Shown here: positions 1 through 64,000 of the stretch, piece after piece
Position numbering within the stretch: position 1 is the first letter of the stretch
Layout of the letters: each line of letters begins with the position of its first letter
Assembly (NCBI GenBank): GCA_029881805.1
Contig: JAOULW010000001.1
Span: forward strand, 186,001 to 250,000
Direction of reading: 5' to 3'
From: Candidatus Bathyarchaeota archaeon
GTDB lineage: Archaea > Thermoproteota > Bathyarchaeia > Bathyarchaeales > Bathycorpusculaceae
DNA length: 64,000 nt
Translations under genes and position numbers: made by a program
Notes under the pieces: model-generated
Database searches by the model: none
The model's input: only the letters and a program-made list of their open reading frames with translations
What the model was told of the DNA's origin: nothing

Positions 1-42
1 GTTACGCACCACGGTCAACAACAGAAAAAGGAGTGATGTAAA

Positions 43-330
43 TTGACACAAAATTCAGGAGTCGTTTTCGTTGGAAAGAAACCTACAATGAGCTATGTTC
101 TAGCAATCATCGCAAGCTTGTCAACATCTGATGCAAAAGAAATAACCCTAAAGGCCAGAGGAAGAGCAATCACAACAGCAGTGGATGTGGCTGAAATTGT
201 TAGAAGTCGCTTCTTGAAAGACCTAAAGGTAGACAAGATCGAAATAGGAACAGAGGAGATACCGCCTAGAGAAGGCGAAAACAGAGCACGAATGGTTTCT
301 ACAATGGAAATAACACTTGCCAAACAATGA
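43..330 (+). CDS. albA: DNA/RNA-binding chromatin protein Alba
   Basis: Alba proteins coat archaeal DNA and also bind RNA as dimers. This 95-residue protein has the family length and the N-terminal GKKP motif at residues 11-14, whose lysines are the usual nucleic-acid-contacting and acetylatable pair. It also has the central block KARGRAITTAVD and the C-terminal strand ending in STMEITL. The start is TTG at 43, preceded by a purine-rich AAAAGGAGTGATG Shine-Dalgarno stretch at 26-38. The window begins just upstream, so operon partners are not visible. Nothing in it is unusual. Confidence 0.95.
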   Translation: MTQNSGVVFVGKKPTMSYVLAIIASLSTSDAKEITLKARGRAITTAVDVAEIVRSRFLKDLKVDKIEIGTEEIPPREGENRARMVSTMEITLAKQ

Positions 331-356
331 GAATGTCAGCAAGAAACAATTTCTCT

Positions 357-1133
357 TCAACGTGCCAACGAATCACTGTACTGTGAAATGTCTGACTTCT
401 GCAGAATTTCCCTTCTTTTGACTATTTCATCAAAATCGACAAAGTCTCCGCCGACTATCTTCAATTTAGCCTCAATTTTATTTCCCTTAACACTTATGAT
501 ATTATAAGAATTGCAGAAAAAACCCCTCAGTTTTTCGCATGACACGCTACCTGCATGAACCACAAGCATGTCTTCCATTTTCCATCTCCATGGTCTGTGG
601 CGGTGTCCGCAGAGAACCAAGTTCGCCTTTGACTTCGTTAGGCTTCTTAGCACGTCACCTGCATCGATAATCGTTATCTGATCTGCTCCTGTGTCTGGAA
701 CTGGAATTATGTGGTGATGTATCGCTACTATCTTCACTTTATTCTTGTTTTTTTCAAGGGTTTTTTCAAGCCATAGGTTTTGTCTGTGGCCGACTTCGCC
801 ATCGTCTCTGTCTGGTCTAGCTGAACTGAGAACTATTAATGCAGCATTATCGATTTCTGTTGTTTGTACAAACGAAAAGTACTCTTTAAAAAGCAAGTAG
901 CCTGTTGAGCGATAGTCGTGGTTTCCACTTACAAATATTATCCTTTCAGATTTCAACTTTTTCAATTCTTTGGCAGCCATGTTGAACTCTGACATCAAAC
1001 CGTTTTCTGTCAAGTCACCTGTAACAAGCACAACGTCCGGATTCATTTCATTAATCTCTCTCAAAGCAGCTCTCAAGGTTTCTCCGCGAAACATAGGACC
1101 GCAGTGAACATCCGAAATTTGGGCTAGTAACAT
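357..1133 (-). CDS. Calcineurin-like metallophosphoesterase (Icc/CpdA type)
   Basis: A 258-residue cytoplasmic phosphoesterase with the full two-metal site: DVH at residues 8-10, GD at 39-40, GNHD at 70-73, a histidine triplet at 139-141 and GHRH at 176-179. The family hydrolyses cyclic nucleotides, phosphodiesters or nucleotide phosphates, and the true substrate cannot be read from sequence. The C-terminal 50 residues are outside the catalytic fold. It ends about 20 bp from the PhoU-like gene, which lies upstream on the same strand, so the two may be co-transcribed. The fold is certain, the substrate unknown. Confidence 0.85.
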   Translation of the reverse strand: MLLAQISDVHCGPMFRGETLRAALREINEMNPDVVLVTGDLTENGLMSEFNMAAKELKKLKSERIIFVSGNHDYRSTGYLLFKEYFSFVQTTEIDNAALIVLSSARPDRDDGEVGHRQNLWLEKTLEKNKNKVKIVAIHHHIIPVPDTGADQITIIDAGDVLRSLTKSKANLVLCGHRHRPWRWKMEDMLVVHAGSVSCEKLRGFFCNSYNIISVKGNKIEAKLKIVGGDFVDFDEIVKRREILQKSDISQYSDSLAR

Positions 1134-1153
1134 TGCATCACAAACGCGTTTAC

Positions 1154-1822
1154 CTACTCTCTGCTTGCAAGTATCACTATGTAGTCAGCTGTATCCGCGC
1201 ACATATCAGCAGCTTCCTCAATGAACTCGATCAAATGATCAAATATCACCATGGCCCCGCAGTTAATCTGCTCCCCATATTTTACGAACAAAGCCTTTGC
1301 TTTAAGATAAATTACATCAAGCTGATGTTCGATTCCCTCAACTTTCTCGGCTCCTCTTATTGCTTCGGCTGGGCTTACTGCAATTTTTTCAATGCTACCA
1401 CGCAGCGTTTGGGCGCATTCCACAAGTATCGAAGTCATGCGCACCGTGTTTTCACGTAGCTCTTTAGGGAGCTGGACATCCGCGAGCATTTCTACGCACC
1501 TTGCCGCGTCTTTAACGTGATCTGCGAGCGTATCGAGGCGTTTCACAAGGTGAAGTAGATCTTCCCGGTAATCAGCAAGTAAGGCTGCACCTTTGGACAG
1601 TTCCTTAAAAACTTCTTTTCGTAGCCTATCTACTTCTTCCTCTACCTTGAAAAGATTTTCAATGTATTGGGTCGCTTCTTTTCTCTTTAGCTCTGAAGCG
1701 CTTTTTACTGCTTGGTGAAGCAAGGTTACTGTGTCAAGGGCTTTCGTTATTTGCTCGTGGGCTAAGTCCAAACCTTTTGTTCTTCGTCGTCTCTCAAACC
1801 ATGCATAACTTCTCTTTTCCAA
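1154..1822 (-). CDS. DUF47/PhoU-like protein (putative phosphate transport regulator)
   Basis: A 222-residue all-helical protein beginning with basic residues and continuing with long amphipathic helices of the DUF47 type. A typical segment is the run of Asp, Glu and His around residues 85-110 (DYREDLLHLVKRLDTLADHVKD). Family members accompany Pit-type phosphate transporters or act like PhoU, probably through metal-phosphate contacts. No transporter gene is next to it here. The neighbour is a metallophosphoesterase on the same strand, so a phosphate-related role is inferred only. The start ATG at 1822 follows a purine-rich AAGAGGAGATG stretch on the coding strand. Confidence 0.8.
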   Translation of the reverse strand: MEKRSYAWFERRRRTKGLDLAHEQITKALDTVTLLHQAVKSASELKRKEATQYIENLFKVEEEVDRLRKEVFKELSKGAALLADYREDLLHLVKRLDTLADHVKDAARCVEMLADVQLPKELRENTVRMTSILVECAQTLRGSIEKIAVSPAEAIRGAEKVEGIEHQLDVIYLKAKALFVKYGEQINCGAMVIFDHLIEFIEEAADMCADTADYIVILASRE

Positions 1823-1901
1823 ATTGTTACATCTCCTCTTGTATCATATTTTAATAATTTACTCTAATAATACTTTAAGCTTTCACGAAACTCTATTTAG
1901 G

Positions 1902-2378
1902 TTATTGCATTTTTGTCTCGTTTACCCAGTAGGCGGTTGTTTTGCCCTTCGCATCAATCTTGTATTCCTTTTTGAAAATTGGAGCTTCTTTTTTGTATCT
2001 TTCTACTGCTTCTTCTAAGACTGGAAAAACATTTTTGCGATGTTCTCCCGCAACCAAAACATATACAAGTTCTTCTCCAACATTGAATTCGCCGACCAGA
2101 TGGTGGATTTGGACATCCACTATTCCGATTCTCTTTTTCAAGTCATTGCAAATTGCCACTAGAGTGTCATTTGCCTTTTCTTCGTATGCTTCCAGCTCTA
2201 ATTTTTGAACTTTCTCGCCACTCAAAGTTTCTTCACGAACCACGCCAATGAACAAGGCAACTGCGCCAGCTTTTCGAAAGCCACTCTCACCTTTGACATT
2301 ATTTATCATGTCTAAGAGAGAGAATCTTTTCTTTTCATGCACTCCCGCTCGAGTCGACACAATAATCACGCCTTTCAT
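1902..2378 (-). CDS. moaE: Molybdopterin synthase catalytic subunit MoaE
   Basis: MoaE transfers sulfur from the MoaD thiocarboxylate to precursor Z to make molybdopterin. The family core is clear: GAVALFIGVVRE, the LELEAYEE strand, VQIHHLVGEFNVGEE, the VAGEHRKN block carrying the conserved histidine and arginine, and a C-terminal basic segment with APIFKKE. The open frame extends upstream to 2411. I place the start at the ATG at 2378, which avoids overlap with the upstream pxpC gene and has TTAGGAG about 14 nt before it. The partner MoaD is encoded far away at 38.9 kb. It is the last gene of the pxp run. Confidence 0.85.
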   Translation of the reverse strand: MKGVIIVSTRAGVHEKKRFSLLDMINNVKGESGFRKAGAVALFIGVVREETLSGEKVQKLELEAYEEKANDTLVAICNDLKKRIGIVDVQIHHLVGEFNVGEELVYVLVAGEHRKNVFPVLEEAVERYKKEAPIFKKEYKIDAKGKTTAYWVNETKMQ

Positions 2379-2385
2379 GGAATAA

Positions 2386-3336
2386 TCATTTACTCCTAAC
2401 CAACATCTCACTTAAATTATTAAGCAGTTTGTAATATTCGCAAAGTTTTTCGTGAGCTCGTTTTAACGGAATTTTGAAAAACTCTACGATATCGTTTGGC
2501 TTAGCCTGCCCCAGCACGGAAACGTCGGGAGTGATTGTGACGGCGATTTTCGGGTATCCACCCGTTGTCTGAGCATCTCGCATTATTATGATTGGTTTTC
2601 CATTTTTTGGAACTTGAATTGCCCCTGGCAAGAGCGCGTCTGAAACAATGTCCGCCTTTGCTTTATGTTCTATAACAGGACCTTCGAGGCGATATCCCAT
2701 GCGGTCGGCTTCCAATGTTACTTTGTACTGGCTGGAAAGAAAAGTGCTTATCCCGTTTTCTGTGAACATAGCGGTTTGTGGCCCGCTAACTACGTGGGCA
2801 ACGAAATGATTTGTGAATTGCGGCACCAGCTCTTGTGGCATTTTGAATTTAACTTTGAGAGACGAAACGCTAAATCCTTCAATTGTGTCTCCAGTTTTCA
2901 GCTGTCTGCCTTTTATTCCCCCAAATCCTCCGCGTACGTAAGTTGATTTGCTTCCAAGCACCATGGGAGTTTTTATTCCCCCTCTTATTGCTAGGTACGC
3001 TCTACATCCACTTTCCATTCTTCCAAACGAGATGATGTCGCCTTTCTCTATGTTTAACGTTTGCCACATTGGGAAGTTCTGACCATTAATTTTTAAGGAA
3101 ACAGTTCCGCCCGTTATTGCGATTTGTGTGTTTGCTAGGACTTGAAGTTCCGGGCCGATTAGGGTTATTTCGAGACCCGCATCCTTCAGATTGTTTTCAA
3201 TTAGGAAATTTGCTGCAGCTAGGGAAAATGTGTCCATTGCACCAGAAATTGGGACTCCGTATCTGAGATAGCTGTATCTTCCAAAATCTTGAACGGTTGT
3301 AAGAAATCCGGGTCTTAGCACTTGAAAAACTTTCAT
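2386..3336 (-). CDS. pxpC: 5-oxoprolinase subunit C (biotin-dependent carboxyltransferase-like, KipA type)
   Basis: A 316-residue protein of the PxpC/KipA family, which with PxpA and PxpB cleaves 5-oxoproline to glutamate using ATP. Diagnostic segments are the N-terminal VLRPGFLTTVQDFGR, then GVPISGAMD, ITGG, RAYLAIRGGI, SDALLPGAIQVP and the C-terminal MRDAQTTGGYPKIA block. The length matches the family. It lies 5 bp downstream of pxpB on the same strand, so the trio is an operon. Family members are often misnamed allophanate hydrolase subunit 2, but the linked pxpA gene supports 5-oxoprolinase. Confidence 0.9.
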   Translation of the reverse strand: MKVFQVLRPGFLTTVQDFGRYSYLRYGVPISGAMDTFSLAAANFLIENNLKDAGLEITLIGPELQVLANTQIAITGGTVSLKINGQNFPMWQTLNIEKGDIISFGRMESGCRAYLAIRGGIKTPMVLGSKSTYVRGGFGGIKGRQLKTGDTIEGFSVSSLKVKFKMPQELVPQFTNHFVAHVVSGPQTAMFTENGISTFLSSQYKVTLEADRMGYRLEGPVIEHKAKADIVSDALLPGAIQVPKNGKPIIIMRDAQTTGGYPKIAVTITPDVSVLGQAKPNDIVEFFKIPLKRAHEKLCEYYKLLNNLSEMLVRSK

Positions 3337-3341
3337 TTCTT

Positions 3342-4067
3342 TTACCGTTCCTCTAATGAACTTGCTACAGTTCTTTCGATGATTTTGAGTTTTTCCTCTG
3401 GAATTGGCCTGAATTTAACAACGTCTCCAGGTTTTAGAAGCGCTGGGGACTCTTGTAGCGGATTAAACAATCTTAACGGTGTTCTCCCTATTATCCGCCA
3501 TCCGCCAGGTGCTTCACATGGATATATGCCTGTTTGTTTTTCTGCAATACCGACCGAGCCTGCAGGCACCTTCAGCCGGGGAGTTTCAAGACGTGGGGTG
3601 GCAATTTCGTCCACAACTTCGCCCAAATATGGAAATCCAGCGACGAACCCTAACATGTAGACTCTGTATTCCTTGCTCGAATGCAGCTTAACAACTTGTT
3701 CTTCAGTCAATCCATGGTATTTAGCAACATTGTTAAGGTCAGGTCCGTAGACTCCTCCATAAACAACAGGGATTGTAACCTTTCTGCCTGTCACTTCAAT
3801 GTTTGAATTTTTCACCTCACTTTCGATGTCTTTGATGCGGCACACGAGCTGTTCATAGTTTATTTTTCGTAAATCATATCGTACAAGCAAGGAGCGATAG
3901 GCTGGAACCGTCTCTTCGACTCCTTGAATCTCGGCCTTTAAAATGGCCTCATTTAAGGCGATGACTTTTCGATTGATTTCAGGACTTATTACATTGCCAA
4001 ATTCGATTAGCAGAGCGGTGTCACCGAAGGGCATGTATCGTGCAAACGCATATTGTTCAGTTTTCAT
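3342..4067 (-). CDS. pxpB: 5-oxoprolinase subunit B (KipI type)
   Basis: A 241-residue PxpB/KipI-family protein, the partner of PxpC in the 5-oxoprolinase complex. Family features visible are FGDTALLIEFGN near the N terminus, the segment VPAYRSLLVRYD, YMLGFVAGFPYLGEV, and the proline-rich PRLETPRLKVPAGSVGIA followed by GGWRIIGRTPLRLF. It sits between pxpA (17 bp upstream) and pxpC (5 bp downstream). The ATG at 4067 gives a family-length N terminus. Confidence 0.9.
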   Translation of the reverse strand: MKTEQYAFARYMPFGDTALLIEFGNVISPEINRKVIALNEAILKAEIQGVEETVPAYRSLLVRYDLRKINYEQLVCRIKDIESEVKNSNIEVTGRKVTIPVVYGGVYGPDLNNVAKYHGLTEEQVVKLHSSKEYRVYMLGFVAGFPYLGEVVDEIATPRLETPRLKVPAGSVGIAEKQTGIYPCEAPGGWRIIGRTPLRLFNPLQESPALLKPGDVVKFRPIPEEKLKIIERTVASSLEER

Positions 4068-4084
4068 AACAAAACCTAAAATAA

Positions 4085-4858
4085 TTAGATGAAACTGCCC
4101 ACTGCTTCAACTTCAATTCCTGCTTTGACCAATCCTCTTTTGATTGCTTCTGTGAGTCTAACAGCTGCAGAATTGTCGCCATGCACACAAATTGTATGCA
4201 CCCTGTTTAGGTCCACCCCTTCGCCGTTAACGGCTATAACTATCCCGTCTTTAATGACTTTGACAACTCTTTCAACCACTTTGTGTGATTCTTGTATTAC
4301 TGCGTGCGATTGTCTTCTTGAGACGAGGCTTCCGTCAGGGTTGTAAGCTCTGTCAGCAAAGAATTCGTATGCTACTCGTAATCCACGTTTGGCGGCAACT
4401 TTTGCCAAAACTGAATCTGAAGGCGCGAAAACTATTAGGTTAGAATCCAACGCGTTGACGGCTTCCGCTATTGCTCTAGAAAGTTTCTCGTCCTTCACTG
4501 CCCTGTTGTAGAGGGCTCCGTGAGGTTTTACATGTTGAAGACTAGCCTTGGCTGTTTTGGCAAATCCTTGAAGCGCACTTACCTGATAAATAGTGTAATT
4601 CTTGGCTTCTTCAGCGGTCAGCTGCAGTTCTCTTCTTCCAAAGCCTAAAAGGTCAGGATACCCTGGATGTGCTCCGATGGCAACATTATGCTTTCTAGCT
4701 AGATTAATCGTCTGAGCCATTGTTATTGGGTCTCCGGCGTGGAATCCGCATGCAATGTTAGCCGAAGTTATGTTAGGCATTATTTTTGCGTCGTTTCCTA
4801 TTTTGAATTCTCCGTAACTCTCGCCCAAGTCACAGTTTATGTCAATTTTTGTTTTCAA
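4085..4858 (-). CDS. pxpA: 5-oxoprolinase subunit A (LamB/YcsF family)
   Basis: A 257-residue LamB/YcsF protein, the ATP-dependent subunit that acts on 5-oxoproline. Clear signatures are INCDLGES near the start, NIACGFHAGDP, IGAHPGYPDL, KPHGALYN, AYEFFADRAYNPDGSLVSR and the C-terminal ICVHGDN. The start lies 1 bp after the stop of the upstream dehydrogenase gene, so transcription is shared. 5-Oxoproline forms spontaneously from glutamine and glutamyl peptides, so the operon fits damage repair or amino-acid catabolism. Confidence 0.92.
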   Translation of the reverse strand: MKTKIDINCDLGESYGEFKIGNDAKIMPNITSANIACGFHAGDPITMAQTINLARKHNVAIGAHPGYPDLLGFGRRELQLTAEEAKNYTIYQVSALQGFAKTAKASLQHVKPHGALYNRAVKDEKLSRAIAEAVNALDSNLIVFAPSDSVLAKVAAKRGLRVAYEFFADRAYNPDGSLVSRRQSHAVIQESHKVVERVVKVIKDGIVIAVNGEGVDLNRVHTICVHGDNSAAVRLTEAIKRGLVKAGIEVEAVGSFI

Positions 4859-4859
4859 C

Positions 4860-5936
4860 TTAATCTCCTGATTGAAAGACAGTTTGGTTTGAAATGTATT
4901 TTCTTATGTCCTCAATTGCGGCAGATGGAACTGGCAGTTCCTTCATAGTAAACAGGCCAGCTGGCGCGTTGATCACTTTTGGAATAGAGTTAACGACCAT
5001 TGCTATTGTGCCAATGTCGCCATGAACGCATGGACTAATCTTCTGTTTAATGTTTGGAATACCCTTGATCGTTACAGCGTCATATTCTTCTTCAGCACCT
5101 ATATATGCTTGAAAATCTAGCACTATGACTTCCCTGTCTTTCATGACGCCTTTTGCCTTTTGTCTCAGACCAGCGGCACATCCAGCCTTGACTTCTACAC
5201 GCTCACTCCGGACTTTTTTCTTGGCTATTACTGGCGCAACGGGTTCCACTATTATCTTGTCAAGTTTCCATGCGAGTGTATCAGCAATCATTGCAATAGA
5301 TTGTTCAAGTCCAACATGCCCAGTAATTTCTTTGTCCTTCATCTTTCGGTTGAATTCTTCGACTGTTAACCCTGCACCTATCTTTCTTTGAAAAGGTAAC
5401 CTCCTCGTAGCAGCATTCATGACTCTTATTGCCTCTATTTTATAGATCTTCTGGCATGGAGCAGTAAGTGTTATAATCAGAGTATCCATGAGAAAACCTG
5501 GGTTGATGCCAGTGCCCAAAACTGTTGCGTCATGCTTTTTGGCAAGTGCGTCAAGTTCTTTTGCCAGTTCTGGTTCGCCGCAGTATGGATATGATAGTTC
5601 TTCACATGTGGAAACGACGTCGACCCCGTGTTCTACAATTGATGCTATTTGAGAGTATGTATTCTTGAGGAAGGACGAAGTTGTGTGAATAGCGATGTCC
5701 ACTTGTGCTTTTCCAAGAACTGCGTCAACATCTTTGGAAACTTTGATTCCAAGCTTCCTTTTTAAGCCTAAAACTTCGCCTAAATCCTTATCAACCTTGT
5801 CTTTTGCTATATCTATAGCACCTACTATGTCGACTCCTTTCTTCTCTAGTAAAAACTTCGCAATTAAACTTCCAACAGCGCCCACTCCATATAAGACAAC
5901 CTTCAATTTTCTCAAATATTTTTCCTCTTCCAACAT
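4860..5936 (-). CDS. 2,4-diaminopentanoate dehydrogenase-like NAD(P)-dependent oxidoreductase
   Basis: A 358-residue oxidoreductase with an N-terminal Rossmann motif (LYGVGAVGSLIAKFL at residues 14-28) and the DapB-like core TGINPGFLMDTL. Its overall layout matches the family that includes 2,4-diaminopentanoate dehydrogenase (Ord) of ornithine fermentation. The motif CVHGDIGTIAMVVNSIP near residues 305-321 is typical of that family. It is the first gene of the minus-strand run leading to pxpABC, with 1 bp spacing to pxpA. No ornithine aminomutase or thiolase genes are nearby, so the real substrate may be another diamino acid. The family call is good, the exact substrate uncertain. Confidence 0.7.
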   Translation of the reverse strand: MLEEEKYLRKLKVVLYGVGAVGSLIAKFLLEKKGVDIVGAIDIAKDKVDKDLGEVLGLKRKLGIKVSKDVDAVLGKAQVDIAIHTTSSFLKNTYSQIASIVEHGVDVVSTCEELSYPYCGEPELAKELDALAKKHDATVLGTGINPGFLMDTLIITLTAPCQKIYKIEAIRVMNAATRRLPFQRKIGAGLTVEEFNRKMKDKEITGHVGLEQSIAMIADTLAWKLDKIIVEPVAPVIAKKKVRSERVEVKAGCAAGLRQKAKGVMKDREVIVLDFQAYIGAEEEYDAVTIKGIPNIKQKISPCVHGDIGTIAMVVNSIPKVINAPAGLFTMKELPVPSAAIEDIRKYISNQTVFQSGD

Positions 5937-6039
5937 TTCTCGTTGGCTTGCTATATTTAATTTTGTAAAAAGGAGCTGAGATTTTTATAATTCTGCTCTA
6001 TGCGTTTCGTAGAAGTGGTTAGTTTTTTTTGCACCTGTC

Positions 6040-6048
6040 TTTATAAGT
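6040..6048 (+). promoter_or_regulatory. TATA box upstream of the membrane-anchored protein gene
   Basis: TTTATAAGT at 6040-6048, in an AT-rich divergent intergenic region (5937-6080), lies about 40 bp before the plus-strand gene. A start site about 25 bp downstream would give a short leader. Motif match only. Confidence 0.4.
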
Positions 6049-6080
6049 TTCGTTTTTCTCGTTAACATAAGGCGAAATAT

Positions 6081-6581
6081 TTGTCTAATATGGACTTTCC
6101 AGATGTCCGTGTACGCATAGATAAGGTACGCGTTGCGTCCATCGTTATTATTGTGTTGCTAATCAGTACTGTCTCTTTTCTTTTATTCAACAGATCCGTG
6201 GCTGCAGTCAAGATTTATAGTGAAACAGCCACTGTAATCGGAAAGGATTCGGATTGGGTGCCGAGGAAAACGTATGTTTACATACAATCGCCTATAGGGG
6301 CTATCCCCAAAAAAGATTGCAAGGCAAGCATATTAGTGCAGCGATTCAAGATTTTAACCTCTACAGGAAGCGAGTACGAAATTGACTTCATAGTTGATTG
6401 GCAAACGATCGAACAAAATGATGTTGTTTTGCAGTTCAATTGGAGTATCCCTGAACTCAATGATAAATCGACCAAACCTCAACTCAATTCTTGGACAGAG
6501 CCACCGGAGAATCCATGTTGGCTTGAAATATGGAGAAATGAAGCATATCTCACTGATGTAAAAGCATATAGAATTGATTGA
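6081..6581 (+). CDS. Membrane-anchored protein of unknown function
   Basis: A 166-residue protein with one N-terminal hydrophobic segment at about residues 18-36 (ASIVIIVLLISTVSFLLF), followed by an extracytoplasmic domain of about 125 residues rich in beta-prone stretches and tryptophan. Two cysteines (near residues 99 and 147) could form a disulfide. No catalytic motif is recognised. The start is TTG at 6081 or ATG at 6090, and the frame is the same. It is a single-gene unit between divergent and convergent neighbours. Function unknown. Confidence 0.6.
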   Translation: MSNMDFPDVRVRIDKVRVASIVIIVLLISTVSFLLFNRSVAAVKIYSETATVIGKDSDWVPRKTYVYIQSPIGAIPKKDCKASILVQRFKILTSTGSEYEIDFIVDWQTIEQNDVVLQFNWSIPELNDKSTKPQLNSWTEPPENPCWLEIWRNEAYLTDVKAYRID

Positions 6582-6632
6582 AAATCTAACCCAAAACGCA
6601 AGTCTACGCTCTACAACTTTTAGTGGGTCATA

Positions 6633-7058
6633 TTATACTTTCCCTTTCTGCCTACTCTTCAGCAGGTAATAGGTTACAAGGCTCTTAGCGATGAGCTCGT
6701 CTTTTTCGTTTCTTACGTCTACGTCGCTGACAAAGATTCTGGAACCAGTATGGATGTTTCGGGCTTCAGCGACAAGCGTCCCGGAGTTTATCAGTCTTAA
6801 GAAATTCATCTTCATCTCAACGGTGACTGGGGTGCCCTTCCAATTGTTTGAGCCATATATTGCCCAGGCTGCAGCCGAATCAGCCAAACTTGTTATGACT
6901 CCGCCGTGGACTGCATTTTGAAACTGGATATGTTTCTTGCCGACTTTTATTGATAAGCGAGCATAGTTTTCTTTGACTTCTTCGATCTTTATATTCAGAA
7001 GTTTGTAAAAGGGGCTGTTCTCCCCACGGATAATCAGTTTGTCCAGTGTAGATTGCAT
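6633..7058 (-). CDS. PaaI-like hotdog-fold thioesterase
   Basis: A hotdog-fold acyl-CoA thioesterase domain of 141 residues with the family segment FQNAVHGGVITSLADSAAAWA, in which the HGG loop and the following acidic residue form the usual active site, and the strand TPVTVEMKMNFLRLI. The open frame extends to 7190 but would overlap the promoter and start of the divergent redox operon. The ATG at 7058 gives a family-length protein and is preferred. Thioesterases of this type hydrolyse aryl- or acyl-CoA. The substrate is not known. Confidence 0.8.
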   Translation of the reverse strand: MQSTLDKLIIRGENSPFYKLLNIKIEEVKENYARLSIKVGKKHIQFQNAVHGGVITSLADSAAAWAIYGSNNWKGTPVTVEMKMNFLRLINSGTLVAEARNIHTGSRIFVSDVDVRNEKDELIAKSLVTYYLLKSRQKGKV

Positions 7059-7166
7059 GGTGCACCACGGTAGAGGAGTAAAGTCGGCGCAGTTATTCTT
7101 TTCTATAGGTAGATTCGGTGCATCGTGATTTTCACATGCGAACCAAAAACCTTTACGTTTGTAAAC

Positions 7167-7176
7167 CTTTATATTC
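7167..7176 (+). promoter_or_regulatory. TATA box of the first Hdr/Kor operon
   Basis: CTTTATATTC at 7167-7176 is a good archaeal TATA element. Initiation about 25 bp downstream falls near 7196, just before a GAGAGGT Shine-Dalgarno sequence (7196-7202) and a TTG codon at 7211. This favours the TTG start over ATG codons upstream of the TATA box. Confidence 0.5.
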
Positions 7177-7210
7177 ATGGGCACGTCCAAAACTAGAGAG
7201 GTCTAGAAGC

Positions 7211-8647
7211 TTGGACGCCGAGGAGACCATAATTTCCAAGGAAGATCTTGAAAGGCTTTTGGATGTTGACAAACTAAAATACTGCAATGAATGCGGAATT
7301 TGTACAGCAAGCTGCGCAATAGCAGAGTTGTTGGAAGAGGACTACAACCCGCGAAGGCTTTTGGAAAAAATCTTCTTAAATCCAAACAACGTTTTGGCTT
7401 CAGATGAACTTTGGCTTTGCGCGTGGTGCTATAGCTGCTATAGACATTGTCCCCAAGCTCTGAAACTGCCTGAGATATTTCTGTTCATGCGAAAGAGTGC
7501 CACGGAACATGGGCTTATGCAACCTCTAGAGAAAGCTCTTAAGAAAATTGTGGAAAACGTTCCTTTGCCGCTTGTAACAACATTTGTTTGTTTTCACCCA
7601 GATCGTGCTGGTTTAGAAATGGAGAAAATTTCGGAAAAAATCGAGCGAATGCGTGAAGAATACCTGAAGAAAGAGAAAAGAAAGAGAACTGTTAAGACTT
7701 CTGGGGAAAAAATTGCGATTATAGGATCTGGACCTGCTGGGCTCACGGTTGCATATGAATCAAGTCGAAAAGGATATGGCGTGACAATTTTTGAAGCTCT
7801 TTCTGAGCCGGGTGGAATGTTAGGAAAATGCATACCCAAATATCGCTTACCTAAGCATGTTTTGACAAAGGAGATTGAATTCATAAAAAATCTTGGCGTT
7901 GAAATAAGGACCAGTGTCAAAGTTGGTAAAGATTTAGATTTTAAAGATTTATGGAAAAAAGGCTACAAAGCCATTTTTGTTGGCACAGGGGTTCATAAAA
8001 GCCAAAAATTGAAAATTGAAGGCAGAGACTTGAAAGATGTAGTTCATGCTCTTGACTTTTTATGGAAAGTAAATTCTGACAAGAAAACGGAGGTCGGAAG
8101 AAACGTCGTTGTAATTGGCGGCGGAAACGTTGCCATAGACGCAGCAGAAACCGCTATACGGCTTGGAGCAGAAGAAGTAACCATATTGTATCGTAGGTCG
8201 AAGGAGGAAATGCCTGCAAACCCGTGGGAGATTAAGGAAGCAGAACACGAAGGGGTCAAAATCGAATTTTTAGTTGCCCCCAAAAAGATTCTGGAAGATA
8301 ATGGAAATGTTTACGCAGTTGAATGTGTTCGTATGCAATTGAGCGAACTGGACGAAACTGGAAGAAGAAAGCCAATTCCGATAGTGGGTTCGGAATTTAT
8401 ACGTGAAACAGACATGATAATTCTTGCAATAGGTGAAGCCCCAGATCTCGAATTTTTGCCGAAAGAAATTGAGTTGAATGAGAATGGAACAATCTGGGTT
8501 AATCCTATAACAATGGAAACAAGTCTGCGGGGTGTATTTGCTGGTGGAGACGTTGTGACTGGACCAGCAACAGTGATTGAGGCAATAAGAGATGGAAAAC
8601 GCGTAGCAGAGTCTGTGGAAAATTACTTGAAATCTTTGGCGGGATAA
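7211..8647 (+). CDS. HdrC-like di-cluster ferredoxin fused to a GltD/NfnB-like NAD(P)H flavoprotein
   Basis: A two-part electron-transfer protein (478 residues from the TTG start). The N-terminal 100 residues resemble HdrC, with two CX2CX2CX3C clusters (Cys 25, 28, 31, 35 and 70, 73, 76, 80). After a charged linker comes a GltD-type flavoprotein: FAD motif GSGPAG at 172-177, FEALSEPGGML, NAD(P)-binding GGGNVA at 303-308, YRRSKEEMPA, and a C-terminal AGGD FAD-contact motif. The fusion would pass electrons between NAD(P)H and the Fe-S chain of the adjacent HdrA. ATG codons at 7118 and 7136 would add residues lying upstream of the TATA box. HdrA starts 4 nt downstream. Confidence 0.85.
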   Translation: MDAEETIISKEDLERLLDVDKLKYCNECGICTASCAIAELLEEDYNPRRLLEKIFLNPNNVLASDELWLCAWCYSCYRHCPQALKLPEIFLFMRKSATEHGLMQPLEKALKKIVENVPLPLVTTFVCFHPDRAGLEMEKISEKIERMREEYLKKEKRKRTVKTSGEKIAIIGSGPAGLTVAYESSRKGYGVTIFEALSEPGGMLGKCIPKYRLPKHVLTKEIEFIKNLGVEIRTSVKVGKDLDFKDLWKKGYKAIFVGTGVHKSQKLKIEGRDLKDVVHALDFLWKVNSDKKTEVGRNVVVIGGGNVAIDAAETAIRLGAEEVTILYRRSKEEMPANPWEIKEAEHEGVKIEFLVAPKKILEDNGNVYAVECVRMQLSELDETGRRKPIPIVGSEFIRETDMIILAIGEAPDLEFLPKEIELNENGTIWVNPITMETSLRGVFAGGDVVTGPATVIEAIRDGKRVAESVENYLKSLAG

Positions 8648-8651
8648 TTCA

Positions 8652-11090
8652 ATGTCAGAAAAACAAGAGTCTAAACCACAAAATGGCGGTGAAGAAATTC
8701 GAATTGGAGTTTATGTTTGCCATTGCGGTTTGAACATTGCTGGCTCCGTAGACTGCGACGAAGTTGCAAAATTCGCAGCAACTCTTCCTAATGTAGTCTT
8801 GGCTAAAGACAATCGTTACACTTGCTCTGACCAAGGACAAGAAATAATGAAAAGCGACATCCGGGAGCAGAAACTTAACCGCGTAGTCGTCGCATCTTGT
8901 TCGCCGCGTCTTCATGAGTCTACGTTCAGAAAGGCTTGTGAGGAGGCAGGACTAAACAAGTACCTTTTTGAAATGGCTAACATCCGTGAACATTGTAGCT
9001 GGGTTCATTTACACGATCGAGAAGCAGCCACAGAAAAGGCCAAAGACCTTGTGAAAATGGCAGTCGCAAAAGTTGCTTTACTTCAACCTGCCGAAGAAGT
9101 CGAAGTACCGATAAATCGAAAAACACTTGTGATAGGAGGCGGAGTGGCAGGCATACAGGCCTCTTTAGACTTGGCTGACACAGGTTATAAAGTCTACTTA
9201 GTAGAGAAGGAACCAAGCATCGGCGGAATGATGGCTCGAATAGATAAGACTTTTCCAACGATGGATTGTTCTATCTGCATTCTCGCACCCAAAATGTCTG
9301 ATGTTTTGCATCACCCAAACATTGAACTCTTAACCAACAGTGAAGTTGTCGAAGTTAAAGGATACGTAGGCAACTTTCAAGCCAAGGTGCTGAAAAAACC
9401 ACGATATGTTACAAAAGATTGCTCGGCTTGCAATGATTGCACGGAAGTCTGCCCAATTATTGCTCCAAACGAGTTTGATGTCGGTTTAGATATAAGGCAT
9501 GCCATTTACACGCCATTCGCGCAAGCAGTTCCATCCACATACACGATTGACATGAACCTATGTCTCAATAAAGATAACGTAATAGTTTGCGACAAATGCA
9601 TCAAAGCATGCGAGAGACAAGCAATAAATTTCGAAATGAAACCCGAAAACGTTGAGCTCGAAATAGGCACAATAATCGTAGCGATAGGCGCAGACGTATT
9701 TGATCCATCAGTTCTGCCAAACTATGGATATGGCAGACACACAAATGTAATTACGTCACTTGAGTTTGAAAGGCTAATCAACGCCGGCGGTCCTTCTGGC
9801 GGACACCTTATAAGACCTAGTGACATGCAAGTTCCCAAACGAGTGGCTTTTGTTCAATGCGTTGGCTCACGTACTGATAGGAATGGAAGATTATACTGCA
9901 GTAACGTTTGCTGCATGAACACCATAAAAGATAGTCTACTAATCAAGGAACACTGGCCTGAAACAGAAATCTACGTTTTCTACGTTGACATACGAGCACA
10001 CGGAAAAGGTTTCGAAGATCTGTATAAACGAGCCAGAAAAGAAGGGGTCAAGTTTATTCGCGGGCTTCCAGCCAAAATATTAGAAGACAAGAAGACCCAC
10101 AATCTATGGCTTATTGGAGAAAACACCCTACAAAAAGAACTATACAAAATGAATGTAGACATGGCAGTTCTTTCCATAGGATTAGAACCTAGAAGAAACA
10201 GCGAAATAGTGCAACGTCTACTAACACTTTCCAGAACACAAGACGGATTTTTCATGGAAGCACATCCAAAACTCAGACCTGTAGACGCTGCAACAGGTGG
10301 GATGTTCTTTGCAGGCTGCGCTGAGGCTCCTAAAGACATAAAGGACAGCGTCACGCAAGCAAGCGCTGCCGCAGCCCGGGCAGGCATATTGATGGCTAAG
10401 GGAAAAGTGACTGTTGAAGCCATAACACCCATTTCTTATCCCGAAAAGTGCAAGGCATGTGGACTTTGCACAAAGGTTTGCCCCTACAATGCTATAACTC
10501 TAGACAAAGAATTACAGCAAATCAAAATTGTTGAAGCTGCATGCGGTGGCTGTGGAACGTGTGCGGCAGAATGCCCCTTTGGTGCATTGACCCAAAGTCA
10601 CTTCACTGATGAACAGATTTTGGCGCAGATAGACGCTGTCACAGAGTATGACTCTGAAAAAAAGATTGTTGCCTTCTGTTGCAATTGGTGCGCTTATGCT
10701 GGCGCAGACTTTGCAGGGGTCAATAGAATGCAATATCCACCGAATGTGCGCATCATTAGAACCATGTGTTCTGGCCGTGTAGCTCCAAAATTTGTTGAAA
10801 GGGCATTTGCAAGAGGGGCCTCAGTCGTCTTAGTGGCAGGTTGTCATCCTGGAGACTGCCATTACATAAATGCTAACAATCACACAAAAGATCGTGTGGA
10901 ACGTTTATGGAAGAAGATGGAGCAAAGTGGACTGGACAAGGAACGACTGCAACTGCTGTGGGCTTCGGCTGCAGAAGGCGAAAGATTCGCCTCAAAAATC
11001 CGTGAAATTCAGACAATAATAAAACGGGTTACGCCAGAAGAAATACACAAGGCTAAGAGGGTTTTTGAGAAGGCTTTGGAAGGAGTCTAA
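8652..11090 (+). CDS. hdrA: Heterodisulfide reductase subunit A fused to MvhD-like domain
   Basis: An 812-residue flavin-based electron-bifurcation subunit. An N-terminal cysteine-rich domain (CHCG at 23-26, CSPR at 83-86) precedes the FAD domain with GGGVAG at 162-167 and the C206/C209 pair. Next come a ferredoxin insert with CSACNDCTEVCP, a second flavin half, two C-terminal [4Fe-4S] motifs (CKACGLCTKVCP and CGGCGTCAAECP) and an MvhD-like [2Fe-2S] tail starting CCNWCAYAGAD, with GCHPGDCHY. In methanogens MvhD links HdrA to hydrogenase. Here the likely donors or acceptors are the fused flavoprotein upstream and the 2-oxoacid oxidoreductase downstream. No HdrB gene is in this operon. Confidence 0.95.
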   Translation: MSEKQESKPQNGGEEIRIGVYVCHCGLNIAGSVDCDEVAKFAATLPNVVLAKDNRYTCSDQGQEIMKSDIREQKLNRVVVASCSPRLHESTFRKACEEAGLNKYLFEMANIREHCSWVHLHDREAATEKAKDLVKMAVAKVALLQPAEEVEVPINRKTLVIGGGVAGIQASLDLADTGYKVYLVEKEPSIGGMMARIDKTFPTMDCSICILAPKMSDVLHHPNIELLTNSEVVEVKGYVGNFQAKVLKKPRYVTKDCSACNDCTEVCPIIAPNEFDVGLDIRHAIYTPFAQAVPSTYTIDMNLCLNKDNVIVCDKCIKACERQAINFEMKPENVELEIGTIIVAIGADVFDPSVLPNYGYGRHTNVITSLEFERLINAGGPSGGHLIRPSDMQVPKRVAFVQCVGSRTDRNGRLYCSNVCCMNTIKDSLLIKEHWPETEIYVFYVDIRAHGKGFEDLYKRARKEGVKFIRGLPAKILEDKKTHNLWLIGENTLQKELYKMNVDMAVLSIGLEPRRNSEIVQRLLTLSRTQDGFFMEAHPKLRPVDAATGGMFFAGCAEAPKDIKDSVTQASAAAARAGILMAKGKVTVEAITPISYPEKCKACGLCTKVCPYNAITLDKELQQIKIVEAACGGCGTCAAECPFGALTQSHFTDEQILAQIDAVTEYDSEKKIVAFCCNWCAYAGADFAGVNRMQYPPNVRIIRTMCSGRVAPKFVERAFARGASVVLVAGCHPGDCHYINANNHTKDRVERLWKKMEQSGLDKERLQLLWASAAEGERFASKIREIQTIIKRVTPEEIHKAKRVFEKALEGV

Positions 11091-11092
11091 TT

Positions 11093-11386
11093 ATGCCGGA
11101 AAGAATTAGACATGCGCCGCTTGGCAACAAAAAAGTAAAACAGCCAAATGCGGAAGTTCACATAATTACTGATCAGTGCAAAGGTTGCGGTTTCTGCATC
11201 AAATTCTGTCCCAAGAAGGTTTTAGAGGAGTCCCAAGAAATAAATGCGAGAGGAGTGCACCCCCCTAAGATCTTGGATGAGAGCAAATGTATTATATGTA
11301 GCTTTTGCACTGCAGTTTGTCCAGACTTTGCAATTTTCGTTGTTGAAAAACCATGCAAGGAAGAGAGGCATATTAAACATGACTAA
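11093..11386 (+). CDS. korD: 2-oxoacid:ferredoxin oxidoreductase delta subunit (2[4Fe-4S] ferredoxin)
   Basis: A 97-residue protein with two CX2CX2CX3CP clusters (CKGCGFCIKFCP and CIICSFCTAVCP), the delta subunit that relays electrons from the thiamine enzyme. It begins 2 bp after hdrA and its 3' end overlaps korA by 8 bp, so translation is coupled. The second Kor set in this window lacks such a subunit. The substrate class (2-oxoglutarate, pyruvate or branched-chain acids) cannot be assigned from this subunit. Confidence 0.9.
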   Translation: MPERIRHAPLGNKKVKQPNAEVHIITDQCKGCGFCIKFCPKKVLEESQEINARGVHPPKILDESKCIICSFCTAVCPDFAIFVVEKPCKEERHIKHD

Positions 11387-12530
11387 GAAAAGAGCTTTAC
11401 TTGCAGGCGCCCATTTTATGAATGGAGACGTGGCATGCGCAGAAGGCGCCATAGCGGCTGGCTGCCGATTCTTTGCGGGTTATCCGATTACACCGGCGAC
11501 GGAAATTGCTGAACATTTGTCTGAAAGAATGCCCGAGTTTGGCGGAATCTATATTCAAATGGAAGATGAAATCGGATCTATGGCTGCGGTGATAGGCGCT
11601 TCCTATGCTGGACTAAAAGCCATGACCGCAACCTCTGGACCGGGCTTTAGTCTCATGCAAGAAAACATAGGATTAGCCGCCATGACCGAAACTCCTTGCG
11701 TCATCGTAGATATTATGCGCGGCGGACCAAGCACTGGCCAACCAACATTGCCTGGACAACAAGACGTGATGCAGGCAAAGTGGGGTTCGCATGGAGACTA
11801 TGGGATCATTGCCTTATCGCCTTCGTCTGTACAAGAGATGTTCAATTTGACAATTGAAGCCTTCAACTTGTCCGAAACCTATAGAGTTCCAACTCTGCTA
11901 ATGGGGGATGAGATTGTAGGACACATGTGGGAAAAAGTCGTAATACCCCCAGCATCAGAAATAGAAACAGTCAACCGTAAAAAACCACACGTGCCGCCAG
12001 ATAAGTATGCACCGTTCATGCCGGATGATGATTTGGTTCCGCCGATGGCTTGTTTTGGCGAAGGATACCGTTTTCACGCTACTGGCTTAACGCATGATGA
12101 GCATGGGTATCCAAAAACTCAAAGCTCAGAGGTTCAGTCTAAACTGGTTAGAAGGCTCTGTGAAAAGATAAACAAAAACGAAGACAGAATAGTGAAAGTA
12201 GAGGAGATTATGCTTGAAGATGCGGATATTGCTGTTATTTCATATGGTATAGTTGCAAGATCCGCTTTAAGTGCAGTAAGAAAGGCAAGAGAGACTGGAA
12301 TAAAAGCCGGACTTTTGCGCTTGATCACGCTTTGGCCTTTTCCGGAAAAGCGTGTCAAAAAATTGGCTAGAAAGACGAAAGCCATTGTTGTTCCAGAAAT
12401 GAATTGTGGGCAAATGGTGCGGGAAGTTGAAAGAGCGGCGAAAGAAACTCCTGTGGCTTTTCTGTCCAAGCTAGGTGAAGACCCTCACAGGCCTAAAGAG
12501 ATTCTTGAAGTGATGAGGAGGAGTGCTTAA
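11379..12530 (+). CDS. korA: 2-oxoacid:ferredoxin oxidoreductase alpha subunit
   Basis: A 383-residue alpha chain with the family segments GCRFFAGYPITPATEIAEHL, MEDEIGSMAAVIGASYAG, TSGPGFSLMQE, the PGQQDVMQAKWG substrate-loop region, and the C-terminal domain with LLRLITLWPFPE and VVPEMNCGQM. The enzyme oxidatively decarboxylates a 2-oxoacid to acyl-CoA using ferredoxin. The open frame extends upstream into korD. The ATG at 11379, preceded by AAGAGAGG, is the correct start because the family sequence begins there. The stop overlaps the korB start (TAATG). The sequence resembles the 2-oxoglutarate (Kor) branch more than the pyruvate one, but this is not decisive. Confidence 0.92.
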   Translation: MTKKRALLAGAHFMNGDVACAEGAIAAGCRFFAGYPITPATEIAEHLSERMPEFGGIYIQMEDEIGSMAAVIGASYAGLKAMTATSGPGFSLMQENIGLAAMTETPCVIVDIMRGGPSTGQPTLPGQQDVMQAKWGSHGDYGIIALSPSSVQEMFNLTIEAFNLSETYRVPTLLMGDEIVGHMWEKVVIPPASEIETVNRKKPHVPPDKYAPFMPDDDLVPPMACFGEGYRFHATGLTHDEHGYPKTQSSEVQSKLVRRLCEKINKNEDRIVKVEEIMLEDADIAVISYGIVARSALSAVRKARETGIKAGLLRLITLWPFPEKRVKKLARKTKAIVVPEMNCGQMVREVERAAKETPVAFLSKLGEDPHRPKEILEVMRRSA

Positions 12531-13369
12531 TGGTTCAGGAAGTATCGCATCCATTTTCGAGCTATTTGCGGTCGGCTATGATACCTCACATATGGTGTTC
12601 TGGATGCGGTAATGGTATTGTGCTGAATTGTTTCATTCATGCCTTAGAAGAGTTGCAGAGGGATTTAGATAAGCTGGTCGTTGTCTCTGGTATCGGTTGT
12701 ATTGGGCGCACAGCAGGATACGCAAACGCAGACTCTTTTCACACAACGCATGGTCGCGCAATAGCTTTTGCTACTGGAGTGAAATTGGCAAATCCCGAGT
12801 TGGAAGTAGTAGTCATAAGTGGAGATGGTGACCTATTTGCAATTGGAGGAAACCACTTCATACACGCTGCACGGAGGAACATTGGAGTCAAGGTAATCTG
12901 TGCGAACAACTTTAACTATGGAATGACTGGGGGTCAGCAGGGTCCAACAACGCCTCTTGAAGCGTCCACAACCACTACTCCTTACGGGAACATTGAACAT
13001 CCGTTCAATCTGGTCCATTTGGCTGCAGCGGCTGGAGCGACGTATGTAGCTAGATGGACAACACTGCACGTGCGAAGATTAACACAGTCTATAAAGAGGA
13101 TGTTGCAAAAAGAAGGTTTCTGTTTCGTTGAAGTCATTTCACCTTGTCCTGAAATTTTCGGTCGGCGTAATAAAATGCGTACTGGCTTAGAAATGATGGA
13201 ATGGTTCAGGCGGGCTTCTTCAGTAGAAAACTTTTCTGACCCGTCAAAGGCAGAAATTACTTCGAAAAGAATACTTGTGGGCGAATTTGTGAACGTGGAA
13301 AAAGTGAGTTATGAAAGACTGCTTCATGAAAAAATCGGTCAAATTAATGAAAAAAAGATTGTGTGGTGA
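12530..13369 (+). CDS. korB: 2-oxoacid:ferredoxin oxidoreductase beta subunit
   Basis: A 279-residue thiamine-diphosphate-binding chain. It has WCSGCGNG with the cluster-ligand cysteines near the N terminus, then SGIGCIGRTAGY, FHTTHGRAIAFATGVK, the ThDP/Mg motif GDGDLFAIGGNHFIHAARRN, and NFNYGMTGGQQGPTTP. The order korA-korB-korG with overlapping or near-overlapping ends shows one transcript. The paralogue at 59083-59919 has the same motifs. Confidence 0.93.
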   Translation: MVQEVSHPFSSYLRSAMIPHIWCSGCGNGIVLNCFIHALEELQRDLDKLVVVSGIGCIGRTAGYANADSFHTTHGRAIAFATGVKLANPELEVVVISGDGDLFAIGGNHFIHAARRNIGVKVICANNFNYGMTGGQQGPTTPLEASTTTTPYGNIEHPFNLVHLAAAAGATYVARWTTLHVRRLTQSIKRMLQKEGFCFVEVISPCPEIFGRRNKMRTGLEMMEWFRRASSVENFSDPSKAEITSKRILVGEFVNVEKVSYERLLHEKIGQINEKKIVW

Positions 13370-13375
13370 ATCAAC

Positions 13376-13921
13376 ATGCGAATAGAAATTAGATTTGCAG
13401 GTTTTGGTGGACAAGGCATCATTAAGTCTGGAATAATTGTAGCCGCAGCGGCATGTATTCATGGCGGAAAAAATGCTGTGCAGACACAATCTTATGGTCC
13501 AGAGTCAAGAGGTGGCGCTTGCAAATCCGAAGTTGTGATAGCAGAAGAAGACATCGATTTTCCAAAGGTGGTTGAACCTGACGTTTTGATTGTGATGTCT
13601 CAACATGCTTATAATGAATATGTTGATGATGTGAAATCTGGGGGAATAATAATTATGGACCCTGATATGGTTCCTCATGAGAAAAATTTGAAAAAAGTCA
13701 GAGTTTTTCGGATACCTGCAACGAAAATTGCTGACGAGCTTGGAAGACGAATAGTTGCTAACATCGCCATGCTGGGTGCCTTTGTGGCTATTACAAATAT
13801 GGTGGATGAAAAATCTGTCATTGAGTCAATTAAAGCAAATATACCCAAAGGGACGGAACAGCTCAATCTAGCAGCGTTCGAAAAAGGTTACGAGTACGGG
13901 AAGACTCTCTTGAAAAGCTAG
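13376..13921 (+). CDS. korG: 2-oxoacid:ferredoxin oxidoreductase gamma subunit
   Basis: A 181-residue gamma chain with the N-terminal FAGFGGQGIIKSG and QSYGPESRGGACKSEV, the standard signature of the CoA-side domain. It starts 6 bp after korB and closes the operon. The next gene, eS1, is convergent and ends 20 bp away. Fully intact. Confidence 0.93.
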   Translation: MRIEIRFAGFGGQGIIKSGIIVAAAACIHGGKNAVQTQSYGPESRGGACKSEVVIAEEDIDFPKVVEPDVLIVMSQHAYNEYVDDVKSGGIIIMDPDMVPHEKNLKKVRVFRIPATKIADELGRRIVANIAMLGAFVAITNMVDEKSVIESIKANIPKGTEQLNLAAFEKGYEYGKTLLKS

Positions 13922-13941
13922 GTTCATCCAGTCTTTTGCAA

Positions 13942-14532
13942 CTATGACTGCGTCAACTGTGATAGAAGCTTTGATTTTCTGATGCCCACATGCCGCAGCG
14001 GAGCTATTTTCTTTGCTTCGTTGTATATATCTGAGGCTATTTTTCCGAGTACTATTTCTTGTGCGATTTGCTCCAGTGTCAGTGTTGAACCTTTTTCCTT
14101 GGTGATTCTCTCCATGATGGCGCGTATTCTTCTCTCTTGGGTTGTTCTGATCCTCGAGAGTGTGAAAGCGGAGACTGCTACCCTCATTTTATACCGGTCT
14201 TTCGTGATTATGTTAAATAACCCGTCAACTTTTGTTGTTCTTCTTCTTACGAGGCTTCGTAGGTAATCCCTTGAGTATTCATGTCCTTTGAATATTGTGT
14301 GGGCGGTTTTGCCGTCAACTTCGGTTATTTGGAAGTACATTTTTAGGTATTGATGAGCAAAATCGTTTGTAATTTCGTAGAGTGTCGAGTCAATTATTCT
14401 TCCGACAAGTTTTTCTGACTCGTCGGCTGGAATTGCCCCTAAGTCGATGCTTCCGAAGTATGGTGGTCCCATTACCGTATACCATGATTTGCTTCGCCAT
14501 TTGTCTCTTACACGTCTTGTTTTTGAAGACAA
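13942..14532 (-). CDS. rps3ae: 30S ribosomal protein S3Ae (eS1)
   Basis: A 196-residue eS1 protein of the small ribosomal subunit, specific to archaea and eukaryotes. It opens with basic residues and KWRSKSWYTVMGPPYFG, and carries GRIIDSTLYEITNDF, the GHEYSRDYLRSLVRRRTTK segment and the C-terminal helix IYNEAKKIAPLRHVGIRKSK. Length and motifs are normal. It is transcribed convergently to the Kor operon. Confidence 0.95.
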   Translation of the reverse strand: MSSKTRRVRDKWRSKSWYTVMGPPYFGSIDLGAIPADESEKLVGRIIDSTLYEITNDFAHQYLKMYFQITEVDGKTAHTIFKGHEYSRDYLRSLVRRRTTKVDGLFNIITKDRYKMRVAVSAFTLSRIRTTQERRIRAIMERITKEKGSTLTLEQIAQEIVLGKIASDIYNEAKKIAPLRHVGIRKSKLLSQLTQS

Positions 14533-14582
14533 GTTTATCCTCCAGATGTGGCTTGAAAATTCGCAGCAAAGTATTAAAAGTT

Positions 14583-15872
14583 TTACCGTTTAGGTTTTAT
14601 TTTCTCTATGCCAATCATGTATTTTCTCAAAACGTCAGGTATAATAACTGAGCCATCCTCTTGCTGATAGTTTTCTAGTATTGCAACAATTGTTCTTCCT
14701 GTGGCTAAGGCTGTTGAATTCAATGTGTGAACAAATCCTTTAGGAGCTTCGCCTTCCTTTTCTCTATACCTTATGTTCAGTCTTCTAGCTTGATAATCTG
14801 TGCAATTGCTGCACGAGATTATTTCTCTATAGGCGTTTTGTGCAGGCATCCATGCTTCTATATCATATTTTTTGGCGGCAACAGTTCCAATATCACCCGT
14901 GCAGTCATTTACAACACGATATGCTATGCCAAGTTTTTGAACAATTTCTTCAGCGTTTCTTATCAGTTCCTCATGCACGATCCACGAATCTTCAGGTCTG
15001 CAGAAGACAAACTGTTCAATCTTGTTAAACTGACGAGTTCGAAAGATTCCTCGAGTATCTTTACCATGCGCTCCTGCTTCCTTTCTAAAGTTCGTGCTCA
15101 TCCCGACAAGTTTAAGCGGCAAGTTTCCGGCCATCAAAACCTCATTCATGAACATTGCTGCCATAGGATGCTCTGAAGTTGCAATTAGGTATAGGTCTTC
15201 ATTCTCAATCTTGTATAACACATCTTCGAAATCGCTTAGGGACACTACACCCTCATATGGTTCTCGCCTCATTAGAAAAGGTGGCTCTATCGGTGTATAT
15301 CCCTTCTTAATCATTTCTTCCAAAGCAAAATTCAGCAGTGCCATGTCTAGCATCACACCTTCATTCTTTAGATAGAAGAATCTGGCTCCAGAGATTTTTC
15401 CTGCTCTTTCAATGTCCATTACGTCTAGACTCAATGCTAAATCTATGTGGTCTTGTGGTTTGAAACTGAATTCTGGAATTTCGCCCTCAGCTCTTACTTG
15501 GACATTATCATTTTCATCTCTGCCTATTGGAACAGTTTCATGCAAGAGGTTTGGAAGTCGCATAAGGTAGTAACGCACTTTCTCTTCACATTTGCGAACT
15601 TGATTCTCTAAAGCTTTTATTTTAGCATCGATGCCTCTAGCTTTTGAAAGTTTTTTGTCTACGTCTGTTCCCCTCTTTTTCAGCTCTGCGATCTCCATTG
15701 TTGCAAGTCTTCTTTCATGGCGAAGTTCGTTTAGTTTTGTTAGGATCTGTCGCCATTTTCTATCGGACTCGATAAGGTCATTCAGCGTCTTCATATTTTC
15801 AGGTTTTCCTCTTTTCATTAAATTGCTTTTTACGAGTTGCGGATTCTCTCGGATGAGTTTAATGTCCAGCAT
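14583..15872 (-). CDS. serS: Seryl-tRNA synthetase
   Basis: A class II synthetase that charges tRNA-Ser. The N-terminal coiled-coil arm begins MLDIKLIRENP and continues with long Glu/Lys/Arg helices to about residue 110. The catalytic core shows the motif 2 region FRKEAGAHGKDTRGIFRTRQFNKIEQF, SNCTDYQARRLNIRY and motif 3 around STALATGRTIVAILENYQ. It is the common (not the rare methanogen-type) SerRS. The open frame reaches 15890, but the ATG at 15872 begins the standard family N terminus. It is the last core gene before the accessory island. Confidence 0.95.
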   Translation of the reverse strand: MLDIKLIRENPQLVKSNLMKRGKPENMKTLNDLIESDRKWRQILTKLNELRHERRLATMEIAELKKRGTDVDKKLSKARGIDAKIKALENQVRKCEEKVRYYLMRLPNLLHETVPIGRDENDNVQVRAEGEIPEFSFKPQDHIDLALSLDVMDIERAGKISGARFFYLKNEGVMLDMALLNFALEEMIKKGYTPIEPPFLMRREPYEGVVSLSDFEDVLYKIENEDLYLIATSEHPMAAMFMNEVLMAGNLPLKLVGMSTNFRKEAGAHGKDTRGIFRTRQFNKIEQFVFCRPEDSWIVHEELIRNAEEIVQKLGIAYRVVNDCTGDIGTVAAKKYDIEAWMPAQNAYREIISCSNCTDYQARRLNIRYREKEGEAPKGFVHTLNSTALATGRTIVAILENYQQEDGSVIIPDVLRKYMIGIEKIKPKR

Positions 15873-16223
15873 TTTCTCACATGCAATCATAATTGACTTG
15901 GGCCTAGCCTTCTAACCTTAGCCTTAACTATACTATTTAACCTTACGATAAAGATAGTCTCTCGCTTAATTTAGACAGCTTCAAAAACCGAAAAAGAGGC
16001 AAAATATCAGCGACCTATCGTTTGTTTCTTCCTTCAGATAGAGTCCAAGTCCCTTAAAATGCATTATTTCTTAAGTCAGGGCTTTTCGTCACCAGCGGCA
16101 AAATTTAACAAAATAAGAAAACAGAGAAGATTTGAAGTTCAGGCTATATCCCTGACCCCAGATTTCACACTAGAATGCGACAAAGTTAAGTGTTTTTGTT
16201 CCTAAATAATATCCGGGTTAAAG
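15873..16223. other. Intergenic region between serS and the thioredoxin-like gene
   Basis: About 350 bp without a gene. The left part holds the AT-rich promoter zone of serS (a TTAAATAG-like TATA on the minus strand). The rest has scattered A/T tracts and no open frame or recognisable RNA. It marks the left edge of the accessory stretch. Confidence 0.4.
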
Positions 16224-16556
16224 TTGACGGACAACAGCAACGTAACTTTATATATAAAATCGGAAAAAATCCCAGTAATGAGGTATTCCGAAGGTTTGCA
16301 TGGCCACCCGTGCATAGCTACTGATAGAGCACCTCAGACATTCTATAATAACAAACCAGAAGATCAAAACGCCATGGCTCTCCTGAAAGAAGCTGGAATA
16401 ACCCACAGAATTGTTGATTTGTCTGATTGTTCCTTCACGGTGCAGTTGAAGGCAAAAATAATCAAGGTAAACGATACCCCTACACTCGTTTTGAATGGCA
16501 GGAAAATAAAGGGTTTAGAAAACATCAAACAAGCATTGCATGAGGTTAGAACCTAA
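16224..16556 (+). CDS. Thioredoxin/glutaredoxin-fold-like small protein lacking CXXC
   Basis: A 110-residue protein whose second half (RIVDLSD, then VNDTPTLVLNGRKIKGLENIKQAL) looks like the end of a glutaredoxin or thioredoxin fold, including the cis-proline TPTLV step. The usual CXXC at the first helix is absent. Only single cysteines occur, near residues 30 and 69, so it would be redox-inactive or use one cysteine. The start is TTG at 16224, with GGGTTAAAG before it. It stands alone at the island edge. Confidence 0.45.
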   Translation: MTDNSNVTLYIKSEKIPVMRYSEGLHGHPCIATDRAPQTFYNNKPEDQNAMALLKEAGITHRIVDLSDCSFTVQLKAKIIKVNDTPTLVLNGRKIKGLENIKQALHEVRT

Positions 16557-16735
16557 GAATAACTATCAGCAAATGTCCACAAATAAGGCAGTAAACAATT
16601 ACCGTTTTATAGCAGATACGTTTTTCCGAAAATTAAAAATATCCACAAAAGAGGCAGAACTGAAGCAGAATTTGTAAATGAATTGAAAGCCGTCTTTCCA
16701 AGTCTTTTTCCACCATAAACCTAAAGATCAGTTTC
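16557..16735. repeat. Intergenic region with a short direct repeat
   Basis: Between the thioredoxin-like gene and repeat copy A, a 16-nt direct repeat with two mismatches (consensus TCCACAAAWRAGGCAG) occurs at 16576-16591 and 16642-16657, 66 bp apart. No open frame is seen. It could be a regulator site pair or a scar of past insertion. Confidence 0.35.
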
Positions 16736-16779
16736 TTGGGTTTGGGGGTAAAGTTTTATCCCAAACCCAAACCCAAACC
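16736..16779 (+). repeat. Island repeat copy A (G-rich palindromic hairpin)
   Basis: TTGGGTTTGGG at 16736-16746 is perfectly complementary to CCCAAACCCAA at 16760-16770. The inner TAAA/TTTA pair lies at 16749-16758. The result is a long stem with a small internal loop, followed by more CCCAAA units to 16779. Positions 16736-16761 are identical, base for base, to 24217-24242 (copy E). The motif is not seen in the core regions of the window. Confidence 0.75.
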
Positions 16780-16800
16780 GTGTCAACACTGAGAATGTGT

Positions 16801-16870
16801 TACGTGACACGTGTCGTGTGTTTTGTGACACATATCACAAATGAAATGCTCGGTCATTCAAAACTTATAT
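16801..16870 (+). promoter_or_regulatory. Operator-like dyads and TATA box before the transglutaminase-like gene
   Basis: A perfect 10-bp palindrome GACACGTGTC lies at 16806-16815. A second dyad, GTGACACATATCAC (arms GTGA/TCAC), lies at 16825-16838. TATA-like CTTATAT follows at 16864-16870, about 45 bp before the TTG start at 16913. The arrangement suggests a DNA-binding regulator, but no cognate regulator is identified. Confidence 0.4.
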
Positions 16871-16912
16871 CTGGCAAGGAAAACCTAAATTCTATTGAAG
16901 GTTGGATAGACA

Positions 16913-17584
16913 TTGGTTGAAAAGAAGGAAGTTGGAAAAGCAACTGCGGGTTTAGTAATTTGTGCAATCTTGATTGTTATATTGGCATTTTTTAGCATCT
17001 GGTTCTTTACACGTATGCAGAACCAAAGGAATTTGAACAATGATTTGCAATTGGAGAAATCCCATCTTCAAAACGAACTAGGTACATTGACTGCAGAATA
17101 CCAGAATTATGCTTCAACTCACACCCATAGCAATTCAGAATATGACTCCTATGTGGCTAACCATCACCATACTGACCAAGAATATGATCAGGCACGATTT
17201 CTCTTCTACTATGTTAAACCAAAAGAACAGAAATTCGGAGTTTACGATCTTAGTGATTATGTAACGAGTCGGGAATGGACAAAGCCGTATCAAGAAGGAG
17301 TTTTTGATTGTAGTGAAATGAGCGCGTCACTTGAATGGGAATTGGAGAATGAAGGATGGCACACGATTATTGTCCTTGGAAATTCTCCTTTTGATTCTGG
17401 GCGTCATGCTTGGGTGCTTGTCCAGACAAGCGCGGATGGGTATATGCCTGTAGAATCCACAAATAGGGACGTGGTATGGTGGGAAAATCCCAACTTTGAC
17501 AACTACTTTGTGTATGACCGTAGTTTCGAAACTATACAAGAAGCTTTGGCTTATAGTGAGACGGAATTTGACTGGTGGAATTAG
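16913..17584 (+). CDS. Membrane-anchored transglutaminase-like (cysteine peptidase fold) protein
   Basis: A 223-residue protein with one transmembrane segment at about residues 12-32, a coiled-coil stretch (about 36-62), two His-rich repeats (THTHSNSEYDSY and NHHHTDQEYDQ), and a C-terminal domain with transglutaminase-like spacing. The candidate nucleophile is Cys in VFDCSEMSA, His in GRHAWVLVQ, and the acidic partner in MPVESTNRD. Such domains act as peptidases or peptidoglycan and pseudomurein modifiers outside the cell. The start is TTG at 16913. Its stop overlaps the convergent primase-like gene by 4 bp. The fold is likely, the substrate unknown. Confidence 0.6.
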   Translation: MVEKKEVGKATAGLVICAILIVILAFFSIWFFTRMQNQRNLNNDLQLEKSHLQNELGTLTAEYQNYASTHTHSNSEYDSYVANHHHTDQEYDQARFLFYYVKPKEQKFGVYDLSDYVTSREWTKPYQEGVFDCSEMSASLEWELENEGWHTIIVLGNSPFDSGRHAWVLVQTSADGYMPVESTNRDVVWWENPNFDNYFVYDRSFETIQEALAYSETEFDWWN

Positions 17585-18009
17585 GTCTTACGAATGAGCC
17601 ACTTTATGAACCTGCGAGAAACCAAGAAGCTCAGAACTTGTTCACTTTGAGAGCCGTAACGAAAGACGATACGCGGACTGTACTTGTCTTTCTTAGGAGA
17701 AACTCTCAGCGTAGAGCCTTGCTTGATACATTGCATAATGAACCATTTTGTTAAGGCTTTATGTTGTGAGAGCAGAGACACCCAAGCCATGATACTAACG
17801 TTTTCAATCCAAGACACTCTTTTATCAAAAATAGCGTGATAGGACTTCTCGCTTGATTTTAGAATAATGAAACCTCTAAGTCTGAACCATTTAACAGTTC
17901 TTAAAGCCCAATGTTTAACCGTTTTAAAAGAGGTATGGTCAAAATCAAGTTTAACCGTTTCCTGATCAGTTATGCCTAAAATACTGTTATGATTCCACTT
18001 CTTTGTCAA
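17581..18009 (-). CDS. Small protein with primase-polymerase (AEP)-like motifs
   Basis: A 142-residue protein, last gene of the minus-strand island operon. Residues 21-25 read LDFDH, a hydrophobic-Asp-x-Asp step like the metal-binding motif of archaeo-eukaryotic primases. Residues 56-58 read SYH inside KSYHAIFD, like the S-x-H motif. A basic stretch LRVSPKKDKYSPRIVFR follows at about 111-127. It is shorter than known AEP enzymes, so it may be a minimal catalytic core or a degenerate one. The TTG start at 18009 has AGAGGGAGA just before it and overlaps the preceding gene by 23 bp. Function is inferred from motifs only. Confidence 0.4.
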   Translation of the reverse strand: MTKKWNHNSILGITDQETVKLDFDHTSFKTVKHWALRTVKWFRLRGFIILKSSEKSYHAIFDKRVSWIENVSIMAWVSLLSQHKALTKWFIMQCIKQGSTLRVSPKKDKYSPRIVFRYGSQSEQVLSFLVSRRFIKWLIRKT

Positions 18010-18292
18010 TCCATTCTCCCTCTAAACCATACTTTTCTGGGTGTCCGACAAACTTTTCGGCAGAAACATCAACAAAACCTCTTGGCACGAAAGTATGAGC
18101 CTTCACCACAGCCTTGTAGAGGTTTTTACCTTTTCCATGAAACTCATATCTTCCACTCATTTCGACAGCCTTCATTCTTTTCGTAGTTTTCCAATACCTC
18201 TGAAGAATCCCATCTTTACGCTTAACCCAAAACCTCTGCTTAACAGGAACTTTAGCTTCATATGAACCGTAAATAGCGATTCTTTTGACCAT
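17987..18292 (-). CDS. Conserved-looking basic small protein, unknown function
   Basis: A 101-residue basic protein starting MVKRIAIYGSYEAKVPVK and continuing with many Lys/Arg and aromatic residues (QRFWVKRKDG, QRYWK). The open frame extends to 18334. The ATG at 18292 is preferred because AGAGGTTG lies 6 nt upstream on the coding strand. The compact charged beta-rich make-up suggests a nucleic-acid-binding or structural element protein. It lies in the four-gene minus-strand operon between the 190-residue protein and the primase-like protein. No family recognised. Confidence 0.5.
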   Translation of the reverse strand: MVKRIAIYGSYEAKVPVKQRFWVKRKDGILQRYWKTTKRMKAVEMSGRYEFHGKGKNLYKAVVKAHTFVPRGFVDVSAEKFVGHPEKYGLEGEWIDKEVES

Positions 18293-18321
18293 AAAATCAA
18301 CCTCTAAAGATGCCCTATAGA

Positions 18322-18894
18322 CTACCCAGAACAATGGGAATTTTGACCCAATTGGGTGTCAATTCTCTTTATTAATTCCTCAATCTTCTGCCTAAGTTCC
18401 TTACTTATGTAAACACGCTTGGGTATGTTGCCTCCATAGATATCCACTAAAGAAAATGCCAGCATATTAAGCGTCTCATGTTTGTCCAAGCGATTTTTCT
18501 GAAGAAGTCTTTTTCTATCGTTTGATATGACATATTCAAAATATGCGTCGTTCTCAGCGTCATAGTAAATTTTGTTCTTGTTTAGACGAATCATGAGGGT
18601 GAGGTTTGGGTTTTTCCGTATGATATAACTTGTTTTTTGGGGTTTCTGCATCGTGTATTGAGTGAATTGTTTTTCACCATTCTCAGTTTTCTCGATTGCT
18701 TCGACCTTTAATGATTCAATTACTTTTTCCTTGAATGCTGTTGGTTGAGGTTCTGGGATTAATCTGTCTAGTTTCTTTTCTAATTTGGCTTGATCTAGGA
18801 ATCTGTCTAGGAGTCTCTTCTTGACTGGATTTTCCTCTTTGACCCAATCAATGAACGGTGTTTCACTTTCCATTTTTGGTTGTTTTTTGGTCAT
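18322..18894 (-). CDS. Charged protein of unknown function in the island operon
   Basis: A 190-residue, highly charged protein with a Lys/Glu-rich N-terminal half (about residues 1-75), a beta-prone middle (IIRKNPNLTLMIRLNKNKIYYD) and a C-terminal helix rich in Lys/Glu (ELRQKIEELIKRID). It starts with ATG overlapping the AbrB-like gene stop (ATGA), so translation is coupled. No family is recognised. Position suggests a replication or maintenance accessory of the element. Confidence 0.5.
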   Translation of the reverse strand: MTKKQPKMESETPFIDWVKEENPVKKRLLDRFLDQAKLEKKLDRLIPEPQPTAFKEKVIESLKVEAIEKTENGEKQFTQYTMQKPQKTSYIIRKNPNLTLMIRLNKNKIYYDAENDAYFEYVISNDRKRLLQKNRLDKHETLNMLAFSLVDIYGGNIPKRVYISKELRQKIEELIKRIDTQLGQNSHCSG

Positions 18895-19088
18895 GTAACG
18901 TTCACGACAGTGGTATGTTTCCTTTGCTTGAGCTTACAAGGTCTGATTTTTACGAATCCGTTGAATGCGACAGACATATAGTCACCTTCTTTTAGTCCTG
19001 ACGATTCTACCCAAATCTTCGGCAACACAACAAAATAAGAACCACTTTGTTCTTGCAGTTTTCTTTTGACTCTGTATTCACGAGACAC
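18891..19088 (-). CDS. SpoVT/AbrB-type DNA-binding protein
   Basis: A 65-residue protein with the swapped-hairpin AbrB pattern: RVKRKLQEQSGSYFVVLPKIWVESSGLKEGDYMSVAF, where a short strand is followed by a proline-led helix and GLKEGD. Such proteins are dimeric repressors or antitoxin-like regulators. It is the first gene of the minus-strand operon and faces the cas1 operon across 76 bp, so it probably controls the shared divergent promoter and its own expression. Family call fairly sure; target inferred. Confidence 0.7.
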   Translation of the reverse strand: MSREYRVKRKLQEQSGSYFVVLPKIWVESSGLKEGDYMSVAFNGFVKIRPCKLKQRKHTTVVNVT

Positions 19089-19111
19089 TTATTTTCACGA
19101 CAAGTATTACA

Positions 19112-19157
19112 AGAAAAGTTATATATCAAAATATAGGCTATTATATAATAGGAGATA
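19112..19157 (+). promoter_or_regulatory. Divergent promoter of the cas1 operon with a 12-bp palindrome
   Basis: GAAAAGTTATATATC at 19113-19127 resembles BRE plus TATA for the plus-strand operon. A perfect palindrome TATTATATAATA at 19139-19150 lies near the expected start site, followed by GGAGATAAC as Shine-Dalgarno before ATG 19165. The palindrome is a candidate binding site for the adjacent AbrB-like protein. Confidence 0.5.
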
Positions 19158-19164
19158 ACACCAA

Positions 19165-19638
19165 ATGGTTAAAGAAGAACATGAAGATAGCAATCATATA
19201 GACAAATTGCGTAGACAATACCGTTATCATCAAGGAGGAATATTCAGGGATGCAACAAGAGAACGAATCATGACAAAAAAGGGTATTTCAGGAAGAGGTA
19301 GAACCAAAGCCCAGTTTTGGTATCGTCAGAGAGAGTACGTCAAAACTGCTCTGATTGACCTTCAACTCTTTTTAGAAATGGCGGGAAAAAACAATGTGAA
19401 CCAAGTCGTGACGGCTGAAAGCCTCAAACCTATTGTTAATGCTCTCCTATGGCATCCAATACTTGACGAAGATGCACCAGACCAAAATAGAGCTGAGATT
19501 TCTGAGTTATTCATCAAGGCAGGTTTTGAGTATCTAAATGTGAAGAGTAGCAATCACATTACACTCTCTCATAAACGCACAATAGACGAAGCCCTGAATC
19601 TGACAAGCTACTTAGTTAGACACTTCAAAGGAGAGTAG
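19165..19638 (+). CDS. Unknown protein directly upstream of cas1
   Basis: A 157-residue protein with a basic N-terminal third (KLRRQYRYHQGG, RDATRERIMTKKG, SGRGRTKAQFWYRQREYVK), which could bind nucleic acid, and a helical C-terminal part. No family is recognised. It is not Cas2 (about 90 residues, ferredoxin-like fold) and shows no Cas4 cysteine or RecB motifs. It ends 7 bp before cas1, so the two are co-translated and may work together as an integration partner. That role is inference. Confidence 0.55.
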   Translation: MVKEEHEDSNHIDKLRRQYRYHQGGIFRDATRERIMTKKGISGRGRTKAQFWYRQREYVKTALIDLQLFLEMAGKNNVNQVVTAESLKPIVNALLWHPILDEDAPDQNRAEISELFIKAGFEYLNVKSSNHITLSHKRTIDEALNLTSYLVRHFKGE

Positions 19639-19645
19639 AAATCAG

Positions 19646-20668
19646 ATGAAAACCAAAGTTCTTAAACTTGTTCTGGATGGGAATGGTTCTTATTTGGGAA
19701 TGGAGAAAGGCTGCTTTGTCGTCAGAGACAGAAAAGACAATATTCAGAGGTTCCCTTTCTTTGAGAATGAGATAGGGGAAGTGGTTCTTAAAAGCGGTAA
19801 TCTTGTTTCAACAGGAGCTTTAGCTTCTTTAGGTTTCTGGGATATTGACGTTTTAATCCTTACTCAGAAGGGTCAGCCAGTTGCTATGCTTAAAGGCTTA
19901 GACGATGACAGTCACGTCAAGACTCGTATCAGTCAGTATGAAGCTTCCAAGAATGATAAGGGAATCTCTATCGCCAAGAAAATAGTAGCGTCTAGAATTG
20001 AAAGCCAAAACCTTATCCTAAGAAAGTATGGTTTACGACAACATTATCTAGTCAGGATTAAGAAAGCAGTTGAAGAGGTCAATTCTGGTTCTGTCAAAAC
20101 TAAGCTCATGGCGATTGAAGGTCACTGTTCAAGGCAATATTTCAAACAAATCTTTCAGTTATTTCCCAGCTTCATGAGGGTTGAGAATCGGAAAACCTTC
20201 AAGGCTTATGATGGACTGAACAACCTTTTCAACTTAGTATATTCAGTCTTGAAGTGGAAAGTTTACAGAGCTATAGTGAGAGCCAAACTTGAGCCGTACC
20301 TAGGGTTCTTGCACTCTGAACAGTGGGGAAAACCTTCTCTAGTGTGCGACTTCATGGAATTGTATCGATACTTTGTTGAAGATTTTCTCATTCATAACTC
20401 TTCAAACTTGAAGAGGAAAGATTTCATAATGAAAAGCGAAGATTACAGCAAAAACAAGATCGGACAGAGAGAATACTTGAACAACCCTAAAACTAATGAT
20501 TTAACAAACCGTCTCTATTCCTATTTCGAGACAATAGTTGAAACCCCAAGAATGAAATATGGCAAGCGACAGACAATCGAGACCTTAATCAATGAAGAGG
20601 CTTTTCTCTTTGCTCAATACTTGAGGAATGAAATACCAACATGGATTCCCCGAATTTCAGAGGTATGA
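19646..20668 (+). CDS. cas1: Solo Cas1 integrase (CRISPR-associated endonuclease Cas1 homologue)
   Basis: A 340-residue Cas1-family protein. The N-terminal beta domain begins LVLDGNGSYLG and includes VVLKSGNLVSTGALASLGFWDIDVLIL. The C-terminal helical nuclease domain carries all three metal ligands: Glu158 in IEGHCSRQYF, His223 in YLGFLHSEQWG and Asp235 in SLVCDFMELYR. Cas1 normally integrates spacers with Cas2. Here there is no CRISPR array, Cas2, Cas4 or effector in 64 kb, so it belongs with solo Cas1 proteins of mobile elements. It lacks the PolB that defines most casposons. It is co-transcribed with the 157-residue protein upstream. The family call is strong; the mobility role is inference. 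Confidence 0.9.
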   Translation: MKTKVLKLVLDGNGSYLGMEKGCFVVRDRKDNIQRFPFFENEIGEVVLKSGNLVSTGALASLGFWDIDVLILTQKGQPVAMLKGLDDDSHVKTRISQYEASKNDKGISIAKKIVASRIESQNLILRKYGLRQHYLVRIKKAVEEVNSGSVKTKLMAIEGHCSRQYFKQIFQLFPSFMRVENRKTFKAYDGLNNLFNLVYSVLKWKVYRAIVRAKLEPYLGFLHSEQWGKPSLVCDFMELYRYFVEDFLIHNSSNLKRKDFIMKSEDYSKNKIGQREYLNNPKTNDLTNRLYSYFETIVETPRMKYGKRQTIETLINEEAFLFAQYLRNEIPTWIPRISEV

Positions 20669-20741
20669 AAATTCATATATTTTGCTCTTCATATATTAGT
20701 GAAACAGTCGAAAGAAGCCTGCGCAGAATCTAATATCATAT

Positions 20742-21620
20742 GTGTGGAACTCTGAAATGCCAGAAAGAACTATACGAAGAGTGCTATTCACTAGTTACCC
20801 CAATGGTTATTTGATTGTTGACCGTGAAACTTGGCTTAATTATTCAATGACTGGTGAAGAATACGAATATATTCGTTGCCTAGTTTCACAGCTTTTAGAC
20901 GAAAAAGGAAACATCCTTTGCATCGTCAACCAAAGCTTGAATTTTAAGACGGGTGTATCGACCTACGTACCTACTGTATATAGGATGTTTCTTGACTTTA
21001 TTCTTGAATATAATATTAAGGATGGTATGTTTGTTGACTTGCTTTTAACTGATGTCATTAGAAGGGGAGGGGAAAGCACTCCCATATCTCCCAAAAGGTT
21101 GTCAGTAGCCGAGATGGAAATAAAGCCAAAAGATAGTCGCGGTGTTTCCGTACCGAGTATTGGATTACTTGTTTCAACCGAATTCAGTGATGAGTATTAC
21201 TCAAATTTGACAATGGAAATCAACAAGGCATATGGTTACGGTATATATACAGGAACTTGGGTTCTTCTAAGAAAGTTGTTTGAGAACCTCATAATCGATT
21301 TGCTCTCTGTGAGATATGGTATGGCTGAAATAGAGTTATTCTTCGACAAAAACAAGGGATATCACCTTAACCTTTCCACCCTGATAAGTAATCTTAAGTT
21401 GAAAACATCGGATTTCAACATGTTTACCAAAGGATTTGACGAAGACTTTTTTAAGTTTCTAGAAAATCTACGCGGAAAAGCTGGAGCAAGTGCCCACTCG
21501 CTTGAAATCATCCCAAATCCCAAGCTGTTTGAAACATGGAAAGATTCAATAAATCAGTATAGCCAACTTATGCTATACGTTATTCAGAAGGTCAAGGATG
21601 CGAACAAATTAGCTAAGTGA
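20742..21620 (+). CDS. Unknown protein with HEPN/DUF4145-like C-terminal part
   Basis: A 292-residue protein. The first 160 residues are of mixed composition with no known motif. The C-terminal half is helical, with GTWVLLRKLFENLIIDLL and a later LRGKAGASAHSLEI, which resembles the Arg...His step of DUF4145/HEPN proteins in defence systems. The spacing from Arg to His is longer (seven residues between them) than the standard 4-6, so nuclease activity is doubtful. The start is GTG at 20742 or ATG at 20757. It is 74 bp after cas1 on the same strand, with its own possible promoter (AT-rich 20675-20700). Confidence 0.45.
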   Translation: MWNSEMPERTIRRVLFTSYPNGYLIVDRETWLNYSMTGEEYEYIRCLVSQLLDEKGNILCIVNQSLNFKTGVSTYVPTVYRMFLDFILEYNIKDGMFVDLLLTDVIRRGGESTPISPKRLSVAEMEIKPKDSRGVSVPSIGLLVSTEFSDEYYSNLTMEINKAYGYGIYTGTWVLLRKLFENLIIDLLSVRYGMAEIELFFDKNKGYHLNLSTLISNLKLKTSDFNMFTKGFDEDFFKFLENLRGKAGASAHSLEIIPNPKLFETWKDSINQYSQLMLYVIQKVKDANKLAK

Positions 21621-21732
21621 GTATTTTACGAGTCTTCGTTTGTCTCGTTGATTGTTTGTTCACATGACTCTACCCTCAGATAGAGATGGTGAGAGTGACA
21701 GAGAGAGTCTCCCTCCGTTCCTGTGTTCGTTT

Positions 21733-21771
21733 GGGGGTTTGGGGTTTGGGTTTGGGACTAAAATTTAATCC
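21733..21771 (+). repeat. Island repeat copy B with a four-tract G-quadruplex motif
   Basis: G-tracts of 5, 4, 3 and 3 separated by TTT at 21733-21756 form a textbook quadruplex-capable sequence. It runs directly into GGACTAAAATTTAATCC at 21755-21771, an 8-1-8 palindrome with one mismatch. It lies between the convergent unknown gene and the lipocalin, in the same orientation as copies A, C, D and E. Confidence 0.7.
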
Positions 21772-21808
21772 GACGTCTCTGGAAGTGTATTTCTTAGCCG
21801 TGTGCGTT

Positions 21809-22267
21809 TTATGTCTTTTGCAGAGTTTTGATGAGCTTGTTTACATCGAAACCTTTTGACTCTGCGTATTCCACTAATTGGGAGTATAGCTTGTTGTCCA
21901 TTTGGGGGGTTCTGCTCAATATCCACAGATACTTGCGGTCTGGTGTACCTACAACGGAATAATCATAATTATTCCCCAATTTTATGATCCAATAATCGCC
22001 ATAGAAGGGCCAGAAGAACGTTACTTTGAGTTTTGCGTTAGAGTTCTTGTCAACTACTTTCGCTTTGCCCTTTGCCTGTTTCATCTTGCCATTTTTTGTG
22101 CATTGGTTGAGTACGGATATGCTGCCATCCTTTGATAACGTGTAAGTGGCGGTGGTTTCGTCGCAGCCTTCTTGGAATTTAGCTGGAAGGTGTGCTATCT
22201 CATACCATTTGCCTAGATATTTTTCCAACTCAACATGCTGTACAACTTCAAGTGACAAGTAAATCAC
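21809..22267 (-). CDS. Lipocalin of the Blc type
   Basis: A 152-residue lipocalin with all three structural signatures: LEKYLGKWYEIAHLPAKFQEGC at the N terminus, TATYTLSKDGSISVLNQC in the middle, and YLWILSRTPQMD near the C terminus, with the WPFYGDYWIIKL strand. Bacterial Blc proteins bind lipids and carry a lipoprotein signal peptide. This one has none, so it would be cytoplasmic. Lipocalins are unusual in archaea, so transfer from bacteria is likely. It is a single-gene unit between repeat copies B and C. The start may lie a few codons inside the frame. Confidence 0.88.
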   Translation of the reverse strand: MIYLSLEVVQHVELEKYLGKWYEIAHLPAKFQEGCDETTATYTLSKDGSISVLNQCTKNGKMKQAKGKAKVVDKNSNAKLKVTFFWPFYGDYWIIKLGNNYDYSVVGTPDRKYLWILSRTPQMDNKLYSQLVEYAESKGFDVNKLIKTLQKT

Positions 22268-22533
22268 TCAGCATTTCCGAAGTATAGCATGAATTTATAG
22301 CTTTCGTGTAGCCAAGGCTTGAACATAGTCCCGCTTCTGGCACTTAGCCCGAGCTATATCATGAGCGTCTATCTCCGTTAGGGACGTATACTCGATTCCG
22401 ACTATACTCTTAATCTATAATGGTCTGACGGTAGTACCCTACCCCTTCTACCTGATTAATGAAATGAACCGTGTTCTGAATCCTGTATACGCCTCTTCAT
22501 AGTGCCCTGTGTCGTGCGTTTACTGGTCTGAAA
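22268..22533. other. Non-coding stretch with fragmentary minus-strand open frames
   Basis: About 265 bp upstream of the lipocalin with higher G+C than the surrounding intergenic DNA. On the minus strand, consecutive short frames are open but broken by stops. The longest runs from about 22415 down to 22301 and contains TEIDAHDIARAK. A hairpin-forming GGTAGTACCCTACC is at 22429-22442. It may be a decayed gene or a structured RNA. No family matched by eye. Confidence 0.3.
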
Positions 22534-22565
22534 TTTGGTTGGTTGGATTAAATTTTAATCCCCAA
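22534..22565 (+). repeat. Island repeat copy C (palindromic)
   Basis: TTTGGTTGGTT followed by GGATTAAATTTTAATCC, a perfect 8-1-8 palindrome, then CCAA. The 32 nt match copy D (23781-23812) at 31 of 32 positions; the only difference is the centre base of the palindrome. Copies C and D flank exactly one gene. Confidence 0.8.
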
Positions 22566-22597
22566 CTACATTTCCTTATCCGCATAGTTTTCGCCTG

Positions 22598-23521
22598 TTA
22601 TCTCTTGCATCCCATCTCCTCAGGTGCATTCATCTTATTGTTGATCTCGTTCACGGCCTGCTCGAGATCCTTGGCCGATCGCATCGAGGTGGCTGTCGGA
22701 ACGCTCGTAGTGACGAAGTGCTGTGCATACGGGAAGCAGGCCACTTCGAACGGCATCGGATTCAGTAGACCAGCGCCAAAAGTGTTGGTGCACAGGGAGA
22801 TATCGTTGATTGGAATCTTCAGCGCTTGGGCCATCTCCGTAGGATCGAACACCAGACTAAACGGCTTTGTGCATTGCTGCAATTCACCGCCGTAGTCGAC
22901 TGAGAGATTTCCCTCGACCCACAGGCGCTGATCGAGTTCCTTGAGTACACCGTTCTTTAGGTCAGCAACTAAGATAAGGCCGTTGTCGGATCGGGCGCTT
23001 ACTACATCAATGATGATTTCTCCAAGATAAGACGTTGTGACTACCGAATGTGAGGTGCTTGGACCGACGAAACCCTGTTTCGGGTTGTAACTGTGGGTGT
23101 TGCTTTCGTACTCAATGATGATCCAAGAGAGAAGTCCAGTCTTGCAGTTCTCAGCGATCAAGTAGAACTCCACGCGGCTCCCCCAAAACACACTTGTGTG
23201 CACGTTGAAGGCACTGACTATTGCGCACTTTCGCTTGGCTGTATCGCTGAACATTGCCGAGGGGAACAAGCTGTAGTTAGGTGGTAATAACCGCTCTGCG
23301 GCCTTGGTATCGGTGACCTCAAAGGCGAGGAACACAGAGTACGGTTCGACAATGAAGCTCATATATGGATTGGTGCGCGCTCCTCTGTTGACTATGTACC
23401 GCTGGAATCGTAGCGGTAGCTTGCGGAGCATAGCGCTTCCTTGGGTTGTGGACGCGACCTTAGATGGAATGACCATCTTCTCGGTTGTCTTGATGAAACG
23501 TCGAAGGTCATTGGCTTTCAT
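22598..23521 (-). CDS. Unknown 307-residue protein, possibly acetoacetate-decarboxylase-like
   Basis: A 307-residue soluble protein with segments such as ERLLPPNYSLFPSAM, AFNVHTSVFWGSRVEFYLIAEN, VTTSYLGEIIIDV and LWVEGNLSVDYGGEL. The layout recalls the beta-barrel of acetoacetate-decarboxylase-like proteins, but I cannot identify the catalytic lysine with confidence. The gene is visibly richer in G+C than its neighbours (for example 22660-22900) and is framed by near-identical repeats C and D, so recent acquisition is likely. It could be a catabolic or antibiotic-type enzyme; the function is not assigned. Confidence 0.5.
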   Translation of the reverse strand: MKANDLRRFIKTTEKMVIPSKVASTTQGSAMLRKLPLRFQRYIVNRGARTNPYMSFIVEPYSVFLAFEVTDTKAAERLLPPNYSLFPSAMFSDTAKRKCAIVSAFNVHTSVFWGSRVEFYLIAENCKTGLLSWIIIEYESNTHSYNPKQGFVGPSTSHSVVTTSYLGEIIIDVVSARSDNGLILVADLKNGVLKELDQRLWVEGNLSVDYGGELQQCTKPFSLVFDPTEMAQALKIPINDISLCTNTFGAGLLNPMPFEVACFPYAQHFVTTSVPTATSMRSAKDLEQAVNEINNKMNAPEEMGCKR

Positions 23522-23780
23522 TTCTTTTCCTCACACTATGACTACCGCTGACATATACGGTATAGCATTTAGTATTTCCAATATTGTTATATAATATTTA
23601 TTATTAATCTTAAAAACTGTTGATTACTGCTAAAATTCTAATGGTTCATTTGGTGGGACTGATAAATGGAGTGGCTTAATGCTAATATAACAGTTTTTGA
23701 CGAACCAATTCTTGTTTGAGTTGAAAAAAGCTGATGGTGGAAGATGCTGTCTGTAAAACCCTCTTTTTTGTTTCTGTGAT
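23522..23780. repeat. AT-rich gap with a 10-bp inverted repeat
   Basis: No gene. AAAAACTGTT at 23612-23621 and its exact reverse complement AACAGTTTTT at 23689-23698 enclose 67 bp, an arrangement like a tiny non-autonomous element or a large-loop regulatory hairpin. The left part (23570-23610) is extremely AT-rich and probably holds the promoter of the minus-strand gene. Confidence 0.35.
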
Positions 23781-23812
23781 TTTGGTTGGTTGGATTAAAA
23801 TTTAATCCCCAA
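23781..23812 (+). repeat. Island repeat copy D (palindromic)
   Basis: TTTGGTTGGTT plus GGATTAAAATTTAATCC, a perfect 8-1-8 palindrome, then CCAA. It differs from copy C by one base in 32 and has the same orientation. It lies about 85 bp upstream of the small plus-strand gene. Confidence 0.8.
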
Positions 23813-23897
23813 ACTCACATAAACGTAACACATGAACCATAAGGCTTAATTGTTAAAACCTGAGAAATTGGATTGACAGGATAAGGAGGTGAGTCAA

Positions 23898-24116
23898 TTG
23901 GCAGTAGCAGCTTATGCAGCATGGGTATTGGAGCGTACTATAAAGACACTCAAAGAAGCGGGAGCTACTTCTGAAGAGACTGCTAAAACACCCAAAGAAC
24001 TCGAACTTGATGAAAAGTGGCTGAAAATGAGTGCCAATACAATCATACCTTCGGGTGTTGTTACAACAAAGGACGGAAGATATTATTTAATTAGCAAAAA
24101 CGAAAAGCAACAATGA
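23898..24116 (+). CDS. Small protein of unknown function
   Basis: A 72-residue protein beginning with an Ala-rich helix (AVAAYAAWVLERTIKTLKEAG), followed by a charged middle and a short C-terminal strand (GRYYLISK). The start is TTG at 23898, set by a near-perfect Shine-Dalgarno AAGGAGGTGA at 23883-23892, the strongest in this region. The GTG at 23889 lies inside that sequence and is rejected. It forms a one-gene module between repeats D and E. No family recognised. Confidence 0.6.
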   Translation: MAVAAYAAWVLERTIKTLKEAGATSEETAKTPKELELDEKWLKMSANTIIPSGVVTTKDGRYYLISKNEKQQ

Positions 24117-24216
24117 CTTGATTACAATTATTCTATGTTTTAGCAAGTTAGCTTCTTTGAAATAGAGAAACAAACTCAAACCAATAGCTCATTCTATTCC
24201 TTATTTAGCAAAGTGT

Positions 24217-24250
24217 TTGGGTTTGGGGGTAAAGTTTTATCCAACCAATC
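24217..24250 (+). repeat. Island repeat copy E
   Basis: Positions 24217-24242 are identical to 16736-16761 (copy A) over 26 nt, then diverge into AACCAATC. It carries the same TAAA/TTTA core and a left G-rich arm. It sits between the convergent 3' ends of two short genes. Copies A and E together bracket 7.5 kb. Confidence 0.8.
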
Positions 24251-24263
24251 AAAGCTTGATCGC

Positions 24264-24752
24264 TCATGGATAGTTTTGATACTCATATTCTGAGCATTTA
24301 GTTTGGACATTTTCCAACGTCGCTGTTCCATTTTTGAATATGCTGTAAACAATTTCGAGTTTTGCATCTATACAGTTTACAGCAAAATTACGAAATGTGC
24401 CATTCACTTTGTAGTAGCTATCCATTTCCAAAGTTTCCAGCTTTAAAGGCAAGCCATTATCCTCTGGAAAATATATGATCCAGTAACTTTTCCGTGGAGC
24501 TTTGTCGACTAGCATCAGATAAGTTTCCTTTGCTTGTTCCGCTGATGTGATTGGACTGTATCCAACAAATTTGGTAACCCAGCCCAGCCAATCATACCAG
24601 TATTCACCATACTCTCTTTTCAACGCGGTTAATTCATTATTTAACCTCACAAGCTCAATCAACAAAAATGAAGAAATAGCAACCGCGCCAACTAAGACAG
24701 CAATCAAAAGCAAGATTATTCTTTTATCCAAACAACTCTCACTTCTCCTCAA
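24264..24752 (-). CDS. Membrane-anchored protein of unknown function
   Basis: A 162-residue protein with one transmembrane segment at about residues 11-33 (RIILLLIAVLVGAVAISSFLL), a short coiled coil (LVRLNNELTALKREYGEY) and an extracytoplasmic domain of about 110 residues with possible N-glycosylation sites (NGT). The architecture (anchor, coiled coil, outer domain) matches the gene at 16913 at the other end of the island, though the outer domains look unrelated. Next to its promoter is a half repeat (TTTTGGGTTTGGG at 24804-24816). Confidence 0.55.
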   Translation of the reverse strand: MRRSESCLDKRIILLLIAVLVGAVAISSFLLIELVRLNNELTALKREYGEYWYDWLGWVTKFVGYSPITSAEQAKETYLMLVDKAPRKSYWIIYFPEDNGLPLKLETLEMDSYYKVNGTFRNFAVNCIDAKLEIVYSIFKNGTATLENVQTKCSEYEYQNYP

Positions 24753-24879
24753 GGAATCAAAGCAGATACCTCTTTATAATACCAATCATTAGAACAAACA
24801 ATTTTTTGGGTTTGGGTGTTCAATCTGTATATCAAGGAGGGTCTAGTATTCTCAGACCTAGTCAGTGTCGCCTAATTTT

Positions 24880-25404
24880 CTATATTTTGTCGCTCTTTGT
24901 CAAATCTCTAAGTCTGTTGACTCCGTCTATTTCTCTTACAAATGTAGCCACGCTTTTTGGAACCAGCTTCTCCCAGCTTTCGTCTTTAAGAATTCTCTCT
25001 CTAATTTCGGTTGAAGAATAGAGTTTTCTTTCATGAAAACGAATGGCTTTTACCTTATACCCAGCTTCTATGAAAAGCCGACGGGATAGCGGTTCATTGG
25101 AATAGACAACATCAAATTTTGGAGTATAACCTTCCACGGCGGAGACCCACATCATATGCAAATGCACGTCTGGTACAGGTACAATCCAAATCCGTGAGTA
25201 GTCAATTCCAGCCTCTTCTAATGACCTTCGGATCATAGTTAATCTTTCGCCAGCGGTAAACGGGTCGTTAAGGTTATGGCTGTACTGGGCACTGCCGACA
25301 ACAATTATAAGTTCTTCAACCTCCTTCAAAATGTCTTTTATCGCATTAAGATGCCCTAGGTGAAAGGGCTGGAACCTTCCAACAAAAAGTCCACGCTTGT
25401 CCAT
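24880..25404 (-). CDS. nadM: Nicotinamide-mononucleotide adenylyltransferase (archaeal NadM type)
   Basis: A 174-residue nucleotidyltransferase that makes NAD+ from NMN and ATP. It has GRFQPFHLGHL (the HIGH-like motif) at the N terminus, VVGSAQYSHNLNDPFTAGERL, and the C-terminal YSSTEIRERIL containing the ISSTxIR-type motif. The frame extends to 25422. The ATG at 25404 is chosen because GGTGG lies 6 nt upstream. nadC lies 2.4 kb away, so two NAD-synthesis genes are near each other. First clear core gene on the right side of the island. Confidence 0.93.
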   Translation of the reverse strand: MDKRGLFVGRFQPFHLGHLNAIKDILKEVEELIIVVGSAQYSHNLNDPFTAGERLTMIRRSLEEAGIDYSRIWIVPVPDVHLHMMWVSAVEGYTPKFDVVYSNEPLSRRLFIEAGYKVKAIRFHERKLYSSTEIRERILKDESWEKLVPKSVATFVREIDGVNRLRDLTKSDKI

Positions 25405-25554
25405 TGAAACCACCATATGCACTCTGTTAACAAATTAAGAGAATTAACATTTACTCTTTTTCAATACAAATTAGACAGAAAGCAACTCAAGTTTCTTTCA
25501 CTTTCTGCTTTAATTTCAAAAATGTTATAGGAATACCAACATATTTAGCTCTGT

Positions 25555-26256
25555 GTGGGATGGAAACTGAGCGAGGATGTTGAAAGAAAAGTCACGTACT
25601 TCAGATATTGTGGCGAAGCTAACACTGAAAAAGTACTACAAGCAGTTAGATCAAGATGTGTAAGGGCAAGCACAAGTAAAATAGTAATCGCCTCAGAAAC
25701 TGGTAGGAGCGCAGTAAAAGCACTAAATATGTTTAAGGGAACAAAAATCCAGATTGTTACCGTAACTCACTATCCCGCCACAACATGGGGACCAAAAGGG
25801 AATATACCCATAGGATTGAAGCGCAAGGAGTATGCAGAAAACCTGAGGAAGCTTGAAGAGAATGGCGCAAAAATCGTTCAAGGTACTAGACCATTTGTTC
25901 CACCTTCACGCTGCATAGGCTGGGATTATCCGACCCCAGAAGCTATAATTGATAAAACCCTTGAAATATTTGGCGCAGGCACAAAAATAGCTATAGAAGC
26001 CGCCATTATAGCGACAGACGCGGGGGAAGTCAATGAAGGTGAAGAAATCGTATCTTGTGCAGGCACATACAAAGGACTGGATACAGCACTCGTTGTAAAG
26101 ACCGCACACAGCGGAACGTTCTTCAGAGAATTCGAAGTTAGGGAAATAATCGCGAAGCCGATATGCCGCGTGAAAAAACTCCCAGAATACAAATACAAAA
26201 ACTGGAAAGGCAACATAGACGAATACTACGTGCAATCTAAAAGGCGTCAACATTAA
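25555..26256 (+). CDS. Pyruvate kinase C-terminal-domain-like protein
   Basis: A 233-residue protein of the stand-alone pyruvate kinase alpha/beta-domain-like family. Recognisable parts are NTEKVLQAVRSRC, the KIVIASETGRSAVKAL strand-loop, VTVTHYPATTWGP, and the C-terminal EEIVSCAGTYKGLDTALVVKTAHS. Without a catalytic barrel it cannot be a pyruvate kinase. Members are thought to bind small ligands, role unknown. The start is GTG at 25555. It lies just before the proteasome gene, with 77 bp spacing. Confidence 0.7.
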   Translation: MGWKLSEDVERKVTYFRYCGEANTEKVLQAVRSRCVRASTSKIVIASETGRSAVKALNMFKGTKIQIVTVTHYPATTWGPKGNIPIGLKRKEYAENLRKLEENGAKIVQGTRPFVPPSRCIGWDYPTPEAIIDKTLEIFGAGTKIAIEAAIIATDAGEVNEGEEIVSCAGTYKGLDTALVVKTAHSGTFFREFEVREIIAKPICRVKKLPEYKYKNWKGNIDEYYVQSKRRQH

Positions 26257-26333
26257 TCGCCGTTAAAGTATAAGCATGTTTTACGATTAAGTTTAATAAG
26301 TTGCATGCGTATATCGAAAGAAAGGTGAACCGC

Positions 26334-26954
26334 ATGGAGAAACAAGGCCAACAGGCTGGATATCTTTGGGTTCCAGGAGCGACAACAGTCGGTGTTGTGT
26401 GCCCAGAAGGAGTCATTTTAGCTTCTGAGAAACGTGTTTCGTATGGTTACCTTGTCGTCAGCAAAGGTGGCAAAAAGGTTTTCAAGGTGACAGAAAAGAT
26501 AGGCGCGGCATGCGCCGGACTCGTTTCTGACATGCAAATTCTAGTGAGAGAAGTTGAAGCATACGCGAACTTGTTCAATTTAGATGTTGGCAGAGCAATA
26601 TCCGTGAGGTCAGTAGCCAAACTTATGTCGAACTTGCTTTTCAACCGCCGACTGGCACCATTGATCACACAGACAATAGTCGGTGGGGTGGATGGAGAAG
26701 GTCCATCAATTTATGTGCTAGATGTTTTAGGCTCTGTAATGCCTGACGAGTACGCGGTTGTAGGTTCAGGAACAGAAATTGCAATTGGTGTGCTTGAAGA
26801 GGGGTATAGAGAAAAATTGACGATTGAAGAAGCAAAAGACTTAGTGACAAGAGCAATAAAGTCTGCCATTAGTAGAGATATAATGAGTGGAGATGGCATA
26901 GATTTTCTAATAATGACTAAGGATGGCATAACTGAAGAATCAATAAAATTCTAA
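26334..26954 (+). CDS. psmB: Proteasome beta subunit with Ala in place of catalytic Thr1
   Basis: A 206-residue 20S core beta subunit. It has the family core (EGVILASEKRV, GGKKVFKV, GAACAGLVSDMQ, VGGVDGEGPSIY, VGSGTEIAIGVLEEGY). Aligned with active beta subunits, the propeptide-mature junction reads G-A-T-T-V-G. Position 1, normally Thr, is Ala16 (codon GCG), while Glu17 and Lys33 equivalents (Glu32, Lys48) are kept at exact spacing. It is therefore predicted to be a non-catalytic beta subunit, as known for one of two beta chains in some TACK archaea. The ATG at 26334 follows AAAGGTGA and is preferred over TTG at 26301. Confidence 0.9.
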   Translation: MEKQGQQAGYLWVPGATTVGVVCPEGVILASEKRVSYGYLVVSKGGKKVFKVTEKIGAACAGLVSDMQILVREVEAYANLFNLDVGRAISVRSVAKLMSNLLFNRRLAPLITQTIVGGVDGEGPSIYVLDVLGSVMPDEYAVVGSGTEIAIGVLEEGYREKLTIEEAKDLVTRAIKSAISRDIMSGDGIDFLIMTKDGITEESIKF

Positions 26955-27026
26955 AAGTTTTTTAGCAGAAGCTAAACATTAATCTCTTTGTTATTAGCTA
27001 TTGCCGTCAAATGAGGAGAGCATGGA

Positions 27027-27653
27027 TTGTCGTTTCAACTGGCTTCTGAAGAAGGAAAATTGCTTGTTGGCCTAGCACGCAAGGCGGTTGAAGAGTATCT
27101 AAAGACAAGAAAACACATCAGCGTTCCAGGAAGTATTTCAATAAAACTCCTGCAGCCATGTGGACTGTTCGTTACAATAAGCAGCATAAAAAAAGGAGAA
27201 AAAACACTGCGGGGATGCATCGGCTATCCTTACCCATCTGCTCCTCTGGCCCAGGCAGTTATAGAATCTGCCGTAAGCTCGGCGACTCAGGACCCAAGGT
27301 TTTATCCGCTTTCGCAAGGCGAACTTGACAACGTGATTTTTGAGATAAGTGTGCTTACGCCCCCGCAGATCATAGAAGTGAAAAAACCTGACGAATACCC
27401 GTCAAAAATCAAAGTTGGAAACGATGGTCTAATTGTTGAAAGAGGCATGTATAAAGGGTTACTTCTGCCCCAAGTGCCTGTCGAATGGGAATGGGATGAA
27501 GAGGAATTTTTATGCCAATGCTGCCTTAAAGCGGGTTTACCTCCCGATAATTGGCTATTAAACGGCACCAAAATATACAAATTCCAAGCCATAATCTTTG
27601 AGGAAGAAAGACCGAAAGGTAAAGTGAAGCGAAAAGTCCTCGGCGAGAAATAA
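27027..27653 (+). CDS. AMMECR1-domain protein
   Basis: A 208-residue AMMECR1-family protein with the invariant LRGCIGY motif and the surrounding PLAQAVIESAVSSATQDPRF segment. The C-terminal part has LLLPQVPVEWEWDEEEFLCQCC. The family is universal in archaea and eukaryotes and its biochemical role is unresolved. The start is TTG at 27027 with GAGGAGAGC upstream. Same strand as psmB. Confidence 0.9.
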   Translation: MSFQLASEEGKLLVGLARKAVEEYLKTRKHISVPGSISIKLLQPCGLFVTISSIKKGEKTLRGCIGYPYPSAPLAQAVIESAVSSATQDPRFYPLSQGELDNVIFEISVLTPPQIIEVKKPDEYPSKIKVGNDGLIVERGMYKGLLLPQVPVEWEWDEEEFLCQCCLKAGLPPDNWLLNGTKIYKFQAIIFEEERPKGKVKRKVLGEK

Positions 27654-27773
27654 TTTCATGCGGGTTTATTTCACCCATGGCGGCGGATGACGTGGAAAAC
27701 GCTGTAAAAACCTTATAGATGTGACAAAAAGATAAACAAGTATTTTAAGTCAAATGATAATAGAATTGGAAAC

Positions 27774-28640
27774 ATGTTCTTGCCACGGAAAATTTTGGAA
27801 AAGAAACTTCAGGAGATGCTTGCTGAAGATTTGGGGCAAGGAGACATAACCACAGCCTTAACCGCTCCAGAGGATAGCACAGCAGAAGCAGAAGTAATAG
27901 CGAAAGAGCAGGGAGTTGTTGCTGGAATTGAAGAGGCAAAGGTTCTTCTACAAGATTTAGGACTTAAAATTGAAACTTTGGCTTCTGATGGAGAAAAACT
28001 AAAGGCTAAACAAGTCATAATGAAAATTTCTGGTGATGTCAGGACAATTCTTTCGGTAGAACGCACACTCCTTAATGTTATTTCGCGTATGAGCGGCATA
28101 GCAACAACCACAAGGCAACTGAAAGAAAAAATCAAAAAGGCAAAACTCAAAACAAGAGTTGCATGCACAAGAAAAACAGCACCCGGGCTTCTGCACTTTG
28201 ATAAAAAAGCTGTTCTAGTTGGCGGCGGCGACACACACAGATTTCATTTAGACGACATGGTTTTGATAAAAGACAACCACATTAAAGTAGCTGGAGGTAT
28301 TGAAAAAGCTATTAGACGAGTCAAGGAAAAGGCTTCATTCAGCAAAAAAATCGAGGTAGAAGTTTCAAAAACTGATGATGTTTTAGATGCAGCAAAGGCC
28401 GGAGCCGACATAATTATGTTGGACAATTTTTCTCCAAAACAAATAGGAATAGCGGTTGATCTGCTAAAAAGCGCAGGTTTTTTTGGAAAAATTTTGCTGG
28501 AAGCTAGTGGTGGAATAACAGCGGAAAACATTCTTGCTTTCGCTTCTACAGGAGTCAACATTGTAAGTTTGGGGGAACTCACACATAGCGCAAAGACTTT
28601 GGACATAAGCCTAGAAATAAAAAAAATAAGAAAGCAGTGA
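27774..28640 (+). CDS. nadC: Nicotinate-nucleotide pyrophosphorylase (carboxylating)
   Basis: A 288-residue quinolinate phosphoribosyltransferase, which converts quinolinate and PRPP to nicotinate mononucleotide. Motifs: EDLGQGDITT at the N terminus, ERTLLNVISRMSGIAT, the basic CTRKTAPGLL, GGGDTHRFHLDDMVLIKDNH, IEVEVSK, IIMLDNF and LEASGGI. All active-site basic residues are present. nadA and nadB are not in the window. Confidence 0.95.
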   Translation: MFLPRKILEKKLQEMLAEDLGQGDITTALTAPEDSTAEAEVIAKEQGVVAGIEEAKVLLQDLGLKIETLASDGEKLKAKQVIMKISGDVRTILSVERTLLNVISRMSGIATTTRQLKEKIKKAKLKTRVACTRKTAPGLLHFDKKAVLVGGGDTHRFHLDDMVLIKDNHIKVAGGIEKAIRRVKEKASFSKKIEVEVSKTDDVLDAAKAGADIIMLDNFSPKQIGIAVDLLKSAGFFGKILLEASGGITAENILAFASTGVNIVSLGELTHSAKTLDISLEIKKIRKQ

Positions 28641-28655
28641 GCTGAAATTTCATGA

Positions 28656-29339
28656 TTACCCAAGCAGAAGCAGTAGTGCCAAAACTATGAGATTTAAGGT
28701 TGAATGGGCAATTGCCGAAATAAGGTAGGAGTGCCAATGATGATATATGTAACCCAGAACAAGTCCCATCAAAAAGCCTGCGATGATATAAACTAATTGT
28801 GGATCGGGATGGAATAGTCCAAAAACTATTGAGGAAGCAACTATAGCTACTCCTGAAGGATATTTGCTGTTAATAGCAGTTTGCAGGAAACCTCTAAAAG
28901 TAAACTCTTCGCATAAACCTGCTAAGGCTAAGGCAATTATCACGGAAATTAAACCTTCCGAAGTTCTACTAAGATCTGAAAGTAATTGATTGGAGTCTTT
29001 GACAGCTTCACTGATTCCAAAAATCGACACAAGAATATTAGAAACAACAAGGTTAAAGAATAGGAGGAAGATACCAAAAGCTATTCCAAGCAAAATGGTC
29101 TTGAGCTTTATTTTCAATCCTATATAATCTTTAACGTTCACTTTTTTGTAGAGCATATAGCTCAGTGGAATGGCTATAACAAGCAATTCCCCAAGAATCA
29201 ACGTCAAAGAGTCTCCCACCAAAACAAGAAGTGCAGCTCCCAAAAACATTAGAAGTACAAAGGTTGCCAGCACCGCCAAGATAGCTGCAAAAGGAGAGAT
29301 AACTCCGCCACTTTCCTCCATACATTCTACACCTTCCAC
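28656..29339 (-). CDS. CPBP-family intramembrane metalloprotease
   Basis: A 227-residue integral membrane protein with about six to eight hydrophobic segments and the CPBP/Abi motifs: EEFTFRG (the Glu-Glu...Arg motif), FGLFHP and HSTLN, which hold the metal-binding glutamate and histidines. Family members process prenylated proteins or bacteriocin-type peptides; substrate unknown. It is transcribed convergently to nadC, with 15 bp between them. Confidence 0.85.
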   Translation of the reverse strand: MEGVECMEESGGVISPFAAILAVLATFVLLMFLGAALLVLVGDSLTLILGELLVIAIPLSYMLYKKVNVKDYIGLKIKLKTILLGIAFGIFLLFFNLVVSNILVSIFGISEAVKDSNQLLSDLSRTSEGLISVIIALALAGLCEEFTFRGFLQTAINSKYPSGVAIVASSIVFGLFHPDPQLVYIIAGFLMGLVLGYIYHHWHSYLISAIAHSTLNLIVLALLLLLG

Positions 29340-29418
29340 ATATTCCTATCGCTCCTACAGTTGCATAAAAAACTTGCTAACATTTCACAAAACAACAGAA
29401 ATGGCGAAATGTCAGTTC

Positions 29419-30129
29419 TTAAATGGGTTTTTGGGTTTGAACTCTCGGAGTTATTTTTAAGGTTCTGAAGCCTCTCGCGCGTGGATTCAAAATTTCAACG
29501 AGATTAGTCTTTTTCAAAATTTCTTTTGGATCTTCCGCATAACCTCTGATGTCGTGTTCAGCGGGTATAAGAGAACACAAATACACTCTTTTCTCAGAAA
29601 TTCTAGGTTGACATTTCGATGGTAGACCGAGCAAAATTGCTCTGTCTCCACCAATGGCATCTTCACACGCATACAATATTGCATGGGCCCCCGCCGTTAA
29701 TTCTGCAATCCTCACCGGTATGCTTTCTTTTCCTATTGCCAAAACCTCAACTCCATATCTCTGCGTAACTTCGCAAGCAATTTTTCTTAGTCGCGGCAAA
29801 ATTTTTAGGAGATGACGCTTCGCTTTGCCAGAGATTCTGATGTTAGAAAATTGAATTGGAGACAACTGCTCAAGTGAAATTGCCCCAAGTGACATGTCGA
29901 GATGCACTACATCAGCCTTAGCTTTTTCAAGTAGCTGTTTACAGAGCTCAGCTTCATGCACTATGAGTTCGTGTCCTTTTTCTGCGTCTGCATCGATGCG
30001 TTCTGCCAATAACATACTTGGTTCTCTATATGGCGGGCAGGTCAATACTGATGCGGCTGCAACAATTGACACAGGTTCAAATCTTTCATCAAGTATTGCA
30101 GAAGAAGAATCAGCCGCGATAATTTTCAA
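29419..30129 (-). CDS. DUF4152 RNase H-like exonuclease family protein
   Basis: A 236-residue protein matching the archaeal DUF4152 family, one member of which (Pyrococcus) has an RNase H-like fold and 3'-5' single-strand DNA exonuclease activity. Visible features are IIAADSSSAILDERFEP with the first acidic ligand, DVVHLDMSLGAISLEQLS, and LAIGKESIPVRIAELTAGAHA. The role in this organism is inferred. Assignment is by sequence resemblance recalled from the family. Confidence 0.75.
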   Translation of the reverse strand: MKIIAADSSSAILDERFEPVSIVAAASVLTCPPYREPSMLLAERIDADAEKGHELIVHEAELCKQLLEKAKADVVHLDMSLGAISLEQLSPIQFSNIRISGKAKRHLLKILPRLRKIACEVTQRYGVEVLAIGKESIPVRIAELTAGAHAILYACEDAIGGDRAILLGLPSKCQPRISEKRVYLCSLIPAEHDIRGYAEDPKEILKKTNLVEILNPRARGFRTLKITPRVQTQKPI

Positions 30130-30183
30130 TCCGTTTTCACCTTGACTACAATAAATGACTTACAAGAATTTATTTCTGTAGCT

Positions 30184-30801
30184 TCAACCTCTTGGCTTCT
30201 TAATTTGCATTCCTAGAATGAATATTTCTGAGCTTTTGGATCGGCTGGCCTCAGGCTTTATTACCTTTACGATTTCGAAATGTTTTTTCACTTTATCTAT
30301 GAAATCTTGGAGCATGTCTCCTTGAAAAACTTTTACAAAGAAACTTCCTGCAGGTTCAAGAATTTCCAGAGATATTTTCAACGCTTGTTGTGCCAAATCT
30401 ATTTGCCGAGCATGGTCAACTTCCCATATTCCAGAAATATTTGGTGAAGCATCTGAGATTGCTACATTAGCTTTTCTAGGGATGAACTCAAGAATCTCCT
30501 GCGAAATTTCAGGCTCGGTTATGTCGCCTATTATTGTTCGGACATATTTTTGTGGAAAAGGTTCGATGGGCTTCAAATCAACTCCTAAAACAAATCCTTT
30601 ATTTCCGACAATTTTTTTTGCAGCCTGAGTCCATCCACCTGGCGCAGCACCTAAATCAACAACAACGTCGCTCCTTTTTATGAACTGATACTTCTTCACG
30701 ACTTGAAAAAGCTTGTATGCAGCTCTAGAGCGATAATTTTCCTCCTTAGCCTTCTTATAATAATAATCTCTTTTCCTATCTTGAAGCCATGCCTTAGGCA
30801 A
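30184..30801 (-). CDS. rlmE: 23S rRNA (uridine-2'-O-)-methyltransferase RlmE/FtsJ
   Basis: A 205-residue FtsJ-type methyltransferase with the K-D-K-E catalytic set in context: the N-terminal YRSRAAYKLFQ (Lys), VVDLGAAPGGWTQAA (SAM site), VAISDASPNISG (Asp) and GSFFVKVFQGD (Lys), with Glu in the PEASRSKSSEIF tail. It methylates a ribose in rRNA, or in tRNA in some archaea. It starts 2 bp after the TFE-beta-like gene stop, so they are co-transcribed. Confidence 0.92.
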   Translation of the reverse strand: MPKAWLQDRKRDYYYKKAKEENYRSRAAYKLFQVVKKYQFIKRSDVVVDLGAAPGGWTQAAKKIVGNKGFVLGVDLKPIEPFPQKYVRTIIGDITEPEISQEILEFIPRKANVAISDASPNISGIWEVDHARQIDLAQQALKISLEILEPAGSFFVKVFQGDMLQDFIDKVKKHFEIVKVIKPEASRSKSSEIFILGMQIKKPRG

Positions 30802-30803
30802 AA

Positions 30804-31196
30804 CTAGCTGTCACCCATCATGCCAAATTCGGTTTTGGTTATGGAAAGAACCCACTCAGTGAGTCTCTCACAACTTCGCGGCGAAATTGCACTTGAGGGG
30901 TCGCATCTAGGGTTGTCTGGGCACAGCAGGCACGGGCAGTCGGCTATTGAATCTATTGATGCGGGAAGCCTTTTGGGATATAGCCTATAAGTCCATCTTC
31001 CATCGCGAAGTTCCTTCTCTCTGCGAATCAACCCTTTATCTTCAAGTTTTAGGGCTATTCTAGAGCCTTCTCTACTGCTTGCTCGAAGTTTCCGCCAGAG
31101 TTCCGATTGAAGTACACCTTCGTAACCTGTGTTTATTATGAATTGGAGAGCCTTCTGCTCTAAGTCGTTTCGCCTCGGCATTTTTACCAGTTCCAT
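30804..31196 (-). CDS. TFE-beta / RPC34-like transcription factor with Fe-S cysteines
   Basis: A 130-residue protein with an N-terminal winged helix (VLQSELWRKLRASSREGSRIALKLEDKGLIRRE) followed by a Cys-rich tail: CPCLLC, then PRC, then SPRSCERLTEWVL. This layout matches archaeal TFE-beta, the RPC34/TFIIE-beta relative whose C-terminal domain binds a [4Fe-4S] cluster and helps DNA opening at promoters. The length fits the short TFE-beta form. A general WH regulator is the alternative. Confidence 0.75.
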   Translation of the reverse strand: MELVKMPRRNDLEQKALQFIINTGYEGVLQSELWRKLRASSREGSRIALKLEDKGLIRREKELRDGRWTYRLYPKRLPASIDSIADCPCLLCPDNPRCDPSSAISPRSCERLTEWVLSITKTEFGMMGDS

Positions 31197-31280
31197 TCTT
31201 TCACGTTATTATATATGCGATTTTAGATAAAAAGGTGTATGTTAACGTTTGAAAATAAACAATGTTGAAGGACTAGAAAA

Positions 31281-32303
31281 ATGAAGAGGGAGAATGCAGG
31301 GGGATTCTACTGTTTAGGGATAGAGTCAACAGCAGACGACTTCAGTGTTGGAGTGGCAACTTTCGGCGGCAAAATATTGGCCAACGTAATAAATGCTTAC
31401 ATGCCAGAAGAAGGTGGGATACATCCCCGAGAAGCTGCGAGACACCATGCAGAAGTAGCGGGCAAAGTCTTAGAAGAAGCTTTCACAAAAACTGGAATAA
31501 AACCAGAGAGCTTGTCAATTATTGCTTTTTCTCAGGGTCCAGGTCTAGGTCCATGTCTTCGCACGGGCGCGACGGTAGCCCGCGCCCTGTCTTCCTATCT
31601 TAATGTTCCACTTGTGGGGGTAAATCATTGTGTAGCGCATATAGAAATTGGGAAAATGAAGACACGCGCTGGAGATCCTATAACCCTTTATGTTTCTGGT
31701 GGAAACACTATAGTTTCTGCTTTTGACTCTGGACGTTATAGAGTTTTCGGTGAGACTTTAGACATTGCTCTCGGAAATTGTTTGGACGTTTTTGCGAGGG
31801 AGGCTGGGCTGCGTCAGAAGGTCGGTATGCCCTTCGGAGCTGTTGTTGAAAAACTTGCCGCAAAGGGAAAAAAGCTAGTCCCCTTGCCATACACGGTTAA
31901 AGGCATGAACACATCCTTCAGCGGTTTGTTAACTGCTACAGTCAATCTACTCAAAAAAAGAGAACACACACTCGAGGACTTGTCTTACAGTCTACAAGAG
32001 ACAGCGTTTTCCATGGTTACCGAAGTCACTGAAAGAGCTTTAGCGCACACTGAGAAAAAAGAGGTTCTGCTGACTGGAGGAGTGGCCGCCAACAAAAGAT
32101 TGCAGTCAATGATTAGAGCCATAGCAGAAGAGCACAATGTTAGATTTTGTGTCGTGCCAAGTGAGTTCGCAATTGATAATGGAGCAATGATCGCTTGGAC
32201 TGGGGTATTAGCCTACAAGTATGCTATGGTTACACCTATTGATAAAAGCTTTGTGAAGCTAAAGTGGCGGCTGGAAGAGGTTGAAATTCCTTGGATAAAA
32301 TGA
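31281..32303 (+). CDS. kae1: KEOPS complex tRNA threonylcarbamoyltransferase Kae1
   Basis: A 340-residue ASKHA-fold enzyme that adds threonylcarbamoyl to A37 of tRNA. It has GIESTADDFSVGV, HPREAARHHAE (metal-binding histidines), SQGPGLGPCL, GVNHCVAHIEIG, LYVSGGNT and a C-terminal TGGVAANKRL with DNGAMIAWTG. The stop overlaps the bud32 ATG (ATGA), so the two are separate but translationally coupled. In some archaea they are fused. Confidence 0.96.
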   Translation: MKRENAGGFYCLGIESTADDFSVGVATFGGKILANVINAYMPEEGGIHPREAARHHAEVAGKVLEEAFTKTGIKPESLSIIAFSQGPGLGPCLRTGATVARALSSYLNVPLVGVNHCVAHIEIGKMKTRAGDPITLYVSGGNTIVSAFDSGRYRVFGETLDIALGNCLDVFAREAGLRQKVGMPFGAVVEKLAAKGKKLVPLPYTVKGMNTSFSGLLTATVNLLKKREHTLEDLSYSLQETAFSMVTEVTERALAHTEKKEVLLTGGVAANKRLQSMIRAIAEEHNVRFCVVPSEFAIDNGAMIAWTGVLAYKYAMVTPIDKSFVKLKWRLEEVEIPWIK

Positions 32304-32962
32304 AGTTGCCATTCTTAATAAAAAAAGGAGCAGAAGCCAGTCTATACCTTGCCGAATGGCATGGCAAAAAGGTGATAATGAAGAAACGTTTGCCCAAGAA
32401 ATATCGTCCTTCCGAGTTGGACAAGCAGATTCGAGTTTACCGAACAATTCATGAACCACAATTAATGCATGAGGCAAAAAAAGCCGGAGTACCAACACCG
32501 ACGATTTTTCTGGTTGATGTGAAAAAAACAACAATAATAATGGGGTTCATTGGAGGAACACAAATAAAGCAATTGCTAGGTAAAACCGTCAAAAGCAAGA
32601 GACAAAGTCTATGTCTCAAAATAGGTGAATTGATAGGTAAGCTTCACGCACACGGTATAATTCACGGTGATTTAACCACGTCAAACATGATTGTAGACAA
32701 TGAAGGAAAAATTTTCCTTGTGGATTTTGGACTTGGTGAGAAAACAAAAGAACTCGAACCCAGAGGAGTTGATTTGCACCTTATGAAGAGGGCTCTACAA
32801 AGCACGCATTTTCGCTTTGCTGAAGAATGCTTTAACGCTGTAATTGAGGGATATTCGAAGGTTCTAGATGTAAAAACTGTGAAAAGCATTTTGGACAAGA
32901 TAAAGGAGATAGAGAGAAGAGGAAGATATATCGCTGAAAGAAAAGATGATTGGGATGACTAA
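32300..32962 (+). CDS. bud32: KEOPS complex kinase/ATPase Bud32
   Basis: A 220-residue small protein kinase fold with no N-lobe extension. It has GAEASLYLAEW (P-loop-like), the Lys in KKVIMKKR, and HGDLTTSNMIV and LVDFGLG, the catalytic and metal motifs. The C-terminal basic tail (RRGRYIAERK) binds tRNA in the family. The ATG at 32300 is used rather than TTG 32291 because it forms the 4-nt overlap with kae1. Confidence 0.95.
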   Translation: MKLPFLIKKGAEASLYLAEWHGKKVIMKKRLPKKYRPSELDKQIRVYRTIHEPQLMHEAKKAGVPTPTIFLVDVKKTTIIMGFIGGTQIKQLLGKTVKSKRQSLCLKIGELIGKLHAHGIIHGDLTTSNMIVDNEGKIFLVDFGLGEKTKELEPRGVDLHLMKRALQSTHFRFAEECFNAVIEGYSKVLDVKTVKSILDKIKEIERRGRYIAERKDDWDD

Positions 32963-32998
32963 GACTAATTTGTCCGTCAGAAAAGACAGTGATTCAGC

Positions 32999-33589
32999 AT
33001 GAATTTTCAACTGAGAGGCAGAGTCATATTCTTCGCAACAAACAATGTCAACAAGTTTAACGAAGCTTGCAACGTCTTAGCTCATTACAGAATAGCGGCG
33101 GGCATGATTAGAGCAAAAACCTCAGAAATCCAAAGCGATAGTCTAGAGGAAATTGCCAAAGAAAGCGTTATGAAGTCTTTCCAAGAGTGCAATTTGCCAG
33201 TAATAGTGGAAGACGCGGGATTATTTATAGAGGCGTTAAACGGATTCCCCGGCCCATACGCCGCATACGTTTACAGAACAATAGGCAACAGGGGTCTATT
33301 GCAGTTCATGGAAAACACTAAGGACCGCAAGGCGAAGTTCCAATCTGCCGTGGCATACTATGATGCGGAGTTAAAATCGCCAATGTGTTTTAAGGACGAA
33401 GTGATTGGAGAAATAACTAGGAAAGAAAGAAAAGGAGACGGAAAGTCTGGTTTTGGTTTTGACCCAGTTTTCAGACCAATCAACAGCTGCAAAACATTCG
33501 CAGAGATGAGCACATCAGAGAAGAATAGATATTCTCATCGTGCAAAGGCTTTCCGCACATTTGCGAAATGGTATGGAAGGTTTCGATAA
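32999..33589 (+). CDS. rdgB: XTP/dITP diphosphatase (RdgB/HAM1)
   Basis: A 196-residue house-cleaning nucleotide pyrophosphatase that removes deaminated purine triphosphates. Motifs: FATNNVNKFNEA at the N terminus, VEDAGLFI, GFPGPYAAYV, GKSGFGFDPVF and EKNRYSHRAKAF. The N-terminal ten residues before the beta strand are longer than usual. Co-directional with bud32, 37 bp apart. Confidence 0.93.
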   Translation: MNFQLRGRVIFFATNNVNKFNEACNVLAHYRIAAGMIRAKTSEIQSDSLEEIAKESVMKSFQECNLPVIVEDAGLFIEALNGFPGPYAAYVYRTIGNRGLLQFMENTKDRKAKFQSAVAYYDAELKSPMCFKDEVIGEITRKERKGDGKSGFGFDPVFRPINSCKTFAEMSTSEKNRYSHRAKAFRTFAKWYGRFR

Positions 33590-33673
33590 AAAAGCCAAAA
33601 TAGTATTTCGCTTCGAATCAATAATTTTAAATATTCGTCTACATTCGCTCATACAGAGCTTAAGGGATGAAAA

Positions 33674-34114
33674 ATGCCTAAACAAGAAAAAGGAAAATCC
33701 CATCAGATACGACCAGTCAGCAAACGACCACCAAACTGGTGCAAATATCAACCAGAAGAAGTGGAGGCCTTAATTATTAAACTGGCCAAGGAAGGAAACC
33801 AACCAAGTCGTATAGGAACAATTCTAAGAGATCAGCATGCAATCCCCCTAGTGAGGCCAATCACTGGAAAAACAATAACAAAAATACTCAAAGACGCAGA
33901 ACTTGCCCTAGCGATACCTGAAGACCTTGGGAATCTGCTCCAAAAAGCTGAAAGCCTAGCCGTCCACCTTGAGAAGAACAAAAAAGACTTGCATAACAAA
34001 AGGGCAATGCAAATCATTGAAGCGAAAATCCACAAGCTTTCGAGATACTACAAACGTGAAGGTGTTCTGCCGCCTAACTGGAAATACGAACCAAAAATAG
34101 CCTCTTTAGCTTAA
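33674..34114 (+). CDS. rps15: 30S ribosomal protein S15 (uS15)
   Basis: A 146-residue archaeal-type uS15. It has the long archaeal N-terminal extension (SHQIRPVSKRPPNWCKYQPEEVE), IGTILRDQHAIPLVRPITGK, and the conserved core that binds 16S rRNA helix 22, ending in KLSRYYKREGVLPPNWKYEP. Normal length, standard ATG, AAGGGATG upstream, and a TTAAATA TATA-like box near 33629. Confidence 0.96.
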   Translation: MPKQEKGKSHQIRPVSKRPPNWCKYQPEEVEALIIKLAKEGNQPSRIGTILRDQHAIPLVRPITGKTITKILKDAELALAIPEDLGNLLQKAESLAVHLEKNKKDLHNKRAMQIIEAKIHKLSRYYKREGVLPPNWKYEPKIASLA

Positions 34115-34208
34115 ATATCATATTCTAAGCTCTTCCTTTAATGAATCAAACCTACAATGCAAGCTCTAAATCTTAAATAATCCATCCCTCTAGCCTAAGG
34201 TGACCGCT

Positions 34209-35660
34209 ATGGTTTCAGATGAGTCCAATATTACAGGCTTTTTGGATTCAGCCGCTGAAGCGGCTAAGGCGATTCTAGAAACAGTTAAAGAAGACGGCTT
34301 TATCTATGCTTTTTCGCATTTGGATGCTGATGGAGTTGCAGCTGCTGGAATCATAGGGAAAGCATTGTTTAGGCTTGACGCAAGATTTCGAATAAGAATA
34401 ACCCAGTGGGTTGACGAAAAAATTATGGACGAAATCACATCCGAGAAGCCACAACTAATAATTTTGACAGATTTTGGAAGCGGGTATATTGAATTGTTAA
34501 ATGAAAGACTTGCGGATTCTAAAATAGTGATTTTGGATCATCACCAAATTGTTGGCGAAGAATCAGCTAATTTTGTGCATGTGAACCCGCACTTACATGG
34601 AATAGATGGAGCACGAGATATCAGTGGTTCTGGTGTTGCATATTTTGTGGCCAAGAAGATTGACAAAGTTAATGTTGATTTGGCGCCTGTGGCTTTGGTT
34701 GGGGCTCTCGGCGATTTGCAGGACAAATATGATCAACGAAAGTTAGGTGGAGTGAATAGAAAAATAGTTGAAGATGCAGTAAGCACTAGTTCTTTGACAG
34801 TTGAAAAGGATCTAATATTCTTTGGAAGAGAAACGCGCCCTATACACAGAACTCTGGCGTGTAGTACTAATCCCTTTATTCCGGGTATAAGCGGCGAAGA
34901 AGACAAAAGCTCGGCTTTCTTGGCAAGTTTGGACATCAAACCAAAACACGGTGAAAAATGGCGCGCTTTGAGGGATCTTTCCGAGGATGAGAAGAAAAAG
35001 TTGTGTTCGGCTCTTGCAGATTACTTATTATCAAAGGGCCTGCGTTATGAGGTTGCGAATCTAATAGGGCACGTTTATGTTTTAGACAATGAAGAATCTT
35101 GGACTCCTCTTAGAGATGCAAGGGAATTCTCTGTTTTGTTGAATGCTACTGGGCGCATGGATAAGCCAAGTATTGGAGTGGCTGTCTGTATGGGCGACAG
35201 AGGTCCGGCTCTTGAAGCAGCGAATAGGGTGCTTAAAGACTACAGAAGAACTATCAGTAAGTATCTTGGGTGGGTGCTAGAAAAACCTGAGAGGATGAAG
35301 GAGTATGAGAATATTTACGTTATTTATGGTGAAAACTTCATAAACGACAAAATAGTAGGAGTAATCTCTTCTATACTCTCAACAAATCTCCCTAGCCCTG
35401 AAAAGCCGCTGATCGCGTATGCTAATGTTGAAGAAGAAGGCTTGGCAAAATTTTCTGCAAGAACTATCGACATCATGACTAATAAAGGAATTAACCTGGG
35501 AGAAGTCATGCAAGTTGCCGCTGAAAAATGTCAAGGGAATGGGGGAGGCCACAACGTAGCTGCTGGAGCACAAGTTCCCATAGAGAGCATCGACGCCTTC
35601 ATACAAATTGTTAATGAACTAGTGGGACGCCAATTGAAGGGTGAGAAGATTGGAAGCTGA
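34209..35660 (+). CDS. Archaeal RecJ-like DHH-family exonuclease (GAN type)
   Basis: A 483-residue DHH phosphoesterase of the archaeal RecJ or GINS-associated nuclease kind. It has FSHLDADGVAAAGI (motif I), LTDFGSGY, ILDHHQIV (DHH motif) and VGALGDLQD. The C-terminal DHHA1-type motif is GNGGGHNVAAGAQ. Such nucleases act with the CMG-like replisome or in single-strand DNA processing. The ATG at 34209 follows AAGGTGA. The stop overlaps the start of pcc1 by 20 bp. Confidence 0.88.
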   Translation: MVSDESNITGFLDSAAEAAKAILETVKEDGFIYAFSHLDADGVAAAGIIGKALFRLDARFRIRITQWVDEKIMDEITSEKPQLIILTDFGSGYIELLNERLADSKIVILDHHQIVGEESANFVHVNPHLHGIDGARDISGSGVAYFVAKKIDKVNVDLAPVALVGALGDLQDKYDQRKLGGVNRKIVEDAVSTSSLTVEKDLIFFGRETRPIHRTLACSTNPFIPGISGEEDKSSAFLASLDIKPKHGEKWRALRDLSEDEKKKLCSALADYLLSKGLRYEVANLIGHVYVLDNEESWTPLRDAREFSVLLNATGRMDKPSIGVAVCMGDRGPALEAANRVLKDYRRTISKYLGWVLEKPERMKEYENIYVIYGENFINDKIVGVISSILSTNLPSPEKPLIAYANVEEEGLAKFSARTIDIMTNKGINLGEVMQVAAEKCQGNGGGHNVAAGAQVPIESIDAFIQIVNELVGRQLKGEKIGS

Positions 35661-35898
35661 AATAATACTTGAATATGGAGACGCGAAATTTGCAGAAGCC
35701 GTAGCCAAGGCAATTTCGCCAGACAACTTCAAAGTACCCAAAGGCTTGAGCATCAAAACGATGCGAAAAGCGAACAAGGTTTTTACAAAAATAAGAAATA
35801 AAGGAGAGTTTCCAACTTTCATCTCCACAATTGACGACTTGCTTTTTTGCGCGTCAACTGCAGAGAAAGCTATAAAGGTAGCGAAGAGGCTTCAATGA
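35641..35898 (+). CDS. pcc1: KEOPS complex subunit Pcc1
   Basis: An 85-residue Pcc1-like subunit, the dimerisation scaffold of KEOPS that contacts Kae1. The sequence has the expected alpha/beta profile and VAKAISPDN, followed by the ISTIDDLLFCASTAEKAIKVAKRL helix. It starts at GTG 35641 or TTG 35650 (GGGTGAG lies just before the latter), within the recJ-like 3' end, so translation is coupled. Two other KEOPS genes lie 3 kb upstream; Cgi121 is not in the window. Confidence 0.85.
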   Translation: MRRLEAEIILEYGDAKFAEAVAKAISPDNFKVPKGLSIKTMRKANKVFTKIRNKGEFPTFISTIDDLLFCASTAEKAIKVAKRLQ

Positions 35899-35913
35899 TT
35901 TTCTGCTAGTCTA

Positions 35914-36717
35914 TTATGATCGATTTGTTCTGTATAGTGTTACTGTGTCTCCAATTTTTGTGTCAAACATTTGTGCTGCATTGCCTTGGTTTATTGAAAT
36001 TTCTAAGAAACTGTGGCTTCCGATCATGGCTAATGGTTTTTGTGGTCTAACTTCTGCATATGCTCGGCAAAGCTTCAACTTTAGCTTAGTGTCTTTAAGT
36101 TTGATGTTAGCAAATTGCTTTATTTTCATTGCTTTAATTTCATTCTCTCCCAAGTTCGTGATTATGTTCCCAAAATTGTCAATGTGTGTAATTTCACCCT
36201 TCAGGACATCTCCATCTCTTATAATCTTGGCGAAGTCTGGTGTCACAATCTTGAAAACTTCTGGTCCAAACTCTATAGGCGAGGTTCCATTTGCCAGATG
36301 AGCGGCTGCGGGTGCAAAAATGTCTCGTCCATGGAATGTATTAGATATCTTGAGCAACATAAGCTTTCGGTTTGATATTTCATAAATGTGCACGATACCT
36401 TGACTTTTCGCAGCTAGGGTCAGTACGCCGTTATCTGGTCCAATGTAGAAACTGTGCTTTGTCTGAATAAGAAGCGAGCGTCTTATTGTTCCAACTCCGG
36501 GGTCTACGACTCCAACGTGAATCGCGCCTTTTGGAAAGTAAGGAGAAGCGGAAGCTAAAGCGTAGGCACCCATCCTTATGTTGAATTTTTCGACCCCGTG
36601 AGTTACGTCAACAACTATCGCTTTTGGGCTTATGCTTAAAATCACAGCTTTCATTTCAGCTACATAAGGGTCTTTTAAGCCAAAATCTGTTGTTAATGTG
36701 ATTATTGGACTTGGCAT
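35914..36717 (-). CDS. SAM hydroxide adenosyltransferase (DUF62, SAM hydrolase)
   Basis: A 267-residue protein of the duf62 family, related to fluorinase and chlorinase, that hydrolyses S-adenosylmethionine to adenosine. Motifs: ITLTTDFGLKDPYVAEMK, VVDVTHGVE, VGVVDPGVGTIRRSLL, IGPDNGVLTL and GRDIFAPAAAHLANG in the first domain; FGNIITNL in the second. Convergent with pcc1 across 15 bp. Confidence 0.92.
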   Translation of the reverse strand: MPSPIITLTTDFGLKDPYVAEMKAVILSISPKAIVVDVTHGVEKFNIRMGAYALASASPYFPKGAIHVGVVDPGVGTIRRSLLIQTKHSFYIGPDNGVLTLAAKSQGIVHIYEISNRKLMLLKISNTFHGRDIFAPAAAHLANGTSPIEFGPEVFKIVTPDFAKIIRDGDVLKGEITHIDNFGNIITNLGENEIKAMKIKQFANIKLKDTKLKLKLCRAYAEVRPQKPLAMIGSHSFLEISINQGNAAQMFDTKIGDTVTLYRTNRS

Positions 36718-36724
36718 GTTTATT

Positions 36725-37273
36725 TCAGTATGCCTCTTCTGATTCTTCTAATTTTTGCTCGACCACAACTGTGTTCTCCAGACAGGTCGCGGTAGTCTCT
36801 TCTAATTCTTCCGTTTTCTTTTGGCTCTTTCTGGAGCGTATGTCAAACATAAGCATCAACATATATGGCATTGACAGATAGCCCACTGCAAGAATGGGAT
36901 TATGGAACCACGTGGTTGACCCTAGTAACTGGTCGGTTATCCCTGCTCCATAATTGGTTATGATGTCCTGAATCATGAAAGCCACAAACGTCAGTGTTAG
37001 ACAAACGCAGAACTGGACAAGCACGCTCCTTTCTCTTCCCAAAATGATTGATGGTATAACGGATGACAAGACGAAAACCCATGCAAAAGCATATATGAAA
37101 ACAATCATGTCAATCCTAGAGGATAGCCAAGCACTCGTTGAGGGCCAGAACATGCTTAAATACGTCAAAACTGTGGCGACCGCCGTCTGCGTGAATAATT
37201 GGTAGCTAATCATCAGGGTCCAGGCAACAGCAATGTAAAAAGGCGTTATCCATGCCGCGTTTCCCAAACTCAT
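36725..37273 (-). CDS. Polytopic membrane protein of unknown function
   Basis: A 182-residue protein with about four to five hydrophobic segments (for example 5-30, 55-75, 80-105, 120-145) and a charged cytoplasmic tail rich in Glu (KKTEELEETTATCLEN). No transporter signature is recognised. The stop is 7 bp from the start of the SAM hydrolase, so both may share a transcript. Confidence 0.55.
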   Translation of the reverse strand: MSLGNAAWITPFYIAVAWTLMISYQLFTQTAVATVLTYLSMFWPSTSAWLSSRIDMIVFIYAFAWVFVLSSVIPSIILGRERSVLVQFCVCLTLTFVAFMIQDIITNYGAGITDQLLGSTTWFHNPILAVGYLSMPYMLMLMFDIRSRKSQKKTEELEETTATCLENTVVVEQKLEESEEAY

Positions 37274-37402
37274 CCCGCCGGAAATTAATAGATATCTTAT
37301 ATCTTAAGGTTTACGCTACTCTACTCCCTATTCGCACTACACCAAACAGCTAAAATAAACGAACATTATCATAAACTCTGAAACGAACAGGAGTAATCAA
37401 AA

Positions 37403-38149
37403 ATGTTCTTTCGCAAAAAGCATGCAGCCAAGACAGTGTCGGTTACTGTCTGTTTTGCAGCGTTGTATGCTGTCTTCGGATTCCTGCCAATTTCTAAAAT
37501 AATAGGTCTAAATGGGTACATAACTGCCGCAACAATAATGGCTCCAATAATTGGCGTGTTACTAGGACCATACATAGGCGCTGTGTCAGTAGTTTTAGGC
37601 GGCGTCATAGGGTTCTTTGTTGCTACTATTTCTACACCAAGCCTTGTTTCAGGTGTTATTGCCACCTTGTGTGCCGGTATGTTATGCAATGGGAAGCGGA
37701 GCCTTTGCGCCTTCGTCTATTTTTCCATGTTGTTTCTTTTCGGGTTCTATCCTTTTGTCGGTCCTATCTGGCTTTATCTTCCATTAGTGTGGTTTCAGAT
37801 AGCTGTTTTCCTGATTCTAATCTCACCCATACAATCCATGGCTACAAGGCGCCTTAACTCCAACAGTGATTCCAAGATTCTTTCTGCCTTCTTTGTGACC
37901 TCTTTAACGTCAACTCTAGCAGGTCAAATCGCGGGATCTTTAACCTTTGAGGTTATTTCGTGGCCTATTTTTATGGCAGACGTTAACACGTGGAGAAGCT
38001 ACTGGCATGTCCTCACATTTGTTTATCCAATAGAAAGAACAATCATAGCTTTATGTGCAGCTCTCATCGGAATATCATTGCATAAGGCGCTGCAGTCTGC
38101 GAACTTGACAGTACTCAGTCGCGAGAGTCCGCAAGAAACGAGTTCATGA
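37403..38149 (+). CDS. ECF-transporter S-component-like membrane protein
   Basis: A 248-residue membrane protein with six or more hydrophobic segments. The early part (ALYAVFGFLPISKIIG, then MAPIIGVLLGPYIGAVSVVLGGVIGFF) resembles vitamin-binding S components of energy-coupling-factor transporters, which bind vitamins or metals. No T or A component is nearby. The 3' end overlaps convergent cofE by 35 bp. The ligand is not assigned. Confidence 0.6.
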   Translation: MFFRKKHAAKTVSVTVCFAALYAVFGFLPISKIIGLNGYITAATIMAPIIGVLLGPYIGAVSVVLGGVIGFFVATISTPSLVSGVIATLCAGMLCNGKRSLCAFVYFSMLFLFGFYPFVGPIWLYLPLVWFQIAVFLILISPIQSMATRRLNSNSDSKILSAFFVTSLTSTLAGQIAGSLTFEVISWPIFMADVNTWRSYWHVLTFVYPIERTIIALCAALIGISLHKALQSANLTVLSRESPQETSS

Positions 38150-38885
38150 AAATGCATTCTTTGAATGGCATCATCATATCTGAAGAGCCATAGATGCCGT
38201 CATCAAAATCTACGGGGGCATCTCTTACTATTACAATAGGAGTTTTTTCAGCGGCTTCGCCCATTAGCAAATGTGCAGCAGAAGCCAAGTCATCTGCAAT
38301 CGCCTGTCTAGTGAGGACTAATGGTTTGCCATAAAGGTCTTTTTCTACTCTAGTGTCTTTTACGGGTTTGAATCCGGCAGCAGCTAAAGCCAAGCCGGTG
38401 GTTCCGATTCGTAGTGGTGTTAGACCGCTGTCAACGACTAAAATCGCAACACGCTTTCCAGTCTTGTGCTTGATCTTTTCTCTGATGTGTTTTGCCCATT
38501 GTTGGGCGTCTTTTGGCCATAAAACCACATAACCGACAGGCGCATTTTTATTGTCGGTTCCAGCGTTGGCTGTCAAGATTCCATTCTTAAGCGTTAGAAT
38601 AGCCTTTTCAACTCCTCCGTAAATCTCGTCTGCTTCACGCAAAATCAACTCTGCAAATTCTGGTTGCAGGGAGAACTGTTTTGCCAGTTTCTTTGCCTTG
38701 GTGGAAGGTTTAATTTCGCCTAATCTGGCTATGCGTCCTTCAGCGTAGGCTAAAATTTTTGAGGTTATAACTAATATATCATCGTCCTCCAATCGCAAAT
38801 TCTGTTCTTTCAAGGTTTTAAGAATCACTTCAACAGGGTCATCTCCGGTTTTTACAATTTCCGTATTAACAGCGTAAAGTTTCAT
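38115..38885 (-). CDS. cofE: Coenzyme F420-0:L-glutamate ligase
   Basis: A 256-residue CofE-family ligase adding glutamates to F420-0 with GTP. Motifs: DDILVITSKILAYAEGR, VVDSGLTPLRIGTTGLALAAAG with the metal-binding region, DTRVEKDLYGKPLVLTRQ, DDLASAAHLLMGEAAE, and DAPVDFDDGIYG at the C terminus. The ATG at 38885 is chosen to begin at MKLYAVNTE, with GGAGG from the end of moaD as ribosome site. Its presence shows F420 use, though cofC, cofD and cofG/H are absent here. Confidence 0.9.
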   Translation of the reverse strand: MKLYAVNTEIVKTGDDPVEVILKTLKEQNLRLEDDDILVITSKILAYAEGRIARLGEIKPSTKAKKLAKQFSLQPEFAELILREADEIYGGVEKAILTLKNGILTANAGTDNKNAPVGYVVLWPKDAQQWAKHIREKIKHKTGKRVAILVVDSGLTPLRIGTTGLALAAAGFKPVKDTRVEKDLYGKPLVLTRQAIADDLASAAHLLMGEAAEKTPIVIVRDAPVDFDDGIYGSSDMMMPFKECIFMNSFLADSRD

Positions 38886-38892
38886 ACGATTT

Positions 38893-39177
38893 CTATCCTC
38901 CATGCAAGATGGGAACAAAAACTATTTCATCTCCGTCTTTCAGCAAAGTTTCCAAACCGTCTAAAACGTTGATTTCCTTCCCATTAACAAGTATTAGAGT
39001 ATTCAGTCTTGGATCTTCAAGTTCTGGATCTACTAACACTCGTTTAAGTTTTGGCCGCTTTTCCACGATTTTCTTTAGGATTTGTCTCAGTGGAACATCA
39101 TCTTTTATCTCTATGGCAAGTTTTGTTTTGCCTGACAAGATGCGCAAAGCTCCTACGAATTTTACCGTTACAACCAT
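38893..39177 (-). CDS. moaD: MoaD-family sulfur carrier protein
   Basis: A 94-residue ubiquitin-like protein ending in Gly-Gly, the carrier of thiocarboxylate sulfur for molybdopterin or tungstopterin synthesis. The beta-grasp pattern is clear (VKFVGALRILSG, LILVNGKEIN, DGDEIVFVPILHGG). It sits just upstream of cofE. Its partner MoaE is 36 kb away, and a stand-alone role (SAMP-like modification) is possible. Confidence 0.85.
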   Translation of the reverse strand: MVVTVKFVGALRILSGKTKLAIEIKDDVPLRQILKKIVEKRPKLKRVLVDPELEDPRLNTLILVNGKEINVLDGLETLLKDGDEIVFVPILHGG

Positions 39178-39199
39178 TTGCCTTTTCCTACCTTTTTGG

Positions 39200-40576
39200 C
39201 TATAGAACTACTATTATCGAGATATCATTGACATTCGTGCCTGTGGGCCCTGTAAAAATAAGGTCTCCCAAATCCGAAAAGAATTCGTAGGAATTGTTTT
39301 CATGCAGGTATTCTTCTGGATTTAGCCCGAATCTTGCTGCCTTTGCTAATGTTTTTCCATCAACCATTGCCCCAGCAGCGTCTGTGGGTCCATCCACGCC
39401 ATCCGTGCTCAGAGAAGCCAAAACTACTCCTTCCATCTCCGTCAATTTCAGAGATGATGCCAAAGATAATTCTTGGTTTCTCCCACCCAAACCTTTCCCT
39501 GTGACAGTTACAGTTGTCTCTCCGCCCGCCACTATGCTCGCTGGTTTTGAAATGGGGTTTCCAGAGGCACAAATTTCGCGGGCTATTGACGCAAGCATTA
39601 CTCCGACATGTCTAGCTTCTCCTTCCAAGACTGCGGTTAACAAAAGCGTGTTTAAGCCTTCACTTCTGAGCTGTCCGCAGGCCACTAGACTTGCGAATCT
39701 GTTATTTCCAACAACAACATTGTAAGCCTTCTTGAAAGCTTTGTCTCCGACCTTTGGGGTCTCTGAAATTACGCTTCTTTCCCCATCCAAAAGGATTTTT
39801 TTGATCGTCGCCGGGGTCTTATCCCATAGGCTGTATTTTTTCAAAACTTTTATGGCGTCATTAAAGGTTGTTGAGTCTGGAACTGTTGGACCCGAAGCAA
39901 TAGAATCCAGGGGGTCGCCTACAACATCGGATAAAATAAGGTTTAGAATAGTAGCTGGATAAGCCTTTTTTGCCAGCCAGCCGCCTTTAAAATCTGAAAT
40001 ATGCTTTCTTATGGTGTTAATCTCGTTTATTGTTGCGCCACATTTAAGCAGGGCATTTGTAAGTTTTCTTTTGTGAACGATCGAGATTTCTCCGCGCGGC
40101 ATAGGCATGAGGCTTGAGCCGCCGCCTGAAATCAAACACATGACTAAATCGTCTTCCTCTGCTTGTTCTGCTATTTCTAACATGCGTCGTGTTCCTTCCA
40201 CACCTGCCTCATCTGGAACTGGATGACTTGCTTCATGAAGCCTTATAATTTTAGTGCTTTTTTTGCTTCCATGCGGAACGTTGACAAGTCCGCTTGTTAT
40301 GTACCTGCCCAGAATCTGCTCTAAAGCTTCTGCCATTGAACCGCTTGCCTTACCACCACCTATCACGTAGATGTTCTTGAATTTTTTCAAGTCAAACCTA
40401 TACCTGTCCACTTGAAGACTCGAGTTTTTCAGCAAAACTTTCGATTTCATTATTTGTTTGGGGTCAGCGCTGTTCAAGGCGTGTTCAAGGCTTCTAAGAG
40501 TTAAAGCCCTAGCTTTTTGGTTGAGCTTAGTCTCGCCGTTTTCGATGAGCTTTTCTCTATTTTTTATAACTATCAT
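39200..40576 (-). CDS. gck: Glycerate 2-kinase (MOFRL/GckA family)
   Basis: A 458-residue glycerate kinase with the MOFRL architecture: an N-terminal domain with YVIGGGKASGSMAEALE, CLISGGGSSLMPMP, LSDVVGDPLDSIASGPTVPD, and a C-terminal VAGGETTVTVTGKGLGGRNQE followed by STDGVDGPTDAAGA. It makes 2-phosphoglycerate from glycerate. Divergent from the hydroxyacid dehydrogenase gene, a natural partner in serine and glycerate use. Confidence 0.9.
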   Translation of the reverse strand: MIVIKNREKLIENGETKLNQKARALTLRSLEHALNSADPKQIMKSKVLLKNSSLQVDRYRFDLKKFKNIYVIGGGKASGSMAEALEQILGRYITSGLVNVPHGSKKSTKIIRLHEASHPVPDEAGVEGTRRMLEIAEQAEEDDLVMCLISGGGSSLMPMPRGEISIVHKRKLTNALLKCGATINEINTIRKHISDFKGGWLAKKAYPATILNLILSDVVGDPLDSIASGPTVPDSTTFNDAIKVLKKYSLWDKTPATIKKILLDGERSVISETPKVGDKAFKKAYNVVVGNNRFASLVACGQLRSEGLNTLLLTAVLEGEARHVGVMLASIAREICASGNPISKPASIVAGGETTVTVTGKGLGGRNQELSLASSLKLTEMEGVVLASLSTDGVDGPTDAAGAMVDGKTLAKAARFGLNPEEYLHENNSYEFFSDLGDLIFTGPTGTNVNDISIIVVL

Positions 40577-40672
40577 TGGCGCGACCTATTGTTGATTTCT
40601 TAAAGAGCAATGCGTAAGTGTAATAAGCCAATATTAATAAAGAATTCCGCAAAACATTACTCGGTGAATTAT

Positions 40673-41677
40673 GTGCCAAAACCAAAAGTCTATGTTACAC
40701 GAGAGCTCCCCGAGCGGGGCTTAAACATAATTAAGAAATACTTTGACACCGAAGTTTGGCCTGAATATGCTCCACCGCCAAAAAAAGTAATAATAGAAAA
40801 GGTCAGAAACGTTGACGCTCTTGCTCCGTTACTGTCAGATAAAATAGATGCAGAGGTCTTTGACGCTGCGTCCAATCTGAAGATTGTTTCACAGCTGGCT
40901 GTGGGCTTCGATAACATAGATTTGAGAGAGGCCACGAAAAGGGGAATTTACGTTACGAACACCCCTGAAGTTTTGACTGACACTACAGCGGATTTTGCTT
41001 GGGCCTTGCTGATGGCGGTTGCAAGGCGTGTTGTTGAAGCAGACAAATATGTTCGCGCTGAACAGTGGAAGGTTGGCTGGCACCCAAGCATGATGCAGGG
41101 CAGGGATGTTCACCATGCAACTATCGGCATTATTGGTGCTGGACGAATTGGCTATGCTGTAGCGAAAAGAGCTAAAGGCTTTGACATGAAAATCCTCTTT
41201 TACGATGTTATTCCAAGACCAGAGATGGAAAGAGAATTAGGTGCAAAAAAGGTTGAATTGGACGCCCTTTTCAAGGAATCAGACTTTGTTAGCGTTCACG
41301 TTCCGTTAATGAAAGAAACTTATCATTTAGTGAACGCTGAGAAACTTAACTTGATGAAGAAAACCGCTTATCTAATAAACAACTCGCGCGGACCTGTTGT
41401 TGACGGGAAAGCTTTGTATCAAGCCTTAAAAGAGGGCAAAATAGCCGGCGCTGGATTGGACGTTTTCGAGCAGGAGCCAGCGCCTTTGGATAATCCTCTA
41501 CTTAAACTTGAAAACGTGGTGGTTGCTCCTCATATATCCAGTGCAAGCTATGAGACACGCTCTAGAATGGCTGAAATGGTTGCGGAAAACCTTGTTGCAT
41601 TCTTTGAGGGAAGAAAGCCCCCAAACCTAATTAACCCAGACGTGCTAAAGGTGCGACCGCTGTCTAAACAATTTTAA
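40673..41677 (+). CDS. gyaR: Glyoxylate/hydroxypyruvate reductase (D-2-hydroxyacid dehydrogenase)
   Basis: A 334-residue NAD(P)-dependent dehydrogenase with QLAVGFDNIDL, GIIGAGRIGYAVAKRAKGF (Rossmann loop), INNSRGPVVDGKAL, DVFEQEPAP, and the catalytic APHISSAS histidine. The Arg, Glu and His catalytic set is present. The start is GTG at 40673, with GGTGA 5 nt upstream. An ATG at 40610 would place the start before the likely TATA box at about 40632. With the kinase and aminotransferase next door it fits a serine-hydroxypyruvate-glycerate route. Confidence 0.9.
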   Translation: MPKPKVYVTRELPERGLNIIKKYFDTEVWPEYAPPPKKVIIEKVRNVDALAPLLSDKIDAEVFDAASNLKIVSQLAVGFDNIDLREATKRGIYVTNTPEVLTDTTADFAWALLMAVARRVVEADKYVRAEQWKVGWHPSMMQGRDVHHATIGIIGAGRIGYAVAKRAKGFDMKILFYDVIPRPEMERELGAKKVELDALFKESDFVSVHVPLMKETYHLVNAEKLNLMKKTAYLINNSRGPVVDGKALYQALKEGKIAGAGLDVFEQEPAPLDNPLLKLENVVVAPHISSASYETRSRMAEMVAENLVAFFEGRKPPNLINPDVLKVRPLSKQF

Positions 41678-41764
41678 CCATTAATTTAGGACCGACTAAG
41701 CTGTAATAGTTAAATACCCCCCATCTTTTACCTTTAATTCCTCTTCAAAATCTAGGTGATTCGA

Positions 41765-42937
41765 GTGGACTCTATCTTTGCTAAAAGAATGGAGAGTTTA
41801 GGAACAGAAACAGCCTTTGAGGTGCTTGCTAAGGCAAAGGCGCTTGAAAAACAAGGAAAACATATTGTGCATCTGGAAATTGGTGAGCCTGATTTTGACA
41901 CGCCAAAAAACATTAGGGAAGCTGGAATAAAAGCCATTAATGCAGGCTATACCCATTACGGTCCATCTGCTGGAATTCCCGAACTTAGAGAAGTCATCGC
42001 GCAGTACATTTCCAAAACCAGAGGCGTAAAGGCGGACCCGGACGAAGTTGTTGTAACGCCTGGTGCTAAGCCAATAATGTTCTTCACTATCCTCGCATGT
42101 GTTAATCCGGGCGACGAGGTTCTTTATCCAAACCCGGGTTTCCCGATTTATGAATCTGTGGTCAACTTTGTTGGAGCTAAACCAGTGCCCATACCGCTTA
42201 AGGAAGAGAACGATTTTAGACTCGATCCCGAATACGTCAAAGGAAAGATAACAAAGAAAACCAAAATGATCATTTTGAATTCCCCAGAAAACCCGACCGG
42301 CGGCGTTTTAACCAGAGAAGATCTGAAGGTTATAGCCGACTGCATCGCTGACAGAGATGATGTGCAAGTGCTCTCAGACGAGATTTACAGCAGATTAATC
42401 TATGAGGGAAAAGATGAAAGCATCGCTTCCCTTCCTGGAATGAAAGACAAAACCATCATCTTGGATGGTTTCTCAAAGACCTATGCCATGACCGGTTGGA
42501 GACTCGGCTACGGCGTAATGCGAAAGGATTTAGCCCAAAAAGTTGCGCAACTGATGACCAACTCCAACTCTTGCACGTGCACTTTCACGCAGATCGCTGG
42601 CATCGAAGCCCTAAAGGGACCGCAAGACGAAGTGGAGATGATGGTTGGGGAATTCAAAAGGAGAAGGGAAGTCATAGTTTCAGGCTTGAACAATATTAAA
42701 GGCATAACCTGCAAGAAGCCGCGCGGAGCTTTCTACGTTTTTCCAAACATTACTAGGACTGGAATGGATTGTAGAAAACTTGGAGATTACCTGCTTAACG
42801 ACGCTGGAGTAGCAGTCTTACCTGGAACCTCATTCGGAAAGTATGGTGAAGGCTATCTACGTTTATCTTTTGCCAATTCAATTGAAAACATCAAAAAAGC
42901 TTTGGACCGCATAGAAAAGGCTCTTCAAAACAGATAG
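41765..42937 (+). CDS. Pyridoxal-phosphate class I aminotransferase
   Basis: A 390-residue fold-type I aminotransferase with HLEIGEPDFDTP, GYTHYGPSAGIPELREVIA, NSPENPTGGVL, the ILDGFSKTYAMTGWRLGY motif bearing the PLP lysine, and a C-terminal LRLSFANSIENI with the substrate-carboxylate Arg. Closest to aspartate or alanine type, but the donor is not resolved. GTG at 41765 is preferred because AGGTGA (41754-41759) is 5 nt upstream; GTG 41756 lies inside that sequence. Confidence 0.88.
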   Translation: MDSIFAKRMESLGTETAFEVLAKAKALEKQGKHIVHLEIGEPDFDTPKNIREAGIKAINAGYTHYGPSAGIPELREVIAQYISKTRGVKADPDEVVVTPGAKPIMFFTILACVNPGDEVLYPNPGFPIYESVVNFVGAKPVPIPLKEENDFRLDPEYVKGKITKKTKMIILNSPENPTGGVLTREDLKVIADCIADRDDVQVLSDEIYSRLIYEGKDESIASLPGMKDKTIILDGFSKTYAMTGWRLGYGVMRKDLAQKVAQLMTNSNSCTCTFTQIAGIEALKGPQDEVEMMVGEFKRRREVIVSGLNNIKGITCKKPRGAFYVFPNITRTGMDCRKLGDYLLNDAGVAVLPGTSFGKYGEGYLRLSFANSIENIKKALDRIEKALQNR

Positions 42938-42942
42938 CTTCT

Positions 42943-43317
42943 TTAATCCTCTATTTTTTCTCCTGTTAAAGTCTCAACTATGTCTGAGGCTAACTCTATC
43001 AGATTGTCTGCTTGCTCTACGGCTTTCTCTCCATCGATCTCTTCTAATCGTGCAAGTTGCCGTACCACCTCTTCGATTTGCACTAGGCACCTCAAAACTG
43101 GGTCTGCTACTGGCTGGGTTTTTTCTGCTGTTTCTCTTATTATGATTTCTACGAATGCTGGCTCTCCTAGGCTGTAGTAGATGGCGTTCCGGGCTTTTCT
43201 GCTGGCTTCTAGAACCAAGCTTGGAGTCATGTACGGCATTTTTCTTGCAGCCTTCAACTCTGCTTTTGCTTCGCGCAAGTATCGAAGTGCCCATCCTCTT
43301 CTGTATTCGTCCATCAT
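42943..43317 (-). CDS. Small helical protein, possibly HEPN-like
   Basis: A 124-residue, mostly helical protein. RYLREAKAELKAARK and VLEASRKARNAIYYSLGE are reminiscent of HEPN domains. No R-x4-6-H motif is found, so ribonuclease activity is unlikely. It lies 52 bp upstream of eS17 on the same strand. Conserved unknown. Confidence 0.5.
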   Translation of the reverse strand: MMDEYRRGWALRYLREAKAELKAARKMPYMTPSLVLEASRKARNAIYYSLGEPAFVEIIIRETAEKTQPVADPVLRCLVQIEEVVRQLARLEEIDGEKAVEQADNLIELASDIVETLTGEKIED

Positions 43318-43369
43318 GTGTTTTGCCTCTTCTTTTCCTCTTTAAGAAATTAGAAGTGTTTTAATAAAG

Positions 43370-43597
43370 CTACTCGTCTTCTCCGACGTTTTCGTTTGAG
43401 GTTGTTGTCGGTTGCACTTCAGTGAATGCATGTGTTATGTATCCTGCAATTTGGTTTCTCACTTTTGTTGTTGTTCCTTGTATGAGAGTTTCGACCATAT
43501 GTTTGTTATAATCAAAATTGTTAGAGAATTTTTCGGGAAAACGTCTGATAAGTTCCTTGGCTATACGCTTAATCTGTTCTGTACGTACATTTCCCAA
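43370..43597 (-). CDS. rps17e: 30S ribosomal protein S17e (eS17)
   Basis: A 75-residue eS17, an archaeal and eukaryotic small-subunit protein. It starts MGNVRTEQIKRIAKEL and has RFPEKFSNNFDYNKHMVETL and VRNQIAGYITHAF, all as expected. The acidic tail after residue 62 is longer than usual. Confidence 0.94.
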   Translation of the reverse strand: MGNVRTEQIKRIAKELIRRFPEKFSNNFDYNKHMVETLIQGTTTKVRNQIAGYITHAFTEVQPTTTSNENVGEDE

Positions 43598-43685
43598 AGT
43601 TTAGGTTCCTCCGAACGCGCATTGCCATTTGTTCATCCTCCGCGGCTAAATGTGCAATAAAGTAAGCCTTCATAAAGCAACAAGG

Positions 43686-44486
43686 CTAATTTAACTTTAC
43701 TCCAAAGAATTTTTCGAAATTCCGTATTATCTGTCCTGTGACGTCTGCAGTATTCATCTTCTTTATTTCTGCTATAGCCTTAACCACTGTCGGAATGAAG
43801 GCTGGCGTTGTTCTTTTACCGCTGAATGGTGGCTTCGAGAAGCGCACTGGTCCATCAGTTTCTGTTAACAGGTTGGTTAATGGTATCCTCCTAACGACTT
43901 CACGTATGCCATTGGAAAAGGCAGTCGGTAGGCCTTCACTGATGTAGTATCTTTCCTTCACTACTTTGGATAAGGCATTTATTGGGTTGCTGAACCAATG
44001 CAGCAAAACTCTTTGAAGATTGTATGAAGGGAGCATTTCAATAATTTGAGTTGTTGTCCCGCGTGAATGAATTATGACTGGTAAACCAAGTTTCTCAGCC
44101 AGCCTCAACATCTCGTTAAAAACCATCAGTTGCCTGTCTAAGACTTTTGCATACGTATTATCTAATCCAATCTCTCCAATGGCAATCAGCGCCTTGTTTT
44201 GTCTTTGCTCCGAAATGAGCTGCAGTGTTTTTTGGAGTTCATCATCTCCTAAGTTATTCACGTTCCATGGGTGAATGCCTAAAGCAGCAAAAACAATTTT
44301 TGGATATTGCTCAGCTAGTTCTAGACTTTTAACGCTTGTTTCCAAATCCACAGAGTTTGAGATCAGGGCAATGACATTTGAGCTTTTTGCTTCATCTACA
44401 ATTTCATTGACGCATTCGGAGTATTCCTCATCTGAAAGATGTATATGCGCATCAACGAAACTTATTTTTGAGCACGCAGCTTCCAT
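43686..44486 (-). CDS. TatD-family metal-dependent hydrolase
   Basis: A 266-residue TIM-barrel hydrolase with FVDAHIHL, the ALGIHPW and IGEIGLD segments, VIIHSRG and LTETDGP, holding the metal-binding histidines and acids of TatD-like DNases. It is somewhat divergent from bacterial TatD. Nuclease activity is likely but unproven. Confidence 0.85.
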   Translation of the reverse strand: MEAACSKISFVDAHIHLSDEEYSECVNEIVDEAKSSNVIALISNSVDLETSVKSLELAEQYPKIVFAALGIHPWNVNNLGDDELQKTLQLISEQRQNKALIAIGEIGLDNTYAKVLDRQLMVFNEMLRLAEKLGLPVIIHSRGTTTQIIEMLPSYNLQRVLLHWFSNPINALSKVVKERYYISEGLPTAFSNGIREVVRRIPLTNLLTETDGPVRFSKPPFSGKRTTPAFIPTVVKAIAEIKKMNTADVTGQIIRNFEKFFGVKLN

Positions 44487-44624
44487 TAGACTGATTCAAG
44501 TTTGCTTTTATAACTTCCTTTTTATCTGAATAATCTGGAATGTTAACGGCGGTTTTCAGCAAATAAAGAACAATAAACGTTAAATATTGCTTTAAATAGA
44601 AAAAGAGGCTACTGAGGAGTCTTT

Positions 44625-44846
44625 ATGGTTGATTTAGAGTTAGCCGTAGCTCCCATGCATAGGCTATGCAAGAAAGCCGGAGCTGACAGGGTAAGTGAAG
44701 CTGCAGCGAAAGAGCTAGCCAAAGCACTAGGGGAGATCGGTGTAAAAATCGCTAAAGAAGCACTAGATTTTGCAATGCACGCCGGAAGAAAAACCATAAA
44801 AGCTGAAGACATTGAAATAGCTGCCAAAAAAGTTATGGGCAAGTAG
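44625..44846 (+). CDS. Archaeal histone
   Basis: A 73-residue histone-fold protein: [44 protein letters not shown], then a second strand-helix with [17 protein letters not shown]. The RVSEAA and RKTIKAED loops contact DNA in the family. No tails. TGAGGAG precedes the ATG and a TTAAATA TATA-like box is at 44579-44585. Together with Alba it shows a mixed chromatin. Confidence 0.95.
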
Positions 44847-44878
44847 TTCTTTTTTCCCAAACTTCTCTTTTCTTTTTG
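44847..44878 (+). terminator. Poly-T termination signal after the histone gene
   Basis: Right after the histone stop come several T-runs (TTCTTTTTT, CTTCTCTTTTC, TTTTTG) at 44847-44878, a typical archaeal termination pattern for a highly expressed short gene. No hairpin is needed. Confidence 0.45.
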
Positions 44879-44988
44879 TCAGACTCGAAGAAAAGCCCAT
44901 TATTTAGTCTGATTTCTTCTGAAGAATCTCAGAGAAATTAGGAAATACTCCTTAGCAAAAAACATCAAAGCAACATGACTTCTTTACA

Positions 44989-45096
44989 TCACCAAACAAG
45001 TTTCTCTTGACTCAAAAACAGCATAGCCTCATTTTCATCTACAATGACGCCTCCTGCTAAAACCGCATCTCTAAACCCGCAACTCGCTGAACTCAC
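44989..45096 (-). CDS. Candidate 35-residue small protein
   Basis: An open frame too short for standard gene calls: GTG start at 45096, stop at 44989-44991, 35 residues. The segment VLAGGVIVDENEAMLFLSQ looks protein-like. A strong Shine-Dalgarno AGAGGAG lies about 5 nt before the GTG, and a TATA box (TTTATATATAAA) at 45128-45139 lies at the right distance for the minus strand. The coding potential is real on these signals but the protein is otherwise unknown. Confidence 0.45.
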   Translation of the reverse strand: MSSASCGFRDAVLAGGVIVDENEAMLFLSQEKLVW

Positions 45097-45127
45097 TTAA
45101 CTCCTCTAGACTATTCTAATTCTCTGC

Positions 45128-45139
45128 TTTATATATAAA
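45128..45139. promoter_or_regulatory. Symmetric TATA element serving divergent genes
   Basis: TTTATATATAAA is a perfect palindrome at 45128-45139. It can serve the small protein on the minus strand and eS25 on the plus strand, where a leader of about 80 nt would precede ATG 45244. The direction of each cannot be proved from sequence. Confidence 0.5.
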
Positions 45140-45243
45140 TCATAAGGAGACAAGACAAGCGCAAAGTTGAAATAACCCAAAGCGTCTAGTGAGGAAAACC
45201 TAATGAAGTGCGAAGCTATTCTACTTTATGGAAGTTGAGGATA

Positions 45244-45567
45244 ATGGGTGGAAAAAAGAAACTTAGCCTAAAACAGATGGAGCGAATGCAAGGCAGAAAA
45301 GGTGATGAAGAGAAAGAGAAAAAGAAGAAGGAAAAGTCAGTAGTACCGAGAGAAAAGAAGCAGTTAAAAATACTTCCGCCAGATGTGAAAAACGAAAAGA
45401 TTGTTGGTGAATTGAAGAAGATGCGTGTTTTGACGCCATATGCTGTGGCTTCAAGGCTTAATATAAGAATAAGTGCTGCCAAAGACTTTTTGGAACAACT
45501 GGCAGAAAACGGCTCGATCCAGCTGGTTTCTGGAAATCACAACATTAAAATATATAGGGCAAATTAG
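45244..45567 (+). CDS. rps25e: 30S ribosomal protein S25e (eS25)
   Basis: A 107-residue eS25, a small-subunit protein found in eukaryotes and TACK/Asgard archaea. A Lys/Glu-rich N-terminal tail is followed by the winged-helix core with LRKMRVLTP-like GELKKMRVLTPYAVASRLNIRISAAKDFLEQL and GSIQLVSGNHNIKIY. The frame extends to 45208, but ATG at 45244, with TTGAGG upstream, is the family start. Confidence 0.92.
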   Translation: MGGKKKLSLKQMERMQGRKGDEEKEKKKKEKSVVPREKKQLKILPPDVKNEKIVGELKKMRVLTPYAVASRLNIRISAAKDFLEQLAENGSIQLVSGNHNIKIYRAN

Positions 45568-45631
45568 CTTCGATATTCCACCATTTCTTTCCCTACAATC
45601 TATTACTGACTATGCGGAGTTTGGAACACAT

Positions 45632-46111
45632 TTGAGTTTTCCAAAAAGAATCTATACGGTTGAAGAAGTAAAAAAGGCAAAGGGACTCACAGACGAGGGC
45701 TATAAACATCACTTAAGAGTAAAAGGAAGTCCAGGCTTTAAGGAGAAAGTGAAAAAGTCAATTGCGCTTGTCAAAACTGCACGCTACTATGATTTTTTGA
45801 GAACATATATTCGCAATATAATAGAAATTGACGGCTTGACCCAACTTCGCGAAGCAGACGCGGCAATCTGGGCAAATAAATACGCCGTAAAAAATCCTGC
45901 TGACGCCGCTAGTCTTTTCATACAAAAAGCCAGCCATATGAAAGAATATCTCGAAGGCAAACTCTACTATGGTGGCACAGCAGAAAAACGTTCAACTGAA
46001 AAACGCATCGAATTCCTCAAGACATTAAAAAGCAGAAGCAGGGAAAAAGAAATAATAGAGGAATGTGAGAGGCTTCTAACGTTTTGGAGTGAAAGCTCAC
46101 TAGTCTACTAA
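45632..46111 (+). CDS. Unknown helical protein downstream of eS25
   Basis: An open frame of at least 159 residues, rich in helical segments (YTVEEVKKAKGLTDEGYKHH, RVKGSPGFKEKVKKSIALV, SLFIQKASHMKEYLE), with no recognised domain. The start is uncertain: TTG at 45632 is used here. Coding-like sequence extends further upstream, towards the eS25 stop, with no ATG, GTG or TTG before that point. The 3' end overlaps the convergent cyclophilin-like gene by 12 bp. Confidence 0.5.
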   Translation: MSFPKRIYTVEEVKKAKGLTDEGYKHHLRVKGSPGFKEKVKKSIALVKTARYYDFLRTYIRNIIEIDGLTQLREADAAIWANKYAVKNPADAASLFIQKASHMKEYLEGKLYYGGTAEKRSTEKRIEFLKTLKSRSREKEIIEECERLLTFWSESSLVY

Positions 46112-46489
46112 AAGCTCTACTCTAATTTTTGTCCCACTCTTTGTCTGTTTGAACAATTCAAGATTTTCGGTGATTTTGCCCAAAACATTCACTGGACTAT
46201 AGGGCTGTGATTCTCCATAGAATATGCATATGGCGCTTCCCATTGGCCAGAAAGCGATAGTTCCTTTTTCAATGGTGCCTTTGGCTTTTTCTTCTCCCAT
46301 CTTTATTGGTGTTTCAAAATAAACTTCTTCCTTCCATAGGGCTGCTCTTCCTTCCATCGGGAGCTTCCTAACTATCATGTCAATTGTTCTGGGGGCCAGA
46401 AAGCGTACGAGTTCTCCTTCCGCTTCTCCCAATGCCTCAATTATGAATTTTATCTTTACGCGCGAAATTTCTGCGTCTTCACCAGTCAC
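46100..46489 (-). CDS. Cyclophilin-like fold protein (DUF369)
   Basis: A 129-residue protein matching the DUF369 cyclophilin-like family: beta-rich with FLAPRTIDMIVRKLPMEGRA, VYFETPI, GTIAFWPMGSAICIFYG and SPVNVLGKI. It lacks the prolyl isomerase residues and its function is not known. It starts overlapping the COG2403 gene stop by 4 bp, so they are co-transcribed and likely functionally tied. Confidence 0.7.
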   Translation of the reverse strand: MTGEDAEISRVKIKFIIEALGEAEGELVRFLAPRTIDMIVRKLPMEGRAALWKEEVYFETPIKMGEEKAKGTIEKGTIAFWPMGSAICIFYGESQPYSPVNVLGKITENLELFKQTKSGTKIRVELLVD

Positions 46490-47817
46490 TGGCTTTCCCT
46501 CTTTCTAAGAAACTCTTCCAGAACCTCTTCAAGAGGGACTGGTCCCAGCACTTGGAGTTCGTATTTTACTCTTACTGTAGGCTTGTTAATAGTCATTATT
46601 CTTCTTAAGTCAATAGGTGTGCCAATGACCACCACATCGCAAGGCGTGCGGTCGATGGTTTCTCTTAGTTCAGCTATTTGTTTTTCGCCATAGCCTATTG
46701 CCGGAAGAATCGTCTCTAGATGCGTGTATTTCTGATAAGTTTCATTTATTGAACCGGAAGCGTATGGTCTTGGGTTAACGATTTCGCTTGCTTGAAGCTT
46801 TTTTGCGACTATTGTTGCGGCTCCGTAAGGCATGTTGCCGTGTGTTAATGTGGGGCCATCTTCGATTACTAGTGCGCGTTTTCCTTTGATTAGCTCGGGC
46901 TTGTCAACTGTTATAGGCGAAGCTGCATCTAATATCAGAGCGTTTGGGTTGGCTCTTTTTATGTTTTCTCTAACTTGGTTCACCTTTTGTGGTTCTGCAG
47001 TGTCAACCTTGTTTATTATTACAACGTTTGCCATTCGCACATTAGTTTCCCCAGGGTGATAAGCGAGTTCGTGCCCAGCTCTGTGGGGATCAGCCACAAC
47101 AATGTGCAAGTCTGGCTTGTAGAAGGGTAAGTCGTTGTTGCCTCCATCCCAGACGATGACATCCGCCTCTTTCTCTGCTTCATTCAGAATTTTCTCGTAA
47201 TCAACGCCTGCATAAACGATTATACCGTTGTCAATATGTGGCTCGTATTCCTCTCTTTCTTCGATTGTGCATTCATATCTATCTAAATCCTCATAAGAAG
47301 CGAAGCGCTGGCAGATTTGCCTTCTTAAGTCTCCGTAAGGCATTGGATGCCTTATGACCACAACTTTCAAACCTTTGTTTTTTAAAATCTTCGCGACATG
47401 GCGCGAGGTTTGACTTTTCCCTGAACCCGTCCTAACAGCTCCAACCGTGACAACTGGAACGTTTGCCTTCAGCATCGTGGTTTTCGGACCCATTAAGCGG
47501 AAGTCTGCTCCACCTGCTAACGCTATGGAAGCCTTATGCATTACGTATTCGTGAGAAACATCGCTGTACGCGAAAACAACTTGATCAACATTGCATTCTC
47601 TTATGAGCCTCGGCAATTCTTCCTCTGGATAGATTGGTATGCCGTTTGGATAGTTTGGACCAGCAAGCTCCGGGGGATATATTCGTTCTTCTATACCAGG
47701 AATCTGCGTGGCTGTGAAAGCCACAACTTCATAAGCGCTGTTGCTTCTGAAAAAAACGTTAAAGTTGTGGAAGTCCCTACCCGCTGCGCCCATTATAATC
47801 ACTTTATGTTTCTGCAT
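46486..47817 (-). CDS. COG2403 predicted GTPase (cyclic 2,3-diphosphoglycerate synthetase-like)
   Basis: A 443-residue protein of the family annotated as cyclic 2,3-diphosphoglycerate synthetase. Its N-terminal Rossmann-like domain has IIMGAAGRDFHNFNV and AYSDVSHEYVMHKAS. The middle P-loop GAVRTGSGKSQTSRHV and IWDGGNNDLPFYKPDLHIVVADPHRAGHE, plus IINKVDTA, are the nucleotide-binding parts. Whether it makes cDPG here is open. The ATG at 47817 begins the family sequence MQKHKVIIM. Confidence 0.8.
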   Translation of the reverse strand: MQKHKVIIMGAAGRDFHNFNVFFRSNSAYEVVAFTATQIPGIEERIYPPELAGPNYPNGIPIYPEEELPRLIRECNVDQVVFAYSDVSHEYVMHKASIALAGGADFRLMGPKTTMLKANVPVVTVGAVRTGSGKSQTSRHVAKILKNKGLKVVVIRHPMPYGDLRRQICQRFASYEDLDRYECTIEEREEYEPHIDNGIIVYAGVDYEKILNEAEKEADVIVWDGGNNDLPFYKPDLHIVVADPHRAGHELAYHPGETNVRMANVVIINKVDTAEPQKVNQVRENIKRANPNALILDAASPITVDKPELIKGKRALVIEDGPTLTHGNMPYGAATIVAKKLQASEIVNPRPYASGSINETYQKYTHLETILPAIGYGEKQIAELRETIDRTPCDVVVIGTPIDLRRIMTINKPTVRVKYELQVLGPVPLEEVLEEFLRKRESQ

Positions 47818-47897
47818 GGTGCAGTTCCCCGTCAGAACCTTAAACAAGAGAGTGCAATACTACCTAATCATTCAATATAAACCTTAACGTGGCAAAA

Positions 47898-49001
47898 CTA
47901 TCTTAAGAGATGTAAGACCGTCTCACCTATGAAATCTATTTGTTCTGCAGTGACACCAGGATGGATTGGCAATGAAAACACCTGCTTTGATGCCTTCTCA
48001 GTTTCTAAGAGGCGATATTTTCCAAATTTGCTATAGTACGGCATGAGATGTATGGGGCAAACGTAATATACTCCTGTTTCTATTCCTTTTTGTCTTAATT
48101 TTTCGATGATCATGTCTCTTTCCTTTTGTTTTGTGTCTTTCAATCTAACGGTGTAAAGATACCAACTGTGTTTGTAGCCTTTTGGTTCCTTTGGCAGCTG
48201 CAAGTGTTCTGTTTTCCCGAGTTTTTCCGCTAGTCTTTTCGCGTTTTCTCTTCGTTTTGCAAGAAATTTGGGCAACTTTTGAAGTTGTACGCAACCTATT
48301 GCAGCTTCTATTTCTGGCATGCGATAGTTGTGTCCAAGCATTAGGGATTTGTACTTCTTTTTTTCTCCATGGCTTCTTATGAACCGCATGTTTCCTGCCA
48401 TCTCATCATTGTTTGTTGTTATCATCCCGCCTTCCCCGGTAGTCATGTTTTTACTCTTGTAAAAGCTCCAACACGCAACATCAGCCAGGGCTCCAGCGGG
48501 TTTTCCCTTGTAGGTCGCGCCATGAGCTTGGGCTGCATCTTCAATTATTGATAAGCCGTGCTTATCAGCGATTTCCCTTATTGGCTGCATATCAGCTGGC
48601 AAACCATAAAGGTCTACTGGTATTATGGCTTTCGTCTTTTTTGTGATTGCTTTTTCAATTTCATTCGGAGAAATGTTGTAGGTCTTCGGGTCTATGTCCA
48701 CAAAAACAGGTTTAGCCCCAGCCATAACAACCATTTCAGCCGTTGCCACAAAGGTGAAGCTTGGCAAAATTACCTCATCACCCGGTTTTGTGCCTGCCAC
48801 AAGAAGTGCCGCATGCAGAGCAGCTGTTCCGCTGTTCACGGCTATTGCGTGCTCTGTTTTCACAAATTTTGCAAAGTTTGTTTCAAATTTTTTGACCATG
48901 GGTCCTGCGCCCAGACCATGTGTTAGCACACCTTTTTTCAAAACCTTGACAACTGCTTCGATTTCCTCTTTTCCAATTTGTGGCACATTTGTTGAAATCA
49001 T
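47898..49001 (-). CDS. DegT/DnrJ/EryC1/StrS-family aminotransferase
   Basis: A 367-residue sugar-type PLP aminotransferase with HAIAVNSGTAALHAALLVAG, VILPSFTFVATAEMVVMAG, PVDLYGLPAD, IIEDAAQAHGATYKG, and the SFYKSKNMTTGEGG lysine motif. It makes 3- or 4-amino sugars for glycans, but no sugar nucleotide genes are adjacent. Start ATG 49001. A 359-bp gap follows to the redox locus. Confidence 0.9.
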   Translation of the reverse strand: MISTNVPQIGKEEIEAVVKVLKKGVLTHGLGAGPMVKKFETNFAKFVKTEHAIAVNSGTAALHAALLVAGTKPGDEVILPSFTFVATAEMVVMAGAKPVFVDIDPKTYNISPNEIEKAITKKTKAIIPVDLYGLPADMQPIREIADKHGLSIIEDAAQAHGATYKGKPAGALADVACWSFYKSKNMTTGEGGMITTNNDEMAGNMRFIRSHGEKKKYKSLMLGHNYRMPEIEAAIGCVQLQKLPKFLAKRRENAKRLAEKLGKTEHLQLPKEPKGYKHSWYLYTVRLKDTKQKERDMIIEKLRQKGIETGVYYVCPIHLMPYYSKFGKYRLLETEKASKQVFSLPIHPGVTAEQIDFIGETVLHLLR

Positions 49002-49360
49002 CAGCGTCTCCGTTAGGCTAGTATGATAGCGTGTTAATAACTTCTGTGCTTATTACTTGGTTTGAATAAAACCAGAACAGCTACAATTCAAATTCTTATT
49101 CTGTTCAGAAATTCGAGAGTACAAGAGAAAGTCCTTTCCAGCCGAATTCTCTCGGCGGCATAGAAATATACCACGGTAAGGAAAAAAGCAGATTCAATAT
49201 CTTTCAACAGCCACATACGTTATCAGATTAGATATCGATTAATAAACGAACTTATTTTTTCTTGCTAGTGTTAAGAGTTGCCTTATGATTTTGTGCTTTT
49301 ATACCGCTAGGAATAATAAAGAGCGACGGTTCGATAAATTAATCTAGATGGGACTTAAGG
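49002..49360. other. Long leader and promoter region of the second Hdr locus
   Basis: 359 bp without a gene. A small hairpin GCCGAATTCTCTCGGC lies at 49140-49155. TATA-like TTTTATA at 49297-49303 predicts a start near 49326 and a leader of about 35 nt before ATG 49361. The first 60 bp serve the divergent DegT gene. Confidence 0.4.
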
Positions 49361-52300
49361 ATGCCCAAAATTGGCGTTTACATCTGTCACTGTGGTCTGA
49401 ACATCGCCAGTGTTGTTGACGTGGAGAAGGTTACAGAGTATGCTAAACACTTGCCAGATGTTACCATAGCAAGAAACTACACTTACATGTGCTCTGAGCC
49501 TGGGCAACGTATGATTCAAGATGACATTAAATCTCATAACCTTAACAGTATAGTTATTGCAACATGCTCGCCTAGGATGCATGAAGAAACTTTTCGAAGA
49601 ACAGTTGCCGACGCAGGTTTAAATCCTTACTTGCTTGAAATTGTCAATTTGAGGGAACATGTTTCATGGGTTCACAGCGAAGAACCTGAAAAAGCCACGG
49701 AAAAAGCTAAAGACCTTGTAAGAATGGGTGTAGCGCGAGCCAAACTTCTGGAGCCTTTAGAAAGGACTAAAGTGCCAGCCGAAAGAAGCGTTTTGATTGT
49801 TGGCGGCGGAATTGCTGGTATACAAGCTTCACTTGATTTGGCCAATGCAGGTTTGAATGTCATTCTAGTTGAAAAGTCACCGAGCATAGGTGGAAAAATG
49901 GCGCTGTTAGACAAGACCTTTCCAACTCTTGACTGCAGTGCTTGCATATTAACGCCTAAAATGACCGAAGTAACAAGACACCCAAACATAAGATTGATAA
50001 CCTGCGCAGAAGTGGAAAACGTTACAGGTTACGTTGGTAACTACGAGGTCACGATACTAAAGAACCCGCGATATGTGGACGAGACAAAATGCACGGGATG
50101 CGGTGAATGCGCAGAAGTATGTCCAGTCATGCTTCCGAACGAGTTTGAGTTGGGACTTGGAACAAGGAATGCAATTTATAGACCATTTCCCCAAGCATGT
50201 CCAAACGTTTACACCATTGACAAGAAGGGAGTTTCCAGATGTAGAGCCACTTGCCCTGCAGGCGTAAATGCGCAAGGATATGTAGCTCTAATAGCGGAAG
50301 GAAAGTTCAAGGAAGCCTATGAATTAATCCGGAAATCTATTCCTCTCCCCGCTGTATTAGGGAGGGTTTGTTTCCACCCATGCGAAAATGAGTGCGAAAG
50401 GTGCGAAGTTGACGAACCGATAGCGATATGTGCCCTCAAGCGTTTTGTTGCCGACAACCAGATGAAACAATCAAAAGAAAAAACCGGAAAGTTTCCTCAG
50501 AAATATAGAAAAAAAATCGCGATAATAGGTTCTGGTCCAACCGGACTTACTGCAGCATACGAACTAGTGAAATTGGGCTATCCCGTAACGGTTTTTGAGG
50601 CACTACCTGAACCAGGCGGAATGCTCAGGTACGGTATACCTGCTTACAGACTTTCCAAGGATATCTTGGCGAGAGAAATTGAGTATTTGCAAGATTCAGG
50701 TGTTGAAATTCGCACAAATGTTACTTTCGGCGATACTCTAACAATGGAAAACTTGAAGAAGACCGGTTACAAGGCGATATTTCTTGCGATTGGTGCATGG
50801 AAGAGCCTGAAAATGGGGATTGAAGGAGAACAACTACAGGGCGTCGTTCAGGCCATTGACTTCTTGAGAGACGTAAACTTGGGAAAAAAGGTTGCGATTG
50901 GCAATCGGGTCGCTGTCATGGGGGGAGGAAATGTCGCGATAGATGTCTCAAGAACTGCACTGCGACTTGGCGCCAAGGAAGTATGCGTCATATATAGAAG
51001 GTCAAAAGAGGAAATGCCAGCTTTCCAACCTGAAGTAGAACAAGCTGAAAAAGAAGGCATCGAATTCCTGTTTCTCAAAGCTCCCAAGAGAATTGTTGGC
51101 AAAGATGGGAAAGTCGCTGCAATTGAATGTCTTCAGATAAGCCTCGCAGAACCCGACGACACAGGAAGAAGAAAACCTGTACCAATCGAGCGGTCAGAGC
51201 ACATCATACAAGTAGACACCGTGATTCCTGCCATCGGTCAGATTGTAGACACCGCCTTTTTACCTAAGGAAATAAAGGTGAGTCACAGCACTATAGGCGT
51301 CGATCCGCTCACACTTCAAACAAGTATGCCACAAGTATTTGCGGGCGGAGATGCAGTATTAGGTCCGGCAACTGTCGTCGAAGCCGTAGCAGACGGAAAA
51401 AGAGCAGCCTTCTCTATCCACCAATGTCTACAGGGAGTAAAGCTGAAAACTTTGAGCTGGGAAGAACTTACCCCTGTTCAAATAACCCCTAAGGAAGACA
51501 TTAAAAAGAAGAAAAGGAAAGTAATGCCAACCTTGCCAGTTGAAAGTAGGACTCGAAGTTTTGAGGAAGTTGAGCTTGGCTTTACAAAGGAAATGGCTAT
51601 CGAAGAGGCGAAACGTTGCCTTGCTTGCGGTAGCTGCTGCGAATGTTTGGAATGCGAAAAGACATGCGAAGTAGAAGCAATCAATCATGAGCAAGGTTTT
51701 CAAAGGATGATGGTTAAAGTTGGGGGGGCAATCATAGCGACTGGTAGTGAATTGTTTGACGCTACAAAAATACAAGAATTTGGTTTCGGTAAATCGAAGA
51801 ACATAATTACGAATCTTCAATTTGAAAGACTGTGCAATGCATCCGGCGCAACTGGCGGAAAAATCCTTTGCCCAGAAGATGGAAAACCGCCAAAAAGTGT
51901 AGTTTTCGTCCAATGTGTAGGATCACGAGACAAGAGGTTTCACGAATATTGTTGCCGAATAGGATGCATGGCAACGTTGAAACAAGCGATTCTGACACGA
52001 GAGAAGCTTGGAAAAGATATGGAAATCTATGTGTGCTTCAATGACATGCGAGCTTTCGGTAAAGGCTATGAAGAATTCTACAGACGAGCAAAAGACATGG
52101 ACATAAACTTCGTTGCAGGATTGCCTTCTGATATTCGCCTAGACGCTAATTGTTCACTTCACTTCGATGTTTACGATAAAGACACGAACAAACTTCTTGA
52201 ACTACGACCAGACCTAGTTGTTCTGGCCAACGGACTTGTCCCAAACAGCGATCTCGGCAAAACCAGCACACTATTTCATGTTTCGAGAAGCACCGACGGC

Positions 52301-52750
52301 TTCTTATTGGAAGCGCACCCGAAGTTGCGACCACTTGAAAGTGCAATCGGTGGCATCTTTCTTGCAGGTGCATGTCAAGGACCGAAAGACATTCCTGACA
52401 CCGTCGCGCAAGCGAGCGGAGCCGCAGCAAAAGCCATAGATTTGTTGGCAAGTGGGGAAATCGAACTGGAACCTCTGAAAGCCGTTGTTGACGAAGACTT
52501 GTGTAGCAGTTGCCGAGTTTGCGAATACATCTGTCCATTCCTTGCCATAGAAATGAAAGCGGAAAGCGAAGAAGGAATTGAAAAGCGCAAAACCGAAGTT
52601 GTAGAAGCCATGTGTCAAGGTTGCGGCATGTGCATTTCAGTGTGTCCAACTAAAGCCATCAAAATGAAGCATTACACTGACGAGCAAGTTATTGCTCAAA
52701 TTCAAGCAGCTTGCGTTGAACTAGGTGCAAAAGGGGGTAGTTCAGCATGA
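49361..52750 (+). CDS. hdrA: HdrA with an inserted GltD/NfnB-like NAD(P)H flavoprotein module
   Basis: A 1129-residue multi-domain flavoprotein. Residues 1-290 are HdrA N-terminal: CHCG, FAD motif GGGIAG at 148-153, C192/C195 and a [4Fe-4S] motif at 244-254. Residues about 291-700 are a complete GltD-type module: N-terminal Cys-rich CRATCPAG and CFHPCENECERC, FAD site GSGPTG at 390-395, NAD(P) site GGGNVA at 521-526, and AGGD at 661-664. Residues about 740-1129 resume HdrA, with CLACGSCCECLEC and two C-terminal [4Fe-4S] motifs. Unlike the first HdrA, it has no MvhD tail. The insertion puts NAD(P)H directly on the bifurcating subunit. Confidence 0.92.
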   Translation: MPKIGVYICHCGLNIASVVDVEKVTEYAKHLPDVTIARNYTYMCSEPGQRMIQDDIKSHNLNSIVIATCSPRMHEETFRRTVADAGLNPYLLEIVNLREHVSWVHSEEPEKATEKAKDLVRMGVARAKLLEPLERTKVPAERSVLIVGGGIAGIQASLDLANAGLNVILVEKSPSIGGKMALLDKTFPTLDCSACILTPKMTEVTRHPNIRLITCAEVENVTGYVGNYEVTILKNPRYVDETKCTGCGECAEVCPVMLPNEFELGLGTRNAIYRPFPQACPNVYTIDKKGVSRCRATCPAGVNAQGYVALIAEGKFKEAYELIRKSIPLPAVLGRVCFHPCENECERCEVDEPIAICALKRFVADNQMKQSKEKTGKFPQKYRKKIAIIGSGPTGLTAAYELVKLGYPVTVFEALPEPGGMLRYGIPAYRLSKDILAREIEYLQDSGVEIRTNVTFGDTLTMENLKKTGYKAIFLAIGAWKSLKMGIEGEQLQGVVQAIDFLRDVNLGKKVAIGNRVAVMGGGNVAIDVSRTALRLGAKEVCVIYRRSKEEMPAFQPEVEQAEKEGIEFLFLKAPKRIVGKDGKVAAIECLQISLAEPDDTGRRKPVPIERSEHIIQVDTVIPAIGQIVDTAFLPKEIKVSHSTIGVDPLTLQTSMPQVFAGGDAVLGPATVVEAVADGKRAAFSIHQCLQGVKLKTLSWEELTPVQITPKEDIKKKKRKVMPTLPVESRTRSFEEVELGFTKEMAIEEAKRCLACGSCCECLECEKTCEVEAINHEQGFQRMMVKVGGAIIATGSELFDATKIQEFGFGKSKNIITNLQFERLCNASGATGGKILCPEDGKPPKSVVFVQCVGSRDKRFHEYCCRIGCMATLKQAILTREKLGKDMEIYVCFNDMRAFGKGYEEFYRRAKDMDINFVAGLPSDIRLDANCSLHFDVYDKDTNKLLELRPDLVVLANGLVPNSDLGKTSTLFHVSRSTDGFLLEAHPKLRPLESAIGGIFLAGACQGPKDIPDTVAQASGAAAKAIDLLASGEIELEPLKAVVDEDLCSSCRVCEYICPFLAIEMKAESEEGIEKRKTEVVEAMCQGCGMCISVCPTKAIKMKHYTDEQVIAQIQAACVELGAKGGSSA

Positions 52751-53256
52751 GTCTAACCGACCTGATGTCAATGGCTAAGCCTAACCTAGAATCGAGAGAA
52801 AAGATTTTGGTGAAGCTTATCGGAAAGGAGCTTTTAAATTGTTTTCAATGTATAAAATGCACAAGCGGATGTACAGCCTTAAAGCTTCTGGAGTTGAAAC
52901 CTCACGAAATAGTGAAGCTTGTTAGCCTAGGTTTTGTCGACGAGTTGGCATCCTCTGACATCATTTGGACTTGTGTAACATGTTTGAAATGCTTGCAAAG
53001 GTGTCCGCGGAAGGCTTCACCCTACCATGTGATAATAGCTTTGAGAAATCTTGCTGTTGAAAGGGAAGCGAAGGTTCCTGAGGGCTATTTGAAAGCTGTC
53101 TCGCAGATTATTGAAACTGGATTAGCAGAATCTGTTCAGAAAGTTGTCACTAAAAAAATGGAAACATTTGACCGCGAAGGCTTAAAACTGCCGAGAATCA
53201 CTCTTCCGAAAGAAAGCTTTCAAGCCACGTTTATGAAAGTCATGGAGGAACGGTAG
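52747..53256 (+). CDS. hdrC: Heterodisulfide reductase subunit C
   Basis: A 169-residue HdrC with two cluster motifs (CFQCIKCTSGCTAL and CVTCLKCLQRCPRK), linking HdrA to HdrB. The start overlaps the hdrA stop (ATGA), so translation is coupled. The HdrC-like part of the 7211 protein is a paralogous version. Confidence 0.94.
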   Translation: MSLTDLMSMAKPNLESREKILVKLIGKELLNCFQCIKCTSGCTALKLLELKPHEIVKLVSLGFVDELASSDIIWTCVTCLKCLQRCPRKASPYHVIIALRNLAVEREAKVPEGYLKAVSQIIETGLAESVQKVVTKKMETFDREGLKLPRITLPKESFQATFMKVMEER

Positions 53257-54132
53257 ATGAAGGTTGCTGTTTTCTGGGGCTGCCGAATATTAACAAGTCA
53301 GTACGCTTATGAAATGTCAATTCGCCAAGCTTTTCCACGGTTGGATGTGGAGCTTGTAGACCTGCCTGAGTTTCACTGTTGTGGGGACCCAGTTAAAAGC
53401 ATGAACGATGTGGCGGCAAACTATTTGGCTACAAGGGTTCTAGCCTTAGCAAGCACAACTGGTTTAGATAATCTGCTTGTTCCTTGTAATCGTTGCCATT
53501 TCGTAGCTTCTGAGTCGAAATATTTTATGGAGAAGAATGGAAAAATCAGTCAAAAAATCACATCTTTGCTGAAGGAGGAAGGACTAGAGTACAACCCAAG
53601 CATCAAAGTCTGGCACACAATCGATTTTCTGCACAACCTTGTCGGGTTAGACGACATCAAGAAGGCAGTACGAAAACCACTTTTGGGCTTGAAGTTGGCG
53701 ACTCATGTTGGTTGTCAAATTATCCGTTACAGCGACCTTGGAAGAGTTGATGATGCTGAAAATCCCAGAAAACTCGATGAATTAGTAGGCGCGCTTGGAG
53801 CAGAAACTGTGGATTACGCTGAGAAGCTGGACTGTTGCGGGGCAAACTTGATGTACAGTCACACTGACACTGCGCTTTCGTTGGCCGGCACCAAGATGAA
53901 AGCCCTGCAGAATTTGATGGTAGACGGTTTAGTTGTTTCTTGTCCAGATTGCGGTTTAATGTTTGACTTCAAACAGAAAGATGCTGAGGCAACTGTTGGA
54001 GCGAAGCTCGACCTTCCAGTTCTATACTACACCCAACTGCTTGGCTGGTCTTTAGACATTGAACAAAAACAACTTGGCCTTCATCTTAATCAAAGTCCAG
54101 TTGAAAAACTTTTGGCGCGAGTTTCGATTTAG
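53257..54132 (+). CDS. hdrB: Heterodisulfide reductase subunit B
   Basis: A 291-residue HdrB with both CCG domains: first WGCRI...HCCGDPV...CNRCHF, second HVGCQI...DCCGAN...CPDCGLM. These bind the unusual non-cubane [4Fe-4S] clusters that reduce disulfides. It directly follows hdrC. Non-methanogens use such HdrB with unknown thiols or other acceptors; here the acceptor is not known. Confidence 0.94.
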   Translation: MKVAVFWGCRILTSQYAYEMSIRQAFPRLDVELVDLPEFHCCGDPVKSMNDVAANYLATRVLALASTTGLDNLLVPCNRCHFVASESKYFMEKNGKISQKITSLLKEEGLEYNPSIKVWHTIDFLHNLVGLDDIKKAVRKPLLGLKLATHVGCQIIRYSDLGRVDDAENPRKLDELVGALGAETVDYAEKLDCCGANLMYSHTDTALSLAGTKMKALQNLMVDGLVVSCPDCGLMFDFKQKDAEATVGAKLDLPVLYYTQLLGWSLDIEQKQLGLHLNQSPVEKLLARVSI

Positions 54133-54264
54133 TGAACTTAGGCTTTCGGATAAAGCAAAATTGTTGTTGGATCCATTCCTCTCGAAACAATGTTTGTAGC
54201 GCTGTGGGCGCATATTAAGTATGGATGTTTTATGTGGAAACAGAGTAAATACTGGTAATTACTG

Positions 54265-54283
54265 TATATGCAATTTGCATATA
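54265..54283. promoter_or_regulatory. 19-bp perfect palindrome at the 80-residue gene promoter
   Basis: TATATGCAATTTGCATATA at 54265-54283 is a perfect 9-1-9 palindrome. It overlaps a TATA-like element (GCATATATCC) from which initiation would fall at the start codon of the next gene. It is a likely operator for a dimeric regulator. Confidence 0.55.
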
Positions 54284-54308
54284 TCCCTCTCCAATCTATA
54301 TATTAACA

Positions 54309-54551
54309 GTGAGCCAAATGACCCACCTAGAACCGATCGTGCAGAAACCGAAAATTGTCGGAGTAAGAAAGTTCACCTGTACTAACCATATTGTTCACAA
54401 TATCAAAGTCATCAAGTACGATGACGAATCTACTTGGGTCATGTGTCCTCTCTTCGGCTGGTACAGTGAGGCCAATTATGGCGAATGCAAATTAAAGCTT
54501 GGATGCATAGAAAGAAAAAAACGCTGCACATGGTTCATTACAACACATTGA
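54309..54551 (+). CDS. Small cysteine-containing protein of unknown function
   Basis: An 80-residue protein with five cysteines (in FTCTNH, VMCPLF, GECKLKLGCIE and KRCTWF), enough for a zinc or Fe-S site. The start is GTG 54309 or ATG 54318. With a palindromic operator overlapping its promoter, it is probably a regulated, leaderless transcript. No family recognised. Confidence 0.5.
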   Translation: MSQMTHLEPIVQKPKIVGVRKFTCTNHIVHNIKVIKYDDESTWVMCPLFGWYSEANYGECKLKLGCIERKKRCTWFITTH

Positions 54552-54673
54552 GCAAGAAAAGCCTCGATTGCAACTTGAAGTTTCTAGCGGTTTTTTTCGG
54601 AAGTTTTCCCTTAAAGGTTTAATAACTTTTATATTCAAAGACTTCAGAAGTTAAGACTTCAAGGTGAAATGTT

Positions 54674-55891
54674 ATGGTTGATTTCGCTTTCACAGACGAG
54701 CAAGAGCTTTTCCGTAACGCTTTACGTGAATGGTGCCAAAAAACTATACCGTTAGAGAAAATTCGAGAGATGGACAGTAGAGGCGAGATTCCTAATGAGA
54801 TTTTGAAGAGCATTGCTGACATGGGACTGCTTATCATGACGGCTCCCCAAGAACATGGTGGAACAGGCGCTGATTGGGTTACGGCGTGTATAGCCGCAGA
54901 AGAACTAGGCTATGCTGATGTAAGTATTGCTTTGCCAGTGCTTTGGCTTGTTGAATCTTCTTGGGGTTTTGTTGTCGACAAATACTGCGGTGAAGAAGTG
55001 CGCGAGGCTGTCATTCGAAAGGCTATCAAGGGAGAAGCCTTCATAGGCATTGCTTCTACAGAATCAGGCGGAGGCTCGGATGTTGCAGCTTTCAAGTCGA
55101 CTGCTCGCAGGCAAGGCAATGACTGGATACTTAACGGCGAAAAAATGTACATCAGCGGAACCGAGGAAGCAAAAAAGCTGGGCGGCGGCTACTTTGTCAT
55201 AGCAAGAACTTCGCCTGCGCCAGCAGACGCTATGCATCGGGGAATGACCGGTTTCTATCTGCCCATGGATGCACCAGGGGTCGAAATTAATAAACGCTTT
55301 GATGATATGGGTAGAATGGCGATTTCCACGGGGGGCTTTATGATGAAAGATGTGCGGATACCCGACTCTTACCGCCTTGGCGATGTTGACAAGGGCTTCT
55401 ACCTGACCATGGAAGGGTTTGACAATGCACGAATCTTAATTGCTGGAGTCTGCGTGGGTGCGGCTCAACGTGCGCTTGAAGTTGGGATGGACTACATTAA
55501 GGAGCGTAGGGCTTTCGGCAGACCAATCGGCAAGTTTGAGGGCATACAATTTGAGTTGGCTGATGATTGGGCGCAACTTCAAGCAATACGGTCGCTTGTC
55601 TATCGCACCGCATGGATGAACGACAAACGCTATAAAGAAGGCAAGTTTACGCCACTCGAAGTCAGCCAGATGATTGCTGCATGCAAACTCATTGCCCCGC
55701 ACTTCGCATTCGATGTGTATAAACGTGCGATGATTTGGCTTGGTGCATATGGCTACACAAAAGAGTGCCCACTAGAAATGGGATTACGCGGCATAATGAG
55801 CTACTGTGTTGGAGCAGAAGGCGCAACAAACATTCAAAGAATAGTCATAGCGAGAGAACTACTAGGAAAAGAATACATACCATACAAGTAG
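54674..55891 (+). CDS. Acyl-CoA dehydrogenase
   Basis: A 405-residue FAD enzyme that oxidises acyl-CoA to enoyl-CoA. Motifs: FAFTDEQELFRNALREW, GIASTESGGGSDVAAFKSTA, NGEKMYISG, ISTGGFMMKDVRIPD, GRPIGKFEGIQFELAD, and C-terminal VGAEGATNIQR with the catalytic glutamate region. Electrons go to ETF, encoded on the minus strand just downstream. The exact acyl-CoA is unknown. GGTGAAATGTTATGG gives its ribosome site. Confidence 0.92.
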   Translation: MVDFAFTDEQELFRNALREWCQKTIPLEKIREMDSRGEIPNEILKSIADMGLLIMTAPQEHGGTGADWVTACIAAEELGYADVSIALPVLWLVESSWGFVVDKYCGEEVREAVIRKAIKGEAFIGIASTESGGGSDVAAFKSTARRQGNDWILNGEKMYISGTEEAKKLGGGYFVIARTSPAPADAMHRGMTGFYLPMDAPGVEINKRFDDMGRMAISTGGFMMKDVRIPDSYRLGDVDKGFYLTMEGFDNARILIAGVCVGAAQRALEVGMDYIKERRAFGRPIGKFEGIQFELADDWAQLQAIRSLVYRTAWMNDKRYKEGKFTPLEVSQMIAACKLIAPHFAFDVYKRAMIWLGAYGYTKECPLEMGLRGIMSYCVGAEGATNIQRIVIARELLGKEYIPYK

Positions 55892-56021
55892 ATAACCCCA
55901 TTTTTTCGCAATTTGAAACTCCATATTATGCATCCAAAGTCAAAGCTAATTGTAAGAGTGGATGGAGGAAACCTAAGGGACAGGACCAGTATTGGCTTTT
56001 TTTTATGTCAAAAATGTGTTT

Positions 56022-56987
56022 TCACTGCAGCTGCCTTTCCAAAGCTTCTTTCAGTGCTGGCAATATCTCGTATAGGTTGCCTACCACCCCATAGTCAGCA
56101 AGTTCAAATATTGGCGCGTTCTCATCCTTGTTAATCGCCACAATCACTTTCGCGTCTCGGATTCCAGCCACGTGCTGAATCACGCCTGAAATCCCACACG
56201 CAATATATAGCTTCGGCTTAACCTTATGCCCTGACAATCCAACCCATTCTGTGAACCATTTTCTATCCTCAGCCAAAGGTCTCGAACACCCAACCTGCCC
56301 GCACAAAACACTTGCCAACTCGTCCAGCAAAACCTTATCATCCTTCTTCTCCAAACCTCTCCCACAACTAATTATCACGTCAGCATCCTCAATCCTAACG
56401 GCTGAAGTTTCAAGTGGTTTCGTGTCAACAATCTCCGTCTTAGGCGCTTCAATCTTGACATCCAACTTCAGAATTTGTCCAGTGCGGTCCTTCGGAGCAG
56501 GTTTTTCAAAAGCCCTTGAAGGAATCGTTACTATCTGCGGCTTAGCCCTAAAAGCTATTTTTGTAGCAGCGTTACCGCCATATGTTATTCTCTCGCAGAC
56601 GAGTCTCTTCTGCTCGTCAACGCTTAATTTTGCGCAGTCTGGAGCGCATCCAGCATCCAAGCGCGTCGCAAGCCTCGCTGCAAGAGGCTTAGCGTTCCTA
56701 GTTGACCCAATCAAAATAACTTGCGGCTTATGACTCGTCGCCAAACTGTGCAAAACGCTCAAATAAGCCTCTAATTGAAAAAGCTCCAAAGCCTGATCAT
56801 CCACAAGATAAACCTTATCCGCGCCATATCTTATCAACTCGTCCGCTTTTCTCTGCACGTTAAACCCGACCAAAACAACTCCCAGCTCCATTTGGAGCTT
56901 ATCCGCGATCTCCCGTCCCTTTCCGAGCATTTCTAGCATCAAATCATGTCTTTCAGAGAAAACCCAAACATCCTTGTACTCGCTCAT
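56022..56987 (-). CDS. etfA: Electron transfer flavoprotein alpha subunit
   Basis: A 321-residue ETF alpha with the FAD-binding C-terminal domain: CGRGL, GQVGCSRPLAED, VGLSGHKVKPKLYIACGISGVIQHVAGI and VAINKDENAPIFELADYGVVG. Partner of etfB, 9 bp upstream. Takes electrons from acyl-CoA dehydrogenase. No electron-bifurcation feature can be confirmed by eye. Confidence 0.93.
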   Translation of the reverse strand: MSEYKDVWVFSERHDLMLEMLGKGREIADKLQMELGVVLVGFNVQRKADELIRYGADKVYLVDDQALELFQLEAYLSVLHSLATSHKPQVILIGSTRNAKPLAARLATRLDAGCAPDCAKLSVDEQKRLVCERITYGGNAATKIAFRAKPQIVTIPSRAFEKPAPKDRTGQILKLDVKIEAPKTEIVDTKPLETSAVRIEDADVIISCGRGLEKKDDKVLLDELASVLCGQVGCSRPLAEDRKWFTEWVGLSGHKVKPKLYIACGISGVIQHVAGIRDAKVIVAINKDENAPIFELADYGVVGNLYEILPALKEALERQLQ

Positions 56988-56996
56988 ACCTCATTT

Positions 56997-57788
56997 TCAC
57001 CTTCTTCCAACAACGCCTTCCTGAATCAGCGCCTTTGCTAGCTTGTCCGCAAGCTCTTGCACATTCTCACCTGTAATTCTGATTTTCTTGCGCTCTGTCT
57101 TAGGAGCCAAAACCTCCATTATCTCAATTTTCGAACCAAGCTTATCCATCTGAACGCCCAAATCTGCAGCGGTCCATGTGACTATCTCCTTTTTCGAAGC
57201 CTTCATAATCATCATGAGCGAAGGAATCCTCGGCTGATTAATCTCACGTGTAACCATAACCAAAACAGGCACCTTTGCCTTCACGGTTTCAACAGCATCT
57301 TCCAACACACGCTCCGCCGCAACTACATCGCCTTCAAAAGAAAGTTTCCTCACAGAACTTATCTGCGGCAAGTCAAGCAGCTCAGCCAACCTCGAGCCAA
57401 CAAGCCCAGAAAAACTATCCAACGAGGTTTCACCACAAAGAACTAGATTGAACTCCCCAATTTTTTTGATCGCTTCAGCCAAAACATAGGCTGTGCCTAG
57501 CGTATCAACATCCCTAAAGCTTGGATCATTAACAACATACGCCTTATCTGCACCCATCGCAAGGGCTTCTCGCAAAACGGCCTTAGCATCCTCCGATGTC
57601 ACAGTCAACGTAAAAATTTCAACATCGCCGAGCTTCTCCTTAATCTTTATGGCTTCCTCCAAAGCATTCTTATCAAAATCACTAATCTTCCTAGGCGCAC
57701 TAGCGGTCATCAACTGCCTCGTTGTCGGATTCACCTTTAATTGCGAAACATCAACCGCCTGTTTAAGGCAAACAATTATCCTCTTCAA
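56997..57788 (-). CDS. etfB: Electron transfer flavoprotein beta subunit
   Basis: A 263-residue ETF beta, with ICLKQAVD at the N terminus, DFDKNALEEAIKIKEKLG, LREALAMGADKAYVVND, ETSLDSFSGLVGSRLAELL and a C-terminal VMVTREINQPRIPSL. Normal length. Divergent from korA, with 161 bp between them; the pair could share control. Confidence 0.93.
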   Translation of the reverse strand: MKRIIVCLKQAVDVSQLKVNPTTRQLMTASAPRKISDFDKNALEEAIKIKEKLGDVEIFTLTVTSEDAKAVLREALAMGADKAYVVNDPSFRDVDTLGTAYVLAEAIKKIGEFNLVLCGETSLDSFSGLVGSRLAELLDLPQISSVRKLSFEGDVVAAERVLEDAVETVKAKVPVLVMVTREINQPRIPSLMMIMKASKKEIVTWTAADLGVQMDKLGSKIEIMEVLAPKTERKKIRITGENVQELADKLAKALIQEGVVGRR

Positions 57789-57949
57789 ACGATTCCGCCT
57801 CTTTCAATTCCTAATCAGAAAAATCAAAATAAGAACTAAGAATAATAAAAAGTTTCGTTTTACATCCGCAATATTTGAAGCTGAACATTTTGACTTTTTC
57901 ATAAAAGAAATATAACTACACAAAATCTACTCTATAAGAGAGGGACAAG

Positions 57950-59086
57950 ATGAAATCATCAGCTTCTAACACGTATTTTTTGCAAGGGAACGAAGCTTGC
58001 GTGGAAGCGGCAGTAATTGCAGGGTGCAGATTCTTCGCTGGATATCCTATATCACCAGCAAACGAAATAGCCGAACGCATGTCAACACTACTACCGAAAG
58101 TCGATGGAATATTCATGCAGATGGAAGACGAGTTAGCATCCATAAATGCTATTATGGGCGCAAGCTGGGCTGGAAAAAAAACCATGACGGCAACGTCTGG
58201 ACCGGGCTTTAGTCTTATGCAAGAAACCATAGGCTGGGCGTTCATGACCGAAACGCCATGCGTCATAGTTGACGTTCAAAGAGTCGGACCTGGAACAGGG
58301 CAGGCAACCAAGTGTGCTCAAGGCGACGTTATGCAGTCGCGGTGGGGAACACACGGAGACTACTCAGCGATTGCGCTTTCGCCAAACTCCGTTCAAGAAA
58401 TGTTCGAACTCACAATCCGAGCCTTCAACCTAGCAGAGAAATATCGAACCCCGGTCATCCTTTTAACAGACGAAACCATAGCCCACCTTAGAGAGCAGGT
58501 GACTATACCACCGTTAGAAAACATAAGAATAATCAACCGCAAAAAGCCCGAGGCTGAAGACAAAGCTTTCTTCGGATTGGAAGAAGTAGCGCCAATGCCA
58601 GCTATCGGCGAAGGATTTAACGTCGCCGTCACCGCCTCAACACACGACGAGTATGGAGTTCGTTTCACTGCCGACCCATCGGTGCACACACGGATAGTCA
58701 GGAATATTAATGATAAAATAAGAAACCATGCAGACGACATAGCCGATGTGGAAAGCTACAACATCGACAACTGCCAAGTAGGCATAGTCTCTTATGGGTG
58801 CACCTCCAGAGCGGTTCACGAAGCTGTCGAAGAGGCAGAAAGAAAAGGAATAGAAACAGGTTACGTTCGCCTAAAGACTGTTTGGCCCTTCCCAGAAAAA
58901 GCCGTGAAAAGACTGGCACAAGCCGCCAAAAAACTAATCGTTCCAGAAATGAATTTGGGACAAATATTCTACGAAGTGAAAAGAGCAGCATGCTCAGCAG
59001 AAGTAATCCCCATAAACAAAATAGGTGGTGGAGAACTAATCGCTCCAGAAGAAATCCTCGCCGAAATAGAAAGAGGGAATCCATGA
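57950..59086 (+). CDS. korA: 2-oxoacid:ferredoxin oxidoreductase alpha subunit (second set)
   Basis: A 378-residue alpha chain, paralogous to 11379-12530. It has GCRFFAGYPISPANEIAERM, MEDELASINAIMGASWAG, TSGPGFSLMQE and a C-terminal VRLKTVWPFPE. The stop overlaps the korB start (ATGA). No delta ferredoxin subunit precedes it, so it may use an external ferredoxin or the Hdr module. Confidence 0.92.
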   Translation: MKSSASNTYFLQGNEACVEAAVIAGCRFFAGYPISPANEIAERMSTLLPKVDGIFMQMEDELASINAIMGASWAGKKTMTATSGPGFSLMQETIGWAFMTETPCVIVDVQRVGPGTGQATKCAQGDVMQSRWGTHGDYSAIALSPNSVQEMFELTIRAFNLAEKYRTPVILLTDETIAHLREQVTIPPLENIRIINRKKPEAEDKAFFGLEEVAPMPAIGEGFNVAVTASTHDEYGVRFTADPSVHTRIVRNINDKIRNHADDIADVESYNIDNCQVGIVSYGCTSRAVHEAVEEAERKGIETGYVRLKTVWPFPEKAVKRLAQAAKKLIVPEMNLGQIFYEVKRAACSAEVIPINKIGGGELIAPEEILAEIERGNP

Positions 59087-59919
59087 TGGTCGAGGCGTTT
59101 TCACCTCGCAAATACATGCGCGACCTGAAGTTTCCATTTTGCCCAGGTTGCGGTCTATTTTCCGTCAGTGACGCCTTTCTGAGAGCGGTTCATGAATTGG
59201 GCTATAAAGATTTGAGCAAATTTGTCTTCTGTAGCGGGATCGGTTGTTCTTCCTGGGTTCCTTCACCCTATTATATTGGTGATTCCCTTCACACACTTCA
59301 TGGAAGAAGCATACCAGTCGCCACAAGCGTAAAACTCGTGCGGCCAGACCTCAATGTTGTTGTTTTTGGTGGAGACGGTGACATTGTCGGGATAGGTCTA
59401 GGCCACTTTATTCATGCTGCAAGAAGAAACGCTGATGTTCTCGTCATAATGACCAATAACATGATTTACGGCATGACAGGCGGTCAAGTGGCTCCCACAA
59501 CGCCGCTGAGAACAAAAACAACCACAACGCCCTACGGAAGTTTTGAACATCCTATAGACGCTGCGAGGCTTGCAGCCGCAGCAGGAGCAGCCTACTCCGC
59601 TCGATGGACAACAGCTCACCCAAATGACCTAAGAAAATCAATCAAAAAGGCGATACAAACAAAAGGCTTCGGCTTCATCGAAGCCGTAAGCCAATGTCCA
59701 ACAGCTTACGGCAGAAGAGCTGGCTTCAAAGATATCGGTGAAATGCTAAAATGGTTCAAAGAAAGCGCCATCGCGGTCGAACAATCTAAGAAAATGAGCG
59801 AGAAAGAACTTGAAAAAAGGATAGTTGTTGGCGAATTCGTGCAAAGAAGCCGCCCAACACTAGTCGAAACAGTCTACGCAATGATAGAGGAGGCAAAGGC
59901 AGGTGCAAAACAGAATTGA
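59083..59919 (+). CDS. korB: 2-oxoacid:ferredoxin oxidoreductase beta subunit (second set)
   Basis: A 278-residue beta chain with PFCPGCGLFSV, CSGIGCSSW, HTLHGRSIPVATSVKL, GDGDIVGIGLGHFIHAARRN and MIYGMTGGQVAPTTP. The open frame extends back inside korA to 58798, which is a shadow; the ATG at 59083 is the true start. Overlaps korG by 17 bp. Confidence 0.92.
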   Translation: MMVEAFSPRKYMRDLKFPFCPGCGLFSVSDAFLRAVHELGYKDLSKFVFCSGIGCSSWVPSPYYIGDSLHTLHGRSIPVATSVKLVRPDLNVVVFGGDGDIVGIGLGHFIHAARRNADVLVIMTNNMIYGMTGGQVAPTTPLRTKTTTTPYGSFEHPIDAARLAAAAGAAYSARWTTAHPNDLRKSIKKAIQTKGFGFIEAVSQCPTAYGRRAGFKDIGEMLKWFKESAIAVEQSKKMSEKELEKRIVVGEFVQRSRPTLVETVYAMIEEAKAGAKQN

Positions 59920-60442
59920 GATAAAAATAGGTGGACACGGCGGACAAGGCGTGGTCTTGGCAGGACAAATACTAGGCAAAGCCGCTGTTTTCGATGGAAA
60001 AAATGCCCTACAAACGCAGACTTATGGAGCAGAGGCAAGAGGAAGCTTAGCCAGAAGCGAAGTAATTATCTCGGACGGCAAAATAGGCTTCCCAGCAGTC
60101 AGAAAATGTGATATCCTACTTGCGATGAATCAAAAATCGTTGGACGCACATTTTAAGAATTTAAAAGAAAATGGTGTGCTAATAGTTGACAGCAGTAATG
60201 TAGAAAGCATACCAGAAATTAAAGCGCGAATTTTCAGGGTTCCAGCTACGGAAATCGCTAGGAAGGAATTTGGCGAAATCTTGTATGCGAACATAGTCAT
60301 GCTTGGAGCCTTGACAAGAATAACCAACTTGGTGAACAAGGAATCTCTGGAGAAGGCCATAAGAGACAGCGTTTCTGAAAGAACATTAGGAGCCAATTTG
60401 AACGCCTACAGAAAGGGCTTGCACACAAAGTTCGAAACATAA
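59903..60442 (+). CDS. korG: 2-oxoacid:ferredoxin oxidoreductase gamma subunit (second set)
   Basis: A 179-residue gamma chain with IGGHGGQGVVLAGQ and QTYGAEARGSLARSEV. The GTG start at 59903 lies inside korB, with GAGGAGG about 10 nt upstream. Ends the second Kor operon. Confidence 0.92.
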   Translation: MQNRIEIKIGGHGGQGVVLAGQILGKAAVFDGKNALQTQTYGAEARGSLARSEVIISDGKIGFPAVRKCDILLAMNQKSLDAHFKNLKENGVLIVDSSNVESIPEIKARIFRVPATEIARKEFGEILYANIVMLGALTRITNLVNKESLEKAIRDSVSERTLGANLNAYRKGLHTKFET

Positions 60443-60488
60443 AATAGCATAGTCGAACCTTTGAAAAGAATGTATTGATGGTGTCTTT

Positions 60489-61604
60489 ATGGAGTACGAA
60501 ATCAAATGTTCAGTTTGCAGCCGCTCTTCTGAAAGCCTGCTTGACTTCAAATGCGGCTCTTGTGATCGACCACTAGATGTGCAACTCAACTTGGACTTTG
60601 ACATCGCAAAAATTCGGAAAAAAAATCATACTGCTTGGAGGTACGTAGAATCTTTCCCTTACGTAACCGAGTCAGAAATCGTGACTTTAGGCGAAGGCTG
60701 GACGCCCTTAGTCAACTTTGCAGGTAATGTCCACTTTAAACTTGAAAATTTAAACCCGACAGGCTCTTTCAAGGACAGAGGTTCCGCAGTATTAATTTCT
60801 GCTCTGCAAACACTGATGAAAAAGGTTGAAGGTTACATGGCTGAAGATTCCTCTGGTAATGCGGGAGCCTCTGTCGCTGCTTATGCCGGTCGTGCAGAGT
60901 CAAAAGCAAGAATTTATGTTCCAGAAAATGTTTCTGGACCGAAGTTTAGCCAAATCCAATTTTATGGCGCGGAAGTCATTAAGGTTTCTGGCTCTCGAAG
61001 CGAAGTTGCGGATGAGGCTCAAAAAGTTGAAAAAGGAAAGTACTATGTTGGACACATTCTGCATCCATTGTTTAGGGATGGAATAAGAAGCCTTGCTTAC
61101 GAAATGGCTGAGCAGTTAGATTGGCGTGTTCCAGAGCGCATCTATTTGCCAGTTTCTGCTGGGACCTTGCTTTTGGGTGTGATAAATGGGTTTAAGCACT
61201 TAATTGACTCTAACGTTACAGCATCCATGCCGAAAATAGTGGCTTGCCAAACTAGACAAGTCTCCCCACTCTACCATAAAATCAAAAACTTGAGTTACGC
61301 TTCGCCAGAAAAAATAACATCTATTGCAGACGCCTTAGTGAGCGTGAATCCTCCATTACTAGATCTTATGGTTAAACGTCTACGAGAGGTAAATGGTGAT
61401 GCCGTCATGGTTGAAGAAAACGATATATCAAAAGCCTTCATAGAGCTAGCTAGAAACGGCTTCTTCGTTGAACCAAGCTCAGCGGTAGCCTACGCGGCCT
61501 ACAAAAAACAACTTGAAAATAAAGAACTATCGACAGCCGAAAAAACCGTGGTGATTCTGACAGGGACAGGTTTGAAAAAAGCAATTGCACCAAGCCAGGC
61601 ATAA
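60489..61604 (+). CDS. thrC: Threonine synthase-like PLP enzyme
   Basis: A 371-residue fold-type II PLP enzyme. A short N-terminal zinc-ribbon-like part (CSVC...CGSC) precedes LGEGWTPLV, LENLNPTGSFKDRGSAVL with the PLP lysine, SSGNAGASVAAYAGR, and a C-terminal VEPSSAVAYAAY and VVILTGTGLK. Converts O-phosphohomoserine to threonine in the family. Some relatives have other roles; no thrA or thrB is near. Confidence 0.85.
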   Translation: MEYEIKCSVCSRSSESLLDFKCGSCDRPLDVQLNLDFDIAKIRKKNHTAWRYVESFPYVTESEIVTLGEGWTPLVNFAGNVHFKLENLNPTGSFKDRGSAVLISALQTLMKKVEGYMAEDSSGNAGASVAAYAGRAESKARIYVPENVSGPKFSQIQFYGAEVIKVSGSRSEVADEAQKVEKGKYYVGHILHPLFRDGIRSLAYEMAEQLDWRVPERIYLPVSAGTLLLGVINGFKHLIDSNVTASMPKIVACQTRQVSPLYHKIKNLSYASPEKITSIADALVSVNPPLLDLMVKRLREVNGDAVMVEENDISKAFIELARNGFFVEPSSAVAYAAYKKQLENKELSTAEKTVVILTGTGLKKAIAPSQA

Positions 61605-61650
61605 TCAATGGAATTTTGTGTGTGGTCATCTCGCTTTCAGCTTTCTTTTT

Positions 61651-61665
61651 AGAAAAATTTATATG
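61651..61665 (+). promoter_or_regulatory. BRE and TATA box of the thermosome gene
   Basis: AGAAAAATTTATATG at 61651-61665 is a strong BRE plus TATA. Initiation about 25 bp downstream (near 61688) gives a short leader with AAAGGAGG (61694-61701) before the TTG start at 61712. Confidence 0.6.
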
Positions 61666-61711
61666 CTAATGTTGTTTTTCTTGTTGACGCAATAAAGGAG
61701 GATTGTTAAAT

Positions 61712-63370
61712 TTGTCATCATCTGTGTCAGGTGGAGGAACACCAGTTTTAATCTTAAAGGAAGGATCGAGTAGAAGTAGAGGAAAGGAGGCTCAGCACAC
61801 AAACATAATGGCTGCAAAAATAGTGGCTGAAACCGTAAAGAGCGCTCTCGGACCAAAAGGTATGGATAAAATGCTAGTGGACAGTTTCGGCGACGTAACA
61901 ATAACAAGCGATGGGCGCACAATTTTGGATGAAATGGACATTCAGCACCCAGCAGCAAAAATGATGGTAGAAGTCGCAAAAACACAGGACAACGAAGCCG
62001 GGGACGGGACAACCACTGCAGTGATAACCTCTGGTGAATTGCTGAATAAAGCCGAAGAACTTATTGAGAAAAACGTGCATCCCACAATAATAATTGATGG
62101 ATATAAAAAAGCCTCAGAAAAGGCCCTCGAAGTCTTGGAAAAAATCGCAATACCGACCGAGGCAAAGCTTGAAGAATACTCGAAAAAAGCTGCAATGACT
62201 TCGATGGCAAGCAAACTTGTAGCTGAACATAGAGAATATCTGGCCGAGTTGGCAGTTAAGGCCGTTCTTGAAGTTGCGGAAAAAGAAGGCAACAAATACA
62301 AGGTGGATATAGAGGACATTAAAATCGAAAAAAAGCCAGGCGAATCAATAAGAGATACGAGACTTATTCAAGGCATAGTTTTGGACAAGGAAGTTACGCA
62401 CTCCGGAATGCCAAAGCGCGTAGAGAAGGCCAAAATAGCATTACTCGATTGCCCCTTAGAAATTGAAAAAACGGAGTTTGACGCAAAAATCAACATCGAA
62501 AGCCCAGAGCAAATGGAAGCTTTTCTTAAACAAGAGGAAGGGATGTTGCGAGAAATGGTTGATAAGATAGCCGCAACGGGCGCAAACGTGGTTTTGTGTG
62601 AAAAAGGCATTGACGACATGGTGCAGCACTTTCTGTCTAGAAAGGGAATACTTACTGTTCGGAGAAACAAGAAGTCAGACATGGAGAAACTTGCAAAAGC
62701 CACCGGCGGAAAAGTAGTAACAAATTTGGCTGCTCTAACTTCTGCGGATTTGGGTCATGCTACCCTTGTCGAAGAGCGCAAAATCGGTGACGACAAAATG
62801 ACTTTTGTAGAAGGATGCAAACATCCCAAAGCAGTCACAATTCTGATAAGAGGTGGAACCCAACGCATAGTGGACGAAGCAGAACGATCATTACATGACG
62901 CTTTATGCGTAGTAAGAGACATTGCTGAAGAACCAAAAATCTTGGCTGGAGGCGGAGCACCAGAGCTTGAGGTTTCACGAATGCTCAGGAAATATGCTGA
63001 AACTCTTCCAGGAAGGGAACAGCTCGCAGTTAAGAGTTTCGCAGAAGCCCTTGAAGCCGTTCCCTTAGCGCTGACTGAAAACGCTGGTCTAGACCCAATA
63101 GATATACTTTCTGAACTGAGAGCGAGGCATGAAAAAGGTGAAACATGGGCCGGAATAGAAGTGCACTCTGGCAAAGTTCGAGACATGAACCAAGCTGGAG
63201 TCTTTGAACCCTTAGCAGTCAAGAAGCAGATAATAAAATCATCAACAGAAGCCGCTTCAATGATTCTTAAAATCGACGACGTAATTGCGGCTGGAAAAAT
63301 GAGGGCTCCTCCAACACCGCCAGGGGGTCCACCTGGAGGTTATGGCTATCCAGGCGCTGGGGAGTATTAG
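61712..63370 (+). CDS. thsA: Thermosome subunit (group II chaperonin)
   Basis: A 552-residue chaperonin. Motifs: [48 protein letters not shown], the mobile-loop region, [20 protein letters not shown] and the Gly/Pro-rich end [13 protein letters not shown]. The TTG at 61712 is preferred, with AAAGGAGG about 10 nt upstream. The TTG at 61703 is too close to it. The stop TAG is followed in frame by rpoK. Confidence 0.96.
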
Positions 63371-63391
63371 AATACGTCTAGAGAAGACAGG

Positions 63392-63631
63392 ATTTCAATA
63401 GGTCCGCCAAAAATTACTCGCTTCGAAAAAGCAAGAATAGTCGGATCTAGGGCGCTCCAAATCTCTATGGGAGCCCCTCCACTCATCGATGTTTCGGAAG
63501 GTTTCTCAAGTCCAATAGAAATAGCATTAAAAGAACTTGAGGTAGGTATCCTACCGATAACTATACGACGCGCGTTGCCTGATGGAACCTTTCAAGATAT
63601 ACCTATAAAATGGCTTCTGGAAGAAGGATAA
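63392..63631 (+). CDS. rpoK: RNA polymerase subunit K (RpoK), start codon unusual
   Basis: Missed by standard calling because no ATG, GTG or TTG begins it. The translated sequence IGPPKITRFEKARIVGSRALQISMGAPPLI, then GILPITIRRALPDG, is the RpoK/Rpb6 core, about 76-79 residues long. It lies in the same frame as the thermosome, after its TAG stop at 63368-63370. The only start-like codons are ATT at 63392 and ATA at 63398; I use ATT. A sequence error removing a start codon, or an unusual start, are both possible. Confidence 0.8.
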   Translation: MSIGPPKITRFEKARIVGSRALQISMGAPPLIDVSEGFSSPIEIALKELEVGILPITIRRALPDGTFQDIPIKWLLEEG

Positions 63632-63675
63632 TCCTTTCAGGTGCCAGATAAATACTCGATAAAGATGATGAGAGA

Positions 63676-64000
63676 ATGGAGATTCTAGAAATAGCCTCCC
63701 TCGCAGAGTTTTCACCAGTCAAATATGTGAAAACGCCTCTAAACAACACGAAGGGACTCGTCCGCCTGTTGTGCTTTGAACCCGGACAAGGAGTGGCGCT
63801 CCACAAACATCCGAAGGCGGACGAAATATTCTACGTGTTGAACGGCAAAGCAGAACTTACGGTTGGCGAAGAAACAGCTCAAATAGACGCGGGAAGGTTT
63901 GTGAAAGCTCCAGCAGATACTTTTCACGGTTGGAAAAACGGTCCAGAAAAGTTGATTCTGATTTCCGTGCTCATGCCTGTTTTAAGTTATGCGTACGCTG
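63676..64000 (+). CDS. Cupin-domain protein (cut off at the window end)
   Basis: An N-terminal part of at least 108 residues of a single-domain cupin: GQGVALHKHPKADEIFYVLNGKAELTVG holds the metal-binding His, His and Glu; DTFHGWKN has the last histidine. Start ATG 63676, with GATGAGAG before it. It is still open at 64000, so the end and function are not visible. Confidence 0.75.
   Translation, partial: MEILEIASLAEFSPVKYVKTPLNNTKGLVRLLCFEPGQGVALHKHPKADEIFYVLNGKAELTVGEETAQIDAGRFVKAPADTFHGWKNGPEKLILISVLMPVLSYAYA

Follow-up and report, generated by a model that had tools for sequence, protein, structure and literature searches.

The window, a stretch of 64,000 nucleotides from a Candidatus Bathyarchaeota genome, contains an island in which palindromic sites with an A/T core alternate with a Cas1 gene and with other genes, among them a gene of bacterial-type composition encoding 307 amino acids. 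On balance, we read these palindromes as the junctions of small Cas1 transposons and of Cas1-less gene-carrying units, and the 307-aa gene as a horizontally acquired passenger lying between two of them.

The Cas1 island of the window

In a genome of the same family (G034) serS and nadM are separated by a gap of 151 bp, while in the host genome that gap holds an island of about 9 kb; since the two genes are adjacent in G034, the island is an insertion between them. Its parts are the following:

16736..16774, no strand: site A, palindromic junction TTGGGTTTGGGG-GTAAAGTTTTATC-CCAAACCCAAACCC at the left end of the Cas1 element, with 26 nt identical to 24217-24242
16762..21754, plus strand: Cas1 element A-B, about 5.0 kb, with ends CCCAAACCCAAACCC (comparison of TIRs and targets)
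17581..18009, minus strand: ORF with a weak archaeo-eukaryotic primase-like match below the Pfam cut-off, kept in several Cas1 elements
18891..19088, minus strand: 65-aa protein, whose 71% relative in another Cas1 element matches a MazE/AbrB-type antitoxin
19646..20668, plus strand: Cas1, 340 aa, the presumed transposase (Cas_Cas1, 3e-50)
20742..21620, plus strand: 292-aa ORF 3' of Cas1, with no family match
21739..21774, no strand: site B, GGGTTTGGG-ACTAAAATTTAATC-CG (pattern and profile searches)
21809..22267, minus strand: lipocalin gene (Lipocalin_2), alone within B-C, present in 2 of 101 related genomes
22534..22565, no strand: site C (repeat comparison, pattern and genome searches)
22598..23521, minus strand: 307-aa gene, bacterial-type composition, acquired horizontally (composition, distribution, identity)
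22603..23633, minus strand: block homologous to the nearest relative copy, comprising the gene and about 110 nt upstream (sequence comparison)
23781..23812, no strand: site D (repeat comparison, pattern and genome searches)
23889..24116, plus strand: 75-aa ORF within D-E
24214..24253, no strand: site E, with the same target, GTAAAGTTTTATCC, as at A (repeat and target comparison)

The Cas1 gene lies 2 kb from the frame of the 307-aa gene, and the region of its catalytic motifs can be seen by eye (IEGH, FLHSEQ, LVCDFME). The Cas1 element extends from A to B or, alternatively, from A to E (to 24226): the target copies at A and B differ and those at A and E are identical, while the inverted ends are longer for A-B than for A-E. 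Neither another recombinase nor any RNA family or tRNA was found in the island, and a homolog of the lipocalin gene, from another genus, is not flanked by repeats.

Sites C and D and the gene between them

The preliminary description had stated that copies C (22534-22565) and D (23781-23812) agree at 31 of 32 positions, with the centre base as the only difference, and that they enclose just a G+C-richer gene of 307 residues. Recomparison gave the same result, and the interval contains one plausible gene. Since the centre base alone differs, the two cores, GGATTAAATTTTAATCC at C and GGATTAAAATTTAATCC at D, are each the exact reverse complement of the other; the two target copies are identical at 13 of 14 positions, differing at that same base. 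The core pattern has six matches in the window against 0.2 expected. C-D shows the highest similarity among 50 adjacent site pairs; such near-identity, at 31 or more of 32 positions, is also seen in 11 of 6699 cross-locus pairs of 32-mers, from loci and genomes that are unrelated. The facing ends of the segment, CCCCAACTAC and CCAACCAACC, match at 8 of 14 positions, no better than permuted arms, and the left arm type of both sites, CCAACCAACC, is the tip of none of the eight intact Cas1 elements described below, the nearest tip being CCCAACCC. As a non-autonomous Cas1 unit, the C-D segment would be a weak example.

Relative to 52 other window genes, the 307-aa gene is high in GC content (0.515, z +3.6) and in GC3 (0.635, z +5.6, the top value in the window), and in codon usage it is a clear outlier (log-likelihood z -5.9). 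It was found in 3 of 101 related genomes, and a scan of public genomes revealed homologs 77-88% identical to it in Anaerolineae and other Chloroflexi, Dehalococcoidia, Coriobacteriia, Thorarchaeota and other Bathyarchaeota, in neighbourhoods that are unrelated, two Thorarchaeota excepted. This patchy distribution, the high identity across domains and the unrelated neighbourhoods indicate that the gene was certainly acquired horizontally, across domains. It shares 84.7% nucleotide identity with a Chloroflexi copy (dS 0.67, dN 0.07); nadM, a vertical gene beside the island, shows no more than 78% identity with the tested members of the family and 66% with one from another family. The gene is under purifying selection, with a dN/dS of about 0.1.

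Thus, the proposal that the segment is a single acquired cassette holds for the acquisition, on the grounds of composition, patchiness, cross-domain homologs and identity to the Chloroflexi copy; vertical conservation of the gene in the clade without repeats, which would have spoken against it, was not what we found. That the cassette carries its own repeats stands only in part, since these belong to a genome- and order-wide family and homologs elsewhere have no frame. Indeed, the search for the same flanks in other genomes found copies of the gene without repeats, and the segment in common with the closest homolog (22603-23633) falls short of both ends of the frame, by 37 nt at C and by 147 nt at D; therefore the repeats did not travel between phyla with the gene. 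The island that holds this foreign gene is one of Cas1 elements, and the sites on either side of the gene are of the junction type.

The 307-aa protein gave no match in Pfam, NCBIfam, PHROG, PADLOC or PDB, no viral contig matched the gene, and AlphaFold models built from 3 and 12 sequences had a mean pLDDT of 29 and 37, which makes them unusable. A 42% identical homolog, annotated as a hypothetical protein, is encoded on a Lactococcus garvieae plasmid (NZ_CP141718.1:61109-61972). Truncated homologs in three bins were considered as pseudogenes and rejected, the gaps being runs of N; such a run lies inside the homolog at L038, L039 and L040, as if near-identical copies in the sample had broken the assembly.

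The dispersed palindrome family

Rather than being private ends of the 307-aa gene, sites C and D are members of a family spread through the genome and the order. The family is characterized by an A/T palindrome, TNAAANTTTNA, with C-rich arms. In the window, sites A (16745), B (21755), C, D and E (24226) lie within 7.5 kb, with a partial copy at about 24808; pattern and profile searches over the contigs of the host genome (2.2 Mb, 39 contigs) found about 30 sites, about 25 of them beyond the window and in tight clusters. The family is present in 36 of 101 related genomes at E<=0.001. Based solely on the core and the bordering GG/CC, a site finder returned 117 sites in the array loci (690 kb) versus 3 in 229 kb of other loci; no more than 7 of the 117 are within ORFs, in sequence that is 76% coding. 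The sites are spaced at a median of 1.2 kb, with every gene orientation around them, and exactly one gene lies between the two sites in 24 of 50 neighbouring pairs. The genes between sites include those for lipocalin, CAAX protease, creatininase, nucleoside phosphorylase, GNAT, MFS, OsmC, methyltransferase, alpha/beta hydrolase, lysine aminomutase and response regulator proteins. A description of the family as one symmetric repeat was rejected, the arms within a site being no more complementary than permuted ones.

Cas1 transposons of the order

Relatives of the window Cas1 (49-62% identical) in other genomes were inspected for element ends. Eight Cas1 elements of the same order, located through the Cas1 gene and independently of the palindromes, are 3.3-6.2 kb long, with TIRs of 14 to more than 90 nt and TSDs of 13-15 nt. 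Five of them illustrate the ends and targets:

L083: TIR CCCAACCCAACCCAACCC..., TSD GATCAAAATTTAGT
L086: TIR CCCCAAACCCAAACCC, TSD ATAAAAATTAAAT
L087: TIR CCCAAACCCAAACCC, TSD GTTAAAATTTTTAT
L085: TIR CCCCACACACAC, TSD ATAGAATTTCTAT
L081: TIR CCCCTCCTCCTCC, TSD ATATAGGTTGAATC

The tips of the TIRs correspond to the arms of the palindromes (CCCAAACCC, CCCACACAC...): among 234 repeat arms, 45% match Cas1 TIR tips and 24% more are of the CCAACC type, versus 2.6% and 0.8% in the controls. The TSDs in turn fit the repeat core with a mean of 6.6/8, compared with 4.3 for A/T-rich 14-mers (P<1e-5). Since the TSDs match the core and the arms match the TIR tips, the palindromes look like junctions of the type end-target-end, a type known from tandem casposons (PMC6563490, PMC9939771).

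No PolB match was found among the ORFs of the window island or of most of L083 and L085, and for the other Cas1 elements the absence of PolB was judged by their short length alone. In a PDB search, the window Cas1 matches CRISPR Cas1 (4n06) better than the Methanosarcina mazei casposase (6opm). Many relatives retain just the 3' end of this Cas1 (about residues 200-340), several with internal stops, for example G087, G081, G072, G059, G043, G030:C171 and, in the host genome, C17:1084-1230; these fragments are remnants of dead elements, as in decayed transposons.

Cas1-less units

A blind search for TSD and TIR over all the loci fetched gave 12 cases at 13/16 or better, comprising the eight Cas1 elements, Cas1-less site pairs and others, and none in a control that leaves the limited variety of arms and cores unmodelled; some pairs are expected by chance, because the sites share few core and arm types. 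Three apparent Cas1-less units enclose a gene:

L047, 105-737 (632 bp): one response-regulator gene, TSD TAAAACTTTACC, ends CCCAACCAACCAAA
L042, 1497-2070: enclosed gene, matching target copy and inverted ends
L044, 1706-3321: enclosed gene, matching target copy and inverted ends

In a fairer test, the unit-facing arms of adjacent sites are more alike than the outward-facing ones (P=0.03), and a permutation test gave P=0.047; these statistics (P 0.03-0.05) are modest support, not proof, for Cas1-less units. Among genus-mates of an array-rich genome, which proved too diverged (64-72% identity over most matches), no empty site for a single gene was found.

Proposed mechanism and alternative explanations

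According to the reading that we favour, each junction would consist of the end of one unit, an A/T target (13-15 nt, TNAAANTTTNA) duplicated on insertion and the end of the next unit. Every insertion would recreate the target beside the element end, so that further insertions could pile up at one place, giving islands of accessory genes that alternate with palindromes. Cas1 would have made sites C and D, and may have moved the 307-aa gene rather than merely inserting on either side of it. Against such a move stand the poorly inverted ends of C-D, its differing target copies, its left arm type, which is absent from the tips of the intact Cas1 elements, the copies of the gene that have no repeats in other genomes and the near-identical 32-mers of unrelated genomes. 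The C-D allele without the gene is predicted to be a single palindrome, TTGGTTGGTTGG-ATTAAAWTTTAAT-CCCCAA, and ATTAAATTTTAAT and GGTAAAGTTTTATC are candidate target motifs of Cas1. These data suggest, without proving it, that enzymes related to the CRISPR integrase shuttle individual genes around these genomes. A bolder version, which we regard as doubtful, would make the Cas1 transposase the engine of a gene-cassette platform, in which accessory genes, some of them bacterial, are captured within Cas1-recognised ends and stacked at rebuilt A/T palindromes; this would be the analogue of an integron, built on Cas1, and would have a living parallel in the stacking of spacers in CRISPR arrays.

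The strongest alternative, possible in our opinion and yet rather unlikely, is that the palindromes are dispersed intergenic elements of small size, resembling MITEs or REPs and perhaps derived from Cas1 elements, which land between genes in islands that are plastic already; the 307-aa gene would have come separately, by illegitimate or homologous recombination, and its frame would be a by-product of site density. Such an origin fits the copies of the gene that have no frame in other genomes, the nearly always intergenic position of the sites and the ends of C-D, which are not convincingly inverted; moreover, an 85-bp stretch ending at a site, possibly a MITE, recurs at 97.6% identity in two islands of the host genome (L024:9619-9703 and L027:8960-9044). 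However, it has to face the correspondence of the arms with the Cas1 TIR tips and of the core with the Cas1 target duplications, the existence of Cas1-less gene-enclosing units with both TSD and TIR, and the rank of C-D as the most alike adjacent pair.

It is very improbable that the palindromes are attC-type sites of integron-like cassettes moved by a tyrosine recombinase. Diverse single genes between palindromes do resemble a cassette array, and the host genome has eight tyrosine-recombinase matches, but all eight are located outside the island and away from the site clusters, and no IntI-type gene was seen next to the arrays; furthermore, GTTRRRY-like and RYYYAAC-like motifs, recognised by inspection at C and D, stand in the reverse of the attC order, and the core is already accounted for by the TSDs of the Cas1 elements. 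Least credible of all is a role of the palindromes as transcription terminators or regulatory hairpins unrelated to mobility: the sites are intergenic and some fold into hairpins, but of the 94 sites classified, 18 fall between divergent genes and tandem contexts are frequent, the sites are clustered in islands rather than spread genome-wide, a uniform genome-wide placement at gene 3' ends was not seen, and the palindromes match Cas1 TSDs and tips.

Relationship to known mobile systems

Casposons are regarded as the origin of CRISPR adaptation. The Cas1 elements described here are casposon-like: Cas1 lies outside CRISPR loci as the only integrase, TIRs are present in the eight Cas1 elements, with matching ends (CCCAAACCCAAACCC) also in A-B of the window, and the TSDs of 13-15 nt are close to those of casposons, about 15 nt (median 15 nt). 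Conversely, they are 3.3-6.2 kb long and devoid of PolB where inspected, differently from the published casposons of families 1-4, all of which carry PolB (Krupovic et al. 2014, PMC4046053); they use an A/T palindromic target, leave many fragments and are accompanied by apparent Cas1-less gene-carrying units. Tandem insertion into a recreated target has been described for casposons (PMC6563490, PMC9939771).

The islands share with integron gene-cassette arrays the presence of functionally diverse single genes separated by palindromic sites; here, however, no integron integrase is nearby, the attC order of motifs is missing, genes are found in both orientations and Cas1, not a tyrosine recombinase, is the likely enzyme. 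As in MITEs and other non-autonomous prokaryotic transposons, there are small units with the TIR and TSD of a transposase located elsewhere, but many of the intervals hold complete genes and the presumed transposase is Cas1. A search of the literature found no casposon-derived MITE, gene-sized non-autonomous casposon or Cas1 cassette. If the favoured reading is true, small Cas1 transposons without a visible PolB and with a clear target motif, together with apparent arrays of gene units, would show Cas1 as a gene-mobilising integrase and would provide a way in which gene islands arise in these uncultured archaea; it would also become possible to test how the stacking at target sites led to CRISPR arrays.

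Other observations on the site-bearing loci

Many contigs of array-rich genomes are short or end near a palindrome site (L041, L042, L044, L045, L053, L150, L162 and similar); therefore islands are probably undercounted in draft genomes. A second motif, GTATACTCGATTC, recurs near the sites, in the window (22383-22400) and at L041, L043 and L048. Finally, a 90-aa gene (GC 0.31) beside sites is 98.6% identical over 353 bp between L053:112-464 and L054:266-617, an identity that points to a very recent transfer between two families of the order.
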